Positions 1 through 60,571 of a stretch of 60,571 bases of DNA are shown piece after piece. The notes beneath the pieces are model-generated. The model did no database searches and was not told the DNA's origin. It saw nothing but the letters and a program-made list of their open reading frames with translations. The position numbers and the translations under genes are program-made. Source of the stretch: an uncultured Brachyspira sp. Lineage in GTDB: Bacteria; Spirochaetota; Brachyspiria; Brachyspirales; Brachyspiraceae. Location: assembly GCF_944390845.1 (NCBI RefSeq), contig NZ_CALXRM010000012.1:1-60571 (forward strand). The letters run 5' to 3'. How positions within the stretch are numbered: position 1 is the stretch's first letter; each line of letters begins with the position of its first letter.

Positions 1-1
1 A

Positions 2-55
2 GTTGAAAAACAATTAGAAATTATATATAATTTAGCACAAAAGGAGCTTTTTTAG
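2..55 (+). CDS. C-terminal end of an upstream gene (partial)
   Basis: An open frame enters from the left edge and ends at TAG 53-55, leaving 17 residues (ends QKELF). The composition is coding-like, but the fragment is too short to assign a family. The gene lies mostly outside the window. It could be a chance open frame. Confidence 0.35.
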   Translation, partial: VEKQLEIIYNLAQKELF

Positions 56-95
56 TTATCTAGGACAGCCCCAAAAAATATATTAATAAGAAAGA

Positions 96-328
96 GGGTG
101 GGAATGAAAGTAAGTTTTAAAACTTTATTTACATTTGCCCGCCCTTTATTCTTTATAATACATTTAAAAATTTTTGTTCTAATTTTCTTTATATCTAAAA
201 TAAAAAAGCATGCCCGCCCAAATTTTTATTATATTTATAATTTCTTTAACGCACGGTTAATGGATTTTTATTTATAATTAGAATTGTATTATTGATTGAT
301 TTATATTTATAATTTTGTTTTACGTGCG
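96..328. repeat. Family A element, copy 1 (left half plus junction hairpin)
   Basis: GC boxes in AT-rich DNA: GGGTGGG 96-102, CCCGCCC 138-144, CCCGCCC 213-219, CGCACG 250-255 and CGTGCG 323-328. The CGCACG-CGTGCG span is 79 bp. The 49-bp segment 96-144 is a hairpin centred on AAGTTTTAAAACTT and matches the junction of copies 4 and 5 in length. The mirrored right-hand boxes are absent. The inner pair is in reverse orientation relative to copies 5 and 6. It lies just beyond the stop codon of the minus-strand gene that ends at 379. Confidence 0.8.
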
Positions 329-378
329 GTTAAGAATATAAATAGGGAGGAACTTTAAAAAAATCCCTCCCCAAAGTG

Positions 379-951
379 TTAATAAAACTCTACGGAATTT
401 ATTGAATTGGCAATATTATACAAAGAGTCATACTCATTGTCTAATGGAAATGTATAATTTAATACAAGATAATTTGAATGTTTCGATTCAAATATTACAT
501 AAAATAAAATGGTATCATCTAATTTTATCTTATATTGTATATTCTTATTTCCATTAACATAAAAATAGTCTTTTAATATATTGTTTTGATGCTCCATACT
601 GTTTAAGTTTATAAGTTTTTTTAAAGAATCTTTTTCAGCTTTCATATAACCTACTAAACATGTTGTTTGAGTATTTTCTTCTAAAAATATACTTTCTATA
701 TTATATAAATCTTTAGCATATCCTGTATTTTCTATTATATAATTTTTTTCTTTTTCTGATAATTTGATAGCATTATTCAAAGGTATAAGTTTTGCTTTTA
801 TTAATTGTATATCATGTTTATTATTGTATGATATATTATTTCCAAAACTTAATTTCTTGAAATTTATATCTTTATCAGAAAATATATCATTATTAACATT
901 ATTGGAGCATGAAATTAAAAATAGTGTTAATATAAAATATAGTGTTTTCAT
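379..951 (-). CDS. Hypothetical lipoprotein, 190 aa
   Basis: The N-terminus MKTLYFILTLFLISCS is a lipoprotein signal peptide with lipobox LISC, so the mature protein should be lipid-anchored at Cys15 and exported. The rest is polar, Asn/Lys-rich and without a motif I recognise; alternating hydrophobic stretches suggest a beta-rich fold. It lies 12 nt downstream of the Bor-like lipoprotein gene on the same strand, so the two are probably one transcript. No good Shine-Dalgarno sequence precedes its ATG, which suggests coupled translation. A GGGAGG...CCTCCC hairpin at about 343-374 lies just past the stop and may help end the transcript. Function unknown. Confidence 0.75.
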   Translation of the reverse strand: MKTLYFILTLFLISCSNNVNNDIFSDKDINFKKLSFGNNISYNNKHDIQLIKAKLIPLNNAIKLSEKEKNYIIENTGYAKDLYNIESIFLEENTQTTCLVGYMKAEKDSLKKLINLNSMEHQNNILKDYFYVNGNKNIQYKIKLDDTILFYVIFESKHSNYLVLNYTFPLDNEYDSLYNIANSINSVEFY

Positions 952-963
952 TTTTGTGTTTTA

Positions 964-1251
964 TTATTTTCTTACAGTTACAGTTCTGCTTGTAAAACCA
1001 AGTATTCCGGTAAGCAAGTTAATAAAGAAATCTCCAGCATTACTTCTAGTGTATATTTCATAATTTTCAGCATTGCCGGCTAGTCTTTCAATATCAACAT
1101 CATTCATAGGTACTGCTCCCCAGAGGGCATACCATTGTTTTCTTGTTACAGTGACTCCTGTTTGCGGACCATTTCCGATTAAATGCCTATGCTGAGCACA
1201 GGATAAGGCAAATATTGAAACAGCCAACAGTAAAACTATAAATTTCATCAT
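964..1251 (-). CDS. Bor-like small lipoprotein, 95 aa
   Basis: A signal peptide with lipobox ALSC gives a short lipoprotein with Cys18 as lipid attachment site. The layout resembles the lambda Bor/Iss lipoprotein family: a Trp/Tyr-containing beta segment, the AEN motif, and a C-terminal FINLLTGILGFTSRTVTV segment like FVNGLLGFITLGIYTP in Bor. In phage lambda, Bor is an outer-membrane lipoprotein linked to serum resistance; that role is not shown here. The start is fixed by AAGGAG six bases upstream. A TTGACA-like promoter and the 13-bp palindrome at 1291-1303 lie upstream. It probably heads a two-gene transcript with the lipoprotein gene at 379-951. Confidence 0.65.
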   Translation of the reverse strand: MMKFIVLLLAVSIFALSCAQHRHLIGNGPQTGVTVTRKQWYALWGAVPMNDVDIERLAGNAENYEIYTRSNAGDFFINLLTGILGFTSRTVTVRK

Positions 1252-1290
1252 AAAAAGCTCCTTAAGTATTATTGATTTTCACCTACATAG

Positions 1291-1330
1291 TGAACATTGT
1301 TCAGTTTAACATAATAAGCATGTTTGTCAA
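1291..1330 (-). promoter_or_regulatory. Candidate promoter with overlapping palindrome
   Basis: Reading the minus strand, TTGACA (1330-1325) is followed after 16 bp by TAAACT (1308-1303, 4/6 to TATAAT). The perfect palindrome TGAACATTGTTCA (1291-1303) overlaps the end of the -10 region, where a repressor could act on the Bor-like lipoprotein gene starting at 1251. Sequence match only. Confidence 0.4.
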
Positions 1331-1545
1331 TGAAAAACACTAAAAATAAAACATGAATACTAATTTGTTCACTTTGCTTATTAGTAAATAATCTTAATAA
1401 AAATTAATTAATAATTTTGTAAAAATTGATTACATATTTTTATAAAATTATTATATTTTTAATATAAAGATGTGATAAACAGTTACAATAAAAATTGATT
1501 GTATCACATATAATCCAATATAATTTTTTATAATGGAGGTAAATT

Positions 1546-1680
1546 ATGGCAAATTTTGTAAATTATAATTTTTATTTTTTCACAGATAAAGACTATGCAT
1601 TGTTACTTAAAGAGTATAATGAAATCATTCGGAAAAGTTTTAAATCAGATGCAGGTAATAAAAATATTAGTACTTCATAA
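1546..1680 (+). CDS. Small protein or gene remnant, 44 aa
   Basis: An ATG preceded by TGGAGGT with 5-nt spacing opens a 44-codon frame beginning MANFVNYNFYFFTDKDYALL and ending at TAA 1678-1680. The ribosome-binding site is among the best in the region, which argues for real translation now or in the past. The frame ends 11 bp before an inverted-repeat element (1691-1832), so it may be the surviving 5' end of a longer gene. An inverted repeat (GTGATA...TATCAC, about 1472-1506) precedes it. No family recognised. Confidence 0.4.
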   Translation: MANFVNYNFYFFTDKDYALLLKEYNEIIRKSFKSDAGNKNISTS

Positions 1681-1690
1681 TAGTTTTTAT

Positions 1691-1832
1691 ATGAAACAAA
1701 ATCAATGATAATGGTAGCGTAGCATTTAAATTTACGATTAACTTTTCTATTATCTGTATTACAACTCATAACACTTTCAAAAGACATCATATTTATAAGT
1801 TTTAATAAAATGCTTCATTGATTTTGTTTCAT
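1691..1832. repeat. 142-bp MITE-like element with perfect 18-bp inverted ends
   Basis: ATGAAACAAAATCAATGA (1691-1708) is repeated as its exact reverse complement at 1815-1832. A second nested pair, AGCATTT (1721-1727) and AAATGCT (1808-1814), lies inside. The interior carries no convincing gene. It could be a miniature transposable element or a long hairpin. No target duplication is obvious. The remaining DNA between 1260 and 1545 shows nothing beyond the promoter and inverted repeat noted. Confidence 0.5.
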
Positions 1833-1834
1833 AA

Positions 1835-1867
1835 AAAAGAGAAATATTATAAAAATACTTCTCTTTT
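1835..1867 (-). terminator. Hairpin terminator after the transaldolase gene
   Basis: AAAAGAGAAATATT (1835-1848) pairs with AATACTTCTCTTTT (1854-1867), with one mismatch. On the minus strand the stem is followed by TTAT. It lies about 40 bp past the transaldolase stop. Confidence 0.5.
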
Positions 1868-1907
1868 ATAAGCGAAAAAAATTATTGAAAATCAGATACG
1901 TATAAAA

Positions 1908-2561
1908 TTATTTACCAAATACTGCTTCATAATCTTTTTTGAATTTTTCAATACCTTGATCAGTTAATGGGTGTTTAGTCATTTGAAGTATAACACTGTA
2001 TGGAACAGTAGCAATATCAGCACCAGCTAAAGCACATTCAGTAACATGAATAGGGTGGCGTACACTTGCAGAAATAATTTCAGTTTCTATAGCATGAGTA
2101 GCAAAGATTTCAGAAATAGTTCTTATAAGTTCAAGTCCGTCCATTGATATATCGTCAAGTCTTCCTATGAAAGGTGAAACATAAGTAGCACCAGCTCTTG
2201 CAGCAAGTAATGCCTGATTAGCAGAGAATATTAAAGTAACATTAGTTTTAATTCCTTCTTTAGAAAGAACTTTTACAGCTTTTAATCCTTCATCAGTCAT
2301 AGGAATTTTAACTACCATGTTTTTATGTATTTTAGCTATTTCTCTAGCTTCTGCTATCATATCTTCAGCTTTAACAGTAGTAGCTTTAACTTCACCAGAT
2401 ATAGGGCCGTCAACAATAGTAGTAATTTCTTCTATAGTTTTTTTAAAATCTCTTCCTTCTTTAGCTATTAAAGATGGATTAGTAGTAACACCGCAAATAA
2501 CACCCATATCATTAGCTTTTCTAATTTCATCAACATTTGCTGTATCTATGAAAAATTTCAT
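1908..2561 (-). CDS. tal: Transaldolase, TalC/MipB type, 217 aa
   Basis: This is a single-domain (beta/alpha)8 transaldolase of the short, FSA-like subfamily that moves dihydroxyacetone units between sugar phosphates in the non-oxidative pentose phosphate pathway. The Schiff-base Lys is K85 in VVKIPMT. Other family blocks are FIDTAN at the N-terminus, [24 protein letters not shown] and PFIGRLDD. Glu57 in ISGEV and Phe131 match transaldolases; fructose-6-phosphate aldolases have Gln and Tyr there. Length is typical. AAGGAG precedes the ATG with good spacing. It is a monocistronic cytoplasmic enzyme gene, with a hairpin at 1835-1867 downstream. Confidence 0.93.
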
Positions 2562-2652
2562 TTAAAAGTCTCCTTAAATAATTTATTTTTGAATGTTATT
2601 ATATATCTTAGAGTATATTTTATCAATAAAAAATATGAATTACTTTTAAATA

Positions 2653-4824
2653 TTATTTATTAGTTAAATCTTCTATTAAATCATAATAATGCTTTTTGCC
2701 TTGAAAAATATCCTGAGATAATATTTTTTGAGCATTTTCATATTTATATATTTCTGAATCTTTGCTAATATCATTTTCTAAAATTAATGTATCATTTGTA
2801 ATTTTATAAAATTGATGATATGTACTTATTAGTCCGTCAATTTCTTCTTTATAAAGTAAAGATATAACACTATTTTGATAATTAGTAACTCCTGCATTTA
2901 CAGCTATGAACATAGGTATATTTTCAGGGACAAAATTATTAGGTGCTTTATATGCTCCATTAGTACCGTCCCAAATTAATATAGGATTTGGAGTATTATC
3001 ATTTAAAAAGCTATTTTTTATATCATTATCCATAGAAGAATTTTCTATTATTCCTCTTAAGTATGGATACAAATGGTCATGTTTAAATATGATCAATGCA
3101 TTAGGAGAATAATCAAGTATAATGTCTCTTATTTTAATTATTTCCATTGCAGTAATAACAGAATTATCCATAGTTTCAATTAAATTATATACATTTTTCT
3201 TATCTATAAGAGAGAAGAAATTATTGTTATTTTTTATAATATTAAAGTCATTTTTTATATGTGATTCTGTATGTCCTAGTAATGTAAAACCATATAAAAA
3301 TACAGGTTTATCAAAATTATTAATATTTGTACTTAGGTAAGCATCAATATTTGTTGTTCCAATATTAAATATGATATTTTCAAAGCCTATAGCAGGTAGA
3401 AAGTTAGCTAAATTATATGAATTTATAGCTTCTTCCAATGCTGTAGTGCTATATCCATTTTTTGAAAGTAAATCAGGTAATGTGTATTCTAGTAAATTAT
3501 TTTTAGGCTGATTTTTTTGATATAGAGGACTTGATCCGGTGAGTCCTGCAAGTCTTGCATAAAAACTTCCGTTTCCAGTATTGGGACCAATTTTTCTAGA
3601 ATTATTAGCCCAATCTCTATATTCTTTTGGAAAAGGGTCTTTATCAAAGAGATTAGTAAAGTGAGAATAATCATAAAAAGACTCTAGAAATATTATAAAT
3701 ATATCTCTTTTATCAAAATTGTTTTGCAATTTTAAATTTGAATAATTTCTTTTTTCTTCTTGACTTTTTAAGATATTTAAAGCATTTAGTACTTCATTTT
3801 TTGAATGTCTTTTGTTATTAGATCTATCATAATTGATTCTATAATTAATAGTATCTATAATTCCATTTTCATTTGCTTTATTTGCAAAATTATTCCAAGC
3901 GATATTAACATCGCCTTTTCTAAAAAATACACCATATATAATAATTATTATCATTACAATCATTACTATAGAAGTACTTTTTTTCATCTTTAATAAATTA
4001 TAAATTGATAGTCCTATTAATAATATAATAACTGAAAAGTAAATTAAACTGCTTAATATTATTAATATTCTTATCCAAAAAGATGATACTGCTATCAATG
4101 AAGGATATAAAGTAGGTATATCTCTAAATAATAGTATACTATTTTGGAAAGTTAATCCTAATGGCTGTATAACAAAAAATGATAGTATATTTATTATTTC
4201 AAATAATAGTGTATATAATATTTTTTTATTTAAAAGATTAAAAGCTATAGTCAAAAATATATATGATAAAAGTATATCAGCATAATGATATCTTATTACC
4301 ATAATTGAAAATTGTTTAAGTATTATTGGCAGTAACAAATAAATAGAACTATTTATTAAAAGCAGCAATATATAATATTTATAATTTCTTTTTATATTTG
4401 GTATTATATAAAGATATAAAACAGGGAATATAAATAAGAATAATATAGATAATATAATAACATTTTTTTTCAGTTTTAATTTGTATTGTATATCTATTTT
4501 GTCATCGGGTTTTAATTCATTATTGTCAGATGATAAAGTGGCAAAAGGTGTACCATTATCATCTTTAGCAGTGAATATATTTTCAGTTTCATTTTTAAAA
4601 TATGGGTATACTCCATATATATCACTATGTCTGAATATTTTATTATTATAATAATTTATTTTGCAATTATAATAATTATCTAATATTTTATCAAATTCTG
4701 ATAGGTATCCAGTTCTTTCTATATTTCCTAATAATGATAAAGATATTAATCCTAATAATATAACAGATACTACAATAGAATATATTATAATAAATTTTTT
4801 ATGTTTTTGAAATATGGAATGCAT
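2653..4824 (-). CDS. Membrane sulfatase/LTA-synthase-fold phosphotransferase-like protein, 723 aa
   Basis: A first membrane helix near residues 12-33 is followed by a periplasmic loop (about 35-115), then several membrane helices (about 118-300), then a C-terminal catalytic-type domain of about 350 residues. That domain begins with DIFIIFLESFYDYS. It contains NTGNGSFYARLAGLTGSSP, where a Ser/Thr would be the nucleophile by analogy with LtaS, plus GFTLLGHTESH and a metal-site-like IIFKHDHLYPYL. These match the alkaline-phosphatase superfamily layout of LTA synthases and OpgB-type phosphoglycerol transferases. The substrate is unknown; a lipid, glycan or LOS phosphate group is plausible. AGAGGT precedes the ATG. 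It is paralogous to, and 127 bp downstream of, the gene at 4952-7351. Confidence 0.72.
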   Translation of the reverse strand: MHSIFQKHKKFIIIYSIVVSVILLGLISLSLLGNIERTGYLSEFDKILDNYYNCKINYYNNKIFRHSDIYGVYPYFKNETENIFTAKDDNGTPFATLSSDNNELKPDDKIDIQYKLKLKKNVIILSILFLFIFPVLYLYIIPNIKRNYKYYILLLLINSSIYLLLPIILKQFSIMVIRYHYADILLSYIFLTIAFNLLNKKILYTLLFEIINILSFFVIQPLGLTFQNSILLFRDIPTLYPSLIAVSSFWIRILIILSSLIYFSVIILLIGLSIYNLLKMKKSTSIVMIVMIIIIIYGVFFRKGDVNIAWNNFANKANENGIIDTINYRINYDRSNNKRHSKNEVLNALNILKSQEEKRNYSNLKLQNNFDKRDIFIIFLESFYDYSHFTNLFDKDPFPKEYRDWANNSRKIGPNTGNGSFYARLAGLTGSSPLYQKNQPKNNLLEYTLPDLLSKNGYSTTALEEAINSYNLANFLPAIGFENIIFNIGTTNIDAYLSTNINNFDKPVFLYGFTLLGHTESHIKNDFNIIKNNNNFFSLIDKKNVYNLIETMDNSVITAMEIIKIRDIILDYSPNALIIFKHDHLYPYLRGIIENSSMDNDIKNSFLNDNTPNPILIWDGTNGAYKAPNNFVPENIPMFIAVNAGVTNYQNSVISLLYKEEIDGLISTYHQFYKITNDTLILENDISKDSEIYKYENAQKILSQDIFQGKKHYYDLIEDLTNK

Positions 4825-4951
4825 TTTAACCTCTATTTTTATCGATAAAAAATAATTTTATAGGAATAATTATATTTGATATTTTTATTTATAAATTAAA
4901 TATGTACGTACAATATTATAGCACAAAAGAGTATATAGTCAATTATATGTA

Positions 4952-7351
4952 TTATTTATTAGTAATATCTTTGATCAAGTTATAATAATGCTTTTTGCCT
5001 TGAAAAATATCCTGGGATAAAATTCTTTGAGCATTCTCATATTCAAATATTGTGAGATTTGATACTTCACTTTGATCTATAGAGGAATCATTTGTAGTAT
5101 AGTAGAATTTATTATAAGTGCTTATTGTATCTTCAATTTTTTCTTTATACAGTAAAGATATAACACTATTTGTATAATCAATATTTAAATTAACTGCTAT
5201 AAATAATGGTATATTTTCCGGAGTGAAATTTTCATTTGCTTTATATGCTCCGTTAGTACCGTCCCAAATTAAAATAGGTGAAGGCTTATAATCATTTAAA
5301 AAGTTCTGTTTTATTTTTTCATCTAATTTTGAACGCTCTATTATAGCTTTTAAATAAGGGTATAAATGATCATGTTTAAATATTATAATAGCATTTGGAG
5401 AATGTTTTAATATTGTATCTCTTATTTCTATAATATTTAAAGCAGTCATTGCAGAGTTATCAAGAGTTTCTATTATATGAAGTTTATCATTTCCTTCAAA
5501 ATTATCTAAAAACTTTTTATTATTATCAGCTATATTTAAATCATTCGATAAATGTGAATCAGTATGTCCTAATATTGTAAATCCGGCAGCAAATACAGGA
5601 GTTGCTAAATTTGAAATATTGGTGCTTAAATAGGTGTTGATATTAGTAGTACCAAGTCCGAATATTTGAGATTTAAATCCTATAGAAGGGTAGAATGTTT
5701 TTAAATTATAAGTGTTCAATGCTTCTTCTAAAGCTATAGTATAATATCCATTTTTTGAAAGTAAATCCGGAAGTGTATTTTCTATTTTTTCTGATTGAGT
5801 TTTTGGATAAAGAGGACTTGAGGCAGTAAGACCTGCAAGTCTTGCATAGAAGCTTCCATTGTTAACATTAGGTGCTATTTTCCTAGAATTATTTGCCCAT
5901 TTTCTATATTCTTTAGTGAATGGATCTTTTTGAAATAGCTTTGAAAAATGTGAGTAATCATAGAAGGATTCTAAAAATATTAAGTATACATCTCGTTTAA
6001 AACTATTTTTAAGGTTTTCAATTTTTACTAAATTATTTGTTATAGTATTTTCAACATTGCTTGCTACATTAGGATAATTATTTTTTAATATATTTATATA
6101 ATCATAATCTATTTTTTCATTGTTATATATAAAATTTGTATCCAATTGATTACTTAAAATTGAAATGTTTAATTTTTCAAGTTTTTCAATTTCATTAAAA
6201 ATATTTTTTGTTGATTTTAAATAAAGTGCTGATACATCTCTTTTTAACTGATACTCTTTTAATAAATCGATAGAATTTGAAACGAGTTCTTTACTTGGTT
6301 TTATTTCGTTTAACCTATCATAATTTATTCTATAGTTAATAGTATTTATTATACCTTTCCTATTGGCATTTCTTACAAAATCAATGCTCCATATATCTAT
6401 ATTTTTTGGATTGAAAAATAAATAAAATGCTATAAATATAATAGAAGCACTCATAACTAAAGCTGCTATTTTGCTTTTCTCTTTAAACATCTTGTATATA
6501 TTGTATATAAATAGTGCTATCAATAATATTATAACAGCGAAATATATTATACTTACAGTTATAGTTATGATTTTCAAATGTATAGGAAGTACTGTAATAA
6601 GTGAAGCATAAAGATTTGGAATATCAGAAAATAGTATAACCATATTAAGTACAGTTAAACTTATTGACTCTATTACAAAAAATGAAAATATTGATATAAC
6701 ACAAAATGAGACAGTTAATATCATTTTTATATTTTTATTCTTTATAATAGGATAATACTCAAGTAAATTATATGCTATCATTGTAAACATATAAGTATAC
6801 AAGAAGTCGTATATATTAAATTGAAGCTTCATCATAGAACATGAAGGCATTATTAATTTTGTTACTAGAATATAAAGCAAGCTATTTAATATAAGAAATA
6901 ATATATATGCTTTATAGTTTGATATTATATTTGGCATTATATATTGATAAAGTATAGGGAAAAGTATTATCAAAAATAATAAGAATAACAGCACTTCTTT
7001 TTTTATTTTTAATTTGTATTTTATATTTTCTATTTTATCATTTTCTTTTAATTGTATGCTGTTATCATCAAGCACTAAATTACCATAGAAACTTCCGCTC
7101 CATCTTATATTAGTAACATGATTCGGCATTTCATTTGTATTTGGAGTTACTCTATATATTTGATTATTTTTAAATATGCTGCTTTCAAATTTTAACTGGA
7201 AATAGTATTTATTTTCTAATATATGATTGAAATTTGATAAATATCCTTTTCTTTCAATATTTCCAAGTATTGTGAAAGTAATGAAAAAGATAATTATTAA
7301 ACTTATAAATATTAAATATGATATTATAAAAGTTTTTTTATTTTGCTTCAT
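4952..7351 (-). CDS. Paralogous membrane sulfatase/LTA-synthase-fold protein, 799 aa
   Basis: Same architecture as its neighbour: an N-terminal helix (about 8-30), a short outer loop, a multi-helix block (about 120-310), then an alkaline-phosphatase-like domain with DVYLIFLESFYDYS, NNGSFYARLAGLTASSP, GFTILGHTDSH and IIFKHDHLYPYL. The two end almost identically (NAQRILSQDIFQGKKHYY... against NAQKILSQDIFQGKKHYY...). This copy is 76 residues longer because of an extra segment at about 375-450, between the membrane block and the catalytic domain; it is polar and coiled-coil-like. No Shine-Dalgarno sequence is visible before its ATG. This is a tandem duplication with divergence; the two may act on different acceptors. 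The substrate cannot be read from sequence. Confidence 0.72.
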   Translation of the reverse strand: MKQNKKTFIISYLIFISLIIIFFITFTILGNIERKGYLSNFNHILENKYYFQLKFESSIFKNNQIYRVTPNTNEMPNHVTNIRWSGSFYGNLVLDDNSIQLKENDKIENIKYKLKIKKEVLLFLLFLIILFPILYQYIMPNIISNYKAYILFLILNSLLYILVTKLIMPSCSMMKLQFNIYDFLYTYMFTMIAYNLLEYYPIIKNKNIKMILTVSFCVISIFSFFVIESISLTVLNMVILFSDIPNLYASLITVLPIHLKIITITVSIIYFAVIILLIALFIYNIYKMFKEKSKIAALVMSASIIFIAFYLFFNPKNIDIWSIDFVRNANRKGIINTINYRINYDRLNEIKPSKELVSNSIDLLKEYQLKRDVSALYLKSTKNIFNEIEKLEKLNISILSNQLDTNFIYNNEKIDYDYINILKNNYPNVASNVENTITNNLVKIENLKNSFKRDVYLIFLESFYDYSHFSKLFQKDPFTKEYRKWANNSRKIAPNVNNGSFYARLAGLTASSPLYPKTQSEKIENTLPDLLSKNGYYTIALEEALNTYNLKTFYPSIGFKSQIFGLGTTNINTYLSTNISNLATPVFAAGFTILGHTDSHLSNDLNIADNNKKFLDNFEGNDKLHIIETLDNSAMTALNIIEIRDTILKHSPNAIIIFKHDHLYPYLKAIIERSKLDEKIKQNFLNDYKPSPILIWDGTNGAYKANENFTPENIPLFIAVNLNIDYTNSVISLLYKEKIEDTISTYNKFYYTTNDSSIDQSEVSNLTIFEYENAQRILSQDIFQGKKHYYNLIKDITNK

Positions 7352-7457
7352 TTTGATAATTTTACTTTTTGATTTTAATATTATAACAGTAATGTTTATT
7401 GAAAGTTAAATTAAATTTTGCGATGTACATTGGGCATAATATAAATATTTTAATAAA

Positions 7458-7803
7458 TAGTATATACCTAAACAACTATATTTTGTCAAAAATAAATTTA
7501 TATTTTTTTTGATATCTGGGGCTTTGCCCCAGACCCCACTTCTTTTGCGACCGAAGGGAGTACCTTTAGGTATGCCACAAAGAAGCTATATCCTCGACAG
7601 GCTCGGATACGCTTCGCGAAAGGCTACATTTTGGCTTTAATTTAATAAATTATTTTACATGTAAGACAATTTTAGTATGATTTAGTACTAATTTTATACT
7701 TGCACTTTTTGCAACTTTGACGAAGTCCGCAGAGCGTGTGCGGCGGGAAAAAGTTGAATAAAAAATTGACAAACTTAAAAATTCTTAGTATATACCTAGA
7801 CAA
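7458..7803 (+). repeat. Family B repeat, copy B1 (346 bp)
   Basis: This is a GC-richer island in AT-rich DNA. It starts with TAGTATATACCTAAACAA (7458-7475), followed by a TATTTTGTCAAAAATAA block, and ends with TTAGTATATACCTAGACAA (7785-7803), so the ends are direct repeats. Inside are GGGGCTTTGCCCC (a hairpin near 7516), a GCGACCGAAGGGAGTACC block, CTCGACAGGCTCGGATACGC, ACATGTAAGAC, and GACGAAGTCCGC with GTGCGGCGGGAAAAAG. The same order recurs at 46400-46702 (reverse) and 60101-60532. Together with AT-rich flanks it fills the 540-bp gap 7352-7892, where I see no gene. Confidence 0.85.
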
Positions 7804-7892
7804 TTGCAATAAAAATATTTCAAATACTATATTTATAAATAATATAATACAAAAAGTAAAATACTATTTATAAATATAATTTTTTTTATTTT

Positions 7893-9848
7893 TTAATTAT
7901 CTTTTAATTTAAAGAACTCTATCAATTTATTTAAATTTTGTGCTTCATTAAGAAGTAATTGAGAAGAAGAAGTAGCCTCTTCAACTAAGCTGGCATTTTG
8001 CTGAACAGAAGTATCCATTTGATTTATAGTTATATTAATTTGTCCTATTCCAATTTCTTCATCTTTTGCAACTGAGTTTATTTTTTGCATTAAAGTAGCA
8101 GCATGATCCATACTTTCAGATATTTTCAAGAATGTATCTTTTGATTCTTTAACACTTGCTGCTGCTATATTAATTTTATCATTACTGTCAGCAATTAATG
8201 CGGTAATATTTTTTACAGATTCCTGAGTATTCTGTGCTAGATTTCTAACTTCAGAAGCAACAACAGCAAATCCTCTTCCTTGATCTCCAGCTCTTGCTGC
8301 TTCTACAGAGGCATTAAGAGCAAGTATATTAGTTTGAAAAGCAATAGATTCTATTAATTTAGTAATATCCATAATTTTAGAACTTGCTTCATATACATCG
8401 TCCATTTTAGAAACACTTTCTTCTATTATCTGACTTGCTTTTTCAGTATATTCTTTTGACTGCATAACTATTTCAGTACCATTATTGATATCAGCAACAG
8501 CAAGTTTTACATTATTAGCCATTTCAGCCATAGTAGATGCTGTTTCTTCCAAACTTGAAGCCTGCATTTCTGTTCTGTTTGATAAATCATTGTTTCCGGC
8601 AAGTACCTCATTAGCAGCATTTTCAACTGATATTGAAGATTGTTTTACAGTATTCATTACATTATTTAAATTATCTAAAGTATTTTGAACAGCATTGGCT
8701 ATGATACCCCATTCATCTTTTCTGCTTGTAAATCCTGGAGGTGTTGACCAAGATATATCTCCTTGTGATAATTTTGTTAAATCTTGAGCCAATAATTTTA
8801 TTATAATAACAACTCTAGTTTTTATGATGAAAGGTGTGATTATAAATACTATTAATAATATAGCTATTGATACTATAATCATCATATTTCTTATATTATT
8901 GCTGTCTTTAAGTATTATATAATTAGGAACAAATATTTTCATTCCCCAATTCTGACCAGTTTGAAGTTTTATAGGAACGAAGATATATGTAGACATAGTT
9001 TTTAATGTTGCACTGTAATCTTCAAATATTACTGTTTGACCTGCTTTAATTTTATTTAATAGATCATTGTCTTTATAATATGGATAAGCATCATAAACAT
9101 TTTGACCTACATAAGATTCATTTTCTGCATTATATAGTAAAGATCCATTATGATCGAATAAAGATGTTAAAGTATTTTCAAAAGGGTTTATATTATCCAT
9201 TATTGGAGCTAATGAACTGATAAAAATATCTACTCCGGCAACACCTATAGTTTTTCCATTATATTTTAATGGTATAGACCAAGTATTCATTTTTACCATT
9301 TTTCCTGCAACTTCAAAATCATAAATAGATGTAATATGTGTATTTCCAGAACTTATAGGAGCAGTATAATAATCACTTTTTAATTCTACAGAAGTCATGC
9401 CTCTAGCCTCAATAGAAGCTCCATTTCTATATACATAATCAGAGAACATACCGCCGGCCTCTGAATAATTAGGGTCATTAGTATAATCATAATCATTTCC
9501 CATAATATTTGGTTCAAATACTAAGAATAAAGCTCCTGTACCTTCTGGTAATGTGCTGAAGAAATCCATTGTTGTAGCTTTGTATGTATCTCTGTTTCTA
9601 TTGCCTGATCTATATAAATTATCTACAGTATATTTAAATGTATTTAAACTATCAAGAGCCTCCTGAACAAGAGATTCAACTTTTGCTGCTTCTCCTTTGG
9701 CACTTTCTTCAAGTACTTTATATGATAGCTTTTTTGTAACATTACTAACAGATAAAATATTGATAGTTCCTGATATCATAAGCATGATAAAAAATGGAAC
9801 AAGTATTATCATACTTATTTTAAATTGCAGACTATTTAGCCTATTCAT
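7893..9848 (-). CDS. Methyl-accepting chemotaxis protein, 651 aa
   Basis: This is a chemoreceptor that passes ligand binding to CheA/CheW at the cell pole. It has one N-terminal membrane helix (about 12-35), a long periplasmic sensor region (about 36-320) of double-Cache appearance (VAGVDIFISSLAPIM is typical), a second helix (about 325-347) and a HAMP region. The cytoplasmic signalling domain contains the hallmark hairpin tip ESIAFQTNILALNASVEAARAGDQGRGFAVVASEVRNLAQ, split here only by reading. No CheR-tethering pentapeptide is visible at the C-terminus (FKLKDN). I chose the ATG at 9848 because TTTGGAG lies seven bases upstream; an in-frame TTG at 9908 would add 20 residues but has no such site. 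Ligand unknown. Confidence 0.92.
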   Translation of the reverse strand: MNRLNSLQFKISMIILVPFFIMLMISGTINILSVSNVTKKLSYKVLEESAKGEAAKVESLVQEALDSLNTFKYTVDNLYRSGNRNRDTYKATTMDFFSTLPEGTGALFLVFEPNIMGNDYDYTNDPNYSEAGGMFSDYVYRNGASIEARGMTSVELKSDYYTAPISSGNTHITSIYDFEVAGKMVKMNTWSIPLKYNGKTIGVAGVDIFISSLAPIMDNINPFENTLTSLFDHNGSLLYNAENESYVGQNVYDAYPYYKDNDLLNKIKAGQTVIFEDYSATLKTMSTYIFVPIKLQTGQNWGMKIFVPNYIILKDSNNIRNMMIIVSIAILLIVFIITPFIIKTRVVIIIKLLAQDLTKLSQGDISWSTPPGFTSRKDEWGIIANAVQNTLDNLNNVMNTVKQSSISVENAANEVLAGNNDLSNRTEMQASSLEETASTMAEMANNVKLAVADINNGTEIVMQSKEYTEKASQIIEESVSKMDDVYEASSKIMDITKLIESIAFQTNILALNASVEAARAGDQGRGFAVVASEVRNLAQNTQESVKNITALIADSNDKINIAAASVKESKDTFLKISESMDHAATLMQKINSVAKDEEIGIGQINITINQMDTSVQQNASLVEEATSSSQLLLNEAQNLNKLIEFFKLKDN

Positions 9849-10030
9849 AAGATTTCTCCAAATATTGATTATGAAATTTTTATAATGGTATATTTTCGTA
9901 TTATACAATAGTATGTGTTAATATACAATGTTTAATTAGTATTTTTGTTAAAAATTGTCCATAATATAATCTGTTAAACGAATTTTTCAGATGATAAAAA
10001 TATAATAAAAAAATTACTTTATTGTAATAA

Positions 10031-10058
10031 TTGTATTTAATATTTTTTAGTATATAAT
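10031..10058 (+). promoter_or_regulatory. Candidate promoter of ruvB
   Basis: TTGTAT (10031-10036) and a perfect TATAAT (10053-10058) are separated by 16 bp, about 45 bp before the ruvB start codon. The -35 box is weak, so the call rests mainly on the -10 box. Confidence 0.4.
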
Positions 10059-10103
10059 AGTGTCCTATTTTAAGATAACAAAAAAATTATATATAAAAAA
10101 TTT

Positions 10104-11150
10104 ATGGATAAAGAAAGTATAGTAAATGCTGAAGAAAACTCTTTTGATAAGGAAGAAAATAATAATTCCATAAGACCAAAAGGTTTTGATGATTTTTTAG
10201 GACAAAGCAATATAAAATCAAAATTAAAGGTTTTTATAAGCAGTGCTAAAAAAAGAGATGTTTCTTTGGATCATATATTATTTTACGGCCCTCCCGGACT
10301 TGGAAAAACTACATTGGCACAAATAATAGCAAATGAAATGGGCAGTAATATAAAAGCAACATCAGCACCTATAATAGAACGTCCCGGTGATTTAGCTTCT
10401 ATATTAACTACATTAGGTGAAAAAGATATATTATTTATAGATGAGATACACAGATTAAGAACCGTAGTTGAAGAAGTGCTTTATTCAGCAATGGAAGATT
10501 TCTTTGTTGATATAAAAGTAGGAGAGGGAACATCTGCTAAAAGTTTTAGAGTGAAACTTCCTCATTTTACTTTGATAGGGGCAACAACTAGAAGCGGTTT
10601 ATTAAGTACTCCTCTTTATGACAGATTTGGAATAGTGGAAAGACTTGAATTCTATACTAATGAAGATTTAGCGAATATTGTTAAAAGAAGTTCCAAATTT
10701 TTAGATATTGATATTACAGATGATGCGGCAATTTCTATAGCTTCAAGATCAAGGGGTACACCTAGAATAGTCAATAGGCTTTTAAGACGTGTTTTTGACT
10801 TTGCTACAGTGCATGATGTTTTAAAAATAGATGATAAATTTGCCTCCGATTCTTTGGAAAAATTAGGTATAGATAAGAATGGATTTGAGGCATTAGATAA
10901 ACTTTATTTAAATACGATCATTAAGCATTATAATGGTGGGCCTGTTGGAGTTGATACTTTATCTGTATCTTTATCCGAACAGATAGAAACTATAGAAGAT
11001 GTTATAGAACCATATTTGATACAATGCGGATTTGTGAAGAGAACACCTAAAGGAAGGGTGGCGACTAATAAGGCCTATTCATATTTAAATCTTTCTTCTA
11101 GGTATGACGATAATTATAATAATGAAGAAAAAGGGCTTTTTGATTTTTAA
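10104..11150 (+). CDS. ruvB: Holliday junction branch-migration ATPase RuvB, 348 aa
   Basis: RuvB is the hexameric AAA+ motor that, with RuvA, drives branch migration at Holliday junctions. Visible motifs are Walker A GPPGLGKT (about 63-70), Walker B LFIDEIHR, sensor 1 GATTRSG, the arginine-finger region TPLYDRFG, sensor 2 [12 protein letters not shown], and the C-terminal winged-helix segment ending [13 protein letters not shown]. The N-terminus [11 protein letters not shown] is the usual RuvB entry. A 20-residue acidic N-terminal extension precedes it. No ribosome-binding site is visible before the ATG. The M23 peptidase frame begins just downstream with AAGGAGGT overlapping the ruvB stop, suggesting co-transcription. 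No ruvA or ruvC lies nearby. Confidence 0.96.
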
Positions 11151-11209
11151 GGAGGTATATTATTTTAATTACAGATGATAGTACAACAGAAAAGAAATCC
11201 AATACCCAA

Positions 11210-12322
11210 TTGGATAAGTATTATTTAGAAGAAACTTCTAAAGATGTTAAAGGTCTTGCTAAACAGTTTGTAAGTAATTTCAAAAATACATCTGCTCCTA
11301 CTGCTTCTTCTCCTTCTCATTTTGATATTAGTTATAAAAAAGCTGTTAAAATAAAGCCTTCAAGATATAAAGCCCCTAAGGCAAAAATAAAATTTAATAG
11401 AACTAAAAGATTCTTTCAGAAAATATATAATGCCACTTATGGTATAAGACATTTCTTTAAATCTATTGTAGATGCTGTAATGAGAAAAGGTAATCATGAA
11501 AGAAGTATATTAATATTTTATAATGATGAGGAACATGCTGTAAGACTTCCTATAAATAATTTCATGATAATGTTTTTAGTTTTAGTATTTGCATCTTTAG
11601 TTTATACTGGATATGATGCTTATGACAGACAAAAACAGGCTAGAATATTTTATAATACATTATCAGCAAGGGAAGCTAAAACTTATACCTTAATAGAAGA
11701 TTATAAAAATTCATTGAATAGATTTTCAAAAGCATTAGTAGACTATAATAATGCTATGAAAAGTATATCTTATACAATAGATTATAATGATAATGGTACA
11801 TTTAATAATAATGTAAATTATGTGGAAGCTACTAACATTAATAAAATGCTTAATGAAGTAGATTCATATCAAAAAAATGTATTGGCATTTATGGAAGTAT
11901 CTCCAAAAATACATAAAGAAATACCTTTAGGCTGGCCAGTTGCCGGAGGCGGAAGAATATCAAGCGGTTTTGGTGCTAGAGTTTCCCCATTCAATCAAGA
12001 GGAGAAAAGCTATCACTATGGCGTAGATATTGCAGGCCCTTATGGAACTCCTATACTTGCTGTTGCTGACGGAGTAGTGACTTTTTCAGGCTGGAGAAAT
12101 GGATACGGCTGGTTTTTATTAATTACTCATGCTAATGGCTTTCAAACTGCTTACGGACATAACTCTAAACTTTTAGTTGATTATGGTGAAAAAGTTAAGA
12201 GAGGTGAAAGAATAGCATTGATTGGAAATACCGGACGTACTACTGGAATACATTGCCATTTTGAAATAAGGGTTGCTGGAGATCATAAAAATCCTATGCC
12301 TTATTTAAGTGCTAGATTTTAA
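11210..12322 (+). CDS. M23 (LytM-type) metallopeptidase, membrane-anchored, about 370 aa
   Basis: The protein has a basic cytoplasmic N-terminus, one membrane helix near 120-140 (FMIMFLVLVFASLVYTGY), a helical periplasmic linker, and a C-terminal M23 domain. Zn ligands are in HYGVDIAGPYG (H and D) and GIHCHFEIR (second H), with GNTGRTTG between. Such enzymes cut peptidoglycan cross-bridges or, if inactive, activate amidases; here the ligands are intact. The start is uncertain. The first usual codon is TTG at 11210, without a nearby ribosome site. A strong AAGGAGGT (11149-11156) lies upstream, and the frame stays open back through ATT at 11162, which would add 16 residues (ILITDDSTTEKKSNTQ). 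Confidence 0.88.
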   Translation: MDKYYLEETSKDVKGLAKQFVSNFKNTSAPTASSPSHFDISYKKAVKIKPSRYKAPKAKIKFNRTKRFFQKIYNATYGIRHFFKSIVDAVMRKGNHERSILIFYNDEEHAVRLPINNFMIMFLVLVFASLVYTGYDAYDRQKQARIFYNTLSAREAKTYTLIEDYKNSLNRFSKALVDYNNAMKSISYTIDYNDNGTFNNNVNYVEATNINKMLNEVDSYQKNVLAFMEVSPKIHKEIPLGWPVAGGGRISSGFGARVSPFNQEEKSYHYGVDIAGPYGTPILAVADGVVTFSGWRNGYGWFLLITHANGFQTAYGHNSKLLVDYGEKVKRGERIALIGNTGRTTGIHCHFEIRVAGDHKNPMPYLSARF

Positions 12323-12389
12323 AATACTTTTATACTTTTATATTATTTATCAAAAATAAAATATATGAAAAAATAGTGGAGGAGACTAT

Positions 12390-13328
12390 ATGAAAAGGAT
12401 TATTGTAACAGGAGGAGCCGGATTTTTAGGCTCTCATTTATGTGAAAGATTATTAAAAGAAGGCAACTATGTAATTTCAGTTGATAATTTTTATACAGCT
12501 TCAAAAGATAATATAAAACATTTAATTGATTATAGAAACTTTGAAAGTATTAGACATGATATAATAGAACCAATACATATTGAATGTGATGAAATATATA
12601 ATTTTGCTTGTCCGGCATCACCTATACATTATCAAAAAAATCCTGTAGCAACTTTAAAAACAAATGTTTTAGGTATTATTAATATGCTTGATTTAGCTAG
12701 AGATTGCAATGCAAGAATACTTCAAGCTTCTACAAGTGAAGTTTATGGAGATCCTTTAGAGCACCCTCAAGATGAGAGCTATTGGGGACATGTTAATCCT
12801 AATGGTGTGAGAAGCTGTTATGATGAAGGCAAAAGAAGTGCTGAAACTTTAATGATGGATTATCATAGACAATATAAAACAGATATAAAAATTATAAGAA
12901 TATTTAATACTTATGGTCCTAGAATGAATGAAAATGATGGAAGAGTGGTTTCTAATTTTATTGTTCAAGCTTTGCAGAATTTACCTATAACTGTTTATGG
13001 AGATGGAAGTCAGACTAGAAGTTTCTGTTATTGCGATGATTTAATTGATGGTGCTATAAGAATGATGAATAGTGAAAATTTTATAGGGCCTGTTAATTTA
13101 GGTAATCCTTCAGAGATGTCTGTTTTAGAATTTGCTCAAAAAATTATAGATATAACTAATTCAAAATCTGAGATTATATTCAAAGAACTTCCTAAAGATG
13201 ATCCTATAAAAAGACAGCCTAATATAACTTTAGCTAAAGAAAAGCTTAATTGGCAGCCTCGTTATAGTTTAGATGAAGGTCTAAAGAAAACTATAGAGTA
13301 TTTTGATAATTATTTAAAAACAAGATAA
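12390..13328 (+). CDS. NAD-dependent epimerase/dehydratase, UDP-glucuronate decarboxylase-like, 312 aa
   Basis: This is an extended short-chain dehydrogenase. It has the Rossmann motif GGAGFLGSH at the N-terminus, the substrate-site STSEVYGDP, and the catalytic YxxxK in [29 protein letters not shown] and [16 protein letters not shown] are characteristic of UDP-xylose synthases (UXS), which oxidise and decarboxylate UDP-glucuronate to UDP-xylose for surface polysaccharide. [14 protein letters not shown] also matches UXS. Length is typical of soluble UXS. GGAGGAG precedes the ATG. It stands alone, with no other nucleotide-sugar genes adjacent, and is followed by a terminator. A dTDP-glucose dehydratase role is less likely given the UXS signatures. 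Confidence 0.88.
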
Positions 13329-13361
13329 AATACTGCTTATTATAATATTTGAAATGTGTAA

Positions 13362-13411
13362 AAATCAAATTTGTAATTATACATAGTAATTATAAATTTG
13401 ATTTTTTTTTC
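13362..13411 (+). terminator. Rho-independent terminator
   Basis: AAATCAAATTTGTAATTA (13362-13379) pairs with TAATTATAAATTTGATTT (13387-13404), with one G-T pair, and runs into a T tract. It follows the UXS-like gene. Confidence 0.85.
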
Positions 13412-13462
13412 TTTCATGCTAAAATAGCAAGTAAACATAATATTATAATAGGACAATCGTAG

Positions 13463-14116
13463 ATGAAAGAATTACCCAATTTAATTAATTTAATAAATTC
13501 TATTAAAGGTGAAATTTGCTATTCTTACATAAATAAAATAGTAGCTATAGATAAACAATATAAAGAAATGGAAGATGTTGAAGGGCAAAAGATTATAGAT
13601 GTATTGAGATATGGCGGATATATGCATTTCCAATTTTCACAAGATGCTATGCTTGTAGATTTAGGTCCTAATGGTTCTTTTGTACTTACTGAAGATGATA
13701 CCTATGAAAATAGTATATTAAAGTTAGAAACTGATCATGGTAACTTCTTTGTGGTAGATGACAGTAAAGACAATGAAGAAATTACAAAAATAATACCTAT
13801 ATGGAAAGACTCCACTACAATGCCTCAAATAGGTTATGACCCTCTAACAAAGCAATTTAATTATAATCTATTTTGTCAGCTTTTAGCGGATAATGATACT
13901 ACAGTAGAGAAATTAATAAAAAATCCTTTAATATTAAGCGGTATAGGCAATGTATATGGGGATATGATATTAAAAAGGGCATCTATAACTAAAAAGACAA
14001 AAACTTCAGAAGTTAGTAAAGCCAAAGCAAGAGAAATATTTGATGCTATAAAGCAGGTTCTTAGAGAGGCTTCTGGAAATATAGAAGAAGAAGATAGCGA
14101 TTCATCAGAAGAATGA
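13463..14116 (+). CDS. Fpg/Nei-family protein lacking catalytic residues, 217 aa
   Basis: The fold of formamidopyrimidine-DNA glycosylase is recognisable. The N-terminus MKELPNLINL parallels MPELPEVE. A segment VEGQKIIDVLRYGGYMHFQF...VDLGPNGSFVL parallels the beta-sandwich. The helix-two-turn-helix GIGNVYGDMILKRASI (about 160-176) is clear. However, the catalytic Pro2 is Lys, the position matching E. coli Lys57 is Gly52 (RYGGYM), and the C-terminal zinc finger is missing; the protein ends in an acidic tail EEEDSDSSEE. It may bind DNA without base excision. Its length is about 50 residues below normal Fpg. Flanked by terminators on both sides, so it is its own transcript. Confidence 0.72.
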   Translation: MKELPNLINLINSIKGEICYSYINKIVAIDKQYKEMEDVEGQKIIDVLRYGGYMHFQFSQDAMLVDLGPNGSFVLTEDDTYENSILKLETDHGNFFVVDDSKDNEEITKIIPIWKDSTTMPQIGYDPLTKQFNYNLFCQLLADNDTTVEKLIKNPLILSGIGNVYGDMILKRASITKKTKTSEVSKAKAREIFDAIKQVLREASGNIEEEDSDSSEE

Positions 14117-14137
14117 TAAAATGATAATAATAAAAAG

Positions 14138-14168
14138 CCCAATGAAATGCTATTCATTGGGTTTTTTT
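14138..14168 (+). terminator. Rho-independent terminator
   Basis: CCCAATGAA (14138-14146) and TTCATTGGG (14153-14161) form a perfect 9-bp stem with a 6-nt loop, followed by seven T. It lies 21 bp after the Fpg-like gene. The EFR1-like gene ends nearby on the other strand, so it may serve both directions. Confidence 0.92.
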
Positions 14169-14212
14169 CATTAATATATTATAATCATAGTAAGTTTTAT
14201 ATTTATTAAATA

Positions 14213-15040
14213 TTAGTAAAATAGCTCAGGTTCAGCCCTTCTTTCAAATTGCTTTTCAAGGTCATGCTGATGGTATAAGAAGCCTTCATCATCATAGTAT
14301 CTGCAATGCTCAGGGCATTTCTTTATACAAGCTCCGCATTTTATACATTTACCTACATATTTAGTTATATCATCAAAGTCTATTGATGCAAGAGGGCATA
14401 CATGTGCACATGTTTTACAATTAGTACATTTAGATGTATCTACTTTTGGTTTCACTTTTAATATATCAATAGCATGCTCATGTTCATCTCTAGGTATATA
14501 ATAAGGTCTGATAGGGTCATTTCCTCTTACTTGTATTGGTTCTGAAGGAATATCATTATTATTTTTTATTTTTTCTGCAACTTTATCAGCAAATAATAGA
14601 GCTTTTTGCATATCGCTTTCATCTGGTCTTTTAGCAGCAAGTGTATATGAAAAGGCATGCTCTCCGATAAAAGCAGCTCCTGCTATAGTTCTAAATCCGT
14701 TTTCTTCTAAAGTGTTTCTTAACTCTATCAAAGAATCATCAAAATTTCTATTTCCGAATAAAACAATAGGTACAGCTAATGCTCCTGAAGCTTTAATATT
14801 ATTCTTATAAAAAGGAAGCATAACATTTGGTATTCTTCCTGCATAAGTAGGGCTTCCGCATATTACAAGTTCATTTTCTTTAAACTCCAATACTTTTTCT
14901 CTATTTTTTGGAAGGGAGAAATTGTATTTTTCAAAGGGTACATTTAATACTTTAGCTATATGTTCACCTACAAAGGAAACTATTTTCTGCGTAGTTCCAG
15001 TGCCGCTATAATATATTGAATAAACTTTATTTACAGTCAT
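14213..15040 (-). CDS. EFR1-type flavodoxin-ferredoxin protein, 275 aa
   Basis: The N-terminal half is flavodoxin-like: the FMN phosphate loop YYSGTGTTQKIV and ELVICGSPTYAGRIPNVMLPF. The C-terminal third carries two 4Fe-4S motifs, CTNCKTCAHVCP and CIKCGACIKKCP. This is the EFR1 family arrangement, an anaerobic electron-transfer protein whose partner is unknown. The ATG at 15040 is preferred because AAGGGGG lies seven bases upstream; a longer frame from 15073 has no such site. It is transcribed alone, away from the arylsulfotransferase gene, with family A copy 2 in the gap between the two starts. Confidence 0.88.
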   Translation of the reverse strand: MTVNKVYSIYYSGTGTTQKIVSFVGEHIAKVLNVPFEKYNFSLPKNREKVLEFKENELVICGSPTYAGRIPNVMLPFYKNNIKASGALAVPIVLFGNRNFDDSLIELRNTLEENGFRTIAGAAFIGEHAFSYTLAAKRPDESDMQKALLFADKVAEKIKNNNDIPSEPIQVRGNDPIRPYYIPRDEHEHAIDILKVKPKVDTSKCTNCKTCAHVCPLASIDFDDITKYVGKCIKCGACIKKCPEHCRYYDDEGFLYHQHDLEKQFERRAEPELFY

Positions 15041-15228
15041 ATTGTATACCCCCTTAAAGTATTTAAAATGCATGTTAATATTATGTATCTTTATTTTAAT
15101 ATGTCAATACAAAATTAGAAAAAAATAATAAAATTTACATTTATGTTACAAATACATGCTTTATTAAAACAGATAATAATTCAAACAGAAAAATAAAATT
15201 ACTATATTAAATAATTTTTTTTATGAAT

Positions 15229-15532
15229 CCCGCCCTTTATTCTATATAGTTTTATTTAGAATTTTTGTTTTAATTAAGTTTTTTATTTTTTAAGAAAAAG
15301 CAAGCCCACCCAAGTGTTATTTAGATTTATGGTTTCTTTACCGCACGGTGAACAAATTTAAAATATGAACTGATTAATAATTCAATTTTCATTATATATG
15401 AAATTTCATTAACCGTGCGTAGAGTAGATTCAAAATTTAATTTAAACTTGGGTGGGAGTGCTTTTTCAAATGAGGCATAAAATATAATTAAAATAAAAAA
15501 TCTTTAATATACTTCAAAGTATAAAGGGTGGG
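15229..15532. repeat. Family A element, copy 2 (complete, 304 bp)
   Basis: Boxes: CCCGCCC 15229-15235, CCCACCC 15305-15311, CGCACG 15342-15347, CGTGCG 15414-15419, GGGTGGG 15450-15456 and GGGTGGG 15526-15532. Spacing is symmetrical: outer to inner is 113 bp on both sides, and the inner span is 78 bp. The arms around the middle boxes (AAAAAGCAAGCCCACCCAAG and CTTGGGTGGGAGTGCTTTTT) are near complements. It occupies the divergent gap between the EFR1-like and arylsulfotransferase genes; the rest of 15041-15662 is AT-rich without a gene. Confidence 0.88.
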
Positions 15533-15662
15533 TTTATAAATAAAGCTATTTTTTAATATATTTTTCATACATAAAATTCATATATATTTAAATTTGATGT
15601 TGCATAAAAATCTATTATTATTTAGAATAAACATAATTCTATATTTTATATGGTATTTATAT

Positions 15663-17237
15663 ATGAGAAAAGTTGTTTTGTTTATAAGCATATTGACTAT
15701 ATTGTTTTCATGTTCCAAAACAGAAGTGCCTTTACCTGATGATAAAATAGGAGAGCTTGTATTAAATCCAAACGGACAGACTCCATTATCATTGGTATAT
15801 AAAATGGATACTAATAATAATTATCCTGTTACAGTTATTACAGAGGGCAGATTAGGGGATAATGATATAATTTTTACTTATCCAAAAAATTACGGATCAA
15901 ATTTTGCAATTCATGGAATGTATTCAGAAAATACAAATACAATTCATATAATTAATGGCACCAATAGAATATCTACTAATATAGTAGTTGATAAACTTTT
16001 TATAGACGGACTTTATGTTCCTGCTACAAACAGAGTTATAAGAAATTTAGAAGTAGAGGAAAATGTATATTTTTATAATGATAATGGTGATAGAGTTTTT
16101 ACTAATTTAAAAGATAATAATGAGGAAATATATTTTGCAAGCCCAGTTATAAATAAAAGCTGGAAAGGTCTTTTTTTAATGGGTGTAAGCAGAAATGGAA
16201 ATTTACGATATGTGAATTATTCTAATTTTTATCTTACTAATGAAATAGCAAAAGTTATAGATGAAGATAATGATATAGTAATTTATGATACTATGGGTGT
16301 AAGTGATTTACTTGGAAATGCTAAACTTGATGTTACTAAATTAGATATAGGTGTTCATCATGATGTTATAAGAAAGAAATCAGATAGTAATTATATAATG
16401 CTTGCTAATTCAGCTTGGGGTGTAGAGGATAGAATTTGTGAAGTAGACAGCAACAGCAATATGATAAGAGATTTATATGTAGGCGATTTGATAAAGAAGA
16501 TAGTTAATGAAAATGGAGATGAGGCAGAAAAAGAGTATTTAAAGAAACTTATATTTGATAAGGACAATAAATATTATAGTATAGGCAGAAAAAAAGATTT
16601 TCCTATGGATTGGGCACATTGTAATTCATTAGTTTATGATGAAGCTAATGATATACTTTATTTATCAGTAAGAAGCTTAGCTGTTATGGCAGTAGATTAT
16701 AGTGAATGGGAACTCATTTGGTATATGGCCGATGATACATTAGATACTATGGAATCATACAATCCTTATGGAAGATATTTGAAAGACTTAAAATCATTCG
16801 ATCCGTATAAAGTATTAGGAGACGGTAATACAGATGGGCCAAAGAGTCAGCATGCTTTATTTTTAATATCAACTAATGTTATAGCTATGTTTGATAATCA
16901 AGGCGATGAAGATGAAAATCCTAATGGTTCAAGATATGTAGAATATAAAATCACAGGATCTCATGGTAATTGGAAGGCTGAAAAGATTTATGAATACAAG
17001 ACAGCAGATAAATTGTATTCTCATTATATATCCGATGTGGATTATTTAACTAATGGAAATATTTTACTTGATTTTGGGAATAATTCTCAAATAATGGAGG
17101 TAAACAAAGAAACTAAAGAAGTACTTTATCAATTGAAATTTGGCTTGAAAACTTGGGGAATTTATAGAATAGATAAGATGCCATTCTACTATTCTCCTGA
17201 ATATGATTTTAATGAAGACAGTTCTTTAATAAAATAA
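15663..17237 (+). CDS. Arylsulfotransferase (ASST)-like lipoprotein, 524 aa
   Basis: The N-terminus MRKVVLFISILTILFSCSK is a lipoprotein signal with lipobox LFSC. The mature part begins with LVLNPNGQTPLSLVYKM, the N-terminal strand motif of aryl-sulfate sulfotransferases (ASST), followed by a six-bladed propeller-like sequence. Conserved His-containing blocks match the ASST active-site layout: HHDVIRKKSDSNYIMLANS, MDWAHCNSLVYDEANDILYLSVRS and SQHALFLI. ASST moves sulfate between phenolic compounds in the periplasm without PAPS. The start at 15663 is chosen because it begins the signal peptide; upstream in-frame ATGs would add a second hydrophobic stretch. No clear ribosome site is seen. It probably precedes the isochorismatase-like gene in one transcript (28-bp gap). 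Confidence 0.82.
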   Translation: MRKVVLFISILTILFSCSKTEVPLPDDKIGELVLNPNGQTPLSLVYKMDTNNNYPVTVITEGRLGDNDIIFTYPKNYGSNFAIHGMYSENTNTIHIINGTNRISTNIVVDKLFIDGLYVPATNRVIRNLEVEENVYFYNDNGDRVFTNLKDNNEEIYFASPVINKSWKGLFLMGVSRNGNLRYVNYSNFYLTNEIAKVIDEDNDIVIYDTMGVSDLLGNAKLDVTKLDIGVHHDVIRKKSDSNYIMLANSAWGVEDRICEVDSNSNMIRDLYVGDLIKKIVNENGDEAEKEYLKKLIFDKDNKYYSIGRKKDFPMDWAHCNSLVYDEANDILYLSVRSLAVMAVDYSEWELIWYMADDTLDTMESYNPYGRYLKDLKSFDPYKVLGDGNTDGPKSQHALFLISTNVIAMFDNQGDEDENPNGSRYVEYKITGSHGNWKAEKIYEYKTADKLYSHYISDVDYLTNGNILLDFGNNSQIMEVNKETKEVLYQLKFGLKTWGIYRIDKMPFYYSPEYDFNEDSSLIK

Positions 17238-17265
17238 TGAAGCAGTATAAAATGGGGATTGATGC

Positions 17266-18165
17266 ATGCAAGATATATACGAAAAAATAGTAAGCGAAAA
17301 ACATATAGGTAAGGAAGCAAATCCAATAAATCAATATGATATATTTTCTTTAGCAAGTGATTATGCAAGAAATAATTCCAATAACAAAAGTAATGGAATA
17401 GGTTTAGTAATAATAGATATTCAAAGAGATTTTGTAGATCCTAAACGCGGGGCTTTGCCAGTTAAAGGAGCTGTAAAAGATGTGCAGAAAATAATACGCT
17501 TTATATATGAGAATTTGGAAGATATATATGGTATTTACATAAGTATGGATACGCATTATTATGATTCTATATTTCACCCGTATATGTGGAAAAAGCCTAA
17601 TGGTGAAGATGTAGAGCCTTTTACAGAGATTACTTTAGAAAAAATCAATAAGCATGAAATAATACCATTATTCAAAAAAGAGCAAATAGAGTATGTTAAG
17701 AGACTTGAAGAAGAAACTGGAAATAAATTAACAATTTGGCCATATCATTGTTTACATGGCACTGACGGCTGGCTTATAGAAAAACAGCTTAATAATATGC
17801 TTCTATTTTTTGAGCGTGCTAAAGGAACTAATATCAATAAAATAATTAAAGGTACTGAAAGATTTACAGAGATGGTTGGTGCTATAAGGCCTGAAATAAC
17901 AACATCAGAAACAAGATTTTTTGATATGGCTTGGATATATGAATTAAAAAACTATAAAGAAATATATATGTGCGGAGAATCCAAGGATTGGGGCCTTTAT
18001 GAAACAGTGTATCAGCTTTGTGATATGTATTCAGGCGATAAGAATATTACTAAAAAAATTAATGTTATGATGAATTGCTGCAGTGCTGTTGGTGATAATA
18101 CTAAAGCCAATAAAAAATATGAAGAATTATCAAAAACTTACGGCATTAAACTAATAGAAGTATAA
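17266..18165 (+). CDS. Isochorismatase/nicotinamidase-fold protein without the catalytic Cys, 299 aa
   Basis: The isochorismatase-like fold is visible: LVIIDIQRDFVDP (Asp51), and a metal site SMDTHYYDSIFHP (Asp95, His97, His104) matching the D-x-H...H of nicotinamidases. Where amidases have the nucleophile in a DxCV-type block, this protein reads CGESKDWGLYETV, with Gly243 at the Cys position; Cys236 lies seven residues earlier. The protein is about 100 residues longer than typical nicotinamidases, with an insert at about 105-200. It may be a binding protein or use another chemistry. It lies 28 bp after the ASST-like gene. Confidence 0.75.
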   Translation: MQDIYEKIVSEKHIGKEANPINQYDIFSLASDYARNNSNNKSNGIGLVIIDIQRDFVDPKRGALPVKGAVKDVQKIIRFIYENLEDIYGIYISMDTHYYDSIFHPYMWKKPNGEDVEPFTEITLEKINKHEIIPLFKKEQIEYVKRLEEETGNKLTIWPYHCLHGTDGWLIEKQLNNMLLFFERAKGTNINKIIKGTERFTEMVGAIRPEITTSETRFFDMAWIYELKNYKEIYMCGESKDWGLYETVYQLCDMYSGDKNITKKINVMMNCCSAVGDNTKANKKYEELSKTYGIKLIEV

Positions 18166-18346
18166 TATCCTTTATATAATAATTTTACAAATCACTTTAT
18201 TTATTAAATTATGTAGCTATAATTAATAAAATATAGTAATATTTTAAATTTTATTTTTTATAATATTTTTACTTTTTTTGACTTTTTCAATTATAATTAT
18301 ATACTATATATTATATAAAAAATAAAAACTCAAAAGGAGTGTAAAT

Positions 18347-19408
18347 ATGAAAGGATATGCTATGCTAAAAATAGGGGAATCAGGCTGGATAGAAAAAGAC
18401 AGACCAGTTTGCGGCCCTGCTGATGCCATTGTAAAACCTTTGGCTGTTGCTATATGTACTTCTGACGTACATACATTATGGGAAGGTGCTATAGGTGAAA
18501 GACATAACATGATTTTAGGTCATGAAGCTTGCGGAGAAGTAGTAGAAGTAGGAAGTTTAGTTAAAGATTTTAAACCTGGTGATAAAGTTTTAATACCAGC
18601 TATTACTCCTGATTGGAACAGTGTAGAAGCTCAAGCTGGATATTCTATGCACTCTGGCGGTATGCTTGCTGGTTGGAAATTCTCTAACTTTAAAGACGGT
18701 GTATTTGGTGAAGTATTCCATGTAAATGATGCTGATGGTAACTTAGCTCTTTTACCTAGCAATATTGATCCTGTAGATGCTTGTATGCTTTCTGATATGG
18801 TTCCTACTGGATTCCATGGAGCAGAATTAGCTGATGTACAATATGGTGATAGTGTACTTGTTATAGGTATTGGACCTGTTGGACTTATGGGTGTTGCTGG
18901 AGCTGCTTTAAGAGGAGCTGCTAGAATTATTGCTGTTGGTACTAGACCTAATTGTGTTGAAGCTGCTAAGAAATACGGTGCTGAAGAATTTATAAGCTAT
19001 AAAAATGGCCCTATAGATGAACAAGTTTTGAAAATGACTAATGGAAAAGGTGTTGATAAAGTTATTATTGCTGGCGGCGGAGTTGAAACTTTTGCTGAGG
19101 CAGTTCGTTCTTTAAAAGCTGGCGGTAAAATCGGAAACGTTAACTATTTAGGTAAAGGTGATTATATACAAATCCCTAGAGTTGAATGGGGTGTTGGTAT
19201 GGGTCATAAAGCTATACTTGGCGGACTTATGCCTGGCGGAAGACTCAGAATGGAAAAACTTGGTGCATTAGTTTCTTCTGGAAAATTAAATGTTCATCAT
19301 TTAGTTTCTCATGTATTTGATGGTTGGGAAAATCTTGAAAAAGCTTTATTTATGATGAGAGATAAACCTGCTGATTTAATCAAACCTGTAGTTAGAATTG
19401 AAAAATAA
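18347..19408 (+). CDS. adh: Zinc- and NADP-dependent secondary alcohol dehydrogenase, 353 aa
   Basis: It reads through closely with the clostridial and Thermoanaerobacter secondary alcohol dehydrogenases (MKGYAML.IGESGWIEKDRPVCG, GHEACGEVVEVGS, GMLAGWKFSNFKDGVFGE). Catalytic Zn ligands are Cys37, His59 and an Asp near 150 in LSDMVPTGFHGAE. The structural Zn cysteines are absent, as in that family. Cofactor motif GIGPVGLMG is followed by VGTRPNCVEAAKKYG, whose Thr/Arg/Tyr set indicates NADP(H). It interconverts ketones or aldehydes and alcohols during fermentation. A strong AAAAGGAG precedes the ATG and a terminator follows. Codons are more optimised (GGT, GCT) than neighbours, suggesting high expression. 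Confidence 0.93.
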   Translation: MKGYAMLKIGESGWIEKDRPVCGPADAIVKPLAVAICTSDVHTLWEGAIGERHNMILGHEACGEVVEVGSLVKDFKPGDKVLIPAITPDWNSVEAQAGYSMHSGGMLAGWKFSNFKDGVFGEVFHVNDADGNLALLPSNIDPVDACMLSDMVPTGFHGAELADVQYGDSVLVIGIGPVGLMGVAGAALRGAARIIAVGTRPNCVEAAKKYGAEEFISYKNGPIDEQVLKMTNGKGVDKVIIAGGGVETFAEAVRSLKAGGKIGNVNYLGKGDYIQIPRVEWGVGMGHKAILGGLMPGGRLRMEKLGALVSSGKLNVHHLVSHVFDGWENLEKALFMMRDKPADLIKPVVRIEK

Positions 19409-19431
19409 TTTTTTATAATTCTTGATATCAT

Positions 19432-19468
19432 AACTGGCAGATATTTTTTAATATCTGTCAGTTTTTTT
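19432..19468 (+). terminator. Rho-independent terminator of the alcohol dehydrogenase gene
   Basis: AACTGGCAGATAT (19432-19444) pairs with ATATCTGTCAGTT (19451-19463), one G-T pair, followed by a T run. Confidence 0.9.
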
Positions 19469-19553
19469 ATACAGTTCTAAAATAATTAAAAAATTAAATT
19501 GTTTTTTATGCGGCAGTAAAACATGTTGTTATATTTTTGCTTAGTTTACATAC

Positions 19554-19747
19554 CCCGCCCATTAGTTTTATTGCGTATTTTATTATTTTAGTTTTTAATT
19601 TCTTTATTGTGATTATTAAAAAATAGAAATCCCGCCCTAGAATTATTTATATTTTTAATGTTTTCACCGCACGGTGAATGAAATTAAAAATATGAATACT
19701 ATAAAAATATAATTTAAGCTTAAATATGTGGAATCATTAAACGTGCG
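19554..19747. repeat. Family A element, copy 3 (left half)
   Basis: Boxes: CCCGCCC 19554-19560, CCCGCCC 19631-19637, CGCACG 19668-19673 and CGTGCG 19742-19747 (inner span 80 bp). The right-hand GGGTGGG boxes are missing. It ends 40 bp before the stop codon end of the minus-strand kdsD. The core begins CCGCACGGTGAATGAAATTA, as in copy 5. Confidence 0.83.
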
Positions 19748-19787
19748 TTAAAATATATTTTTATAAAAAGTAAGTTTGTAATTAATT

Positions 19788-20753
19788 TTAAAATGCTTTG
19801 ATTTTTAGAATATCATGAATATGAACTATTCCAATAGGTTTGTTATTTTCTTTATTAACAACGATAAGATTTGTGATTTTACCTTCCATTGTATGTAGTG
19901 CTTCACCAATTAATGTATCTTCATAAATGACTTTAGGAGAAGTATTCATTATATCTTTAACTTCTTTATGTAAAATATTTGCTATATCATCATCTTTTAC
20001 AAGCAATCTTTTTAAATCTCCGTCAACAATAACACCTTTTAGAGTATCATTGTCATCTACAACAATGGCAATACCAAGTTTGCATTCTATGATTTTGAAT
20101 AATGCTTCTTTTAATGTAGTAGTGAGATTTATGATAGGGAGGTTATCAGTATGCATTATAGATTTAACTTTAGCCAATTGTCTTCCCAAACTTCCGCCAG
20201 GGTGGAATATAGCAAAATCTTCAGCTTTAAAACCTCTTAATTCCATTAATGCAGTGGCTAATGCATCAGATAAAGCTAAAGATGCTGTAGTACTAACAGT
20301 AGGAGCTAATTTTAGAGGACAAGCCTCCTCTTTAACATAAGTTAATATTGTGATTTTCGCATTTTTAGAAAGTGTAGATTTAGGGTCATTTGTAATAGCT
20401 ATGTATGGAATATTTTGTCTGCATAACCAATTAACAAGTTCTATAATTTCACGCGATTCTCCGCCTTTAGAATAAAGCAGGCAGCAATCATCTTTAGTTA
20501 TCATACCAAAGTCGCCATGCATACATTCATTAGGATCTACAAAGAAACTAGGCGTACCTGTAGAGGCAAAAGTGGCAGCAGCTTTTCTAGCTATATGCCC
20601 GCTTTTACCTACTCCAGATGTTATTACTCTTCCCCTAATTTGAAAAAGCTCTTTTACAGCATTTTCAAAATTACTATCTAGCTTGTCAGATAAATATTTA
20701 AGATTTTCACTCTCTAATAAAAGAGTATTTTTGCCGCGTTCTATTATATTCAT
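19788..20753 (-). CDS. kdsD: Arabinose-5-phosphate isomerase (KdsD/KpsF), 321 aa
   Basis: It interconverts ribulose-5-phosphate and arabinose-5-phosphate, the first step to Kdo for lipooligosaccharide. An N-terminal SIS domain (about 30-170) contains VITSGVGKSGHIARKAAATFASTGTPSFFV and HGDFGMI, followed by YSKGGESREI and LAPTVSTTASLALSDALA. Two CBS domains follow (about 200-320; KSIMHT, VIVDGDLKR, IMNTSPKVI, GIVHIHDIL). FHPGGSLGRQL links them. Length is typical. It is the last gene of a minus-strand run with the 42-residue protein, YraN, HD-GYP, FlhB-tail-like and FliK-like genes. No clear ribosome site is seen. Confidence 0.93.
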   Translation of the reverse strand: MNIIERGKNTLLLESENLKYLSDKLDSNFENAVKELFQIRGRVITSGVGKSGHIARKAAATFASTGTPSFFVDPNECMHGDFGMITKDDCCLLYSKGGESREIIELVNWLCRQNIPYIAITNDPKSTLSKNAKITILTYVKEEACPLKLAPTVSTTASLALSDALATALMELRGFKAEDFAIFHPGGSLGRQLAKVKSIMHTDNLPIINLTTTLKEALFKIIECKLGIAIVVDDNDTLKGVIVDGDLKRLLVKDDDIANILHKEVKDIMNTSPKVIYEDTLIGEALHTMEGKITNLIVVNKENNKPIGIVHIHDILKIKAF

Positions 20754-20777
20754 ACAAATCTATTAATAACCTTTTAA

Positions 20778-20906
20778 TTAATCTATTACTGCACTTATCA
20801 AGTGACCTGCCAATCTTTCTATTGCTTTATCAATATATTTTTTATCTTTCAGCTTTTTTTTGTATAAGTCAATTTTCTCAGGATTAATTTTTACTGCTGT
20901 CTTCAT
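20778..20906 (-). CDS. Small conserved-looking protein, 42 aa
   Basis: A 42-codon frame starts at 20906, nine bases after the yraN stop, with AGAGGT at good spacing before the ATG. The product begins MKTAVKINPEKIDLYKKK and ends AIERLAGHLISAVID. It is Lys-rich and amphipathic, predicted alpha-helical, and has no signal peptide. Its position inside a tight operon and the good ribosome site support translation. It is too short for a confident family; a small regulatory or partner protein for the flagellar-export neighbours is conceivable but unproven. Confidence 0.55.
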   Translation of the reverse strand: MKTAVKINPEKIDLYKKKLKDKKYIDKAIERLAGHLISAVID

Positions 20907-20915
20907 ACGATACCT

Positions 20916-21281
20916 CTAAATAAATATATCTTCGATGAAAGATATTTCACGTTTGTAATGGGTATCGTCTATTAAAACTGCCCCAAAGGAACATTTTTGA
21001 TTTAAACTTAATCCTTTTGTAATTAAGTATTCCTCAGCCGCCTCATAGAGCCTTTTTTTCTTACGCTCTGATATTGAGCAAGCTGCATATCCAAAACTTC
21101 CCTGTCTTCGATATTTAACTTCTATAAACACAATAACAACTCCTTTTGTCATTACTAAATCTATCTCGCCTCTTGTCTTTTTAGCTATAAAATTCCTTTC
21201 TAAAAGCGTAAAACCAAGATTCTCGAGATATTTCAAGGCAATGTCCTCTCCTAGATTGCCTATCTCTTTTTTGTTAGCCAT
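20916..21281 (-). CDS. yraN: YraN-family (UPF0102) nuclease-like protein, 121 aa
   Basis: YraN proteins have a restriction-endonuclease-like fold, often next to rnhB or flagellar genes; their role is not settled. The family blocks are clear: GNLGEDIALKYLENLGFTLLERNF, the acidic GEIDLVM, the FIEVKYR catalytic-type E-x-K, and the AAEEYL helix. The arrangement D...E-x-K keeps the PD-(D/E)XK pattern. Length is typical (about 120). It is 8 bp from the HD-GYP-like gene upstream and 9 bp from the 42-residue gene downstream. Confidence 0.92.
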   Translation of the reverse strand: MANKKEIGNLGEDIALKYLENLGFTLLERNFIAKKTRGEIDLVMTKGVVIVFIEVKYRRQGSFGYAACSISERKKKRLYEAAEEYLITKGLSLNQKCSFGAVLIDDTHYKREISFIEDIFI

Positions 21282-21289
21282 TTTTTATA

Positions 21290-22525
21290 TTACTTTTCTT
21301 CTTCTGAATCTAATATCTTTGTTTTTACCTCCTCTAAAAAGTCAGTATCTTTATCAACACCAGCTATAAACAATTGGTTTGTTTCTAGTAAATTAATAGT
21401 TTCACCGTCCTCTATAAATTCACCATTTTCATTAGACACTATTTTGATTATAGGTCTTATTGGGAAATTAGGATTAGTAGCAAAAACAAAGCCTTTTCTC
21501 TTATCATTTAAAAGTACAATACAGCCTATAGGATATACAGTAAATATGCTTACAAAAGTTTTAGATATATTTGGATCATATTTTGTATTAGCTCCATGTA
21601 TGATCTCTCTTACAGCATCTGATAAAAATATATTCTTTTTGGAATTATCAGTGTTTTTATCAAGCATTAAATTAAAAGTAGATTTCTGTTCATTTATTTT
21701 ATTTTTAGAAAGAGATATTCTTCTATATTTAAGCATTTTTTCTACAGTATGAGCAATGGCAACTATTTTAGCATATAGATGTATTTGATTACCAACGAGT
21801 CCTCTAGGATATCCTTTACCATTAAAGAATTCATGGTGAGCTAATGATATCATTGCTAATTCATCATCAAACCTGAAGCTGGTTTTCATGATTTTATATC
21901 CGTAAACTGTATGTTTTTTTACTTCATTATATTCATCTGTGGTGAATCTGCCTATTTTATTTAATATTTTATCTGGTACTTTAATTAAGCCTATATCATA
22001 AAGCATAGCACCTACACCAAGTTTTTTTACTCTATTTTCAGAGAATTTCATTGCACGGCCAATAATCATAGATATCATTGATACATTTAAAGACCTTATA
22101 TAATATTCATCTGCTCTTGGTAAATTAGCTATGTTAAATAATTGAAGTACACTATTAAGATTTCTATTTACTATATCCAATATTTCATCTATTATTTCAT
22201 TAAGTTCATTGATATTTACTATATTATTATTTTTATAATTACCTAAACTTGTTTTTACTTTCTTTATTATATTTAAATAAATTTTCTTAAATACTTTATA
22301 CTCTCTTATAAATTTGTCAAAATCAGCATTTACTTCTGGAATATCAGAACTGTTAGTATCTTCAACAAATACTTCGTCTATATCCCATTTTTGGAAACGG
22401 GCCATATCAGCATCTTTTAATTCTATAAACCCAGTAGAAGCAAGAAAATTATTATGAAGATATATATCTTTTTTTTCTGCTTTTGTTTTTATATCGTTGA
22501 TATTTATTTTAGTTAATTTTGCCAT
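21290..22525 (-). CDS. Divergent HD-GYP domain protein, 411 aa
   Basis: The N-terminal third resembles the domain often preceding HD-GYP modules (LHNNFLASTGFIELKDADMARFQKW). The HD-GYP core spans about 145-270. YDIGLIKVPDKILNKIGRF replaces the usual HDIGKI..P, so the metal-binding His is Tyr176, although Asp177 remains. His205, the HHE at 230-232 and GYP at 238-240 are present; the late Asp appears as His (IAHTVEKM), and an earlier His site is Asn147. HD-GYP enzymes hydrolyse cyclic di-GMP; this copy may be inactive or a sensor. It lies between an FlhB-tail-like protein and YraN in a motility-linked operon. Confidence 0.83.
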   Translation of the reverse strand: MAKLTKININDIKTKAEKKDIYLHNNFLASTGFIELKDADMARFQKWDIDEVFVEDTNSSDIPEVNADFDKFIREYKVFKKIYLNIIKKVKTSLGNYKNNNIVNINELNEIIDEILDIVNRNLNSVLQLFNIANLPRADEYYIRSLNVSMISMIIGRAMKFSENRVKKLGVGAMLYDIGLIKVPDKILNKIGRFTTDEYNEVKKHTVYGYKIMKTSFRFDDELAMISLAHHEFFNGKGYPRGLVGNQIHLYAKIVAIAHTVEKMLKYRRISLSKNKINEQKSTFNLMLDKNTDNSKKNIFLSDAVREIIHGANTKYDPNISKTFVSIFTVYPIGCIVLLNDKRKGFVFATNPNFPIRPIIKIVSNENGEFIEDGETINLLETNQLFIAGVDKDTDFLEEVKTKILDSEEEK

Positions 22526-22529
22526 TGCC

Positions 22530-22796
22530 TTATTCTGCCTTTAATTTATATATATATTTTAGTATTATACTTACAGCCTCATATAGTGAATATGGTATTT
22601 CTTCTCCTATTTCTAATTGCATTAAATGCTTAGCAGTATCCTCATCAGAAACTATAGGAACCTTATTTTTATGTGCTATTTCAACCATTCTTTTCGCTAA
22701 ATAGTGGCTTCCCTTAGATATAACAACTGGGGCATTATGTATTTCCCTATCATATAAAAGGGCAACTGCATTTTCTATATCTTGCTTATTATTCAT
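22530..22796 (-). CDS. FlhB cytoplasmic-tail-like protein, 88 aa
   Basis: It corresponds to the post-cleavage cytoplasmic part of the flagellar/type III export switch protein FlhB. The family pattern is visible: AVALLYDREIHNAPVVISKGSHYLAKRMVEIAHKNKVPIV and DEDTAKHLMQLEIGEEIP. There are no membrane segments and no NPTH auto-cleavage site. In several bacteria such stand-alone tails sit beside a FliK-like gene, as here. The ATG at 22796 lies just inside the end of the FliK-like gene (8-nt overlap) with GGGGAAG before it, so translation is probably coupled. A likely role is tuning flagellar substrate specificity. Confidence 0.88.
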   Translation of the reverse strand: MNNKQDIENAVALLYDREIHNAPVVISKGSHYLAKRMVEIAHKNKVPIVSDEDTAKHLMQLEIGEEIPYSLYEAVSIILKYIYKLKAE

Positions 22797-23868
22797 TATT
22801 CTTCCCCGCATAATTAATTTCTGTTTCTATATTTTCAAAACTTCTCAGCAATTCATTAATCTCTTCTTTATTACATCTATTATATAACTTTTTGTCAAAT
22901 AATATAATACTAAGCAAATATTTTTCTTCATTATTATATTTCGTGATTTTTATCTCACATAATTCTTTATTATTGTCATAAGCAGTAAATGTAAATTTAT
23001 TACTGTTTGTATTTTCATCTTTATTTACATAAAGCAATAGTTCTTTTACTTCCCCATCTATCATAAATGGTATAGGGATCATAAAAGTAGTTTCTTTGAA
23101 ATTCCTATTTTTTCTATTAGAAGACAATACTTTTAATAGAAGCATAAGCATATTAGAATTATCAGAAGACAATTCATTATGAAGCATGTCAAAGAGCATA
23201 AACCATGCATTAAAGTTACCATTTGCATGTATATATTTATTTAAATTCTCTGCTAGATCATCATTATTACCATTTGCTGTAACACTATTAAAAAGCATTA
23301 GTAATATTTCGGTTGTTTCATCGTTTTTGTTAGAGTTTTTTATAATACCCAGTAGGTCGTTAAATTTGCTGAAAATATTTCCTAAAGAGTTTATTTCTTC
23401 TACCGTTAAATATACACCGTTGGACATTGCATTTAGTATGAACTTTTTTTTATTGCTGTCTAAGTCAGGAAGATATTTTAATACAGTTTCTAAATATTTG
23501 ATATTTTCATAACTAGGTTTTATTCCTTTTTGTGAAAGTAATGTTGATATTTCTGAATTATTTTCAGCTATATTTACCGATACATTAACTTTATTGGAAT
23601 GCATATTTTCTCTGGCTTCTTTTAGGCTGGCAGCATCTTTTAAGAGAGTTAAAGTTACTTCTCCGTTTTTCTTACTTACTAATGCAAAGCCTTTATCAGT
23701 CATGCCGTTTTTAAAAAGTGCTATGACTTTATTGCCCATAATATTTATTAATGCTTTATTAGAATCTAATTTACGCATTACAGAATATCGTACAATATCA
23801 CCCTCTTTTATTTGTGATGAGGCTTTATTTTGAATTAGATTAAAATATTTATTATTTATATTAATCAT
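22789..23868 (-). CDS. FliK-like flagellar hook-length protein (tentative), 359 aa
   Basis: No strong signature can be read, but the layout fits divergent FliK-type proteins: a small N-terminal beta domain (KEGDIVRYSVMRKLDSNKALINIMGNKVIALF), a long helical middle, and a C-terminal beta-rich domain from about 245 (FMIPIPFMIDGEVKELLLYV...ITKYNNEEKYLLSIILFDKKLYNRCNKEEINELL). It resembles FliK C-terminal domains that interact with FlhB. The coupled FlhB-tail gene supports this. It is the first gene of the minus-strand run. The start at 23868 is the only plausible one. Alternative: a motility-linked hypothetical protein. Confidence 0.6.
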   Translation of the reverse strand: MININNKYFNLIQNKASSQIKEGDIVRYSVMRKLDSNKALINIMGNKVIALFKNGMTDKGFALVSKKNGEVTLTLLKDAASLKEARENMHSNKVNVSVNIAENNSEISTLLSQKGIKPSYENIKYLETVLKYLPDLDSNKKKFILNAMSNGVYLTVEEINSLGNIFSKFNDLLGIIKNSNKNDETTEILLMLFNSVTANGNNDDLAENLNKYIHANGNFNAWFMLFDMLHNELSSDNSNMLMLLLKVLSSNRKNRNFKETTFMIPIPFMIDGEVKELLLYVNKDENTNSNKFTFTAYDNNKELCEIKITKYNNEEKYLLSIILFDKKLYNRCNKEEINELLRSFENIETEINYAGKNNE

Positions 23869-23939
23869 ATACCTATTATATATTTTTTTATTTATTTGTT
23901 AATACTTATTTTTAAATTAAATTGTATAAACTTTACAAA

Positions 23940-24132
23940 CGCACGGTTATTAGTATAAAAGGTATAATTTTATACTAATATAAAGATTTCATATAAACAA
24001 ATTGCATTCAGCGTGCGGTGCTATGCATATCAAATTTAAAATCAACTTGGGTGGGCATGCTTTTTTTATTTAAATAATAAGTATATGAAAAATAGAAATT
24101 TTAAATTAGCATAAAAAAATTAGAGGGTGGGG
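23940..24132. repeat. Family A element, copy 4 (right half)
   Basis: Boxes: CGCACG 23940-23945, CGTGCG 24012-24017 (inner span 78 bp), GGGTGGG 24049-24055 within CTTGGGTGGGCATGC, and GGGTGGG 24125-24131. The left outer and middle boxes are absent. It joins copy 5 directly through a 49-bp hairpin (24125-24173). Copies 4 and 5 fill the 23869-24378 gap. Confidence 0.83.
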
Positions 24133-24166
24133 TGTGTAAATAAGTTTTAAAACTTAATTACATTTG

Positions 24167-24358
24167 CCCGCCCTTTATATTTAAAATTTATTTTGTTGTT
24201 TTTTGTATTATATTTCTTTTTAACTTTTATTGTTATTTTAACGCCCACCCATAATTTTTTTAATTTATAATGTTTATACCGCACGGTGAATGAAATTAAA
24301 AATATAAATTGAGTAATAATATAATTTTTGTTATATATATGGATTTATTTACCGTGCG
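24167..24358. repeat. Family A element, copy 5 (left half)
   Basis: Boxes: CCCGCCC 24167-24173, CCCACCC 24244-24250, CGCACG 24280-24285 and CGTGCG 24353-24358 (span 79 bp). The core is close to identical to copy 6. It ends about 20 bp from the patatin gene's stop. Together with copy 6 it forms direct repeats around the patatin/TPR pair. Confidence 0.85.
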
Positions 24359-24378
24359 TTAAATAAATTTAAAATTTG

Positions 24379-25413
24379 TTATTCAAGACTTTCTTTGTTT
24401 TGTTCTTTTAGATAATTTTTTTTATTTTCATCAATATTTATAAATGATTCTATAGTACTGTTTAGATTTGACTTTAATTTTTGCCTTTCTTCAAGAGCCT
24501 GTTTTCTATTTTGCTTGAATACTTTTTCATGATTTCTTATGATGTCTAAATCTTTAACTATACCAGCCTGAGCCCTAGCAATATCAACAACTACTTGTAA
24601 AATTTCTTTAGCATCATTATAGCCTTGTGCAATTCTTCTGTATGCACCTTCAGGAGAAAAATCAAGTACTCCGGTTATCATATTTCCTAAATCTTCTTTC
24701 GGGCATATTTCATAAATGTTAACATTCTCTTTTCTGTATTTTAATATTTCTTTTCCATCAAAATGTATTACTATAATATCAGTGCATCCTATATCAAGTA
24801 AAGGTTTAATAGGTGAGTTGTCTTTAATGCCTCCGTCCCAATATGACTGCTTCCCTTCTGAATATACATCTTGTATAGGAAAGATAACAGGTATTGCCGA
24901 AGTAGATAAAAGTATTTTTTTGATAGTTTCTTTATCTCTGCCATTTAATTGAAAATATTTAGTTTTGAATGCAGGAAGTTCTGTGCAGGTGGCATATATA
25001 GGAAAATACATTTTTGATATAGCATCTAAATCAATATATTTATCTATTAAATCAGAAAGCCCTTTTCTTGAAAAAATGCCTTTAAATACTAAAGTTTTCA
25101 AAAAATTAAATATAGCAATAGCAGGGTTATGCGGTATTGAAAGAACATTAACTATTTGATTAAATATAACTTTTATATCTTCTTTTTCAACATCAAGACT
25201 TAAAATTTTATCCTGTATTTTCTGCGTCCATAAAGTTTCAGCCAGCCCATAATCATTGAGAGCAAAAAGACAAGCATTAAGCCCTCCTACCGAAGTACCG
25301 GAAATAGCCTTTATATTATTATCAAGCCCAACCTCTTTCAAATACTTCCAAACGCCGATTTGATAAGCACCCTTACCGCCTCCGCCGTCCAAAACAAGCC
25401 CTATATTATTCAT
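24379..25413 (-). CDS. Patatin-like phospholipase, 344 aa
   Basis: This is a patatin-fold lipid acyl hydrolase with a Ser-Asp dyad. The oxyanion motif DGGGGKGAYQIG (9-20), nucleophile elbow GTSVGG with Ser41, and Asp193 in YWDGGIKDNSP are all intact, so it is probably active. A C-terminal extension (about 225-344) is helical and charged, with coiled-coil character at 285-340. No signal peptide or membrane helix is seen, so it is cytoplasmic. Its ribosome site GAGGT lies in the last codons of the upstream TPR gene (5-bp gap), implying coupled expression. Patatins of this size serve in lipid turnover or, in CapV-like systems, in anti-phage cell killing; which applies here is not shown. Confidence 0.88.
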   Translation of the reverse strand: MNNIGLVLDGGGGKGAYQIGVWKYLKEVGLDNNIKAISGTSVGGLNACLFALNDYGLAETLWTQKIQDKILSLDVEKEDIKVIFNQIVNVLSIPHNPAIAIFNFLKTLVFKGIFSRKGLSDLIDKYIDLDAISKMYFPIYATCTELPAFKTKYFQLNGRDKETIKKILLSTSAIPVIFPIQDVYSEGKQSYWDGGIKDNSPIKPLLDIGCTDIIVIHFDGKEILKYRKENVNIYEICPKEDLGNMITGVLDFSPEGAYRRIAQGYNDAKEILQVVVDIARAQAGIVKDLDIIRNHEKVFKQNRKQALEERQKLKSNLNSTIESFINIDENKKNYLKEQNKESLE

Positions 25414-25418
25414 TTAAT

Positions 25419-27461
25419 TTATACCTCTATATTGTTAATATTTGCTTGTATGCTTGTTTCTAAATCAAAAAATGCAGATTCTATTCCTTTATCAAATCTA
25501 TAATTTGGTATTATTATATTTCCAGATTTGTCTATAAAATATTGCGATAGTTTATTATTTGACGTAATTATTCCATCTATATATTTTTTTATATCATCCT
25601 GATTATGACCATTAATCTTATACATTAATTCCACTTGATTTATAAAATTGATTGGAGAATTACTATCTATTTTTTCTGCTTTTTTATAATAAGCCATAGC
25701 TTCATCATACATTTCTAATTCTCTATATATAACTCCTAAATTAATATTGGCATAAAAACTATCATTAATTCCTATAGCTTCTTCTAAAGCAGAAACTATA
25801 ATATTATCATAATCTTCAAATCCTATCTTTTTTATATTATTTTCATCGTAACCATATAAACTTTTTAATAATTGCTTTTTTAATCTAAGTCCTATATTAT
25901 CATTTATATTTTTTATTTCATTAGATAACTCAGTATTTAATATATTAATTAATTCTTTTCTATTTTTATTTTTTAGTTCTTCTTCCTTCATTTTTTCTAT
26001 TTCTTTATTAAAAACAAATGATAAACAGTTGTGAATAAATGAAAATAATATATCATTTTCTATTGTATTGATTCTAGGATCAGATAATAAATTATTAACA
26101 AATTTTATTTCGTTATTTTCTTTTCTATATTGAATTATAGAATTGATTATGTATTTGTATATTTCTGTATAGTCCTTATATAAACATACTGCTTTCATAT
26201 AATAATTATAGAATGTTTTTTCTCCATTTTCTATTAATAAATCATAATAATTATAAGCCTCTCTGAAATCATTAAGTTCCATAGATGTTTCAATTAATTT
26301 TTTATATATAAAAGAATCAGAAAACTTTTGAATTTTGATAAATTCTTTTTTAGCTTTCTCAAATTGATTATCGTCATAATATTGGCAGCCTTTTTCATAA
26401 TATGTTAAAATATTGCTTATAGGTATTTTGTGATAATCTTTTGCCTTATCATATTCTATAAGTTTTTTCATTTCGTCTAATATTGATATGGATAAATCAA
26501 AATATGAATTCTCTTTTTCCAAATCCATATTCAAATTATTATATGAATAGTTTTTTAATAAATTTAATACTACTTCTTTTCTGTCTTTTGATGACATTTC
26601 AACAATGCTGTCTGTAATATATTTTTCTTCATTCTCCAATTTTTCTATTTTATTTATATTTCCTAATATTGGCATTTTGAAATCTTCAATATAATTTAAT
26701 TTTTCTTTATCGAATGCTTTAAAAAATTTATCTGCAATGCTTGAGTTTGATATCAATGTATCATAAATACTTAAGAGAGAGATTTTATCATCAGATTCAA
26801 TTCCTATTTCTTTCATAACATATCTTAAATTCATTAAATCTGATTCTATATATAGAGATTTATTTGTCAAAAAGAATTCGGATATAAAATATAAAAACTT
26901 TTCATTGCTATTTAAATCTGTAAATTTCACTCCGTTTATATCATGATGTTTTATAAAAATAACTAAATCATGTATATTAACTTTACTTTCTAGTCTCTCC
27001 ATTTTCTTTGACATTTCAATAAATTTGTCCATAACCTGCTTCATAAACTCATTCATTTGTAAATATATTTGATTAATCTCTTCATCTATTGCATTTACAA
27101 TGCAATTTAATTTTAAGTTAATATTTTTTATCATTTCAAATGTGAGTTTATTATGCTCCGCCAATTTCTGTATCATTTTTATGCTGGCTATTTGGGAAAC
27201 AGCAAAATCTCTGTCTATTTCGCCCCTTATTTTTCTGTTTTTTCCTGTTACATTGCATAATAAATTTTTAAAAAATCCCTGTCTGCATAATTCTCTAGCT
27301 CTATTTTTTCCTGCATTAATTCCAAAACTTGCCTCCATAGCTAATTGGGTAATTTCTTTAGAATCATCTTTACATTGTTCATATACACTGTCAATAAAAT
27401 TGTCTATATCTTGTTTTTCTTCATTTGATAAATCGTTTTCATAAGGAAGCGGGAAAGTCAT
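25419..27461 (-). CDS. Large coiled-coil and TPR protein partnered with patatin, 680 aa
   Basis: The N-terminal part (about 1-170) has a basic segment GINAGKNRARELCRQGFFKNLLCNVTGKNRKIRGEIDRDFA, then a long coiled coil (KLNCIVNAIDEEINQIYLQMNEFMKQVMDKFIEMSKKMERLE). The middle (170-330) is helical and unassigned. From about 350 on it has tetratricopeptide-like repeats (YEKGCQYYDDNQFEKAKKEF, AYNYYDLLIENGEKTFYNYYMKAVCLY, and INLGVIYRELEMYDEAMAYYKKAEK near 600). There is no signal peptide. TGGAGA precedes the ATG. It could be a sensor or scaffold for the coupled patatin. I do not recognise the N-terminal domain. Confidence 0.75.
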   Translation of the reverse strand: MTFPLPYENDLSNEEKQDIDNFIDSVYEQCKDDSKEITQLAMEASFGINAGKNRARELCRQGFFKNLLCNVTGKNRKIRGEIDRDFAVSQIASIKMIQKLAEHNKLTFEMIKNINLKLNCIVNAIDEEINQIYLQMNEFMKQVMDKFIEMSKKMERLESKVNIHDLVIFIKHHDINGVKFTDLNSNEKFLYFISEFFLTNKSLYIESDLMNLRYVMKEIGIESDDKISLLSIYDTLISNSSIADKFFKAFDKEKLNYIEDFKMPILGNINKIEKLENEEKYITDSIVEMSSKDRKEVVLNLLKNYSYNNLNMDLEKENSYFDLSISILDEMKKLIEYDKAKDYHKIPISNILTYYEKGCQYYDDNQFEKAKKEFIKIQKFSDSFIYKKLIETSMELNDFREAYNYYDLLIENGEKTFYNYYMKAVCLYKDYTEIYKYIINSIIQYRKENNEIKFVNNLLSDPRINTIENDILFSFIHNCLSFVFNKEIEKMKEEELKNKNRKELINILNTELSNEIKNINDNIGLRLKKQLLKSLYGYDENNIKKIGFEDYDNIIVSALEEAIGINDSFYANINLGVIYRELEMYDEAMAYYKKAEKIDSNSPINFINQVELMYKINGHNQDDIKKYIDGIITSNNKLSQYFIDKSGNIIIPNYRFDKGIESAFFDLETSIQANINNIEV

Positions 27462-27599
27462 AAATTGATCTCCAGAATTATAAATATAACTTATTATATG
27501 TCTTTTTGCTTAAAATTCAAGTTTTATTTATTACACACTCTAATCAATGATTTTGTTTAAGCATAGTTTTTTATAATTTTAAGAATTTAATTACATTTG

Positions 27600-27794
27600 C
27601 CCGCCCTTTATCTTTTTTGAATTATTCTGTAACTTTTAAATTATTTTTCTTTTTTATTTCAAACAGTTATTTTAACAGCCCGCCCAGAATTTTTTTAAAT
27701 TTGTGATAACTATACCGCACGGTGAATGACATTAAAAATATAAACTGAGTCATAATATAATTTTTGTTATATAATAGGATTTATTTAACGTGCG
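27600..27794. repeat. Family A element, copy 6 (left half)
   Basis: Boxes: CCCGCCC 27600-27606, CCCGCCC 27679-27685, CGCACG 27716-27721 and CGTGCG 27789-27794 (span 79 bp). Same orientation as copy 5, with most core bases identical. The right half is missing; in its place is the copA terminator. It lies between the TPR gene start and the copA stop. Confidence 0.85.
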
Positions 27795-27831
27795 TTAAAA
27801 AAATCACCATAGGGATTATTAGTCCCTATGG
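27795..27831 (-). terminator. Rho-independent terminator of copA
   Basis: A perfect 9-bp stem, CCATAGGGA (27807-27815) and TCCCTATGG (27823-27831), is followed on the minus strand by TGATTTTTTT. The T tract runs into the family A inner box. It lies about 45 bp after the copA stop. Confidence 0.88.
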
Positions 27832-27875
27832 CTTTGGAGTAAGTATGATTAAAAAAACTAATTTGTAGGAGAATA

Positions 27876-30152
27876 TCACTTACTAGGTTTGAAAAAATTG
27901 AGTCTTAATGCATTACTAACAACACATACAGAACTTAAACTCATAGCTAAAGCAGCAAATATTGGATTTAATAGTAAATCTTTACCCATAATGGAAACTA
28001 AAAAATCTCCAATCGCTGAAGCTATTAAAGGTTCTCTAAATATATGTAAAACACCAGCAGCTACAGGAATACCAAGCACATTATAACAAAAAGCCCAGAA
28101 TAGATTTTGTTTTATATCCCTCATAGTTGCCTTACTTAATTCTATTGCAGTAACAACATCATTAGTATTTGATTTTACTAATACTATATCAGCACTTTCA
28201 ATAGCAACATCGGTTCCGCTTCCGATTGCTATGCCAACATTCGCTTGGGTTAGGGCAGGGGCATCATTTATGCCATCACCAACCATAGCAACTGTAAATC
28301 CTTCATCTTGAAGTTTTTTAACTTCCTTTGACTTATCTTCTGGAAGCACTTCTGAAAATACTATATCGATGCCTGCCTCTTTTGCTACTGATTGGGCTGT
28401 GTTTTTGTTGTCGCCTGTAATCATTGCAGTTTTTATTCCAAGTTTATGAAGCCTTTTAACGGCGTCAATACTTTCTTGTTTTAATTTATCAGCACATGCT
28501 ATTATTCCAAGAAGTTTATTATCATAAGAAACATACATAGGAGTTTTGCCTTCTTTTGAAAGTTTGTCCATATCAGAATTATATTTTTCTATGCTGATGT
28601 TTTCTTTAAGCATGAGTTTATCATTTCCCATTAAAACTCTTTTACCTTCAATAAATGTTTCTATACCAAAACCAGCAATGGCTTTGAAATTTTCTATAGG
28701 TAAAAGAGTGATATTTTTTTCTTTAGCCTCTCTTACTATAGCTTCTCCTAATGGGTGTTCGCTTCCGTTTTCAGCACTTGCAGATATTAAAAGTAATTTA
28801 TCTTTATCATCAGAAATAATATCAGTGACATAAGGTTTGCCCTCTGTAAGGGTTCCAGTTTTATCAAACATTACAGTATTTATCTTTTGTGATATTTCCA
28901 AAGCCTCAGCATTTTTGAAAAGTATTCCTAGTTCAGCACCTTTTCCAGTACCAACCATTATTGCTGTAGGTGTAGCAAGTCCCAATGCACAAGGACAAGC
29001 TATAACAAGTACTGATACAAATACTGTTAAAGAAAATACGAAATTATGAATAGCTATAAACCATATAATTCCTGATATTAAAGCTATAGTAATAACTGCA
29101 GGCACAAAATAAGAAGATACAACATCGGCAATATGTGCAATAGGTGCTTTTGAACCTTGAGCATCTTCTACTAATTTTATAATCTGTGCTAATGCAGTGT
29201 CTGCTCCTACTTTTGTAGCTTTGAATTTGAAACTTCCTGTTTTATTTATTGAAGCACCAACTACTTTATCTCCTACAGTTTTTTCAACTGGTATGCTTTC
29301 TCCTGTAAGCATTGATTCATCAACACTGCTGTATCCTTCTATGATTTCACCGTCTACTGGAATCTTTTCTCCTGGACGAACTAATACTATATCATTAACT
29401 TTTACTTCTGAAATTTTAATTTCTTTTTCTTCTCCGTTTTTTATAACAGTTGCAGTTTTTGGCTGAAGTCCCATAAGTCTTTTTATTGCTTCACCAGTTT
29501 TTCCTTTACTTCTAGCCTCTAAATATTTTCCGAATTGAACTAATGTTATTATAACTGCAGCAGATTCATAATATAGATTTTCTCCATGAGGATTAAGTCC
29601 CATAAATGCCAAAATTGTAGAGTATACGCTATATACAAATGCAGCTGTAGTGCCGATAGCTACAAGCGAATCCATATTTGGAGCACCTCTAAAAAGTGCA
29701 GGAAAACCTAATGTATAAAATTTATATCCGGATATCATTACTGGTACGCATAAAAGTATTGCTGCTATAGAAAATACTTGAGGATTTATATGATGCACCA
29801 AAAAACTAGGTATCGGGAATTTTACAACACTTACCATTGGCGCCATAGATATATAAAATAGCGGTATAGAAAATATTGCAGAAACTATTAATCTTATCTT
29901 TTGTTCTTTTATTTCTTTTGCTTTTCTTTCTGCAGGATCTTCTTCTTTACCAAGAACTTGATATCCAGCCTTTACAATGATATTTACTATATCATTATAT
30001 TTTAATTTTTTATCATCGAAATTTAGAACAGCTTTTTCAGTAGCTATATTAACATTGGCTTCTTCTATGCCTTCAGTTTTTTTCAATGCTCTTTCTACTG
30101 CTCTTGAACAAGCAGCACAATGCATACCGCCTATTCTTAAAGTCATTTTCAT
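27876..30152 (-). CDS. copA: Copper-translocating P1B-type ATPase CopA, 758 aa
   Basis: An ATP-driven exporter of Cu(I) across the inner membrane. One N-terminal heavy-metal domain has GGMHCAAC (Cys12, Cys15). Eight membrane helices are expected, with the ion-path motif CPC in [13 protein letters not shown]. Actuator motif TGES, phosphorylation motif [10 protein letters not shown]1B-specific SEHPLG in the nucleotide domain, and [10 protein letters not shown] are all present. The late helices carry YN and a distal [15 protein letters not shown], as in CopA. Length is typical for one metal domain. AAAAGGGG precedes the ATG. A promoter with an overlapping inverted repeat is at 30185-30216, and a terminator follows. 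No CopZ chaperone gene is adjacent. Confidence 0.95.
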
Positions 30153-30184
30153 AAATACAAACCCCTTTTAAAATAATGCATTAT

Positions 30185-30216
30185 ATTATACACTAAAATG
30201 TTAAAACAGTCTAACA
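30185..30216 (-). promoter_or_regulatory. copA promoter with overlapping inverted repeat
   Basis: On the minus strand TAGACT (30213-30208) and a perfect TATAAT (30190-30185) are 17 bp apart. The inverted repeat TGTTA-8-TAACA (30199-30216) covers the -35 box, a position suited to a copper-responsive repressor. It does not match the CopY or CsoR operators I know. Confidence 0.5.
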
Positions 30217-30411
30217 ATAAAAAGTATATCATTTTTTTTATAAATTTCAAGTAGGGTGTATAGGTATATATAAATATGCTGTTTTGTAATAATTTTTAAA
30301 AAAATAGTTATTTTCATATATCAAACTTCAATTTATTGTTCTATAGAAATTGATAAAATAAAAATTAAATATATAATAAATAAAAATTTTTGAATATTAA
30401 TATTATGGATT

Positions 30412-30813
30412 ATGATTATGAATAAGATTTTAAAAGTTTTAATATTATTTTGTTTTGCATATTTTATGATAGGTTGTTTTTCTAATGACCCAATAGAAAA
30501 AATTGAAAAATATAGCGGAAGGTATGAAGGTGCTTTGAATACCAGAGAAAATACAAGGCAGATTATTCCTAATAAATGTACTTTAATAGTTAATGACGAT
30601 AATTCTATAGATCTTACTATAACAGGCGGAAATGAATACGATGATCAATTAAGTATATCAAAAGAAGAATTGACAAAGGTTGAAGATAATTTATATAAAG
30701 CAAATAAAAATTCAAAAAATTATACATTTGATTTTTATTCTGATTATATGAATTTAACAATAGAAAATACTGATAATACTATAACAGAAGGTAAATTATC
30801 AAAAATGAATTAA
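30412..30813 (+). CDS. Small lipoprotein, 133 aa
   Basis: A signal peptide with lipobox MIGC leads to a short, likely beta-barrel-like domain. Its pattern is shared with the lipoprotein at 46702-47121: YSGRYEGALNTRENT, then a beta hairpin, then L.KV.DNLY.A......Y.FDF......MNL.....DNT...GKLSK. These are paralogues with modest identity. Either of two ATGs (30412 or 30418) could start it; no clear ribosome site is present. It is monocistronic and converges on the CobW-type gene across a long hairpin. Function unknown. Confidence 0.75.
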   Translation: MIMNKILKVLILFCFAYFMIGCFSNDPIEKIEKYSGRYEGALNTRENTRQIIPNKCTLIVNDDNSIDLTITGGNEYDDQLSISKEELTKVEDNLYKANKNSKNYTFDFYSDYMNLTIENTDNTITEGKLSKMN

Positions 30814-30833
30814 TTCAAGCATATACTTTTTTA

Positions 30834-30889
30834 GTACAACTAAATAGTAAAAAATAGGCTACTATTTCTTACTATTTAGATTTTTGTAC
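30834..30889. terminator. Bidirectional terminator hairpin between convergent genes
   Basis: The 18-bp arms CTAAATAGTAAAAAATAG (30840-30857) and CTATTTCTTACTATTTAG (30862-30879) pair with one mismatch. GTACAA (30834-30839) and TTGTAC (30884-30889) extend the symmetry. ATTTTT follows on the plus strand. It separates the lipoprotein gene from the CobW-type gene. Confidence 0.8.
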
Positions 30890-30898
30890 AAACTATTA

Positions 30899-31885
30899 TT
30901 AATCATGATGTTCATGACAATGGTTCTCATGACAATCATCTTCTTTATATTTGATATTTTCTCTATAAATAGGCTGGAACTCCTCGCGTAAAAGTTTCCT
31001 ATTTAAATCTTTTCCTATAAATACTATTTCAAGTTCATCATTTTCAGTGGCACCCGTAACGGCATATCTGTCGCCTACAACATCATATCTTAAATAATTA
31101 TTTCCGCATTTTATGAAGCCTTTTGATCTTGCAATGTATCCAAACCTTCCATGTATTATATCTTCCAACAATGTCATAAATTTATTTTCATTAACTACAC
31201 TGCAGCCTTTCATACTTATAGAATCCGGCATTTCTTCATTTTGGGAATTTTCCAATTCTTTTGTTTTATATTTATCATCTAAGAATGATTTTAAAATACT
31301 TTCCCACCAATCCTTATTTTTATTAGAGTAATGCTCATTTAGAATTTCTACATTATCACAAGACACTTCATTTTTTGACATTAATGCCTTTATTTTTTTT
31401 ATAAGTTCATCTGTTTCGTACTGCTCTTTAGATTCCATTTTTGAGATGATTATCTTTGAAGTATTTAAAATTTGATCAACATAGATATCATCATAAGAAT
31501 TCACAAAGCTGTCAAAGGCATTCCCATCTATAATAGTGATTGGTTTAAGAAGTACTATTCTGTCATATTCAATTTGTTTTATATTATTTATAATATTGCT
31601 AAGTTTAGCAACTCCGGTAGGTTCTACTATTAAATATTCCGGGTCTAGTGAATTAGCTATAGTAAGAATTGAAGTTGCAAAGTCTTGCTTCATACTGCAG
31701 CAGACACAGCCTTCAGTTAATTCCCAAATATTCATGCCTTCATCTTTAAGCATATTAGAATCTATATCAACATCGCCATATTCATTTTCCATAACTACAA
31801 AATCTCTTTTAGTTTTGTTAGCCATTTCTTTTATGAGTGTTGTTTTTCCTGCACCTAAAAAACCTGAAACTATTAATATTTTCAT
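30899..31885 (-). CDS. G3E GTPase, CobW/COG0523-family metallochaperone, 328 aa
   Basis: The Walker A loop GFLGAGKTT (8-16), the metal-binding CxCC in EGCVCCSM (Cys60, 62, 63), Walker B-like EPTG, and the C-terminal His/Cys-rich tail (DDCHENHCHEHHD) mark a COG0523 protein that delivers Zn or another metal using GTP. The usual NKxD guanine motif is not obvious (SKMES may take its place). The C-terminal CobW_C domain (about 215-305) is present. The ATG at 31885 has AAGGAG eight bases upstream; one at 31891 would be too close. A cobalamin riboswitch lies 550 bp upstream but points away, so it cannot act on this gene in cis. Confidence 0.88.
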   Translation of the reverse strand: MKILIVSGFLGAGKTTLIKEMANKTKRDFVVMENEYGDVDIDSNMLKDEGMNIWELTEGCVCCSMKQDFATSILTIANSLDPEYLIVEPTGVAKLSNIINNIKQIEYDRIVLLKPITIIDGNAFDSFVNSYDDIYVDQILNTSKIIISKMESKEQYETDELIKKIKALMSKNEVSCDNVEILNEHYSNKNKDWWESILKSFLDDKYKTKELENSQNEEMPDSISMKGCSVVNENKFMTLLEDIIHGRFGYIARSKGFIKCGNNYLRYDVVGDRYAVTGATENDELEIVFIGKDLNRKLLREEFQPIYRENIKYKEDDCHENHCHEHHD

Positions 31886-31983
31886 TATCATCTCTCCTTA
31901 AAAATTATTGTAATTATATAATAGTTTATTTATTAAATCTATATTTTCCATAATTTTATTCCTTTATGACTTTATTGACATTC

Positions 31984-32290
31984 CCCGCCCTCTATATTTC
32001 ATTATGTAATTTTAAAATTTATATTTTAATTTTCTTTTTAGTTAATAAAGAAAAAGCATGCCCGCCCTAGCAGAATTTAGATTTTTAATTTAGCTTCACG
32101 CACGTTAAACAAAATTATAAATATAGATATATTAATAATATAATTTTATTTATAAAGAATATTTTATTAACCGTGCGTAGAGTATATTAAAAATTTAATT
32201 TAAACTTGGGTGGGTGTGTTTTTTAGAGTTTAGCAGTATGTATAATGAAAACAGAAATTTAAAATAAATTTTTAAAATTTAAAGGGTGGG
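31984..32290. repeat. Family A element, copy 7 (complete)
   Basis: Boxes: CCCGCCC 31984-31990, CCCGCCC 32061-32067 within AAAAAGCATGCCCGCCC, CGCACG 32099-32104, CGTGCG 32172-32177 (span 79 bp), GGGTGGG 32208-32214 and GGGTGGG 32284-32290. Outer-to-inner distances are 115 and 113 bp. It lies between the CobW-type gene start and the riboswitch promoter. Confidence 0.87.
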
Positions 32291-32404
32291 GTTTAAAATA
32301 AAGCTTTTAATTTGTTTAATCAAATTTTATTTAAAGTATATAAAAAATAATAGATTGTAAAAATAATAATTGTAAATTTTTTTATTTATTTATTTTAAAT
32401 AGTA

Positions 32405-32433
32405 TTGATATAAAGTGTAATTTCATTTATAAT
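32405..32433 (+). promoter_or_regulatory. Sigma-70-like promoter before the riboswitch
   Basis: TTGATA (32405-32410) and TATAAT (32428-32433) are exactly 17 bp apart and point into the riboswitch. If transcription starts near 32440, the 5' strand of the outermost riboswitch helix would be short, so an alternative upstream start is possible. Confidence 0.55.
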
Positions 32434-32560
32434 ATAGCCCATTCAATAGGGAAATGTAAGTGAGAATCTTACGCTGGCACGCAACCGTAAAGTTTAATTT
32501 TGAATAATTAACAAAGTCGGATTACCTAAAATTAATAATCAAGTCGAGAGCACTGATTAT
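32418..32560 (+). ncRNA. Cobalamin riboswitch without a downstream gene
   Basis: The conserved aptamer blocks occur in order: AATAGGGAA (32446-32454), a P4-type hairpin GTAAGTGAGAATCTTAC (canonical GTGnAAATC core), GCTGGCACGCAACCGTAA in the place of the canonical CCCGCnACTGTAA, and AGTCGGATTACCT as the B12-box equivalent. A TAATTT/AAATTA pair could close P1. A hairpin ATAATCA...TGATTAT (32535-32560) follows, where the partner of the L5 kissing loop usually lies. The next plus-strand gene is lysC, 2.3 kb on; the nearer genes face the other way. Confidence 0.8.
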
Positions 32561-32688
32561 ATATAAGTATTTATTCAAATATTTTGAATCATATTAATAT
32601 ATTTCTATATCAAGATTTGATTATCAAAAATATTTTTGTTTTGAAAACTCAATTAATTCTCATACATAAATAAACCAAATATCTAAAA

Positions 32689-32719
32689 ACAAAAGGAATG
32701 CAAATTGTATTCCTTTTGT
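32689..32719 (-). terminator. Hairpin terminator, probably of the Sua5 gene
   Basis: A perfect 11-bp stem, ACAAAAGGAAT (32689-32699) and ATTCCTTTTGT (32709-32719). On the minus strand it continues TTTTAG, giving a T tract. It could also stop transcripts from the riboswitch on the plus strand, although the T run there is weaker. Confidence 0.72.
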
Positions 32720-32871
32720 GATATTATATTTCTTTTTAATTTCGCTATTTATATAAATTTTATGAAGGTATGAATTAGTACTATATATTTTAGGAATCAG
32801 TTACAGAATAATAGTAAGTTTGTAAATATAATTTGGCTTTTATAATTGACTCAATATATAATTAAATTAAA

Positions 32872-33468
32872 TTAAATATCAAGTTTAACATTTCCCTGTC
32901 TAAGTACTTTATTTTCTATACAATCATATAAAGTAGAAGGAAGTTTATTTTCTAATATTCCAGCATTAACTATTAAATCGACTTTGTCTTTATAAAGTTC
33001 TTCAAGTTTATTTCCATCAAGTATAACTCCAGCACCGCTTGGATTTGCAGAAGGAGCTACAAGAGGCGGAGTATTTTGTAATATTAATTGCATATATTCA
33101 TCATTTGGAACTCTTAAAGCAACTGTTGATTTAAGATAAATAAAATGTTTTTTTAATGAATTAGATAAAGGCATTATAAAAGTTAATTCGCCTGGTACAT
33201 TTTTTTTAACTATATCAGATACTTTTTCATCACAGAATTTTTCAGAATATTTTATATCTTTTAATAATATTAAAAGAGGTTTATTTCTTTCTCTCTCTTT
33301 AATTTCATATATTCTATCTATAGCTTCCACATTCAAGGCGTCTGCAAGCATTCCATAAACAGTATCAGTAGGAGAAATTACTACTCCGCCGTCATTAATA
33401 ACTTTTGTAACCTCATTAGCTACATATTCCATACTTTCTTTATTATTTCTATCAAGATGAATTACCAT
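32872..33468 (-). CDS. L-threonylcarbamoyladenylate synthase (Sua5/YrdC family), 198 aa
   Basis: It makes threonylcarbamoyl-AMP from threonine, bicarbonate and ATP for the t6A37 modification of ANN-decoding tRNAs. The YrdC motif blocks are present: GGVVISPTDTVYGM near the N-terminus, IYEIKERERNKPLLILL, PGELTFIMPL, TVALRVPNDE and APSANPSGAGV. The length fits TsaC/YrdC-type proteins without the extra Sua5 domain. The ATG at 33468 has AAGAGGT six bases upstream; longer in-frame starts overlap the REC-GGDEF gene. Its start is four bases after that gene's stop, so they are co-transcribed. Confidence 0.92.
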   Translation of the reverse strand: MVIHLDRNNKESMEYVANEVTKVINDGGVVISPTDTVYGMLADALNVEAIDRIYEIKERERNKPLLILLKDIKYSEKFCDEKVSDIVKKNVPGELTFIMPLSNSLKKHFIYLKSTVALRVPNDEYMQLILQNTPPLVAPSANPSGAGVILDGNKLEELYKDKVDLIVNAGILENKLPSTLYDCIENKVLRQGNVKLDI

Positions 33469-33472
33469 AATA

Positions 33473-34495
33473 TTACCTCTTAATGATTGTAGGGTGTATA
33501 AAAAGACTTGCGAATCCTCTTCTTTTAGCATTATGCAAAGCCAAAAGTACAGGGGCTACTTCTTTTTCCATATTCTCAATATGATAATTTTTTTTGTATG
33601 CTGTGTATGCTATACCTGCGGATATTGTATATTTGATAATCATACCATTATATTCTAGTTCGTTTTTATCAACAAAATCTCTTATTTCATCAACTTTTTT
33701 ATCATATAGTCTTATATTCATTCTGTTAAAAGCAACCATAAATTGATTATTGTCAAAACGTGCAATAATATCTTCTTTCCTAGTTGATTTTCTTAAAACT
33801 TCAGTGAATTTCAGCATTATTTCTTCTGCTGCTATAATACCAAATTCATTAATAATACTGTCTAATCCGTCTATTGAAAAACAAGCCAAAACTATAGTTT
33901 CTTCATGTCTTACAGTTTCATAAAGTAATCTGCTGAATTGAGAATAGAACTCTTTCTTGTTCCAAAGTCCAGTTTCTAAATCTACGTTCAATATATCATC
34001 ATATTTTTTTTGAGCTTCTTTATAGGACTGATAATTTCTATTTGAAACTTCTGTCATATCTGCCAAAGAATTTTGAAGATAATCAGCCTGTTTAAGTAAT
34101 TTCTGATGTTCTACATATAATTTTCTGTATTTAAGACAGCTATTTACTCTTACAATCAATTCCATTTCATCGAAAGGTATGAATATAAGTCCGTCTATAC
34201 CTAAACTTAAAGCTTCTTCTATAAACTCCATTTTTCTATAAGGAGTACTTAAAAGTATTATAGGAGTACCTTTAGTAGATTCTTGATTTTTAAAAGTATC
34301 AAGGAGCTGCAAACCCTGAGAGTCTCCTATATCAGCATCTAATAATATTAAGTCTAATGTACTTTCATTAGATATATTAACAGCTTGAGAACGTGATTTA
34401 GTTGCTATAGGATTATAATGTCTTTCTCTTAAGAGGTCAACGAACCTGTCTAAAAGGTCTGTTCTATGCTCTACTACTAAAATGTTTTCATTCAT
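33473..34495 (-). CDS. Receiver-GGDEF-like regulator with degenerate motifs, 340 aa
   Basis: A receiver domain (about 1-120) keeps the phospho-acceptor Asp53 (LLDADIGDS), but the acidic pocket is VVEHR and the conserved Lys is Ile106 (FIPF). A coiled linker (120-165) leads to a GGDEF-like domain (about 165-335). Its signature GGDEF reads FDNNQF (247-252), so cyclic di-GMP synthesis is unlikely; it may bind GTP or act through partners. FSIDGLDSIINEFG and the ISAGIAY segment keep the fold. No good ribosome site is visible. It is coupled to the Sua5 gene. The 330-bp gap upstream (34496-34825) holds only the lysC promoter region that I can see. Confidence 0.82.
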   Translation of the reverse strand: MNENILVVEHRTDLLDRFVDLLRERHYNPIATKSRSQAVNISNESTLDLILLDADIGDSQGLQLLDTFKNQESTKGTPIILLSTPYRKMEFIEEALSLGIDGLIFIPFDEMELIVRVNSCLKYRKLYVEHQKLLKQADYLQNSLADMTEVSNRNYQSYKEAQKKYDDILNVDLETGLWNKKEFYSQFSRLLYETVRHEETIVLACFSIDGLDSIINEFGIIAAEEIMLKFTEVLRKSTRKEDIIARFDNNQFMVAFNRMNIRLYDKKVDEIRDFVDKNELEYNGMIIKYTISAGIAYTAYKKNYHIENMEKEVAPVLLALHNAKRRGFASLFIHPTIIKR

Positions 34496-34774
34496 AATTG
34501 CTTAATCTTCTAAAGTTTATAGTTCTTATAAAGTAGTATCGTAAATTTACTGAATATATTGAATAAAAAATAGGCTTCAAAATATTTACTATGAAATTAA
34601 GAAAAATCTTCTTTTGATAAGTTTATGTTTTTTATTTTAGCAGTTATTTTTTGGTTAATATATTTAAATATATATCGAAATTTTTATGTTAAATATGCTT
34701 TATTTAGTAATGATGTGAAAAAAATACTAATATTGCAGATATATAATTGAAATAAAAATTGCTTTATGTTATTA

Positions 34775-34817
34775 TTGACAGTAATTTTTATTAACATAAT
34801 TTTACTAATATGGAGGA
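34775..34817 (+). promoter_or_regulatory. lysC promoter -35 and ribosome site
   Basis: A perfect TTGACA (34775-34780) lies about 50 bp before the start. A convincing -10 box at the usual spacing is not clear (CATAAT at 34795-34800 is 14 bp away). TGGAGGA (34811-34817), eight bases before the ATG at 34826, sets the start of aspartate kinase. Confidence 0.4.
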
Positions 34818-34825
34818 TAAGTAAA

Positions 34826-36187
34826 ATGAAAGTAGCAAAATTTGGTGGCTCTTCGGTTGCAAATGCAAGTCAAATAAAAAAGGTGGTAGATATAGTTCTA
34901 GCTGATAAAGATAGAAGAATAGTTGTAGTATCTGCTCCAGGAAAGAGACTTAAAGAAGACACCAAGGTAACCGATTTGCTTATTACTCTAGCTGAAACTA
35001 TTATTTCTGGTAAAGATGGAAAATTAGAGTTAAAAATTATTATAGAAAGATTTAAAAATATTATAGATGAACTTTCACTCTCACATGATTTATTAAAAGA
35101 GATACAATCAGATATACAAGAGAGAATATCTAGTGATAAATCACTTCCTACAAAATTTATAGATGGTGTTAAAGCATTAGGGGAAGATTTGAGTGCTAAA
35201 GTTATAGCAGCTTATATTAATTCTCTTGGAGTAGAAGCTAAATATGTTAATCCTAAAGATGCAGGACTTTTACTTTCTGAAGAATTTGGAAACGCTACTG
35301 TATTGGAAAAATCTTATGATAATTTAGCTAAATTAAAAGATGAAGAAGCTATAGTAATATTTCCAGGATTTTTTGGATATACTGAAAAAGGCGATGTAGT
35401 AACTTTCCCTAGAGGAGGAAGTGATATTACTGGTGCTATACTTGCAAAAGCAGTTCAGGCAGAAGTTTATGAAAACTTTACTGATGTTGACGGAGTATTT
35501 GCAGCAGCACCTAATATAGTAGATAATCCAAAACTTATAGATGAGTTTACATACAGAGAAATGAGAGAATTAAGTTACGGCGGTTTCAATGTTCTTCATG
35601 CTGAAGCTTTACAGCCGGTATATGAAGCAAATATTCCAGTTCATATACTTAATACTAATAATCCTTCTGCAAAAGGTACTAGAATTGTAGCTTCAAGAAA
35701 TAAAAACATTAATCCTGTTGTAGGTGTATCTGGAGAGGGTGATTTCTCTTGTCTTTATGTAAGTAAATATTTGATGAACAGAGAGGTTGGTTTCGGAAGA
35801 AAATTATTAGAGATAATAGAAGATGAAAATATTCCTTATCAGCACGCTCCTTCAGGAATAGACAATATATCTGTAATTGTTAGAAACTCTGCTATCACAG
35901 AAGAAAAAGAGAAACGTATTTATGAAAGAGTACGTGATGAGCTTCATGTTGATAATATATATTTTGAACATGGTCTTGCTTTAATTATGCTTGTTGGTGA
36001 AGGTATGCAGCAGTGTATAGGGGTTTCAGCAAGAGCTATGCATGCTATGGAAAAATGTAATATCAATATTGAAATGCTTAACCAAGGTATAAGCGAAGTA
36101 AGTATTATGATAGGCGTAAAAGATGATGATTTAAATAGAGCTATAAAAAGTATATATAAATCATTCTTTGAAGAGCAGTTATTATAA
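34826..36187 (+). CDS. lysC: Aspartate kinase, 453 aa
   Basis: It phosphorylates aspartate at the head of the lysine/threonine/methionine/diaminopimelate pathways. The N-terminal kinase motif KFGGSSVANASQI (4-16), VVVSAPGK, FPGFFGYTEKGDVVTFPRGGSDITGAILA and the FTDVDGVFAAAPNIV segment are present. Two C-terminal ACT domains (about 300-450; GVSGEGDFSCLYVSK and LVGEGMQQCIGVSARAMHAMEKCNINIEMLNQG) give feedback control, probably by lysine or threonine. Length is typical of class-I kinases without a dehydrogenase fusion. It stands alone between the promoter region and its own terminator; no asd or dap genes are adjacent. Confidence 0.95.
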   Translation: MKVAKFGGSSVANASQIKKVVDIVLADKDRRIVVVSAPGKRLKEDTKVTDLLITLAETIISGKDGKLELKIIIERFKNIIDELSLSHDLLKEIQSDIQERISSDKSLPTKFIDGVKALGEDLSAKVIAAYINSLGVEAKYVNPKDAGLLLSEEFGNATVLEKSYDNLAKLKDEEAIVIFPGFFGYTEKGDVVTFPRGGSDITGAILAKAVQAEVYENFTDVDGVFAAAPNIVDNPKLIDEFTYREMRELSYGGFNVLHAEALQPVYEANIPVHILNTNNPSAKGTRIVASRNKNINPVVGVSGEGDFSCLYVSKYLMNREVGFGRKLLEIIEDENIPYQHAPSGIDNISVIVRNSAITEEKEKRIYERVRDELHVDNIYFEHGLALIMLVGEGMQQCIGVSARAMHAMEKCNINIEMLNQGISEVSIMIGVKDDDLNRAIKSIYKSFFEEQLL

Positions 36188-36224
36188 AACAACAATTATT
36201 ATAATAATATATAAATTATTTACT

Positions 36225-36258
36225 AAAGAAGTGTCAGTTTATACTGGCACTTCTTTTT
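36225..36258 (+). terminator. Rho-independent terminator of lysC
   Basis: AAAGAAGTGTCAGT (36225-36238) pairs with ACTGGCACTTCTTT (36243-36256), one G-T pair, 4-nt loop, then T run. Confidence 0.92.
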
Positions 36259-36390
36259 ATTATTAATATTTATGTAATTTTTATACAAAGTGAATTATTT
36301 TTGTAAATTATTCAATTGATTATTTTTTTAAATATAGTATTATTGTGAAAAATTAATCTTTTTGTAAAGCATATATAGGAGGTAAAAACA

Positions 36391-36798
36391 ATGCAAAAAG
36401 GTACTGTTAGAAGTATACCAATGTTGGTAATATTGAGCATTGTAACATGCGGTATTTATTATTTTTATTGGATTTACAAAACTACTGATGAAATCAAAAA
36501 ATTTATGGAATCTGAAGAGATAAATCCAACATTAGAATTGATATTATCTATAGTAACTTGCGGTATATATACTTATTATTGGTATTATAAATATGGCAAA
36601 ATAGTTTATTTAGAAATGACTAAAAAAGCAGGATTAGACAGTACAGAAGATAGTACTATATTATTGGTAATTTTAAACTTATTTATGTATGTAATATCTG
36701 CAGCTATACTTCAAGATAAATTGAATACTATATGGAATAGCATACCAGATGATACTTCATCAAATAATTATTTACCTGGTGAAACTTCAGATCAATAA
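36391..36798 (+). CDS. DUF4234-type small membrane protein, 135 aa
   Basis: Three hydrophobic segments (about 10-28, 47-66 and 88-107) and the repeated motif LSIVTCGIYYFYWIY / LSIVTCGIYTYYWYY identify the DUF4234 family of uncharacterised inner-membrane proteins. The two motif copies show an internal duplication. A charged loop lies between them, and the C-terminus is polar. AGGAGGT precedes the ATG. It is monocistronic, with terminators before and after. Function unknown. Confidence 0.88.
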   Translation: MQKGTVRSIPMLVILSIVTCGIYYFYWIYKTTDEIKKFMESEEINPTLELILSIVTCGIYTYYWYYKYGKIVYLEMTKKAGLDSTEDSTILLVILNLFMYVISAAILQDKLNTIWNSIPDDTSSNNYLPGETSDQ

Positions 36799-36819
36799 TT
36801 TTTAATTTATTGATTTTGC

Positions 36820-36864
36820 AATAAAGGGACTTAGTCTTTAATTAGGCTGGTCCTTTTATTTTTG
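36820..36864 (+). terminator. Rho-independent terminator
   Basis: AATAAAGGGAC (36820-36830) pairs with GTCCTTTTATT (36850-36860), one G-T pair, with a long loop, followed by TTTG. It follows the DUF4234 gene. Confidence 0.75.
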
Positions 36865-36961
36865 CATAAATAAATCATTTTAATTTTTCTTTTTTATACA
36901 TTTTTCCGATACTAATAGAAAATATTTAGTTTTATAAATTTTATAAAAGGAGGGTGAGTTT

Positions 36962-38134
36962 ATGAGAAAATTTTTAGTATTGCTTATAATACTTAGCAAT
37001 GTTCTAGTTTTAAATGCTTATGATAGTTTAAATGAAGTATTGCAAACTCCTGTAAGTTATAATATTTATAAAGGGAAGAATGCAGAAAAGACATTCAATG
37101 CTGTAAGATACATAAATAATAATTATTCCAAAGAAAATTTCAAAGCTAGAAATATATATTCCACATCAAAGATAGACATATATTTAGAAAATGGATTAGA
37201 AGTTAATGATAGAAATTTGCAGGAGATAATATTAGAGACTTCAAAAATATATGAGATGGAAGAATATCTATACGGTAAAATAGGAAATGGAAGATTAACT
37301 CTTTTAATAATGGATATAAACGGCGGCTATACTGGAGACAAGCCATATATGCAAGGCTATTCCATATTAGACGGACTTGATGAAATAAAAAATGATACCC
37401 CAAATATAATATTTTTAGATTATATAAATGGCTGGGAAAATATAGATTCTGTAATAAACACAATAGCACATGAGCTTCATCATGTTATACATTATAACAG
37501 TTTGGAAAATAAGAGTACTGATTCATTTGATATATGGGTAGATGAGGCATTATCAGAGGCAGCAGTAATTGCCTACAGAGGAAAAGTTCCAAAGAACAGA
37601 CTTGATTATTATAATACAGATTCAATGTATTTAATAACAAAAGGCGATTATTTTGTAAATTGGAATCAAGGTTATACAGTTCATAAATATGCTACAGTCT
37701 CTTTATTTATGTATTGGCTTGGACTTCATTCTAAAAATGGTTTTGAAATATATAAAGATATAGCGAATGCTCCTGCAGAATATAAAGGCACTTATAAAGC
37801 TATACTTTATGCGGCAAATAAAAATATTAGAGAGTTTCAAGATTGGAGTGAGCTTTATGCTACTTGGTTGGAAGCCAATTATAAAAATGATTTAAATGGT
37901 ATTTATGGATATAATGGAAAAATAACCACAAAGCCAAAGATTATCACTACTCAATATAATTGTCCTATGGCTCCGGGTTCTGCTATTTATGTACAGGGCG
38001 ATTTTATGTCAGATGATAAACTTTTAAGATATGTAGATTTAGGCGATAATATATATGTGGTTTATAATCCAGATGTTAATACAAAGGGGAAGGATAGATA
38101 CTTAATAGTTAATTCTTCGTTTTATGGTTATTGA
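36962..38134 (+). CDS. Secreted M30-type zinc metallopeptidase, 390 aa
   Basis: A cleavable signal peptide (about 1-19, VLVLNA) is followed by a gluzincin-like domain. The zinc motif is HELHH (His170, Glu171, His174) in NTIAHELHHVIHYN, and the third ligand is probably Glu in WVDEALSEAA about 25 residues on. The pattern and size match peptidase family M30 (hyicolysin-like), which occurs in spirochaetes. It is likely exported and may act on host or medium proteins; the substrate is unknown. The C-terminal region (about 310-390) is beta-rich. AAAGGAGGGTG precedes the ATG. It ends at a long perfect hairpin shared with the convergent ybaK gene. Confidence 0.83.
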   Translation: MRKFLVLLIILSNVLVLNAYDSLNEVLQTPVSYNIYKGKNAEKTFNAVRYINNNYSKENFKARNIYSTSKIDIYLENGLEVNDRNLQEIILETSKIYEMEEYLYGKIGNGRLTLLIMDINGGYTGDKPYMQGYSILDGLDEIKNDTPNIIFLDYINGWENIDSVINTIAHELHHVIHYNSLENKSTDSFDIWVDEALSEAAVIAYRGKVPKNRLDYYNTDSMYLITKGDYFVNWNQGYTVHKYATVSLFMYWLGLHSKNGFEIYKDIANAPAEYKGTYKAILYAANKNIREFQDWSELYATWLEANYKNDLNGIYGYNGKITTKPKIITTQYNCPMAPGSAIYVQGDFMSDDKLLRYVDLGDNIYVVYNPDVNTKGKDRYLIVNSSFYGY

Positions 38135-38192
38135 TGAAATTATTAGTACTTTTTAGCTATTTTTATAACTCCTAAAAAATGAGTATATGGGA

Positions 38193-38235
38193 AAAAGCTA
38201 ATGCATATCTACAGCTTAGGTATGCATTAGCTTTT
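38193..38235. terminator. Bidirectional terminator, perfect 15-bp stem
   Basis: AAAAGCTAATGCATA (38193-38207) and TATGCATTAGCTTTT (38221-38235) are exact reverse complements around a 13-nt loop. It lies between the convergent M30 and YbaK genes, with T-rich sequence on each exit. Confidence 0.88.
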
Positions 38236-38250
38236 ACTTATTTTTTTAAA

Positions 38251-38712
38251 TTAATCTTCTGTGAGATCAACTTCTACATTAGAAATTTTCTTTAATATTT
38301 CATCATAGCTCATTTTAGCCAAAGAACTATCGCTTCCGCAGGCTATATAAAGGTCATCAAAACGCTTCATACTTTTATCAACTAAAATATCTATATTTTC
38401 AACACCAAAAGGACAAACTCCTCCAAATGTGAAGCCTGTCAAATTGAAAGTATCCTCTGCATTGGCAAAACTGGTTTTACATTCAAAATAAGCACGCATT
38501 TTTTTGGAAGATATTTTTTTATCTCCTGAAGCTATAATCATAGCAAAGTTCTTTTTTGAAGGCTTTACTAATATTGATTTTGCTACCTGACCTCTTTCTA
38601 TATTTAGAGTTTTGGCAGCATCATCAACAGTTTTTGTAGCTCCAGCCTCTTCAAATTCCTTGTATTCTATATTTAATTTTTTTAAAGCATTGAGTACTTT
38701 TTCGTTCATCAT
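38251..38712 (-). CDS. ybaK: YbaK/EbsC-family aminoacyl-tRNA deacylase, 153 aa
   Basis: The YbaK fold hydrolyses misacylated tRNA such as Cys-tRNA(Pro). The family signatures are present: the catalytic Lys in QVAKSILVK, IIASGDKKIS, and GFTFGGVCPFG. Length (about 150) matches free-standing editing proteins. Two adjacent ATGs make 38712 or 38709 equally possible; no ribosome site is visible, which suits coupling to the BFD ferredoxin gene 19 bp upstream. Editing specificity (Cys or Ala) cannot be decided from sequence. Confidence 0.9.
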   Translation of the reverse strand: MMNEKVLNALKKLNIEYKEFEEAGATKTVDDAAKTLNIERGQVAKSILVKPSKKNFAMIIASGDKKISSKKMRAYFECKTSFANAEDTFNLTGFTFGGVCPFGVENIDILVDKSMKRFDDLYIACGSDSSLAKMSYDEILKKISNVEVDLTED

Positions 38713-38731
38713 AATAATAGCCTATATATTT

Positions 38732-38971
38732 TTAATTTGCTGGTTCATAATTATTTTTTTTAGCATATTCAAGCAGGCTTGCTATACGGTCTTTACAGCC
38801 GCCGCATCCAGTAGAAGCCTGTGTTTTCTCTACAACTTCCTCAAGAGTTGTTAATTTACCATCGCATATAGCTTTATAAGCCTGTTTGTAAGATACATTC
38901 TTACAGTAACATAATGTTTTATCATAATTGATTGAAGTTTGATTTTTTAAATATTCTACATCATATTCCAT
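38732..38971 (-). CDS. BFD-like [2Fe-2S] protein, 79 aa
   Basis: A small iron-sulfur protein with the four-cysteine pattern of bacterioferritin-associated ferredoxins: CYC (Cys21, Cys23) and GCGGC (Cys56, Cys59), in TLCYCKNVSYKQAYKAICDGKLTTLEEVVEKT..STGCGGC. BFD donates electrons to release iron from bacterioferritin; similar domains serve in other electron-transfer complexes. A 20-residue N-terminal extension precedes the domain. A weak GGGGG site lies 11 bases before the ATG. It is probably co-transcribed with ybaK. No bacterioferritin gene is adjacent. Confidence 0.86.
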   Translation of the reverse strand: MEYDVEYLKNQTSINYDKTLCYCKNVSYKQAYKAICDGKLTTLEEVVEKTQASTGCGGCKDRIASLLEYAKKNNYEPAN

Positions 38972-39045
38972 AGTTAATTATCCCCCGTTTATATTTTATA
39001 TATTATATTATAAATACATAAATTACAAATATGTAAAATAGTTTT

Positions 39046-40014
39046 TTAATAATATGCCCTCATTATTATATCTTGAGGATAATCACCAAATTTTGAACCG
39101 AATATATTAACTCCTCCGACATGCTTAGCATTTTCATTTACTTCTATTATAAATGATATGTAGTCTTCATTGTTTATATTTAAATCATCTATTGTTATAT
39201 TTTCATCAAATAAATCTCCATTGATAAAGCAGCCGCTTTTATTTACAGAGAAAGTTGTTAATATCCCATATTGTGTAGAATATGAACTCCAATTTGAAGG
39301 GGTTAATAGTCCTCTTCTTTCTCCATAGTCTCCATGGGAATGATAAATGCCTATTAATTTTTTATTAACTATTACTGATATATCTGAAGGCCATTCTTCC
39401 ATATAGCCTGGAGCTTCTGAGCATAATTCTAATGTAAACGAAATAGTTTTTATTTCAATATCAGCTAAATCTTTATTCGGGAATCTATACTCAATAAATC
39501 CTTTATGAAACCATATAAGCTGTGCATTAATTTTTTTTGGATCATAGAAACCTTTAGGAGAATCATAAGCACCTATTATTCCTTCTTCATCAGCCATACC
39601 GCAAGTAGGATATACTTTAAAATCATAAAATAAACCTATAGGCATACTCATTGATATATTTTGTTCTTTCTCTTTTATATATTCTGATGATAATTCCATT
39701 TCAATTTTTTCAATATTGTGACTGCATAATCTCATGGAACCTCTCATTCCCGGTTTTACTTCTGTTAATATTAAATCAGCATCTTCTAAGGCTTTTATAT
39801 GGAATGCGGCAGAAGATACCGCTATTGATAATTTGTTTGCAATTTCGACTACGGACATAGACTTAGTTCTTAATAATTTTATAATATCTAACCTTTCTTT
39901 AACAGATAATGCTTTACATATTTTTATTATTGTATCATATTGTTCCTCATTGGCTATATCAAATATTCTATTTCTGTCTCCTATTATTTTTTCTTTATTG
40001 TCATCATTGGTCAT
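39046..40014 (-). CDS. ArsR-type helix-turn-helix regulator with large effector domain, 322 aa
   Basis: A winged-helix DNA-binding domain lies at about 25-105 (CKALSVKERLDIIKLLRTKSMSVVEIANKLSIAVSSAAFHIKALEDADLI). A C-terminal domain of about 215 residues (115-322) has alternating strands and aromatic residues and probably binds a sugar-type ligand; no metal-binding cysteine pattern is seen. It is divergent from a GH2 glycosidase and a sugar ABC importer, and the gap carries three similar palindromes (40032-40044, 40073-40085, 40157-40169), so it very likely controls that module and itself. AAAGGAG precedes the ATG. Confidence 0.85.
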   Translation of the reverse strand: MTNDDNKEKIIGDRNRIFDIANEEQYDTIIKICKALSVKERLDIIKLLRTKSMSVVEIANKLSIAVSSAAFHIKALEDADLILTEVKPGMRGSMRLCSHNIEKIEMELSSEYIKEKEQNISMSMPIGLFYDFKVYPTCGMADEEGIIGAYDSPKGFYDPKKINAQLIWFHKGFIEYRFPNKDLADIEIKTISFTLELCSEAPGYMEEWPSDISVIVNKKLIGIYHSHGDYGERRGLLTPSNWSSYSTQYGILTTFSVNKSGCFINGDLFDENITIDDLNINNEDYISFIIEVNENAKHVGGVNIFGSKFGDYPQDIIMRAYY

Positions 40015-40031
40015 TAATAAACTCCTTTAAT

Positions 40032-40169
40032 TATTACAGTAGTATTGTAACAAATATGCTGTATATTGCTAGTATAACTGTAATAATTAAAAAAATCAAC
40101 AAAAAAAGGCCAAAATATTGACTTTAAAGCCAAAATTTCTATAATATTTATTATCGTATTACTGTAATA
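40032..40169. promoter_or_regulatory. Three operator-like palindromes between regulator and GH2 gene
   Basis: The 13-bp consensus TATTACWGTAATA occurs three times: TATTACAGTAGTA (40032-40044), TATAACTGTAATA (40073-40085) and TATTACTGTAATA (40157-40169, perfect). In addition TTTAATTATTACAGT (40026-40040) is exactly inverted at 40077-40091. The first site lies just upstream of the regulator start, and the last just before the GH2 start. Cooperative binding of an ArsR-type dimer is likely. Confidence 0.72.
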
Positions 40170-40192
40170 AATTGATAAAGGACTATGAAATT

Positions 40193-41998
40193 ATGAATGC
40201 AGGTATTAGAGAAAATCACCCAAATCCGCAATTTATGAGAAGAAATTATGAACTTTTAGACGGAGAGTGGGATTTCTGTTTCGACAATGAAAATGTTGGT
40301 TTAAAAGAATCTTATTACAACAATTCTAAATGGGGTAATAATCTTACTATTAATGTTCCTTACTGTTATCAGAGTAAAAATTCATCAATAGGTATAAGTG
40401 ATTCTTGTCAGGTTGTTTGGTACAAAAAAGTATGGAATTTGCCTTCAAATTGGAACAATAATTTAAATAAAAATAGAATATTGTTTCATATAGAAGCATC
40501 AGATTATAAGACAACAGTATTTGTTAATGGTTCGGCTGTAGGTACTCATGAAGGAGGACATACACCTTTTGCTTTTGATATTACTGATTTTGTAAAAGAA
40601 AAAAATAATTTGATTGCAATTAGGGTAGAAGATGAATCAACTCAAAGATTTATTTTAGGAAAGCAAAGCTACACAAATAAAAATTTCGGCTGCTGGTATA
40701 CTAGAACTACTGGTATATGGCAAAGTGTATGGGCAGAACTTGTTCCGGAAACATATATATCTAAATTTAGATTTGTTCCTCACACTTCTACTGGAGAATT
40801 AGAAGTTATAGCTGAGGTAAGAGGAAGATTTGCTAATGAATCTTTACTTTCTATAAATATAACAAGTGAAGATATATTTATGGATAAGTCTGTTCCTTTG
40901 AATAGATCTTTAACTGCAACAGTACATAATAATTTGGCCAAATTTAGAATATCTGTACATGATACTAATTTCCAAATTCCTGTATGGAGTGTTGAATCTC
41001 CTAATTTATGTAATGTTGTATTTAAATTGCAGTCTAATTCGGGAGAAGATGAGGTTTTAAGTTATTTCGGATATAGAAATATAAAAATATTCGGCAATCA
41101 AGTATATATAAATGATAAGCCTTATTATCAAAAATTAATATTGAATCAAGGATATTATCTTAATGGCTTATTAACAGGAAGTGAAGAAGAGTTCCTTCAT
41201 GATTGTAATATGATAAAAAGTATGGGCTTTAATGGTATGAGAATACATCAAAAAATAGAAAGCTCAAGATTATTATATCATGCTGACAGATTAGGTATTT
41301 TGGTATGGGCAGAATTACCAAGTTTCTATTCAAATGATCCATTCAATACTGTAAATATTTTTAATGAATTATCAGAATTAGTATTGAAGCATGCTAATCA
41401 CCCTTCTGTTATTACTTGGACACCATTCAATGAATCTTGGGGAGTTAATAGCATTTTAACAAATGTTAGAGATCAGCAAATAACAATAGCAGGCAGGGAA
41501 TTAATAAGAGCTTTAGATTATGAGCATAGACCTGTAATTTGTAATGACGGCTGGGAACATACTTTAAGTGATATTTTAACTATACATGATTACAATCAAG
41601 ACAGCAAATATTTAGAAGCTATTTATCATAAAAGATTAGAAGATATGAATTTTGATTTACCTCAAACTAATTCTTCAAAAAGATTTTATGCTGAAGGTTT
41701 TGAATACAGCGGAGAGCCTATAATACTTAGTGAATACGGCGGAATAGGATTTATAATAAGCAAGTTCTCAGATTCTGATTGGGGATACGGAAATATTGCT
41801 AAGAGTGAAGCTGAATTCTATCAAAGATTTGAAGATATGCATAAAGTTATATTTGATTTGGATTATCTTTGCGGTGTTTGCTATACTCAGCTTACAGATG
41901 TAGAGCAGGAGATAAATGGTCTATTAGATAGAGATCATAAACCTAAATTTGATGTTGCAAAAATAGCAGATATTTTGAATGCAAAAAGATCTGTTTGA
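40193..41998 (+). CDS. Glycoside hydrolase family 2 (beta-galactosidase/glucuronidase type), 601 aa
   Basis: A three-part GH2 enzyme. The N-terminal sugar-binding domain contains LLDGEWDF and VNGSAVGTHEGGHTPFAFDIT. An immunoglobulin-like middle domain follows, then a (beta/alpha)8 domain with MGFNGMRIHQK and WAELPSF. Catalytic acid/base Glu414 is in FNESWG and the nucleophile Glu514 in ILSEYGG, both intact. It has no signal peptide, so it acts in the cytoplasm on sugars brought in by the importer behind it. The exact glycoside is not readable. The start is chosen at ATG 40193, with AAAGGAC ten bases upstream; an in-frame TTG lies at 40172. It leads the sugar operon. Confidence 0.92.
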   Translation: MNAGIRENHPNPQFMRRNYELLDGEWDFCFDNENVGLKESYYNNSKWGNNLTINVPYCYQSKNSSIGISDSCQVVWYKKVWNLPSNWNNNLNKNRILFHIEASDYKTTVFVNGSAVGTHEGGHTPFAFDITDFVKEKNNLIAIRVEDESTQRFILGKQSYTNKNFGCWYTRTTGIWQSVWAELVPETYISKFRFVPHTSTGELEVIAEVRGRFANESLLSINITSEDIFMDKSVPLNRSLTATVHNNLAKFRISVHDTNFQIPVWSVESPNLCNVVFKLQSNSGEDEVLSYFGYRNIKIFGNQVYINDKPYYQKLILNQGYYLNGLLTGSEEEFLHDCNMIKSMGFNGMRIHQKIESSRLLYHADRLGILVWAELPSFYSNDPFNTVNIFNELSELVLKHANHPSVITWTPFNESWGVNSILTNVRDQQITIAGRELIRALDYEHRPVICNDGWEHTLSDILTIHDYNQDSKYLEAIYHKRLEDMNFDLPQTNSSKRFYAEGFEYSGEPIILSEYGGIGFIISKFSDSDWGYGNIAKSEAEFYQRFEDMHKVIFDLDYLCGVCYTQLTDVEQEINGLLDRDHKPKFDVAKIADILNAKRSV

Positions 41999-42038
41999 AT
42001 AAAATAATAAAAAACAAAAATAAAAAAGGAGTAAAAAA

Positions 42039-43283
42039 ATGAAAAAAATTATTTTGTCATTTGTGTTGGTATTTATGAGTATAATATTCATAAATTGTGG
42101 CGGATCTAAATCTGCATCTAATAAAGATTTAGAGTATTGGACTTTCTTTACAGGCGGTGACGGAGAGTTCATGAGAGAGCTTGTCAATAAATATAATGAT
42201 GAAAACCCAGATAATAAAGTTAATATGATAATAGTAGATTGGGGTACATATTATACTAAATTATCTACTGCATATTTAGGAAATACTTTACCTGATATAG
42301 GAGTTGCACATTTACATATGTTATCATCAATATTAACTTATGGTGATTTAACTCCAATAGATGAAATAGATCCTGCTTTTGATTGGAAACAGTTCCCAGA
42401 TCAAACTGTTGATAATATTACAATAGACGGAAAACATTTAGCAGTACCTTTTGATACACATGGTTGGATAATGTATTATAATCCTGATCTAGTAAAAGGA
42501 ACAAGTTTAGTTGATGCTAATGGTAATTGGGTATGCAATAGCTGGGAAGGCTTAGAAAAAGGTTTAGCAGAAATCAAAGCTTTACACCCAGATGTAATGC
42601 CTATATCTATTAACAATCCAGATACAGCATTCCAATGGACTTGGTATTCTTTATATAAACAAGCTGGCGGAGAGAAATTCTTAAATAAAGACGGATTATT
42701 GGAATTAGATGAAGAACCAGCTAAAAAAAGTTTAGATGCTTTAAAAAGTATTTTTGACAAAGGCTTTGCTTCAAAAGGACATAACTCTACTTTAGATTTT
42801 ATGAAAGAGAGAAAAGCTGCTATAGCTTTTGAAGGAGTATGGACTTTCGGTGCTATGAAAGCTGCTGTAAGTAATATGCAAGCTACAAGAATACCTAATT
42901 TCTTTGGTAAAGATGTAGCTTGGGGTACTGGTCATGCATTTATATTCCCTAAAGGAAATAATGTAGATCCTGAAAGACAAAAGAAAGCTTTGAAATTTGC
43001 TCAATATTTAGTTGATAATGGTGTTTTATGGTCTCAAGCTGGTCATATACCTGCTAAAATAGCTGTTCAAGAATCTGAAGAATATAAAAACAGTCCTAAT
43101 TCTGTATATAAAGATTTAGCTGTTAAATTAGCTCCTTGGCCAAAAAGTCAATATATAGATATAGCTATAGGCGGACAAATAAGTATTGTAGCTAATTATA
43201 TAGATCAATATTTAAATGGCTCTATAACAGATATAAAAGATTTAGTTTCTAAAATAAATGCAGAAATAGAAGCAAAAAAATAA
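42039..43283 (+). CDS. ABC sugar-binding lipoprotein, 414 aa
   Basis: A family-1 extracellular solute-binding protein. The signal peptide has lipobox FINC, giving a lipid-anchored mature protein from Cys20. The type-1 SBP features are LEYWTFFTGGDGEFMRELVNKYNDENPDNKVNM, TLPDIGVAHLH, an early hinge, and LAVPFDTHGWIMYYNPDL. It binds an oligosaccharide or glycoside for the two permeases downstream. AAAAAAGGAG precedes the ATG. The hairpin at 43305-43345 after this gene probably reduces read-through and keeps the binding protein in excess. It lies 40 bp after the GH2 gene. Confidence 0.93.
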   Translation: MKKIILSFVLVFMSIIFINCGGSKSASNKDLEYWTFFTGGDGEFMRELVNKYNDENPDNKVNMIIVDWGTYYTKLSTAYLGNTLPDIGVAHLHMLSSILTYGDLTPIDEIDPAFDWKQFPDQTVDNITIDGKHLAVPFDTHGWIMYYNPDLVKGTSLVDANGNWVCNSWEGLEKGLAEIKALHPDVMPISINNPDTAFQWTWYSLYKQAGGEKFLNKDGLLELDEEPAKKSLDALKSIFDKGFASKGHNSTLDFMKERKAAIAFEGVWTFGAMKAAVSNMQATRIPNFFGKDVAWGTGHAFIFPKGNNVDPERQKKALKFAQYLVDNGVLWSQAGHIPAKIAVQESEEYKNSPNSVYKDLAVKLAPWPKSQYIDIAIGGQISIVANYIDQYLNGSITDIKDLVSKINAEIEAKK

Positions 43284-43304
43284 TAGTGTAAATTATATAT
43301 AAAA

Positions 43305-43345
43305 AAATTAAAGATGCTCTTGAAAAATAGAGTGTCTTTAATTTT
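43305..43345 (+). terminator. Intra-operon hairpin (partial terminator)
   Basis: AAATTAAAGA (43305-43314) pairs with TCTTTAATTT (43335-43344). An inner CTCT/AGAG pair follows a 2-nt mismatch. T-rich sequence follows. Its place between binding-protein and permease genes suits differential expression. Confidence 0.65.
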
Positions 43346-43366
43346 ATTAATAAAAAGAGAATATAT

Positions 43367-44233
43367 ATGTTTAAGAATTTATTAAGAGAAGAAAAATATC
43401 AAGCCTATTTATTTATAGCACCTTTTTTCATCTTGTATATTATCTTTACTTTGTATCCTATTATAGGAGATGTAATAATGTCTTTTTATACGGGTACATT
43501 TACAAGATTACAATTTACAGGATTGGATAATTATAAAAGGTTATTTACAGATAAGGTATTACTTGAAACTATAAAAAACACATTTTTATTCGTTATAGTT
43601 TCTACTATAATATATTTAGCTTTCGCCTTGCTTTTTGCTTTATGGGGACAGCATCAAAACAGATTATCAAGTATGATAAGAATATGTATATATATTCCTA
43701 CAATACTAATAATAAGTGTTATGACTAATATATGGACTTTAATGTTCAGACCAGAATTAGGCCTTTGGAGTTTTATATTTAAAGGTACTAGCTTGGCAGA
43801 TTGGAACTGGCTTAGAGATGCTACTTTAGCTAGATGGACAATAGTACTTTCTACTTTATGGTGGACTGTTGGAACTAATATGCTTATAATGATTTCAGCT
43901 TTGAGATCAATTCCTAAAGAATTATACGAGGCATCTAGTTTAGATGGGGCAGGGGAGATAAAACAATTTTTTATGATAACACTTCCTCATTTATATTCAG
44001 TATTTAAAATTTTGATAATACTTCAAACTTTAGCAAGTTTTAAATTATTTGGTCAGTCTATGCTTATAACAGGCGGAGCACCTGGACATTCTACAAGATC
44101 TATTGTACTTTATATATATGATGTTGGTTTTGGTTCTAGGAATCCTGGTTATGCTGCAGCTATAAGTGTGCTTCTTATGCTTATACTGATATTCTTTAGT
44201 GTAATACAGGCTAGATTATTAAAAGAAAAATAA
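43367..44233 (+). CDS. ABC sugar permease, MalF/LacF type, 288 aa
   Basis: Six membrane helices, beginning about 13-35. The EAA loop reads LYEASSLDGAGEIKQFFMITLPHL (about 187-210), the cytoplasmic coupling helix for the ATPase. It is the usual MalF-like first permease of CUT1-family importers, without the large periplasmic loop of E. coli MalF. It pairs with the permease 20 bp downstream and the binding protein upstream. An ATPase gene is not in this module, so a shared MsiK/UgpC-type ATPase encoded elsewhere is expected. Confidence 0.93.
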   Translation: MFKNLLREEKYQAYLFIAPFFILYIIFTLYPIIGDVIMSFYTGTFTRLQFTGLDNYKRLFTDKVLLETIKNTFLFVIVSTIIYLAFALLFALWGQHQNRLSSMIRICIYIPTILIISVMTNIWTLMFRPELGLWSFIFKGTSLADWNWLRDATLARWTIVLSTLWWTVGTNMLIMISALRSIPKELYEASSLDGAGEIKQFFMITLPHLYSVFKILIILQTLASFKLFGQSMLITGGAPGHSTRSIVLYIYDVGFGSRNPGYAAAISVLLMLILIFFSVIQARLLKEK

Positions 44234-44253
44234 TTATTATTGGAGATATTAAA

Positions 44254-45066
44254 ATGAAAAGAAAAATATGGATTGCTGTTGGGGTTATATTAGCTTTGAT
44301 TTGGATATTTCCTATAATATGGCTAGTAGTTGTACCTTTTAAACCTAGAGGATTTTCTGCTTCTTCTTTGGATAAGCTTTTTACAGGCGGTTTTACTATT
44401 AATAATTTTCAAAGACTTATTTCAGAATCGCAGTTTTTATTATGGTTTGTAAATAGTGTTGTTATAGCTTTTATACAAACTATATTATCTACTTCTCTTG
44501 CTTCATTTGCTGCTTATGTATTTTCTCAAATGAAATTTCCTGGAAAAAAGTTTTTGTATGCTATTTTATTCATTTCTTTTATGGTTCCGGGAGAGGCTAT
44601 ACTTATACCTTTATTTAAAATTGTAGCCATAGATATGAATTTAAGTAATACTATAATGGGTATTATTTTGCCTGGTATAACAAATGTATTCTCATTTGTT
44701 ATTATTAAAAGTTTTTATGATTCTGTGCCTAATGCATATAAAGAATCTGCTCAAATTGACGGAGCAGGTAATTTTAAGATTTGGTATAAGGTTTATTTAC
44801 CTATGAGTTTAGGTATTACTATGACTATGGGAGTTTTGAATTTTATAGGTTCTTGGAATTCTTATACTTGGCCTTTGCTTGTAATAAATTCACCAGAAAA
44901 ATATACGCTTCCTATAGCATTGCCTCAATTCCAAACTGCATATACTGCAATAGATTTAGCATTGCCTATGGCAGCTAACTTGCTTGCAACTTTACCTATA
45001 ATTATATTCTTCCTGATATTCCAGAAACAAATAATGGAAATACAGATGGATGGCGGTATAAAATAA
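44254..45066 (+). CDS. ABC sugar permease, MalG/LacG type, 270 aa
   Basis: Six membrane helices, the first at about 4-26. The EAA motif is YKESAQIDGAGNFKIWYKVYLPMSLG (about 165-190). The MalG-type C-terminus LIFQKQIMEIQMDGGIK is typical of CUT1 permeases. It is the partner of the MalF-like protein. TTGGAG precedes the ATG. It is the last gene of the GH2 operon, followed by a strong terminator. No ATPase subunit follows. Confidence 0.93.
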   Translation: MKRKIWIAVGVILALIWIFPIIWLVVVPFKPRGFSASSLDKLFTGGFTINNFQRLISESQFLLWFVNSVVIAFIQTILSTSLASFAAYVFSQMKFPGKKFLYAILFISFMVPGEAILIPLFKIVAIDMNLSNTIMGIILPGITNVFSFVIIKSFYDSVPNAYKESAQIDGAGNFKIWYKVYLPMSLGITMTMGVLNFIGSWNSYTWPLLVINSPEKYTLPIALPQFQTAYTAIDLALPMAANLLATLPIIIFFLIFQKQIMEIQMDGGIK

Positions 45067-45108
45067 TACTTCTTAAAAATTATATATTCTTTTATTTATT
45101 ATTTATAT

Positions 45109-45152
45109 ATAGGCTTGCATAAAAATTATGCAGGCCTATTGTGTTTTTTTTT
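45109..45152 (+). terminator. Rho-independent terminator of the sugar operon
   Basis: ATAGGCTTGCATAA (45109-45122) pairs with TTATGCAGGCCTAT (45126-45139), one G-T pair, 3-nt loop, followed by TGTG and a run of nine T. Confidence 0.92.
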
Positions 45153-45213
45153 ATTGACAATAATAAAATTTAATGTAGTTTATATAGTAATAAATTCTAT
45201 ATTGGAAATCATA

Positions 45214-45807
45214 ATGGATAATAAAGAAAATCAAAATATTTCTGTAAATAAAAAACCTAGTTGGTATACTATGTTTTTTTCTTTTTTTTATATAGGTCTT
45301 GTTACAATAGGCGGAGGACTTGCTATGCTTCCTATTATGGAAGATGAGTTTGTGAACAAAAAGAAGTTTTTAACCAAAGACGAGATAATAGATGTATTTG
45401 CTCTTGCTCAGAGCATACCAGGTGTTATTGCTGTTAATACTTCATTGCTTACTGGTTTTAAAATTGCTGGGATTTTTGGAGGTATAATGGCTGGTATTGG
45501 GGTTATGATGCCTTCATTTATAATAATACTTATGATAGCTCCTATATTTGAGAGATTTCAAGATACTGAGTATGTTCATAAAGCTTTTTTAGGTATTAGA
45601 GGTGCTATTGCAGGACTTATACTTTTATCAGCTTATGGTATGGGAAAGCAGGTTATGAAGGATAAATTTACAGTCGCTTTATTTATCTTAAGTTTTATAT
45701 TAGTTGTATTTTTAAATTTCAATGTTATATATGCTTTGCTTCTTTCTGCATTGATCGGCTGGATTTATTATCTTGTTAATAAATATGTTATAAAAAAACA
45801 ATCTTGA
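45214..45807 (+). CDS. Chromate transporter (ChrA half, first subunit), 197 aa
   Basis: One half of a split CHR-family transporter. FFYIGLVTIGGGLAMLPIMEDEFV matches the CHR signature F..G..t.GGG.am...l. ALAQSIPGVIAVNTSLLTGFKIAGIFGG covers the second conserved block. There are five or six hydrophobic segments. Single-domain CHR proteins work as pairs with opposite topology, and the partner begins 15 bp downstream. The substrate may be chromate or sulfate-like anions; it is often unproven. The ATG at 45214 is chosen because the upstream extension would overlap the previous terminator; TTGGAAA is a modest ribosome site. Confidence 0.86.
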   Translation: MDNKENQNISVNKKPSWYTMFFSFFYIGLVTIGGGLAMLPIMEDEFVNKKKFLTKDEIIDVFALAQSIPGVIAVNTSLLTGFKIAGIFGGIMAGIGVMMPSFIIILMIAPIFERFQDTEYVHKAFLGIRGAIAGLILLSAYGMGKQVMKDKFTVALFILSFILVVFLNFNVIYALLLSALIGWIYYLVNKYVIKKQS

Positions 45808-45822
45808 TTTGGACTTTATATT

Positions 45823-46401
45823 ATGATATATGCTAGACTTTTTTATATATTTGCTAAACTAGGACTTTTTACTTACGGCGGAGGATATGCTATTATTGCT
45901 TTGCTTCTTGGAATATTAGAGGAGTATGGTTGGGTAAGTTCTGCTGAATTTTCTAATCTTGTGGCAATATCCCAAATAACTCCAGGCCCTATTGCTATTA
46001 ATTCTGCAACATTTGTTGGTTATAAAGTTGCCGGTGTATTAGGTTCTGCTGTGGCAACATTTGGAATATTTTTACCTGCTTTTGTTATTACTATGATAGT
46101 TTCTAAATTCTTTTATACTTTGAAGGATAATGAACAGTTCAATAGTATAATGAATGCTTTGCGTGTATGTGCTGTTGCTTTGATTGCTTCTGCTGTTGTT
46201 ACATTTACTAAAGATGCTTTTTTTGTTCAGCTTACTGAAACATCAATACTTAGAAATATAGATTTTATACAAGCTATTTTTAAATATATAAGTCCTATAG
46301 GAATATTTATATTTGCTTTATCTATATTTTTGAAAATAAAAAAAGTACCAATACTCGTTATAATAATAATATCAGCTGTTTTGGGTATAGTTTTATATTA
46401 A
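45823..46401 (+). CDS. Chromate transporter (ChrA half, second subunit), 192 aa
   Basis: The partner of the preceding CHR-family protein. The signature FAKLGLFTYGGGYAIIALLLGIL and the block ISQITPGPIAINSATFVGYKVAGVLGS are clear. Five or six membrane segments follow. In split systems the two halves have inverted orientation and form the pore together. The stop codon lies at the very edge of repeat copy B2, which fills the gap behind it, so B2 may have inserted at or just after the stop. Confidence 0.86.
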   Translation: MIYARLFYIFAKLGLFTYGGGYAIIALLLGILEEYGWVSSAEFSNLVAISQITPGPIAINSATFVGYKVAGVLGSAVATFGIFLPAFVITMIVSKFFYTLKDNEQFNSIMNALRVCAVALIASAVVTFTKDAFFVQLTETSILRNIDFIQAIFKYISPIGIFIFALSIFLKIKKVPILVIIIISAVLGIVLY

Positions 46402-46702
46402 TATATACTAAAAATTTTTAAGTTTGTCATTTTTTTATTCAACTTTTTCCCGCCGCACACGCTCTGCGGACTTCGTCAAAGTTGCAAAAAGTGCAATTAC
46501 ATAATTAGTACTAAATCATACTAAAATTGTTTTACATGTAAGATAGGTTATTAATTTAAGCTAAATTATAGTCCTTTTGCTTCTTTGGGTCACCAAAAGA
46601 AGTGGGGTGCTGCATAGCACACAGAGTGGTGGGCAAAGCCCTGCAGATATTTAAAATTTAAAAAAATTATTTTTGACAAAATATAGTTGTTTAGGTATAT
46701 AT
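46400..46702 (-). repeat. Family B repeat, copy B2 (reverse orientation)
   Basis: Read on the minus strand it starts TATATACCTAAACAACTATATTTTGTC, continues with GCAGGGCTTTGCCC, CCCCACTTCTTTTGG, ACATGTAA, and GACGAAGTCCGC with GCGGCGGGAAAAAG, and ends AATTTTTAGTATATAT. The middle block with CTCGACAGGCTCGG present in B1 and B3 is missing. The terminal direct repeat is truncated at its far end. It exactly fills the space between the chromate gene stop and the stop of the lipoprotein at 46702. Confidence 0.84.
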
Positions 46703-47121
46703 TATCTTACTTTTGTTAAAGTTCCGCTGCTTACAGTATTATCACTTCTTGTGAATTGTAAGTTCATAGCAGATTGTGAAAAAGCAAAAGTAAAATTATA
46801 TATATATCCTCTTGACGAGAAAGAGGCAGTGTATAGAGTATCAGATACTTTTACTAGATTATCTTTATATATATTATTATAAAATGAAATGTATCCATAT
46901 ATATTTACTGATATAACACTTCCAGAAGAAACGGTTACAGTAGCTGTACTTTGATAGCTTGTTTGATCATTATGTATTGTAGTTATTGTGCCTTCATAAG
47001 TTCCAAAATATTGACTGTCTATTTCATTGCTTTCTGAAGATGAAGAACTTGTGAAGAAATTTAAACAGCCGCATAAAAATAATATTGGTATTATTGATAT
47101 TATTCTAAATATAGTTTTCAT
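46702..47121 (-). CDS. Small lipoprotein, paralogue of the 30412 protein, 139 aa
   Basis: The lipobox is FLCGC. After a Ser-rich linker (FFTSSSSSESNEID) comes a beta-rich domain with YFGTYEGTITT, LVKVSDTLYTASFSSRGYIYNFTFAF, MNLQF, and DNTVSSGTLTKVR. The same residue order occurs in the lipoprotein at 30412-30813, which points to a multi-copy lipoprotein family. The start is at 47121, with TAGGG upstream. Its stop codon touches the end of repeat B2, whose last bases may supply the final codons. Function unknown; a surface-exposed role is possible. Confidence 0.78.
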   Translation of the reverse strand: MKTIFRIISIIPILFLCGCLNFFTSSSSSESNEIDSQYFGTYEGTITTIHNDQTSYQSTATVTVSSGSVISVNIYGYISFYNNIYKDNLVKVSDTLYTASFSSRGYIYNFTFAFSQSAMNLQFTRSDNTVSSGTLTKVR

Positions 47122-47420
47122 TTTTTAACCCTACGATTTTATTATATTATAAAATTATTCTTTGTCAAAATATAAGTATATGAAAAAGTCAGTTATATAT
47201 TGAAAATAATTATAACTTTATTGTGTTTATTATATACTTAAGCAAAATTATATATACTTATAAATACCTATATTGTTTTAGAAAGTAAAATATTATTCTT
47301 GAATTATACTAAATATGTTATTGAAAATATCTATATTATATATAAAAAATAATTGACTAATAAGAAATATAAAATATAATATTTTACAATAAAAAAAATA
47401 TAATTAATAGGAAACTCATT

Positions 47421-49034
47421 ATGAAACGTGTATTATTATTAATACTGTCATTGGCTTTAATGATATTTGCTATATCATGCGGCGGCAGTAAAACAGACGA
47501 GGGAGCAATATATATAAATGTTGGCCCTGAACCAAAAACAATAGACCCTGCTTTAAATTCAACAGTAGATGGAAGCATTTATATTCAGCATGCTTTTGAA
47601 GGTTTAGCAACAAGAGATAAAAACAATCATATAATACCTGGTGTTGCTGAAAGCTGGGATATAAGCGAAGATGGTTTAACTTATACTTTCCATATAAGGG
47701 ATAATGCTAAATGGTCTGACGGACAAAAAGTAACAGCTGAAGATTTTGTTTATGCTTGGCAAAGAGCAGTAGATCCTATAACAGCTTGTGAATATGCTTA
47801 TCAATTTGAACCAGTATTAAATGCTATGGATATTAATTCAGGAAAGAAACCTGTTACTGATTTAGGTGTTAAGGCAATAGATGAAAAAACTTTTGAAGTA
47901 AAATTAGCAGCTCCTACAGCTTATTTCTTGGAGCTTGCTGCTTTCCCTACTTTTTACCCTATTAGAAAAGATGTTGTAGAAGAAAATGGTGATAATTGGA
48001 CTTTATCTCCTGAAACTTATATAGGAAATGGTCCTTTTGTTATGGTTGAAAGAAGAACTGATGACAGACTTATAATGACAAAAAACACTAATTATTGGAA
48101 TGCTTCTAATATAATACCTGAGAAATTAGTATTTATACTTATGCAAAATGGTACTGCAGCTGTTGCTGGTATAAAAGAAGGTTCTATACATTTTGGTAAT
48201 AATCCTCCGCTTCAGGATATTGAAAATTTAAAAAGTGAAGGTTTAATGTATATCTCACCATACTTAGGTACATATTATTATTGTTTAAATTATACTAATG
48301 AAGTATTAAAAGATCCTAAAGTAAGAAAAGCTTTAACTTTGGCTATAGATAGAAATTATTTAGTAGAACAGGTTACAAGAGGAGGACAGCTTCCTGCTAG
48401 TGCTTGGGTTCCTAGCGGAGTAAGCGATGTAGATGGTGCTGACGGAGATTTCAGAAAAGTAGGCGGCGACTATTATAGCGTAAAAGCAGAAGATTATCAG
48501 AAAAATCTTGAAGAAGCTAAAAAACTTTTAGCAGAAGCAGGATATGCTGATGGTGCTGGTTTCCCTGTTATAGAGTTTAAATCAAATTCTGGAGAGCATA
48601 TACAAATATTTGAGGCAGTACAGCAGATGTGGAAAGAAGGTTTAAATATAGATTCTACTATAGCTCAGGAAGAATGGGCTACTTTCCAAGATACAAGACA
48701 GCATAAAAATTTTGTTGTGGCTCGTCATGGTTGGATTGCTGATTATAATGATCCTATGAGTTTCTTAGGTGTATTTTTAAGTTACAGCGTACAGAATAAT
48801 GGCGGATATTCTAATAAGGCTTATGATGATAAATTAAAGCTTGCTATGTCTACAATAGATCAAAATGTTAGAATGAAAGCTATGCATGAAGCTGAAGATA
48901 TACTTATGAATGATATGGGTTTAATACCTCTTTATTTCTATACTGATCCTATTATGATTAGTAAGAAATTATCTGATGTAATTTTTGACCCTCTTGGAGC
49001 TCATAAATTCTATTACGCTAAATTAGCTGAGTAA
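47421..49034 (+). CDS. oppA: Oligopeptide-binding lipoprotein OppA, 537 aa
   Basis: A family-5 peptide-binding protein. Signal peptide with lipobox AISC; mature part from Cys20. The conserved blocks are NVGPEPKTIDPALNSTVDGSIYIQHAFEGLATRD, GVAESWDISEDGLTYTFHIRDNAKWSDGQKVTAEDFVYAWQR (OppA signature), and ALTLAIDRNYLVEQV. It captures peptides for an Opp permease/ATPase, none of which is adjacent, so it is an orphan binding protein. TAGGAA precedes the ATG, and a strong terminator follows. Codon use (GGT, GCT) suggests high expression. Confidence 0.94.
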   Translation: MKRVLLLILSLALMIFAISCGGSKTDEGAIYINVGPEPKTIDPALNSTVDGSIYIQHAFEGLATRDKNNHIIPGVAESWDISEDGLTYTFHIRDNAKWSDGQKVTAEDFVYAWQRAVDPITACEYAYQFEPVLNAMDINSGKKPVTDLGVKAIDEKTFEVKLAAPTAYFLELAAFPTFYPIRKDVVEENGDNWTLSPETYIGNGPFVMVERRTDDRLIMTKNTNYWNASNIIPEKLVFILMQNGTAAVAGIKEGSIHFGNNPPLQDIENLKSEGLMYISPYLGTYYYCLNYTNEVLKDPKVRKALTLAIDRNYLVEQVTRGGQLPASAWVPSGVSDVDGADGDFRKVGGDYYSVKAEDYQKNLEEAKKLLAEAGYADGAGFPVIEFKSNSGEHIQIFEAVQQMWKEGLNIDSTIAQEEWATFQDTRQHKNFVVARHGWIADYNDPMSFLGVFLSYSVQNNGGYSNKAYDDKLKLAMSTIDQNVRMKAMHEAEDILMNDMGLIPLYFYTDPIMISKKLSDVIFDPLGAHKFYYAKLAE

Positions 49035-49058
49035 TTATATTTTATTAAAAACATAATT

Positions 49059-49097
49059 AAGAGGAGTTTCTAATAATTTTAGGAACTCCTCTTTTAT
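49059..49097 (+). terminator. Rho-independent terminator of oppA
   Basis: AAGAGGAGTTTCT (49059-49071) pairs with AGGAACTCCTCTT (49081-49093), one G-T pair, followed by TTAT. Confidence 0.88.
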
Positions 49098-49213
49098 ATT
49101 CATAATTTTTTATGATTAATTTATAAAATATTAAAAATAGACGTTTTTTTAAATTTGTCTTTTTTTGAAAATATGTTATCATTATACTTAACAAAAATAT
49201 TGGAGATTATATT

Positions 49214-49531
49214 ATGTTATTAAAAGAGAGAGCAGGTGTCTATAAAGGAAAGATTACTATTAAAACTTTTCTAACATTGGATATAGACATTGATGTTGTT
49301 ATTACTGAAGATGGAAATATTACTACTGCAACTGTAGCACCAATAGTAGGAAAAATAAGTCATAGTATAGCATTAGGTGCTGATTATGACAAAGATGATT
49401 ATGATATGGAATTTGGCAGTGATGTTTTTCATATAAAGTTTAATTCTAATACTTCCATAAGCATAGAACTTCCTGAGAAGATTAATGGCAGTTTTATAGT
49501 AACTAGAAATGTAACGTTGGAAAGAGTATAA
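49214..49531 (+). CDS. Hypothetical beta-rich protein, 105 aa
   Basis: It has no signal peptide. The product begins MLLKERAGVYKGKITIKT and shows regular alternation of hydrophobic and polar residues over its length, typical of an all-beta fold. GVYKGKITIKT and the GSFIVTRNVTLERV end are weakly like the small lipoprotein family at 30412 and 46702 (GxYxGxIT...), so it may be a cytoplasmic relative; I am not certain. TTGGAG precedes the ATG with good spacing. It is monocistronic with its own terminator. Confidence 0.65.
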   Translation: MLLKERAGVYKGKITIKTFLTLDIDIDVVITEDGNITTATVAPIVGKISHSIALGADYDKDDYDMEFGSDVFHIKFNSNTSISIELPEKINGSFIVTRNVTLERV

Positions 49532-49548
49532 TATTTCTAGGAAAAATA

Positions 49549-49580
49549 AAAAAAGACACTAAATTAATAGTGTCTTTTTT
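49549..49580 (+). terminator. Rho-independent terminator
   Basis: AAAAAAGACACTA (49549-49561) and TAGTGTCTTTTTT (49568-49580) form a perfect stem with a 6-nt loop; the right arm ends in six T. Confidence 0.92.
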
Positions 49581-49659
49581 GAACACCGACATTAACCTTA
49601 TAATTAAATTAAAGGAGATAATAATAAAACATATTACAACAAGGAAAAATAGGGGGTAT

Positions 49660-49733
49660 TGGGCCAGCAGGGACTTGAACCCCGGACCCGATGATTATGA
49701 GTCATCTGCTCTAACCGACTGAGCTACTGGCCC
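49660..49733 (-). tRNA. tRNA with anticodon CAU (Met elongator, or Ile2)
   Basis: A 74-nt cloverleaf. Acceptor arm GGGCCAG/CTGGCCC with discriminator A, D-arm GCTC/GAGC with loop AGTCGGTTA, anticodon stem GATGA/TCATC with loop CTCATAA (anticodon at 49699-49697), variable loop GGGTC, and T-arm CGGGG/CCCTG around TTCAAGT. G1-C72 pairing rules out the initiator type. CCA is not encoded. The CAU anticodon could also be lysidine-modified to read AUA; the sequence alone does not settle this, but elongator Met is the likelier reading. Confidence 0.93.
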
Positions 49734-49862
49734 CTAAAATCTAACTGAATTTATCTTTAGATTTTAGTATAATACTATAAATGCTTAAAAATGTCAATAC
49801 CCAATAATAAAAAAAGATAATTTTTTATACTCAATTATTAAGATAAATGCTTTATTTTAAAT

Positions 49863-50171
49863 CCCACCCTTATTCTATATTGTTTTGTTTGTTACTTCTA
49901 TTTTCATTAGCTTTATTACTTACACTAAAAAGGTATTGCCCACCCAGGTTTAAATTATATAAGCATGCATTTCAACGCACGGTTAATGCATCTTTATATA
50001 TGATAGTAGTTAGAATTATTGATTAATTTATATTTATAGCTTCGTTCACCGTGCGGTATGAAAGCAACAAAGTAAATTCCCATTTGGGCGGGTATGCTTT
50101 TTCTTTATTAGGTAAAAAAGAAATTTAAAATAAAAATATTCAAATTTAAATAATAAAGAATATAGGGCGGG
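49863..50171. repeat. Family A element, copy 8 (complete, reverse orientation)
   Basis: Boxes: CCCACCC 49863-49869, CCCACCC 49939-49945, CGCACG 49976-49981, CGTGCG 50050-50055 (span 80 bp), GGGCGGG 50086-50092 and GGGCGGG 50165-50171. Outer-to-inner distances are 113 and 116 bp. The flanks TAAGCATGCATTTCAACGCACGG and TTCACCGTGCGGTATGAAAGC read as the reverse complement of copy 9. It lies between the tRNA and the stop of the TPR gene. The rest of 49734-50193 has no gene. Confidence 0.87.
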
Positions 50172-50193
50172 GATTAGAAAAAAATTTAAAAGA

Positions 50194-50634
50194 TTATTTA
50201 TTTAATTCTTTTAAATATTTTCTAGCTTCCTTATTATCAAAATTGTCTGCTAATATTTCAAGGAAAGAAATTGCATGATCATAATGACCTATATAATAGT
50301 TATGATTATGCTTCTTTTCTAATTCTTTTATTGTTTCTATTAATAGCTTGCTATATTTATATACTAAATCATAGTCTTTGAATGTGAAACAGATATTAAC
50401 TAATCTTAAAATATTATCTGGAATAGGATCTAAATTAAAACTCATTTCATAATATTCTATAACTTTATCTAAGTTTTTTTCATAAAAATAGCATTCAGCT
50501 ATTTGACAATAACATTTTATAATATCATTTTTAGATTTATCCAAAATAGAAAAGTATATAGTTTTAGAGTCTTCATAATTTTTTTCTTTAAAAAGCTCAT
50601 CTGCTTTATCAAACATTTCTTTTGTTGTATACAT
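50194..50634 (-). CDS. TPR-repeat protein, 146 aa
   Basis: Three or so tetratricopeptide-like helix pairs: MFDKADELFKEKNYEDSKTIYFSIL, IIKCYCQIAECYFYEKNLDKVIEYYEMSFNLDP and ILRLVNICFTFKDYDLVYKYSKLLIETIKELE. It is cytoplasmic, with no signal peptide. It is a close paralogue of the gene just upstream (50704-51165); the layout is collinear along the whole length. GAGGT precedes the ATG. It probably serves as a small protein-protein scaffold. It is the last gene of a three-gene minus-strand group. Confidence 0.82.
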   Translation of the reverse strand: MYTTKEMFDKADELFKEKNYEDSKTIYFSILDKSKNDIIKCYCQIAECYFYEKNLDKVIEYYEMSFNLDPIPDNILRLVNICFTFKDYDLVYKYSKLLIETIKELEKKHNHNYYIGHYDHAISFLEILADNFDNKEARKYLKELNK

Positions 50635-50703
50635 AATTAAACCTCAATTTTTTAATGATATTAAAAATAATTGTTTTTATTATATCACTTAATAAATGAA
50701 TGT

Positions 50704-51165
50704 CTATAGTTTATTTTGTTTCGATAGTCCATTCAAATATTCTTTTGCTTCTTTATAGTTAAAACTATCTGATAAATACTCTAAAATATTAATAGCTTCT
50801 TCATAATAAGATATGAAACTGGAGTAATTATTATATTTCTTTTCTAAATTCTTTGTAGTTTCTATTAAGAAAGTAGTATATTTGTAAACATTATCAAGAT
50901 CTTTAGATATAAAGCATATATTAATTAATCTAAGAATATTATCAGCTACAGGTTCTAATTCAAAACTCATTTCATAATATTTTTTAGCATTATCAAAATC
51001 ATTTTCATGGAAATAACATTCAGCTAATTGTATATAACATTTTATTAAATCATATTTATCTTTAGTGATATCTAATATTGATAAATAAACATCTTTGGAT
51101 TGACTGTAATTTTCTTTTTGAAAAAGAACATCAGCTTTATTAAAAACTTCTTTTATACTATCCAT
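50704..51165 (-). CDS. TPR-repeat protein, 153 aa (tandem paralogue)
   Basis: The same arrangement as its neighbour at 50194-50634: VFNKADVLFQKENYSQSKDVYLSIL, LIKCYIQLAECYFHENDFDNAKKYYEMSFELEP and ILRLINICFISKDLDNVYKYTTFLIETTKNLE. Identity is high enough to call a tandem duplication. GGGGAC precedes the ATG. It starts 24 bp after the EamA-type gene stop, so all three minus-strand genes may form one transcript. Function unknown. Confidence 0.82.
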   Translation of the reverse strand: MDSIKEVFNKADVLFQKENYSQSKDVYLSILDITKDKYDLIKCYIQLAECYFHENDFDNAKKYYEMSFELEPVADNILRLINICFISKDLDNVYKYTTFLIETTKNLEKKYNNYSSFISYYEEAINILEYLSDSFNYKEAKEYLNGLSKQNKL

Positions 51166-51189
51166 TTTGTCCCCATAAAAAATTAATAT

Positions 51190-51624
51190 TTAGCCTAAAC
51201 TTATAACTAAAGTTCCAGCCACTATAAGTAAAGCTCCTATTATAGTTTTGATAGTGAGAGCTTCCTGCAAAAACATAGCTGCTAATATTATCGTAAATAC
51301 TATAGAAAGTTTATCTATTACTATAACTTTATTAACATTTCCTATTTGTAGGGCTTTGAAATAAAATAGCCATGATAATCCAGTGGCTATTCCTGAAAGC
51401 ATGATAAATACTATTGTTTTTGTATTAAGATTTTTTATAGTTTCTATAGTATTTTGATGATTTACAGAATTGGTATAAAAAACTATTATCCAAGACATTA
51501 TTAATATTATAATAGTTCTAATAGCAGTGGCTAAATTGGAATTTATATTGGCAAGACCTATTTTTATTAATATTGCAGTTAATGCAGCAAATATTGATGA
51601 TAGCAGAGCATAGAAAATATACAT
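51190..51624 (-). CDS. EamA-family half-size drug/metabolite transporter, 144 aa
   Basis: A single EamA repeat with five membrane helices (about 2-22, 32-50, 67-88, 97-116, 120-142). The first helix motif is FYALLSSIFAALTAILIKIGL, and the block SGIATGLSWLFYFKALQIGNVNKVIVIDKLSIVFTIILAAMFLQE is typical of the DMT superfamily, which exports amino acids, metabolites or drugs. At half size it must form dimers, as in the ancestral 5-helix members. AAAGGAC precedes the ATG. It is the first gene before the TPR pair. Confidence 0.86.
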   Translation of the reverse strand: MYIFYALLSSIFAALTAILIKIGLANINSNLATAIRTIIILIMSWIIVFYTNSVNHQNTIETIKNLNTKTIVFIMLSGIATGLSWLFYFKALQIGNVNKVIVIDKLSIVFTIILAAMFLQEALTIKTIIGALLIVAGTLVISLG

Positions 51625-51806
51625 AAGAAAGTCCTTTTAAATAAGTGTTCATATATAAAAGTGAATGATATGAATAAATGTAAAAATTTGAATATGTTAA
51701 AAAACAGCATAAAAATACTAACTTTTCATAATTTTTAATAAATTTTCTTGATTTTTTAATTAAAATGTTATAGCCTATTAGTAGTAATAAAATATAGGAC
51801 ATTCTT

Positions 51807-52349
51807 ATGAGCAAAAAACTTCCATTAATTATAATAACTTCAGCAATAGTAACAGCATCAGCAGCACTTTTAGTAATAAAGAAAAGAAATGACAGAGGTT
51901 TTTTACATATTAAAAGCTATGATGGAAAATTTGATATAGCATTTACAAATGAATGGAAATTAAGCAGAGAAAAAAATGAACTTAATGAAAACTCAAATTT
52001 AGAAGCAGTTAATAGCAGAAATGGTGTATGCTTTATAATGTTTTCAAAAACAAAAGATTCATTGAATAATATTTCATTAGATGATTATAATGAAAATATT
52101 TTAAATAGCATAAAAGGTGAAAATATAATATCTAGTAAAAAGATATCAGTAAATAATAAAGAATTTTATCTAACAGAATTTGATTCTTATTATGAGAATA
52201 TGTTAGTACATTATTTATTATACACATTAGAAACAGAGAACTATCATCATCAAGTAATGGTTGCTTTAATAAATAACAATAATAATAATAATTATAAGAA
52301 ACAATGTAAGGATATTAATAATATTTTATCTACTATAAAAGAGATATAA
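51807..52349 (+). CDS. Membrane-anchored hypothetical protein, 180 aa
   Basis: An N-terminal hydrophobic segment (about 6-24, LIIITSAIVTASAALLVI) anchors an extracytoplasmic domain starting GFLHIKSYDGKFDIAFTNEWKL. That domain's order (FDIAFTNEWKL, FIMFSKTKDS, and a paired beta pattern up to LYTLETENYHHQVMVALI) resembles PsbP/DcrB-like folds; this is a guess from layout. A short AAT-rich stretch near 52278-52293 encodes seven Asn in a row. AGGAC precedes the ATG. A small secreted-protein gene follows 7 bp later, so they form one transcript. Confidence 0.7.
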   Translation: MSKKLPLIIITSAIVTASAALLVIKKRNDRGFLHIKSYDGKFDIAFTNEWKLSREKNELNENSNLEAVNSRNGVCFIMFSKTKDSLNNISLDDYNENILNSIKGENIISSKKISVNNKEFYLTEFDSYYENMLVHYLLYTLETENYHHQVMVALINNNNNNNYKKQCKDINNILSTIKEI

Positions 52350-52356
52350 TTTATAA

Positions 52357-52782
52357 ATGAATAAATTTATATTAATATTTTTATTAATTATTAATGCTGC
52401 ATTATCAGCAGAGCAAAAGATATTTGTATCAACTAAATTAAAAGGCAATGATCTCCGTAAAGAAATACTGAAATGGGTAAAAAATAAAGCCAATGATAAT
52501 AAATTCAGCAGTTATGATAACGGACTTGTTTATTTATTTTTCGTTTCTAATAATATAAAGAAAAATCAATCTCTATGTTTTGATATAAGGTTTCATTTGG
52601 AATATGATAAGTTTATTGTTGATTTCTCTAATACAAAATTATTGAATAATACTACAGGAGAAACTAAAGATTTAAAATTCAGTACTTGGTCTACTTTAAC
52701 CAATAGCGGTTGGTTTAAAGAATATAATGAAACAATAAGTTCAATAATAGAAGAACTTGAATATATAGTTAATTCTGCTTAA
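52357..52782 (+). CDS. Secreted hypothetical protein, 141 aa
   Basis: A cleavable signal peptide (about 1-18, ending ALSA) and a mature domain of about 120 residues with the pattern KIFVSTKLKGNDLRKEILKWVKNKANDNKF...GLVYLFFV...FDIRFHLEYDKFIVDFSNTKL. This resembles the DUF4468 (TBP-like fold) arrangement seen in periplasmic proteins; tentative. Translation is probably coupled to the upstream membrane-anchored gene. It converges on the ferritin-VIT1 gene; only 6 bp separate the two stop codons, so the transcripts may overlap. Confidence 0.65.
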   Translation: MNKFILIFLLIINAALSAEQKIFVSTKLKGNDLRKEILKWVKNKANDNKFSSYDNGLVYLFFVSNNIKKNQSLCFDIRFHLEYDKFIVDFSNTKLLNNTTGETKDLKFSTWSTLTNSGWFKEYNETISSIIEELEYIVNSA

Positions 52783-52788
52783 ATATAT

Positions 52789-53670
52789 TTAAATATCTAT
52801 ACCTAAAAACTGTTTAACTAAAAGTCCAACCAAGAAACTTATTCCAGCAACTGTTAAACTAATACCAGCCATTTCCAAGAATCTCTTCTTAAAAGGTAAA
52901 CTTTTAGCAACTGACACATAGTAAGTGAAGAAAAATATTATAAATACTACAACACAAAGCATAGTAATTAAAGCATAAAGATAATGATTATTAGGATATA
53001 TCAAATAAGGCAGTATTAATAAAGTAACTGTTATTAAATACATTATTCCTGTATAAGCACATGATTTCAAAGCATTTTTATCGCCTTCAGCTTTAGCGGA
53101 TAAATATTCTGATGATGCCATAGAAAGTGTAGCTGATATTCCTGTAATAATTCCAGACAATGCTACAAGTTTATTATTTTGTAATGCAAAACTAAGTCCG
53201 GCCAATGTACCGCTTATTTCTACTAAAGCATCGCTTAATCCTAAAACCATAGAGCCTACATATTTAAGCCTGTCCTCATCTAATATGGATATGAGTTTAT
53301 TTTCATGTTCTTCTTCTTCAAATGCTATTTTTTTTGCATCCGGTACTTCTTTAAATATTTTTGAATATATATATTCTGCGTCTTTTTCTCCGCCTTCCAT
53401 TATTTTAATGACAAAAGTATATCCGAATATGAAACTTAATATGAAAAATTTTAATACTTTTAATTTTTGAGGTTTTAATTTTTTGCCTGTATATTTTTCT
53501 AAAACTTTGGCATGAGCATATTCTTCTCTTGCTATTTTTATAAGTATATTTTTATCATCTTCTTTTTTTACAAACTTGGCAAGATTCAAATATACTGCAT
53601 GTTCTGTTACTTCATTCTGCTGCATATTTATTAAAATTTTTAAAGTTTCTTTTGATATATTATTATCCAT
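52789..53670 (-). CDS. Ferritin-like domain fused to VIT1/CCC1 transporter (MbfA-like), 293 aa
   Basis: The N-terminal half (about 10-130) is a rubrerythrin/ferritin-like four-helix unit with metal Glu/His residues in QQNEVTEHAVYLNLA, AREEYAHAKVLEKY, and FEEEEHENKLI. A VIT1/CCC1-type membrane domain follows (about 140-290; VLGLSDALVEISGTLAGLSFAL, ITGISATLSMASSEYLSAKAEGDK, then three more helices). This matches MbfA-type proteins, which use the ferritin part to sense or load Fe/Mn and export it. The start is put at ATG 53670 with CGGGAAC upstream; an in-frame TTG at 53691 is less likely. It lies 7-28 bp downstream of hisF on the same strand. Confidence 0.88.
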   Translation of the reverse strand: MDNNISKETLKILINMQQNEVTEHAVYLNLAKFVKKEDDKNILIKIAREEYAHAKVLEKYTGKKLKPQKLKVLKFFILSFIFGYTFVIKIMEGGEKDAEYIYSKIFKEVPDAKKIAFEEEEHENKLISILDEDRLKYVGSMVLGLSDALVEISGTLAGLSFALQNNKLVALSGIITGISATLSMASSEYLSAKAEGDKNALKSCAYTGIMYLITVTLLILPYLIYPNNHYLYALITMLCVVVFIIFFFTYYVSVAKSLPFKKRFLEMAGISLTVAGISFLVGLLVKQFLGIDI

Positions 53671-53697
53671 TTTTTGTTCCCGTATATTCAATTATAT

Positions 53698-54453
53698 TTA
53701 CAGTCTTACATTGATATTATTTTTATGCAGATACTCTTTTAATTCTTTTATATCTATTTCTTTGAAGTGGAATATTGAGGCAGCAAGTCCTGCATCAACA
53801 CCTTTAACTTGAAATACATCTTTAAAATGCTCCATATTACCGGCACCGCCTGATGCTATTAAAGGTATGGATACATTCTTTCCAATTTCAGTAAGGAGTT
53901 CTATATCAAATCCATTTTTTACTCCGTCAGTATCAATACTATTTATAACAAGTTCTCCGGCACCATTTTTTTCTCCAGTTATTGCCCATTCTATAGCGTC
54001 CATTCCTGTATCTTCTCTGCCGCCTTTAGCAAATACAGAATATTTTCCATTTACTCTTTTTATATCTATAGAAAGCACTACACATTGATTGCCGTATTTT
54101 TCAGCAGCTTCTCTTATTAAACTAGGGTTCTTTATAGCTCCGGAATTGATGCTAACCTTATCAGCTCCGGATTTTAGAACTATATCAAAATCTTTTATAC
54201 TGTTTATACCGCCGCCTACTGTAAGTGGTATGAATATTTCCTTAGCAACTTTTTCCAATACATTAACAAATAAACTTCTATCCTCATAAGAAGCTGTTAT
54301 ATCATAAAATACAAGTTCATCAGCTAATGAATTATTATAATATTTAGCAAGCTCTACAGGGTCGTCAACATCTTTTAGTCCTTCAAAGTTAGTTCCTTTT
54401 ACAACTCTGCCGTCTCTTACATCTAAACATGGTATAATTCTTTTTGTTATCAT
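53698..54453 (-). CDS. hisF: Imidazole glycerol phosphate synthase cyclase subunit HisF, 251 aa
   Basis: The (beta/alpha)8 cyclase that joins HisH glutaminase to make imidazole glycerol phosphate and AICAR in histidine synthesis. Catalytic Asp11 is in IIPCLDVRDGRVVKG, and the second Asp is in VVLSIDIKR near 130. TVGGGINSIKDFD, GADKVSINSGAI and PLIASGGAGNMEHF complete the phosphate-binding barrel. Length is normal. No hisH or other his genes are adjacent; HisF-like proteins without a his operon sometimes act on sugar amidation, so the role is not certain. AGGTG precedes the ATG. Confidence 0.92.
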   Translation of the reverse strand: MITKRIIPCLDVRDGRVVKGTNFEGLKDVDDPVELAKYYNNSLADELVFYDITASYEDRSLFVNVLEKVAKEIFIPLTVGGGINSIKDFDIVLKSGADKVSINSGAIKNPSLIREAAEKYGNQCVVLSIDIKRVNGKYSVFAKGGREDTGMDAIEWAITGEKNGAGELVINSIDTDGVKNGFDIELLTEIGKNVSIPLIASGGAGNMEHFKDVFQVKGVDAGLAASIFHFKEIDIKELKEYLHKNNINVRL

Positions 54454-54561
54454 ATAAAAACACCTAATTTTACTTTTATGAAATTATATAGTAAAACTTT
54501 TATTTCGTAAAGCAAAAATTAAAACAAGTAAAGAATTTAGTTATATGATTTTTCTTTAAAT

Positions 54562-54868
54562 CCCGCCCTTTCTTCTTTATTATTTCAAATTGAACATTTT
54601 TATTTTAACTTCTTATTAACTTAAATAAGAAAAAGCATGTCCGCCCAAGTGGGAATTTGTTTTGTTGCTTTCTTACCGCACGGTGAACGAATCTATAAAT
54701 ATAAATTAATTAATATTCTAATTATTATTATAAATAAGTATGCATTTAACCGTGCGTTGAAATGCATGCTTATATATTTAAACTAGGGTGGGTGTGCTTT
54801 TTTGTTTTAGGCAATAAGGAATAAGATAACAAAAAATTAAAATATGATTTTAAAATCTTGAGGGTGGG
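54562..54868. repeat. Family A element, copy 9 (complete)
   Basis: Boxes: CCCGCCC 54562-54568, TCCGCCC 54640-54646, CGCACG 54677-54682, CGTGCG 54751-54756 (span 80 bp), GGGTGGG 54786-54792 and GGGTGGG 54862-54868. Outer-to-inner distances are 115 and 112 bp. It is the inverted counterpart of copy 8, with matching flanks (GTGGGAATTTG, GTTGCTTTC and ATGCATGCTTATATA). It fills the gap between the divergent hisF and gatB genes; the remainder of 54454-55022 is AT-rich with no gene. Confidence 0.87.
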
Positions 54869-55022
54869 GTATTAGAGCAATTTTTTTATTACAGTAATCT
54901 AAATAAAAATAGACAAATTTAAATACTTTTTTCATATTATAGTAACTTGAAAAAAAATTGAAATTCATATAAAATAAACATAATATTTTAAAAAATTACT
55001 TTAATAATTAGGATTAATAAAT

Positions 55023-56474
55023 ATGGAATATGAAGCAGTCATAGGATTAGAAGTGCATGTTCAGCTTAATACTAAAACTAAAGCATTCTGTTCATGCCCA
55101 AATACTTTCGGTGCTCCTGCAAACACTCTTACTTGTCCAAGATGTCAGGCTCACCCAGGTACTTTGCCTATAGTTAATAAAGAAATGGTACATAAAACTA
55201 TTAAAGCAGGACTTGCTACTAATTGTACTATACAAAAGAAAAGTAGATTTGCTAGAAAACACTATTTTTATCCAGATTTGCCTTCTTACTATCAAATTAC
55301 TCAAATGGACGAGCCTATTTGTACAGAAGGTCATCTTGATATAACAGTAATTAATGATGATGGTACTTCTTACAATAAGAGTATAAGAATAAACAGAATA
55401 CACATGGAAGAAGATGCAGGTAAACTTGTGCATGATGATACAGGAAGACCTTTAAGTTATGTAGATTTAAACCGTGCAGGCTGCTGTTTGATTGAATGTG
55501 TAAGCGAACCTGATATTTCTAGCGGTGAAGAAGCTTATCAATATTTAACTGAACTTAAAAAAATATTTAAATATATTGATGTTTCCGACTGTAACATGGA
55601 AGAAGGTTCTTTAAGATGCGATGCTAACGTTTCTATACGTCCTAAAGGAAGCAAAGAATTAGGAACTAAAACTGAAGTGAAAAACATGAACAGTTTTAGA
55701 AATGTTAGACTTGCTATTGACTATGAAATCAAAAGACAAATAAAAGCTTTAAACAATGGTGAGAAGATCTTACAAGAAACTAGACTTTACGATGCTAAAG
55801 AAAACACTACTAAAGGTATGCGTTCAAAAGAGGGTGCTGCAGATTACAGATATTTCCCAGATCCAGATATACCACTTTTAGTTCTTAAAGATGAAGAAAT
55901 TGAGCAGGCTAAGAAAGAGCTTCCAGAACTTCCACAGCAGAAACGTGAAAGACTTAAAAAAGATTATGATTTACCAGATCAGGATATAGTTGTACTTACA
56001 GAAGATGCTGCATTAGCTGATTATTATGAGGCAGCAGTAAAAGCTTATCCTAAACAGCCTAAGAAAATAAGCAACTGGATAATGGTAGAAGTTAATGCTT
56101 ACTTAAACAAAAAACTTCAAACTATAAAAGATTTTAAACCAAAACCAGAACATATTGCTGAGATTTTCAAACTTATAGATGAAAATGTTATAAGCGGTAA
56201 AATAGCAAAAGAGATTTTTGAAGATATGTGCGAAACAGGAGAAGCTCCATCTGTTATAGTAGAGAAAAAAGGTATCAAACAAGTTAGCGATACTGGAGAG
56301 CTTGAAACTATCATAAGAAAAGTTTTAGAAGAAAATCCTAAATCAGTAGCAGACTTCAAAGCAGGTAAAGAAAAATCATTCGGCTTCTTAGTAGGTCAGA
56401 CAATGAAAGCTACTAAAGGTCAAGGTAACCCTAAACTTGTTAATGAAGTTTTAAGAAAAATTTTAAGCGAATAA
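55023..56474 (+). CDS. gatB: Aspartyl/glutamyl-tRNA amidotransferase subunit B, 483 aa
   Basis: GatB is the kinase/tRNA-binding part of GatCAB, which converts Glu-tRNA(Gln) and Asp-tRNA(Asn) to the amide forms. It contains GLEVHVQLNTKTKAFCSC and the zinc cysteines (CSCPN...CPRC), PFAM-typical HYFYPDLPSYYQITQ, HMEEDAGK, VDLNRAGCCLIECVSEPDI, and RYFPDPDIP. The YqeY-like tail (about 330-483) ends VGQTMKATKGQGNPKLVNEVLRK. Length is normal. TAGGA lies before the ATG. gatA and gatC are not adjacent, so the complex genes are scattered. A hairpin terminator follows. Confidence 0.95.
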   Translation: MEYEAVIGLEVHVQLNTKTKAFCSCPNTFGAPANTLTCPRCQAHPGTLPIVNKEMVHKTIKAGLATNCTIQKKSRFARKHYFYPDLPSYYQITQMDEPICTEGHLDITVINDDGTSYNKSIRINRIHMEEDAGKLVHDDTGRPLSYVDLNRAGCCLIECVSEPDISSGEEAYQYLTELKKIFKYIDVSDCNMEEGSLRCDANVSIRPKGSKELGTKTEVKNMNSFRNVRLAIDYEIKRQIKALNNGEKILQETRLYDAKENTTKGMRSKEGAADYRYFPDPDIPLLVLKDEEIEQAKKELPELPQQKRERLKKDYDLPDQDIVVLTEDAALADYYEAAVKAYPKQPKKISNWIMVEVNAYLNKKLQTIKDFKPKPEHIAEIFKLIDENVISGKIAKEIFEDMCETGEAPSVIVEKKGIKQVSDTGELETIIRKVLEENPKSVADFKAGKEKSFGFLVGQTMKATKGQGNPKLVNEVLRKILSE

Positions 56475-56500
56475 TTTTATAAATATAATTTTTTATAATT

Positions 56501-56541
56501 AAATCACCTCTGAAATAATTTTTAGGGGGTGATTTATTTTT
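56501..56541 (+). terminator. Rho-independent terminator of gatB
   Basis: AAATCACC (56501-56508) pairs with GGTGATTT (about 56528-56535), extended by a C-G pair, followed by ATTTTT. Confidence 0.82.
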
Positions 56542-56557
56542 ATGTAAGGAATAATTT

Positions 56558-58273
56558 ATGAATAATAATAAAATGATAAATAATGTATATCATTTAAGTT
56601 TAATTGAATTATTATCAAATACAGCTAACAATGAATTCTATTTCTCAATACCATTATATCAAAGGGATTATTCTTGGAAAAAGGATAATATAAGTGAATT
56701 TATAAATGACATATTTGAAGCATATGATGCATATATAAATGGATATCATAATAATTATTTTTTTGGTTCTATAATAACAGTAGTAGATGATAATGATCAT
56801 AATAAACATAATTTGATAGATGGGCAGCAAAGGTTGACAACATTTATTTTATTTTTAAAAATAATGCAAAAAGATTTTAATGAAGAGTGTTTATCTAAAA
56901 TTACTTCATATTCAGAAGATGATCAGGAAACAATTTCAGAATTAAGTACATATTTAAGAAATTGTTTATGGGCAAAGAAAAAAGAAATATGCAAAATTAT
57001 GTCTGAAAAGTCTAATGATTCATCTTATTTAATAGATTTACTATTAGATAAAGATTTAGATAATAAAATATTAATACACAAAAATTATGAGTTATTAAAA
57101 GATTTTTATGATGATTTGAAAAAAGAATATTCAAATGACTTCAATATTATAAAATTTATAAGTTTTGTTTTATCAAATATAGAATTTGTCAAAGTTGAAA
57201 CTTCATCTAGAAGCAGTGCTTTAAAAATATTTTCTGTTTTAAATACAAGAGGACTTGAGTTAAATTCTACTGATATTATTAAAGCAGAAATGATGTATTA
57301 TTTAAATGATAACAGACATAAAGACTTTGAATCTAAATGGAGAGCTTTAGATAAAAAATCTTCTGAATTAAATACATCATTGGAGTCTTTATTTAAATAT
57401 TATATTACTATGTACAAACCTGATAGTATTAAAGGTACAAATGATGAAAATATTAGAGAGTTATGGAAAGATAAAGATAAATGGGATGCTATAATAGAAT
57501 TTGAAAATTTTATATCTTGTTATGAGCATATCATGAACATGAGGAATGCTTATATTTGGTGCTTAAGACATTTGTTAATAATGGGTAAAAATGCATATAC
57601 TTGGATTCCTGTGCTCACCTCTATGAAGTTTAAAAACTATAGTGATGATGATATTATGTGTATTGCTAAATTTTTAGTAAAATGGCATTGGCTGCATTTA
57701 ATAAATGGTTCTACAATAGAAAAAATAAAATCTTTTAATTTTTCCATTATAAGAGTTATAAAAAGTGATAATAATTCTATAAATGAAATTATAAAATTAG
57801 AGCCAAGAATTATTACACATAATAATAAAACCTTAGAAATATTATCTAAAGGAGTTTGTAATACTTTAAGAATATCTAATTTTTATAATTTAAAATGGGG
57901 ACGTGCATTATTATACTTTTTATATAATAAACCATTATTGGAAACTTTAGAAAATACTATAGATATAGCTTTTACTCCGCTAAAATCTACAATAGAACAT
58001 ATATATCCTCAAAATCCAAAAGATGATATATGGATAAATTGTTCGGAAGATTTTAAACATAGGCTAGGAAATTTAACCTTACTTGATAAAAGATCAAATA
58101 TACAAGCAAGCAATGATATAGATAAAAAAATAAAAATATACAATAATAAATTGTTTATGTATACTCCTGAACTTTCAAGAGAAAATCCATGGTCAGATGA
58201 AAAAATAGCATCAAGAACTGAGGAGTTAATAAAGGATTTTTGTGAATATATAAATATTGACTATTATAATTAA
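56558..58273 (+). CDS. DUF262/DUF1524 (GmrSD-like) nuclease protein, 571 aa
   Basis: The N-terminal DUF262 domain (ParB/Srx-like fold) has IPLYQRDYSW (31-40) and LIDGQQRLTT (86-95), the nucleotide-binding motif. The C-terminal DUF1524 domain has a His-Me-finger nuclease site in TIEHIYPQNP and HRLGNLTLLDKRSNIQASN (about 480-515). Fused in one chain, this is the GmrSD architecture: type IV restriction of modified phage DNA driven by NTP. Both motif sets are intact. AAGGA precedes the ATG. It stands alone. The target, such as glucosylated or phosphorothioated DNA, is unknown. Confidence 0.88.
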   Translation: MNNNKMINNVYHLSLIELLSNTANNEFYFSIPLYQRDYSWKKDNISEFINDIFEAYDAYINGYHNNYFFGSIITVVDDNDHNKHNLIDGQQRLTTFILFLKIMQKDFNEECLSKITSYSEDDQETISELSTYLRNCLWAKKKEICKIMSEKSNDSSYLIDLLLDKDLDNKILIHKNYELLKDFYDDLKKEYSNDFNIIKFISFVLSNIEFVKVETSSRSSALKIFSVLNTRGLELNSTDIIKAEMMYYLNDNRHKDFESKWRALDKKSSELNTSLESLFKYYITMYKPDSIKGTNDENIRELWKDKDKWDAIIEFENFISCYEHIMNMRNAYIWCLRHLLIMGKNAYTWIPVLTSMKFKNYSDDDIMCIAKFLVKWHWLHLINGSTIEKIKSFNFSIIRVIKSDNNSINEIIKLEPRIITHNNKTLEILSKGVCNTLRISNFYNLKWGRALLYFLYNKPLLETLENTIDIAFTPLKSTIEHIYPQNPKDDIWINCSEDFKHRLGNLTLLDKRSNIQASNDIDKKIKIYNNKLFMYTPELSRENPWSDEKIASRTEELIKDFCEYINIDYYN

Positions 58274-58337
58274 TAAATTTGAAAATCCACTTATAATTTA
58301 CTATATTTAAAATATATATTAATTATAAGGACTATTA

Positions 58338-60068
58338 ATGACTATAGAAAAATTATCAAAAATGATTGAAGTTTCAAGCGGAAAGGTTTTAGCTGATTTA
58401 GTTATAAGAAATTGTAAAGTAGTAGACCCAATTTCAGCAACGATTACTGATGCAGATATTGCCATTGTTGATGATTATATTGTAGGGGTGGGTTCTTATA
58501 ATGGAAAAGAAGTTATTGACGCTAAAGGTTCCTATGCTACAAGCGGACTTATAGATTCGCATGTTCATATAGAATCCTCTTTATGTACGCCTGCCAATTT
58601 TGCAGAAGTAGTTATTCCTTTCGGTACTACTTTAATTGTAACTGACCCTCATGAAATTGCCAATGTATGCGGTATTGACGGCATTAAGTTTATGATTAAT
58701 TCTGCCAAAAAAAGCCCGTTAAAATGTAAGTTTATGCTTTCTTCTTGTGTGCCTGCTGTTGGTTTTGAAGATTCAGGTGCTGTACTTGATTCTAAAATAA
58801 TAGAAGAATTTATAAATGATGAGGATATATTCGGGCTTGCTGAAATGATGAATGCTCCGGGAGTATTATCTTGTGATAAAGAAGTATTAAAAAAATTACT
58901 TGCTGCTATTAATGCTGATAAGATTATAGACGGACATGGTGTTATGCTTGGAGGAAAGACAGTAAATGCTTATAGGGCAGCTGGAGTTTATACAGATCAT
59001 GAATGCGTATCTGCTAAAGATTTGAAAGCAAGAATAGCTAATGGAATGTATGTACTTTTGAGGCAAGGATCTGCAGCACAGAATTTAGCTTCACTTTTAC
59101 AGGGAGTTAATCAAAACAATGCAAGAAGATGTGCAATGTGTACAGATGATAAGCATTTAGATCATATAATGGAAAACGGACATATATCTCATAATTTGAA
59201 AATAGCAGTTGAACATGGTCTTGATGTATTTAATGCAATTGCTATGGCTACTATTAATGCGGCAGAATGCTACAGACTTAAAAATATTGGTTTGGTTGCT
59301 GCTGGTTATAAGGCTGATATTGTTTTATTTAATGATTTGAAAGATTTCAAAACTAATAAAGTATTTATAGATGGAAAATTAGTTTCAGAGAATGGTAAGG
59401 CTTTATTTAAAGTAGAAAAAGATGATTATAATGATAATATTTTCAATACTATAAATATCGCTCCTATAAAAGCAGAGGATATACAAATAAAATTAAAATC
59501 AGATGAGGCTAATGTCATAAGAATAGTTAATAAAGATTTGATAACAGAAAAGAGCGTTAGAATAGTAGGCTTTGAGAATGGATATTTTAAATATAGAAAA
59601 AGTGTTGATATATTAAAATTGGTTGTAGTAGAAAGACATAAGGCTACAGGAAAAATAGGTTTAGGATTAATAGAAAATTATAAACTAAAAAACGGTGCTA
59701 TTGCTACAAGCGTTTCACATGACTCACATAATATTATAGCAGTAGGCGACAATGATGAAGATATAATACTTGCTATAAATGAAATGCAAAAATGTTCAGG
59801 CGGAATCACTGTTGTAAAAAATGGAAAAGTACTTGATACATTACAATTAAAAATAGCGGGAATCATGTCAGATGAATCTCCTAAGGATATAGTAAAGAAA
59901 ATATATTCTATGCATGAACTTGCTTACAATGAACTTGATGTTAATAGGGAAATAGACCCTTTCATGACTTTATCATTTATGGCACTTCCAGTAATACCTG
60001 AAATAAAACTCACAACTAGCGGTTTATTTGATGTTAAGGAATTTAAGTTTATAGATGTAAGTGCATAA
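58338..60068 (+). CDS. ade: Adenine deaminase, 576 aa
   Basis: It deaminates adenine to hypoxanthine and ammonia for purine salvage. The amidohydrolase metal motif HVHIESS is near residue 75. Ade-specific blocks include GTTLIVTDPHEIANVCG, GLAEMMNAPGV, DGHGVMLGGKTVNAYRAAG, TDHECVSA, and MCTDDKHLDHI (metal Asp). The C-terminal domain (about 420-576) has TSVSHDSHNIIAVG and MTLSFMALPVIPEIKLTTSGLFDV. Length is typical. AAGGACTATTA precedes the ATG. It is the last gene before repeat B3. Confidence 0.94.
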   Translation: MTIEKLSKMIEVSSGKVLADLVIRNCKVVDPISATITDADIAIVDDYIVGVGSYNGKEVIDAKGSYATSGLIDSHVHIESSLCTPANFAEVVIPFGTTLIVTDPHEIANVCGIDGIKFMINSAKKSPLKCKFMLSSCVPAVGFEDSGAVLDSKIIEEFINDEDIFGLAEMMNAPGVLSCDKEVLKKLLAAINADKIIDGHGVMLGGKTVNAYRAAGVYTDHECVSAKDLKARIANGMYVLLRQGSAAQNLASLLQGVNQNNARRCAMCTDDKHLDHIMENGHISHNLKIAVEHGLDVFNAIAMATINAAECYRLKNIGLVAAGYKADIVLFNDLKDFKTNKVFIDGKLVSENGKALFKVEKDDYNDNIFNTINIAPIKAEDIQIKLKSDEANVIRIVNKDLITEKSVRIVGFENGYFKYRKSVDILKLVVVERHKATGKIGLGLIENYKLKNGAIATSVSHDSHNIIAVGDNDEDIILAINEMQKCSGGITVVKNGKVLDTLQLKIAGIMSDESPKDIVKKIYSMHELAYNELDVNREIDPFMTLSFMALPVIPEIKLTTSGLFDVKEFKFIDVSA

Positions 60069-60100
60069 AGTTTATGATGTGATTAAAAAATATAAACTAA

Positions 60101-60532
60101 TTTAGTATATACCTAAACAAATATACTTTGTCAAAAATAAATTTATATTTTTGTTTTTATATCTGGGGCTTTGCCCACTGCGAAGCACACAGAGTGCAGA
60201 TCTGCGTGCTTACGCAATACCCCACTTCTTTTGCGACCGAAGGAAGTACTGCGACTGAAAGGAGTACCTGACGAAGTCCACTGTAAGTGTAGGTATGGTA
60301 TTGCCACAAAGAAGCTATATCCTCGACAGGCTCGGATACGCTTTGCGAAAGGCTGCATTTCGACTTAAATTTAGTAATTTATCTTACATGTAAAACATAA
60401 TTAGTATGATTTAATACTAATTTTATATTTGCACTTTTTGGTTCTTTGACGAAGTCCGCCTGTGGCGTGCGGCGGGAAAAAGAACAACAAAAAATTGACA
60501 AAGTTAAAAATTTTTAGTATATACCTAAACAA
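60101..60532 (+). repeat. Family B repeat, copy B3 (432 bp)
   Basis: It begins and ends with the identical 20-mer TTTAGTATATACCTAAACAA (60101-60120 and 60513-60532). Inside are the same blocks as B1 (GGGGCTTTGCCC, CTTCTTTTGCGACCGAAGG, CTCGACAGGCTCGGATACGC, ACATGTAAAAC, GACGAAGTCCGC, GTGCGGCGGGAAAAAG), with an extra GC-rich insert at about 60175-60220 and a duplicated GCGACYGAA..AGTAC segment. It starts 33 bp after the adenine deaminase stop. Confidence 0.86.
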
Positions 60533-60571
60533 TTATATTTTGTCAAAAATAATTTTTTTAAATTTTAAATA
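60513..60571 (+). repeat. Start of a further family B unit (runs off the window)
   Basis: The right-hand 20-mer of B3 continues into TTATATTTTGTCAAAAATAA and then TTTTTTTAAATTTTAAATA. That is how B2 begins (read on the minus strand), so another unit or partial unit starts in tandem here. Confidence 0.65.

Follow-up and report, generated by a model that had tools for sequence, protein, structure and literature searches.

What does a riboswitch control when no gene follows it? This question is raised by the window (the whole stretch of DNA analysed here, 60,571 nucleotides of an uncultured Brachyspira sp.), in which the blocks of a B12 aptamer stand behind a promoter and lead to no gene. Two explanations had been offered by a sequence-only reading of the locus: either a B12-related gene, such as one for a BtuB-like receptor, was lost, or the riboswitch makes a short regulated RNA, possibly acting in trans or as antisense RNA to the end of the neighbouring Sua5 transcript. 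From the analysis described below, the locus is read, with a probability of about 0.6, as a free-standing gene whose product would be a small noncoding RNA (~280 nt) with a riboswitch as its 5' half and, at its 3' end, an exposed tail followed by a terminator.

The promoter, the order of the aptamer blocks on the plus strand and the coordinates proposed in that reading were borne out by the match to the promoter consensus and by the family alignment (Table 1). Its description of the downstream region was likewise correct. Only minus-strand genes, coding for Sua5 and a response-regulator/GGDEF protein, lie directly after the element; no credible gene was found on the plus strand 3' of it, and the next plus-strand gene starts near position 34826. 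Nor does a start codon with a ribosome site precede the terminator hairpin: the search for open reading frames of at least 20 amino acids inside the predicted transcript yielded one TTG-started frame of 29 codons, which has no ribosome site. The hairpin is the sole terminator-like site of the region (found 1, expected 0.0). All 10 aligned orthologues, from both chromosomal sites described below, keep the promoter, whose identity between sites is 79% vs 49% for the 5' flank. The CobW-family gene is not adjacent to the orphan RNA in the other species examined; in loci L003, L004 and L018, other neighbours are found on that side. Judged by its sequence, the element has its own promoter, a riboswitch, no gene and its own terminator, and is in this sense a free-standing unit.

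Table 1. Predicted features of the orphan riboswitch locus and its neighbours (positions in the window).
Feature	Position	Strand	Details
Sigma-70-type promoter TTGATA-17-TATAAT	32405-32433	+	TTGATA 32405-32410, TATAAT 32428-32433; 11 of 12 consensus bases
AdoCbl-II-type cobalamin aptamer	32436-32535	+	P3; P5 32456-32472; P6 ~32473-32489; P7 32492-32512; B12 box 32513-32526
P13 hairpin, loop L13 = CGAGAGC, proposed partner of loop L5	32534-32560	+	Aligned in orphan and gene-linked copies
Unconserved spacer	32563-32641	+	Identity 22% between sites, 38% within site 1
Conserved single-stranded tail, 47 nt	32642-32688	+	Core ATACATAAATAAACCAAATATCTAAAA at 32662-32688
Intrinsic terminator hairpin and U-rich end	32689-32722	+	Hairpin 32689-32719
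Sua5/YrdC gene, convergent neighbour at site 1, outside RNA	32872-33531	-	Pfam PF01300, E 2.2e-43
Response-regulator/GGDEF gene	33473-34495	-	
CobW-family GTPase gene, divergent neighbour	30899-31891	-	Pfam PF02492 and PF07683

A palindromic repeat, whose ends read TTAACCGTGCGT and whose arms read GCCCGCCC/GGGTGGGTGTG, is interspersed in the window (32051-32224, also e.g. at 249, 15409, 19737, 49975 and 54746). The end motif TTAACCGTGCGT matches 10 times in 60 kb as compared with 0.24 matches expected. One copy of the repeat lies just upstream of the window riboswitch, and a similar end is present upstream of the copy in genome G016.

At the Rfam gathering threshold, no cobalamin match was obtained in the window. 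With relaxed filters, AdoCbl-II (RF01689) spans positions 32429-32535 with 24.6 bits (E 0.0022), which is below the cut-off of 36.5. This cut-off is exceeded by the B. innocens orthologue (L003; 37.9 bits) and by a gene-linked relative (L014; 40.0 bits), and the identity of the aptamer is resolved by these two homologues; of the other copies, five scored 31.9-34.2 bits and one 27.0 bits. The sequence-only reading had named the lack of an Rfam cobalamin hit as grounds for its own rejection. Applied at default settings, this criterion would have misled: the window sequence fails it and the B. innocens orthologue passes. When 24 copies were aligned, the consensus folded into P3, P5, P6 and P7 with 19 consensus pairs, 12 of which show two-sided changes, and close relatives lead B12-related genes (operons for a lipoprotein and a TonB-dependent receptor). 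By this comparative evidence the window element is real and is read as an aptamer of the AdoCbl-II type, and cobalamin binding is predicted.

A covariance model built from 24 copies detected a total of 43 family members in 25 of 26 Brachyspira genomes. Non-orphan copies whose surroundings were read are mostly located ahead of genes for small lipoproteins followed by a BtuB-like TonB-dependent receptor, the latter resembling BtuB/TonB-B12 with E values of 7.1e-14 and 6.5e-11, though below the curated cut-offs. In most gene-linked copies, loop L13 (GAGUGCA) is complementary to a UGCACUC segment that runs into CUCCUUUAU, which in turn is complementary to the Shine-Dalgarno (SD) sequence (AUAAAGGAG) directly before the start codon. 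On the simplest reading of these complementarities, the gene-linked copies look like translational OFF switches: B12 would fold P13 onto L5, whereby the anti-SD strand would be released and the SD sequence covered.

Several further features of this family and of B12-related loci were recorded. Many Brachyspira have small, rapidly evolving lipoproteins, arranged in tandem and unmatched in Pfam, in the interval between a B12 riboswitch and a BtuB-like receptor (L190:4349-6425 on G000:C40; gene-linked loci L013-L017 and L019-L024); they are candidates for surface B12-capture proteins. At L182 (G016:C1:2919685-2919824), a gene-type riboswitch with a lipoprotein gene downstream misses the usual anti-SD segment right after P13; this copy is either a variant of the platform or also in decay. 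A second cobalamin riboswitch, of the RF00174 type (48.3 bits, above cut-off; L189:3710-3891 on G000:C40, the same element as L001:1501-1682), sits between a btuFCD-like gene set and an AdoCbl-dependent propanediol-dehydratase microcompartment operon. The first gene of this operon is 330 nt downstream of the riboswitch and has a strong promoter of its own (TTGACA-17-TATACT, 4047-4075). A B12 riboswitch that precedes a B12-using pathway and possibly has no gene of its own is unusual.

The comparison of the locus with other Brachyspira, as suggested in the sequence-only reading, revealed that the window is no isolated case. The orphan form, with no gene behind it, is present in 12 genomes that belong to one clade (tree of sua5 and radical SAM genes, midpoint rooting), and it occupies two unrelated chromosomal sites. 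At site 1, it is convergent with sua5 and is carried by the window genome, the B. murdochii-like G016, B. innocens (G017) and Brachyspira sp. G79 (G024). At site 2, it lies between a divergent Na+:dicarboxylate symporter gene and a convergent radical SAM gene in G003, G004, G005, G009, G012, G013, G020 and G023. The orphan RNA is absent from G008, G011 and G019, which is best read as loss, and in G003 its promoter, P4-P6 and terminator are gone; hence, it is dispensable. In the G003 copy (L032 ~1170-1290; G003:C3 ~229430-229550), a GC-rich, repeat-like insert of ~100 bases replaces the promoter and P4-P6. Of the 12 carrier genomes, over both sites, 11 have preserved tail and terminator. Part of the aptamer core is deleted in G016 with promoter, tail and terminator remaining intact, a pattern that points to the tail as the functional part.

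Sequence identity is distributed very unevenly along the element. Mean identities between the window and the other site-1 species were 0.41 for the 5' flank, 0.90 for the promoter, 0.67 for the aptamer core, 0.38 for the spacer, 1.00 for the tail (47 nt), 0.32 for the terminator and 0.35 for the 3' flank. Between sites, they amounted to 0.22 for the spacer, 0.99 for the tail core (27 nt) and 0.40 for the terminator. On this conservation, the window tail is under strong selection. Because terminator identity is that low, the stems are different sequences in different orthologues; all of them fold strongly (-16.4 to -19.9 kcal/mol; z -3.7 to -6.1). The conserved part is A/C-rich and largely, if variably, single-stranded, the mean unpaired probability of the core in predicted ensembles being 0.78 for the window copy and 0.34-0.78 across copies. 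The predicted fold combines an accessible, conserved stretch with an intrinsic terminator 3' of it, as expected of a trans-acting base-pairing sRNA. The tail core has a stop in each of its three frames, and the small frames present differ between the two sites and have no ribosome site. The tail is single-copy in each carrier genome: in those carrier genomes that were searched for further occurrences (up to 3 mismatches over 23 nt), the one additional match has 3 mismatches and lies in G003, no more than the reversed-pattern control gives. The exact 25-nt tail sequence is confined to Brachyspira within the scanned contigs of GTDB r220.

These data bear on the possibility that the locus is a leftover leader, in which the lipoprotein/BtuB-like gene was deleted and promoter, aptamer and a 5' UTR stub stayed behind without function. 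Paralogous copies do lead such genes, a SD-like AAGGAGCATTTCATT persists in the spacer of the B. innocens orphan, and erosion is visible in the altered loop L13 of the window, the deleted aptamer part of G016 and the decayed G003 copy. However, in a neutral stub a 47-nt tail would not stay identical between species next to flanks of 35-41% identity, terminator stems would not go on pairing through sequence change, and the same 3' end would not be expected at two sites, which makes the functionless stub an improbable explanation. As the tail is near-invariant, the terminator stems still pair and the two sites share one form, the orphan is not a mere scar of gene loss. Of the two original alternatives, the regulated RNA is favoured by the tail and terminator kept at both sites. 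The loss of a BtuB-like gene may be right for the origin of the element, given that AAGGAGCATTTCATT in the B. innocens copy looks like a relic SD sequence, but not in the sense of a mere scar. The suggested antisense action toward sua5 was not supported. The window RNA is convergent with this gene, but it ends at its terminator ~150 nt before the Sua5 stop codon without coding overlap, and at site 2 the convergent neighbour is the radical SAM gene; pairing with the convergent neighbour is therefore the least probable of the readings considered.

Two other functions were weighed against mRNA pairing by the tail. A short peptide under B12-controlled translation might be encoded by a 10-codon frame at site 1 ((A/T)TG AAA ACT CAA TTA ATT CTC ATA CAT AAA TAA), which is intact in all four site-1 copies and resembles the lipoproteins of the paralogous mRNAs in beginning with MK/MQ. 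Yet there is no ribosome site upstream of the frame, an indel breaks it at site 2, and conservation runs past the stop without a codon pattern, all three frames ending within the 27-nt core, so that a peptide gene is very unlikely. Somewhat better placed, though still unlikely, is an RNA like Rli55/EutX, whose tail or hairpin would bind a regulatory protein and not pair with mRNA. B12-riboswitch RNAs of Listeria and Enterococcus act in this manner (PMC8079631), and a conserved mRNA target was not found in the scans described below. The conserved part of the Brachyspira RNA, in contrast, is a linear stretch and not a pair of hairpins, and ANTAR proteins gave no match in four Brachyspira genomes, a search in which the control genomes also gave none.

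For the small noncoding RNA favoured here, the following mode of action is proposed. Binding of B12 would lock P13/L13 onto L5 and release the strand that is otherwise paired with L13 (GAGUGC with GCACUC); in the orphan RNA, this swap would alter either the RNA level or its shape. Since the neighbours differ between the two sites, the tail would then act in trans; base pairing with mRNA is the most likely mechanism, protein binding a less likely one. The alternative GAGUGC/GCACUC pairing is kept in most orphans but missing from the window copy, where L13 reads GAGAGC. Due to this erosion, the window RNA may respond to B12 only weakly or no longer at all. In the B12-bound fold, an intrinsic terminator is not seen. 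In some copies (e.g. L006 and L010) the B12-free hairpin GAGUGC...GCACUC is followed by a U-run, which in this model would favour more RNA in the presence of B12; the opposite direction, i.e. less RNA with B12, is expected by analogy with Listeria. Pfam Hfq had no match in four Brachyspira genomes, with five positive controls, and a base-pairing RNA would thus have to work without canonical Hfq. Many base-pairing RNAs act without Hfq, and its absence does not exclude this class. Taken as a whole, the picture of a B12-sensing, mRNA-pairing sRNA in spirochaetes without detectable canonical Hfq, encoded by a promoter-riboswitch-tail-terminator unit at different sites in sister lineages, is tentative and has somewhat less than an even chance of being right.

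Potential targets were searched in ~1.69 Mb of the window genome (about half; 1353 start regions) and by pattern scans of six and eight genomes. Complementarity to the tail that is conserved across carriers was not found in these scans, near-perfect antisense sites clear of background were not detected in the carrier genomes searched, and the start regions of the B12-related gene cluster (pdu, btu) were not outstanding. Among the 1353 start regions, the strongest duplex with the tail, an outlier, was predicted for metQ (-27.9 kcal/mol), followed by one of -21.0 kcal/mol; the best of 24 shuffled tails reached -25.4 kcal/mol. metQ is the gene for a methionine-transporter lipoprotein downstream of metNI, and methionine is an obvious metabolic neighbour of B12 through MetH. 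The site is missing from the metQ orthologues of other carriers, whose start regions give about -5 to -14 kcal/mol, and metQ is therefore treated as no more than a lead. There is a slim chance that the RNA couples B12 to methionine uptake in this species by covering the metQ start region. A tandem array of MetQ-like lipoprotein genes whose number varies between species was observed behind metNI and a dehydrogenase gene (G000:C4:17140-22122; L275:17140 and beyond).

Other candidates were discarded. Within the tail, CATAAATAAACC is exactly complementary to the ribosome-site-like GGTTTATTTATG, and perfect matches occur at the start codons of several carrier genes, including eutT in G012 and G023. 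Pairing of this kind shows no excess in the window genome (2 start sites vs 0-6 with permuted spacers), and the window species lacks the eutT match. When one mismatch was allowed, reverse-complement 16-mers were in no clear excess over the control, and those matches that recur fall within coding regions.

A riboswitch is commonly taken to control the gene that follows it, and regulatory-RNA products of riboswitches are few, those for B12 being Rli55, EutX and AspocR. Searches of an open-access library of papers turned up neither a B12 riboswitch nor an sRNA described for Brachyspira. If true, our reading would add spirochaetes to the lineages with this design, here with another kind of effector, a near-invariant linear tail, and would imply that such a unit can sit intact at different chromosomal sites. 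It would also provide a concrete, testable small RNA for Brachyspira and suggests that orphan riboswitches be checked for a conserved 3' RNA instead of being dismissed as scars of gene loss.

With Rfam AdoCbl-II (RF01689) the element shares aptamer architecture and core motifs; Rfam lists this family as cis-regulatory, whereas the orphan copies have no downstream gene. Enterococcus EutX is a free-standing RNA that is headed by a cobalamin riboswitch, has no coding gene and sequesters EutV. In Listeria, the AdoCbl riboswitch of Rli55 resides on a noncoding RNA that sequesters EutV and is ended early by B12 (PMC8079631). The putative Brachyspira RNA is equally free-standing, headed by a cobalamin riboswitch and devoid of a coding gene. 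While Rli55 and EutX carry ANTAR-binding hairpins beside eut genes and are terminated early by B12, the conserved tail of the Brachyspira RNA is linear, its locus is not linked to eut genes, and its predicted B12-bound fold shows no terminator. In AspocR of Listeria, a B12 riboswitch controls a long antisense RNA to pocR (PMC8079631), likewise a noncoding transcript; it is 1.4 kb long and antisense to its neighbour, in contrast to the ~280-nt Brachyspira RNA that overlaps no neighbouring coding sequence. Listeria SreA, a SAM riboswitch, also pairs in trans with prfA mRNA (PMC8079631), an activity that is only proposed for the Brachyspira RNA; SreA is the by-product of a riboswitch that still controls its operon, whereas the Brachyspira orphan has no following gene. 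In its architecture, the Brachyspira RNA thus resembles Rli55/EutX and AspocR, from which it differs in effector part, lineage and possibly switching logic.
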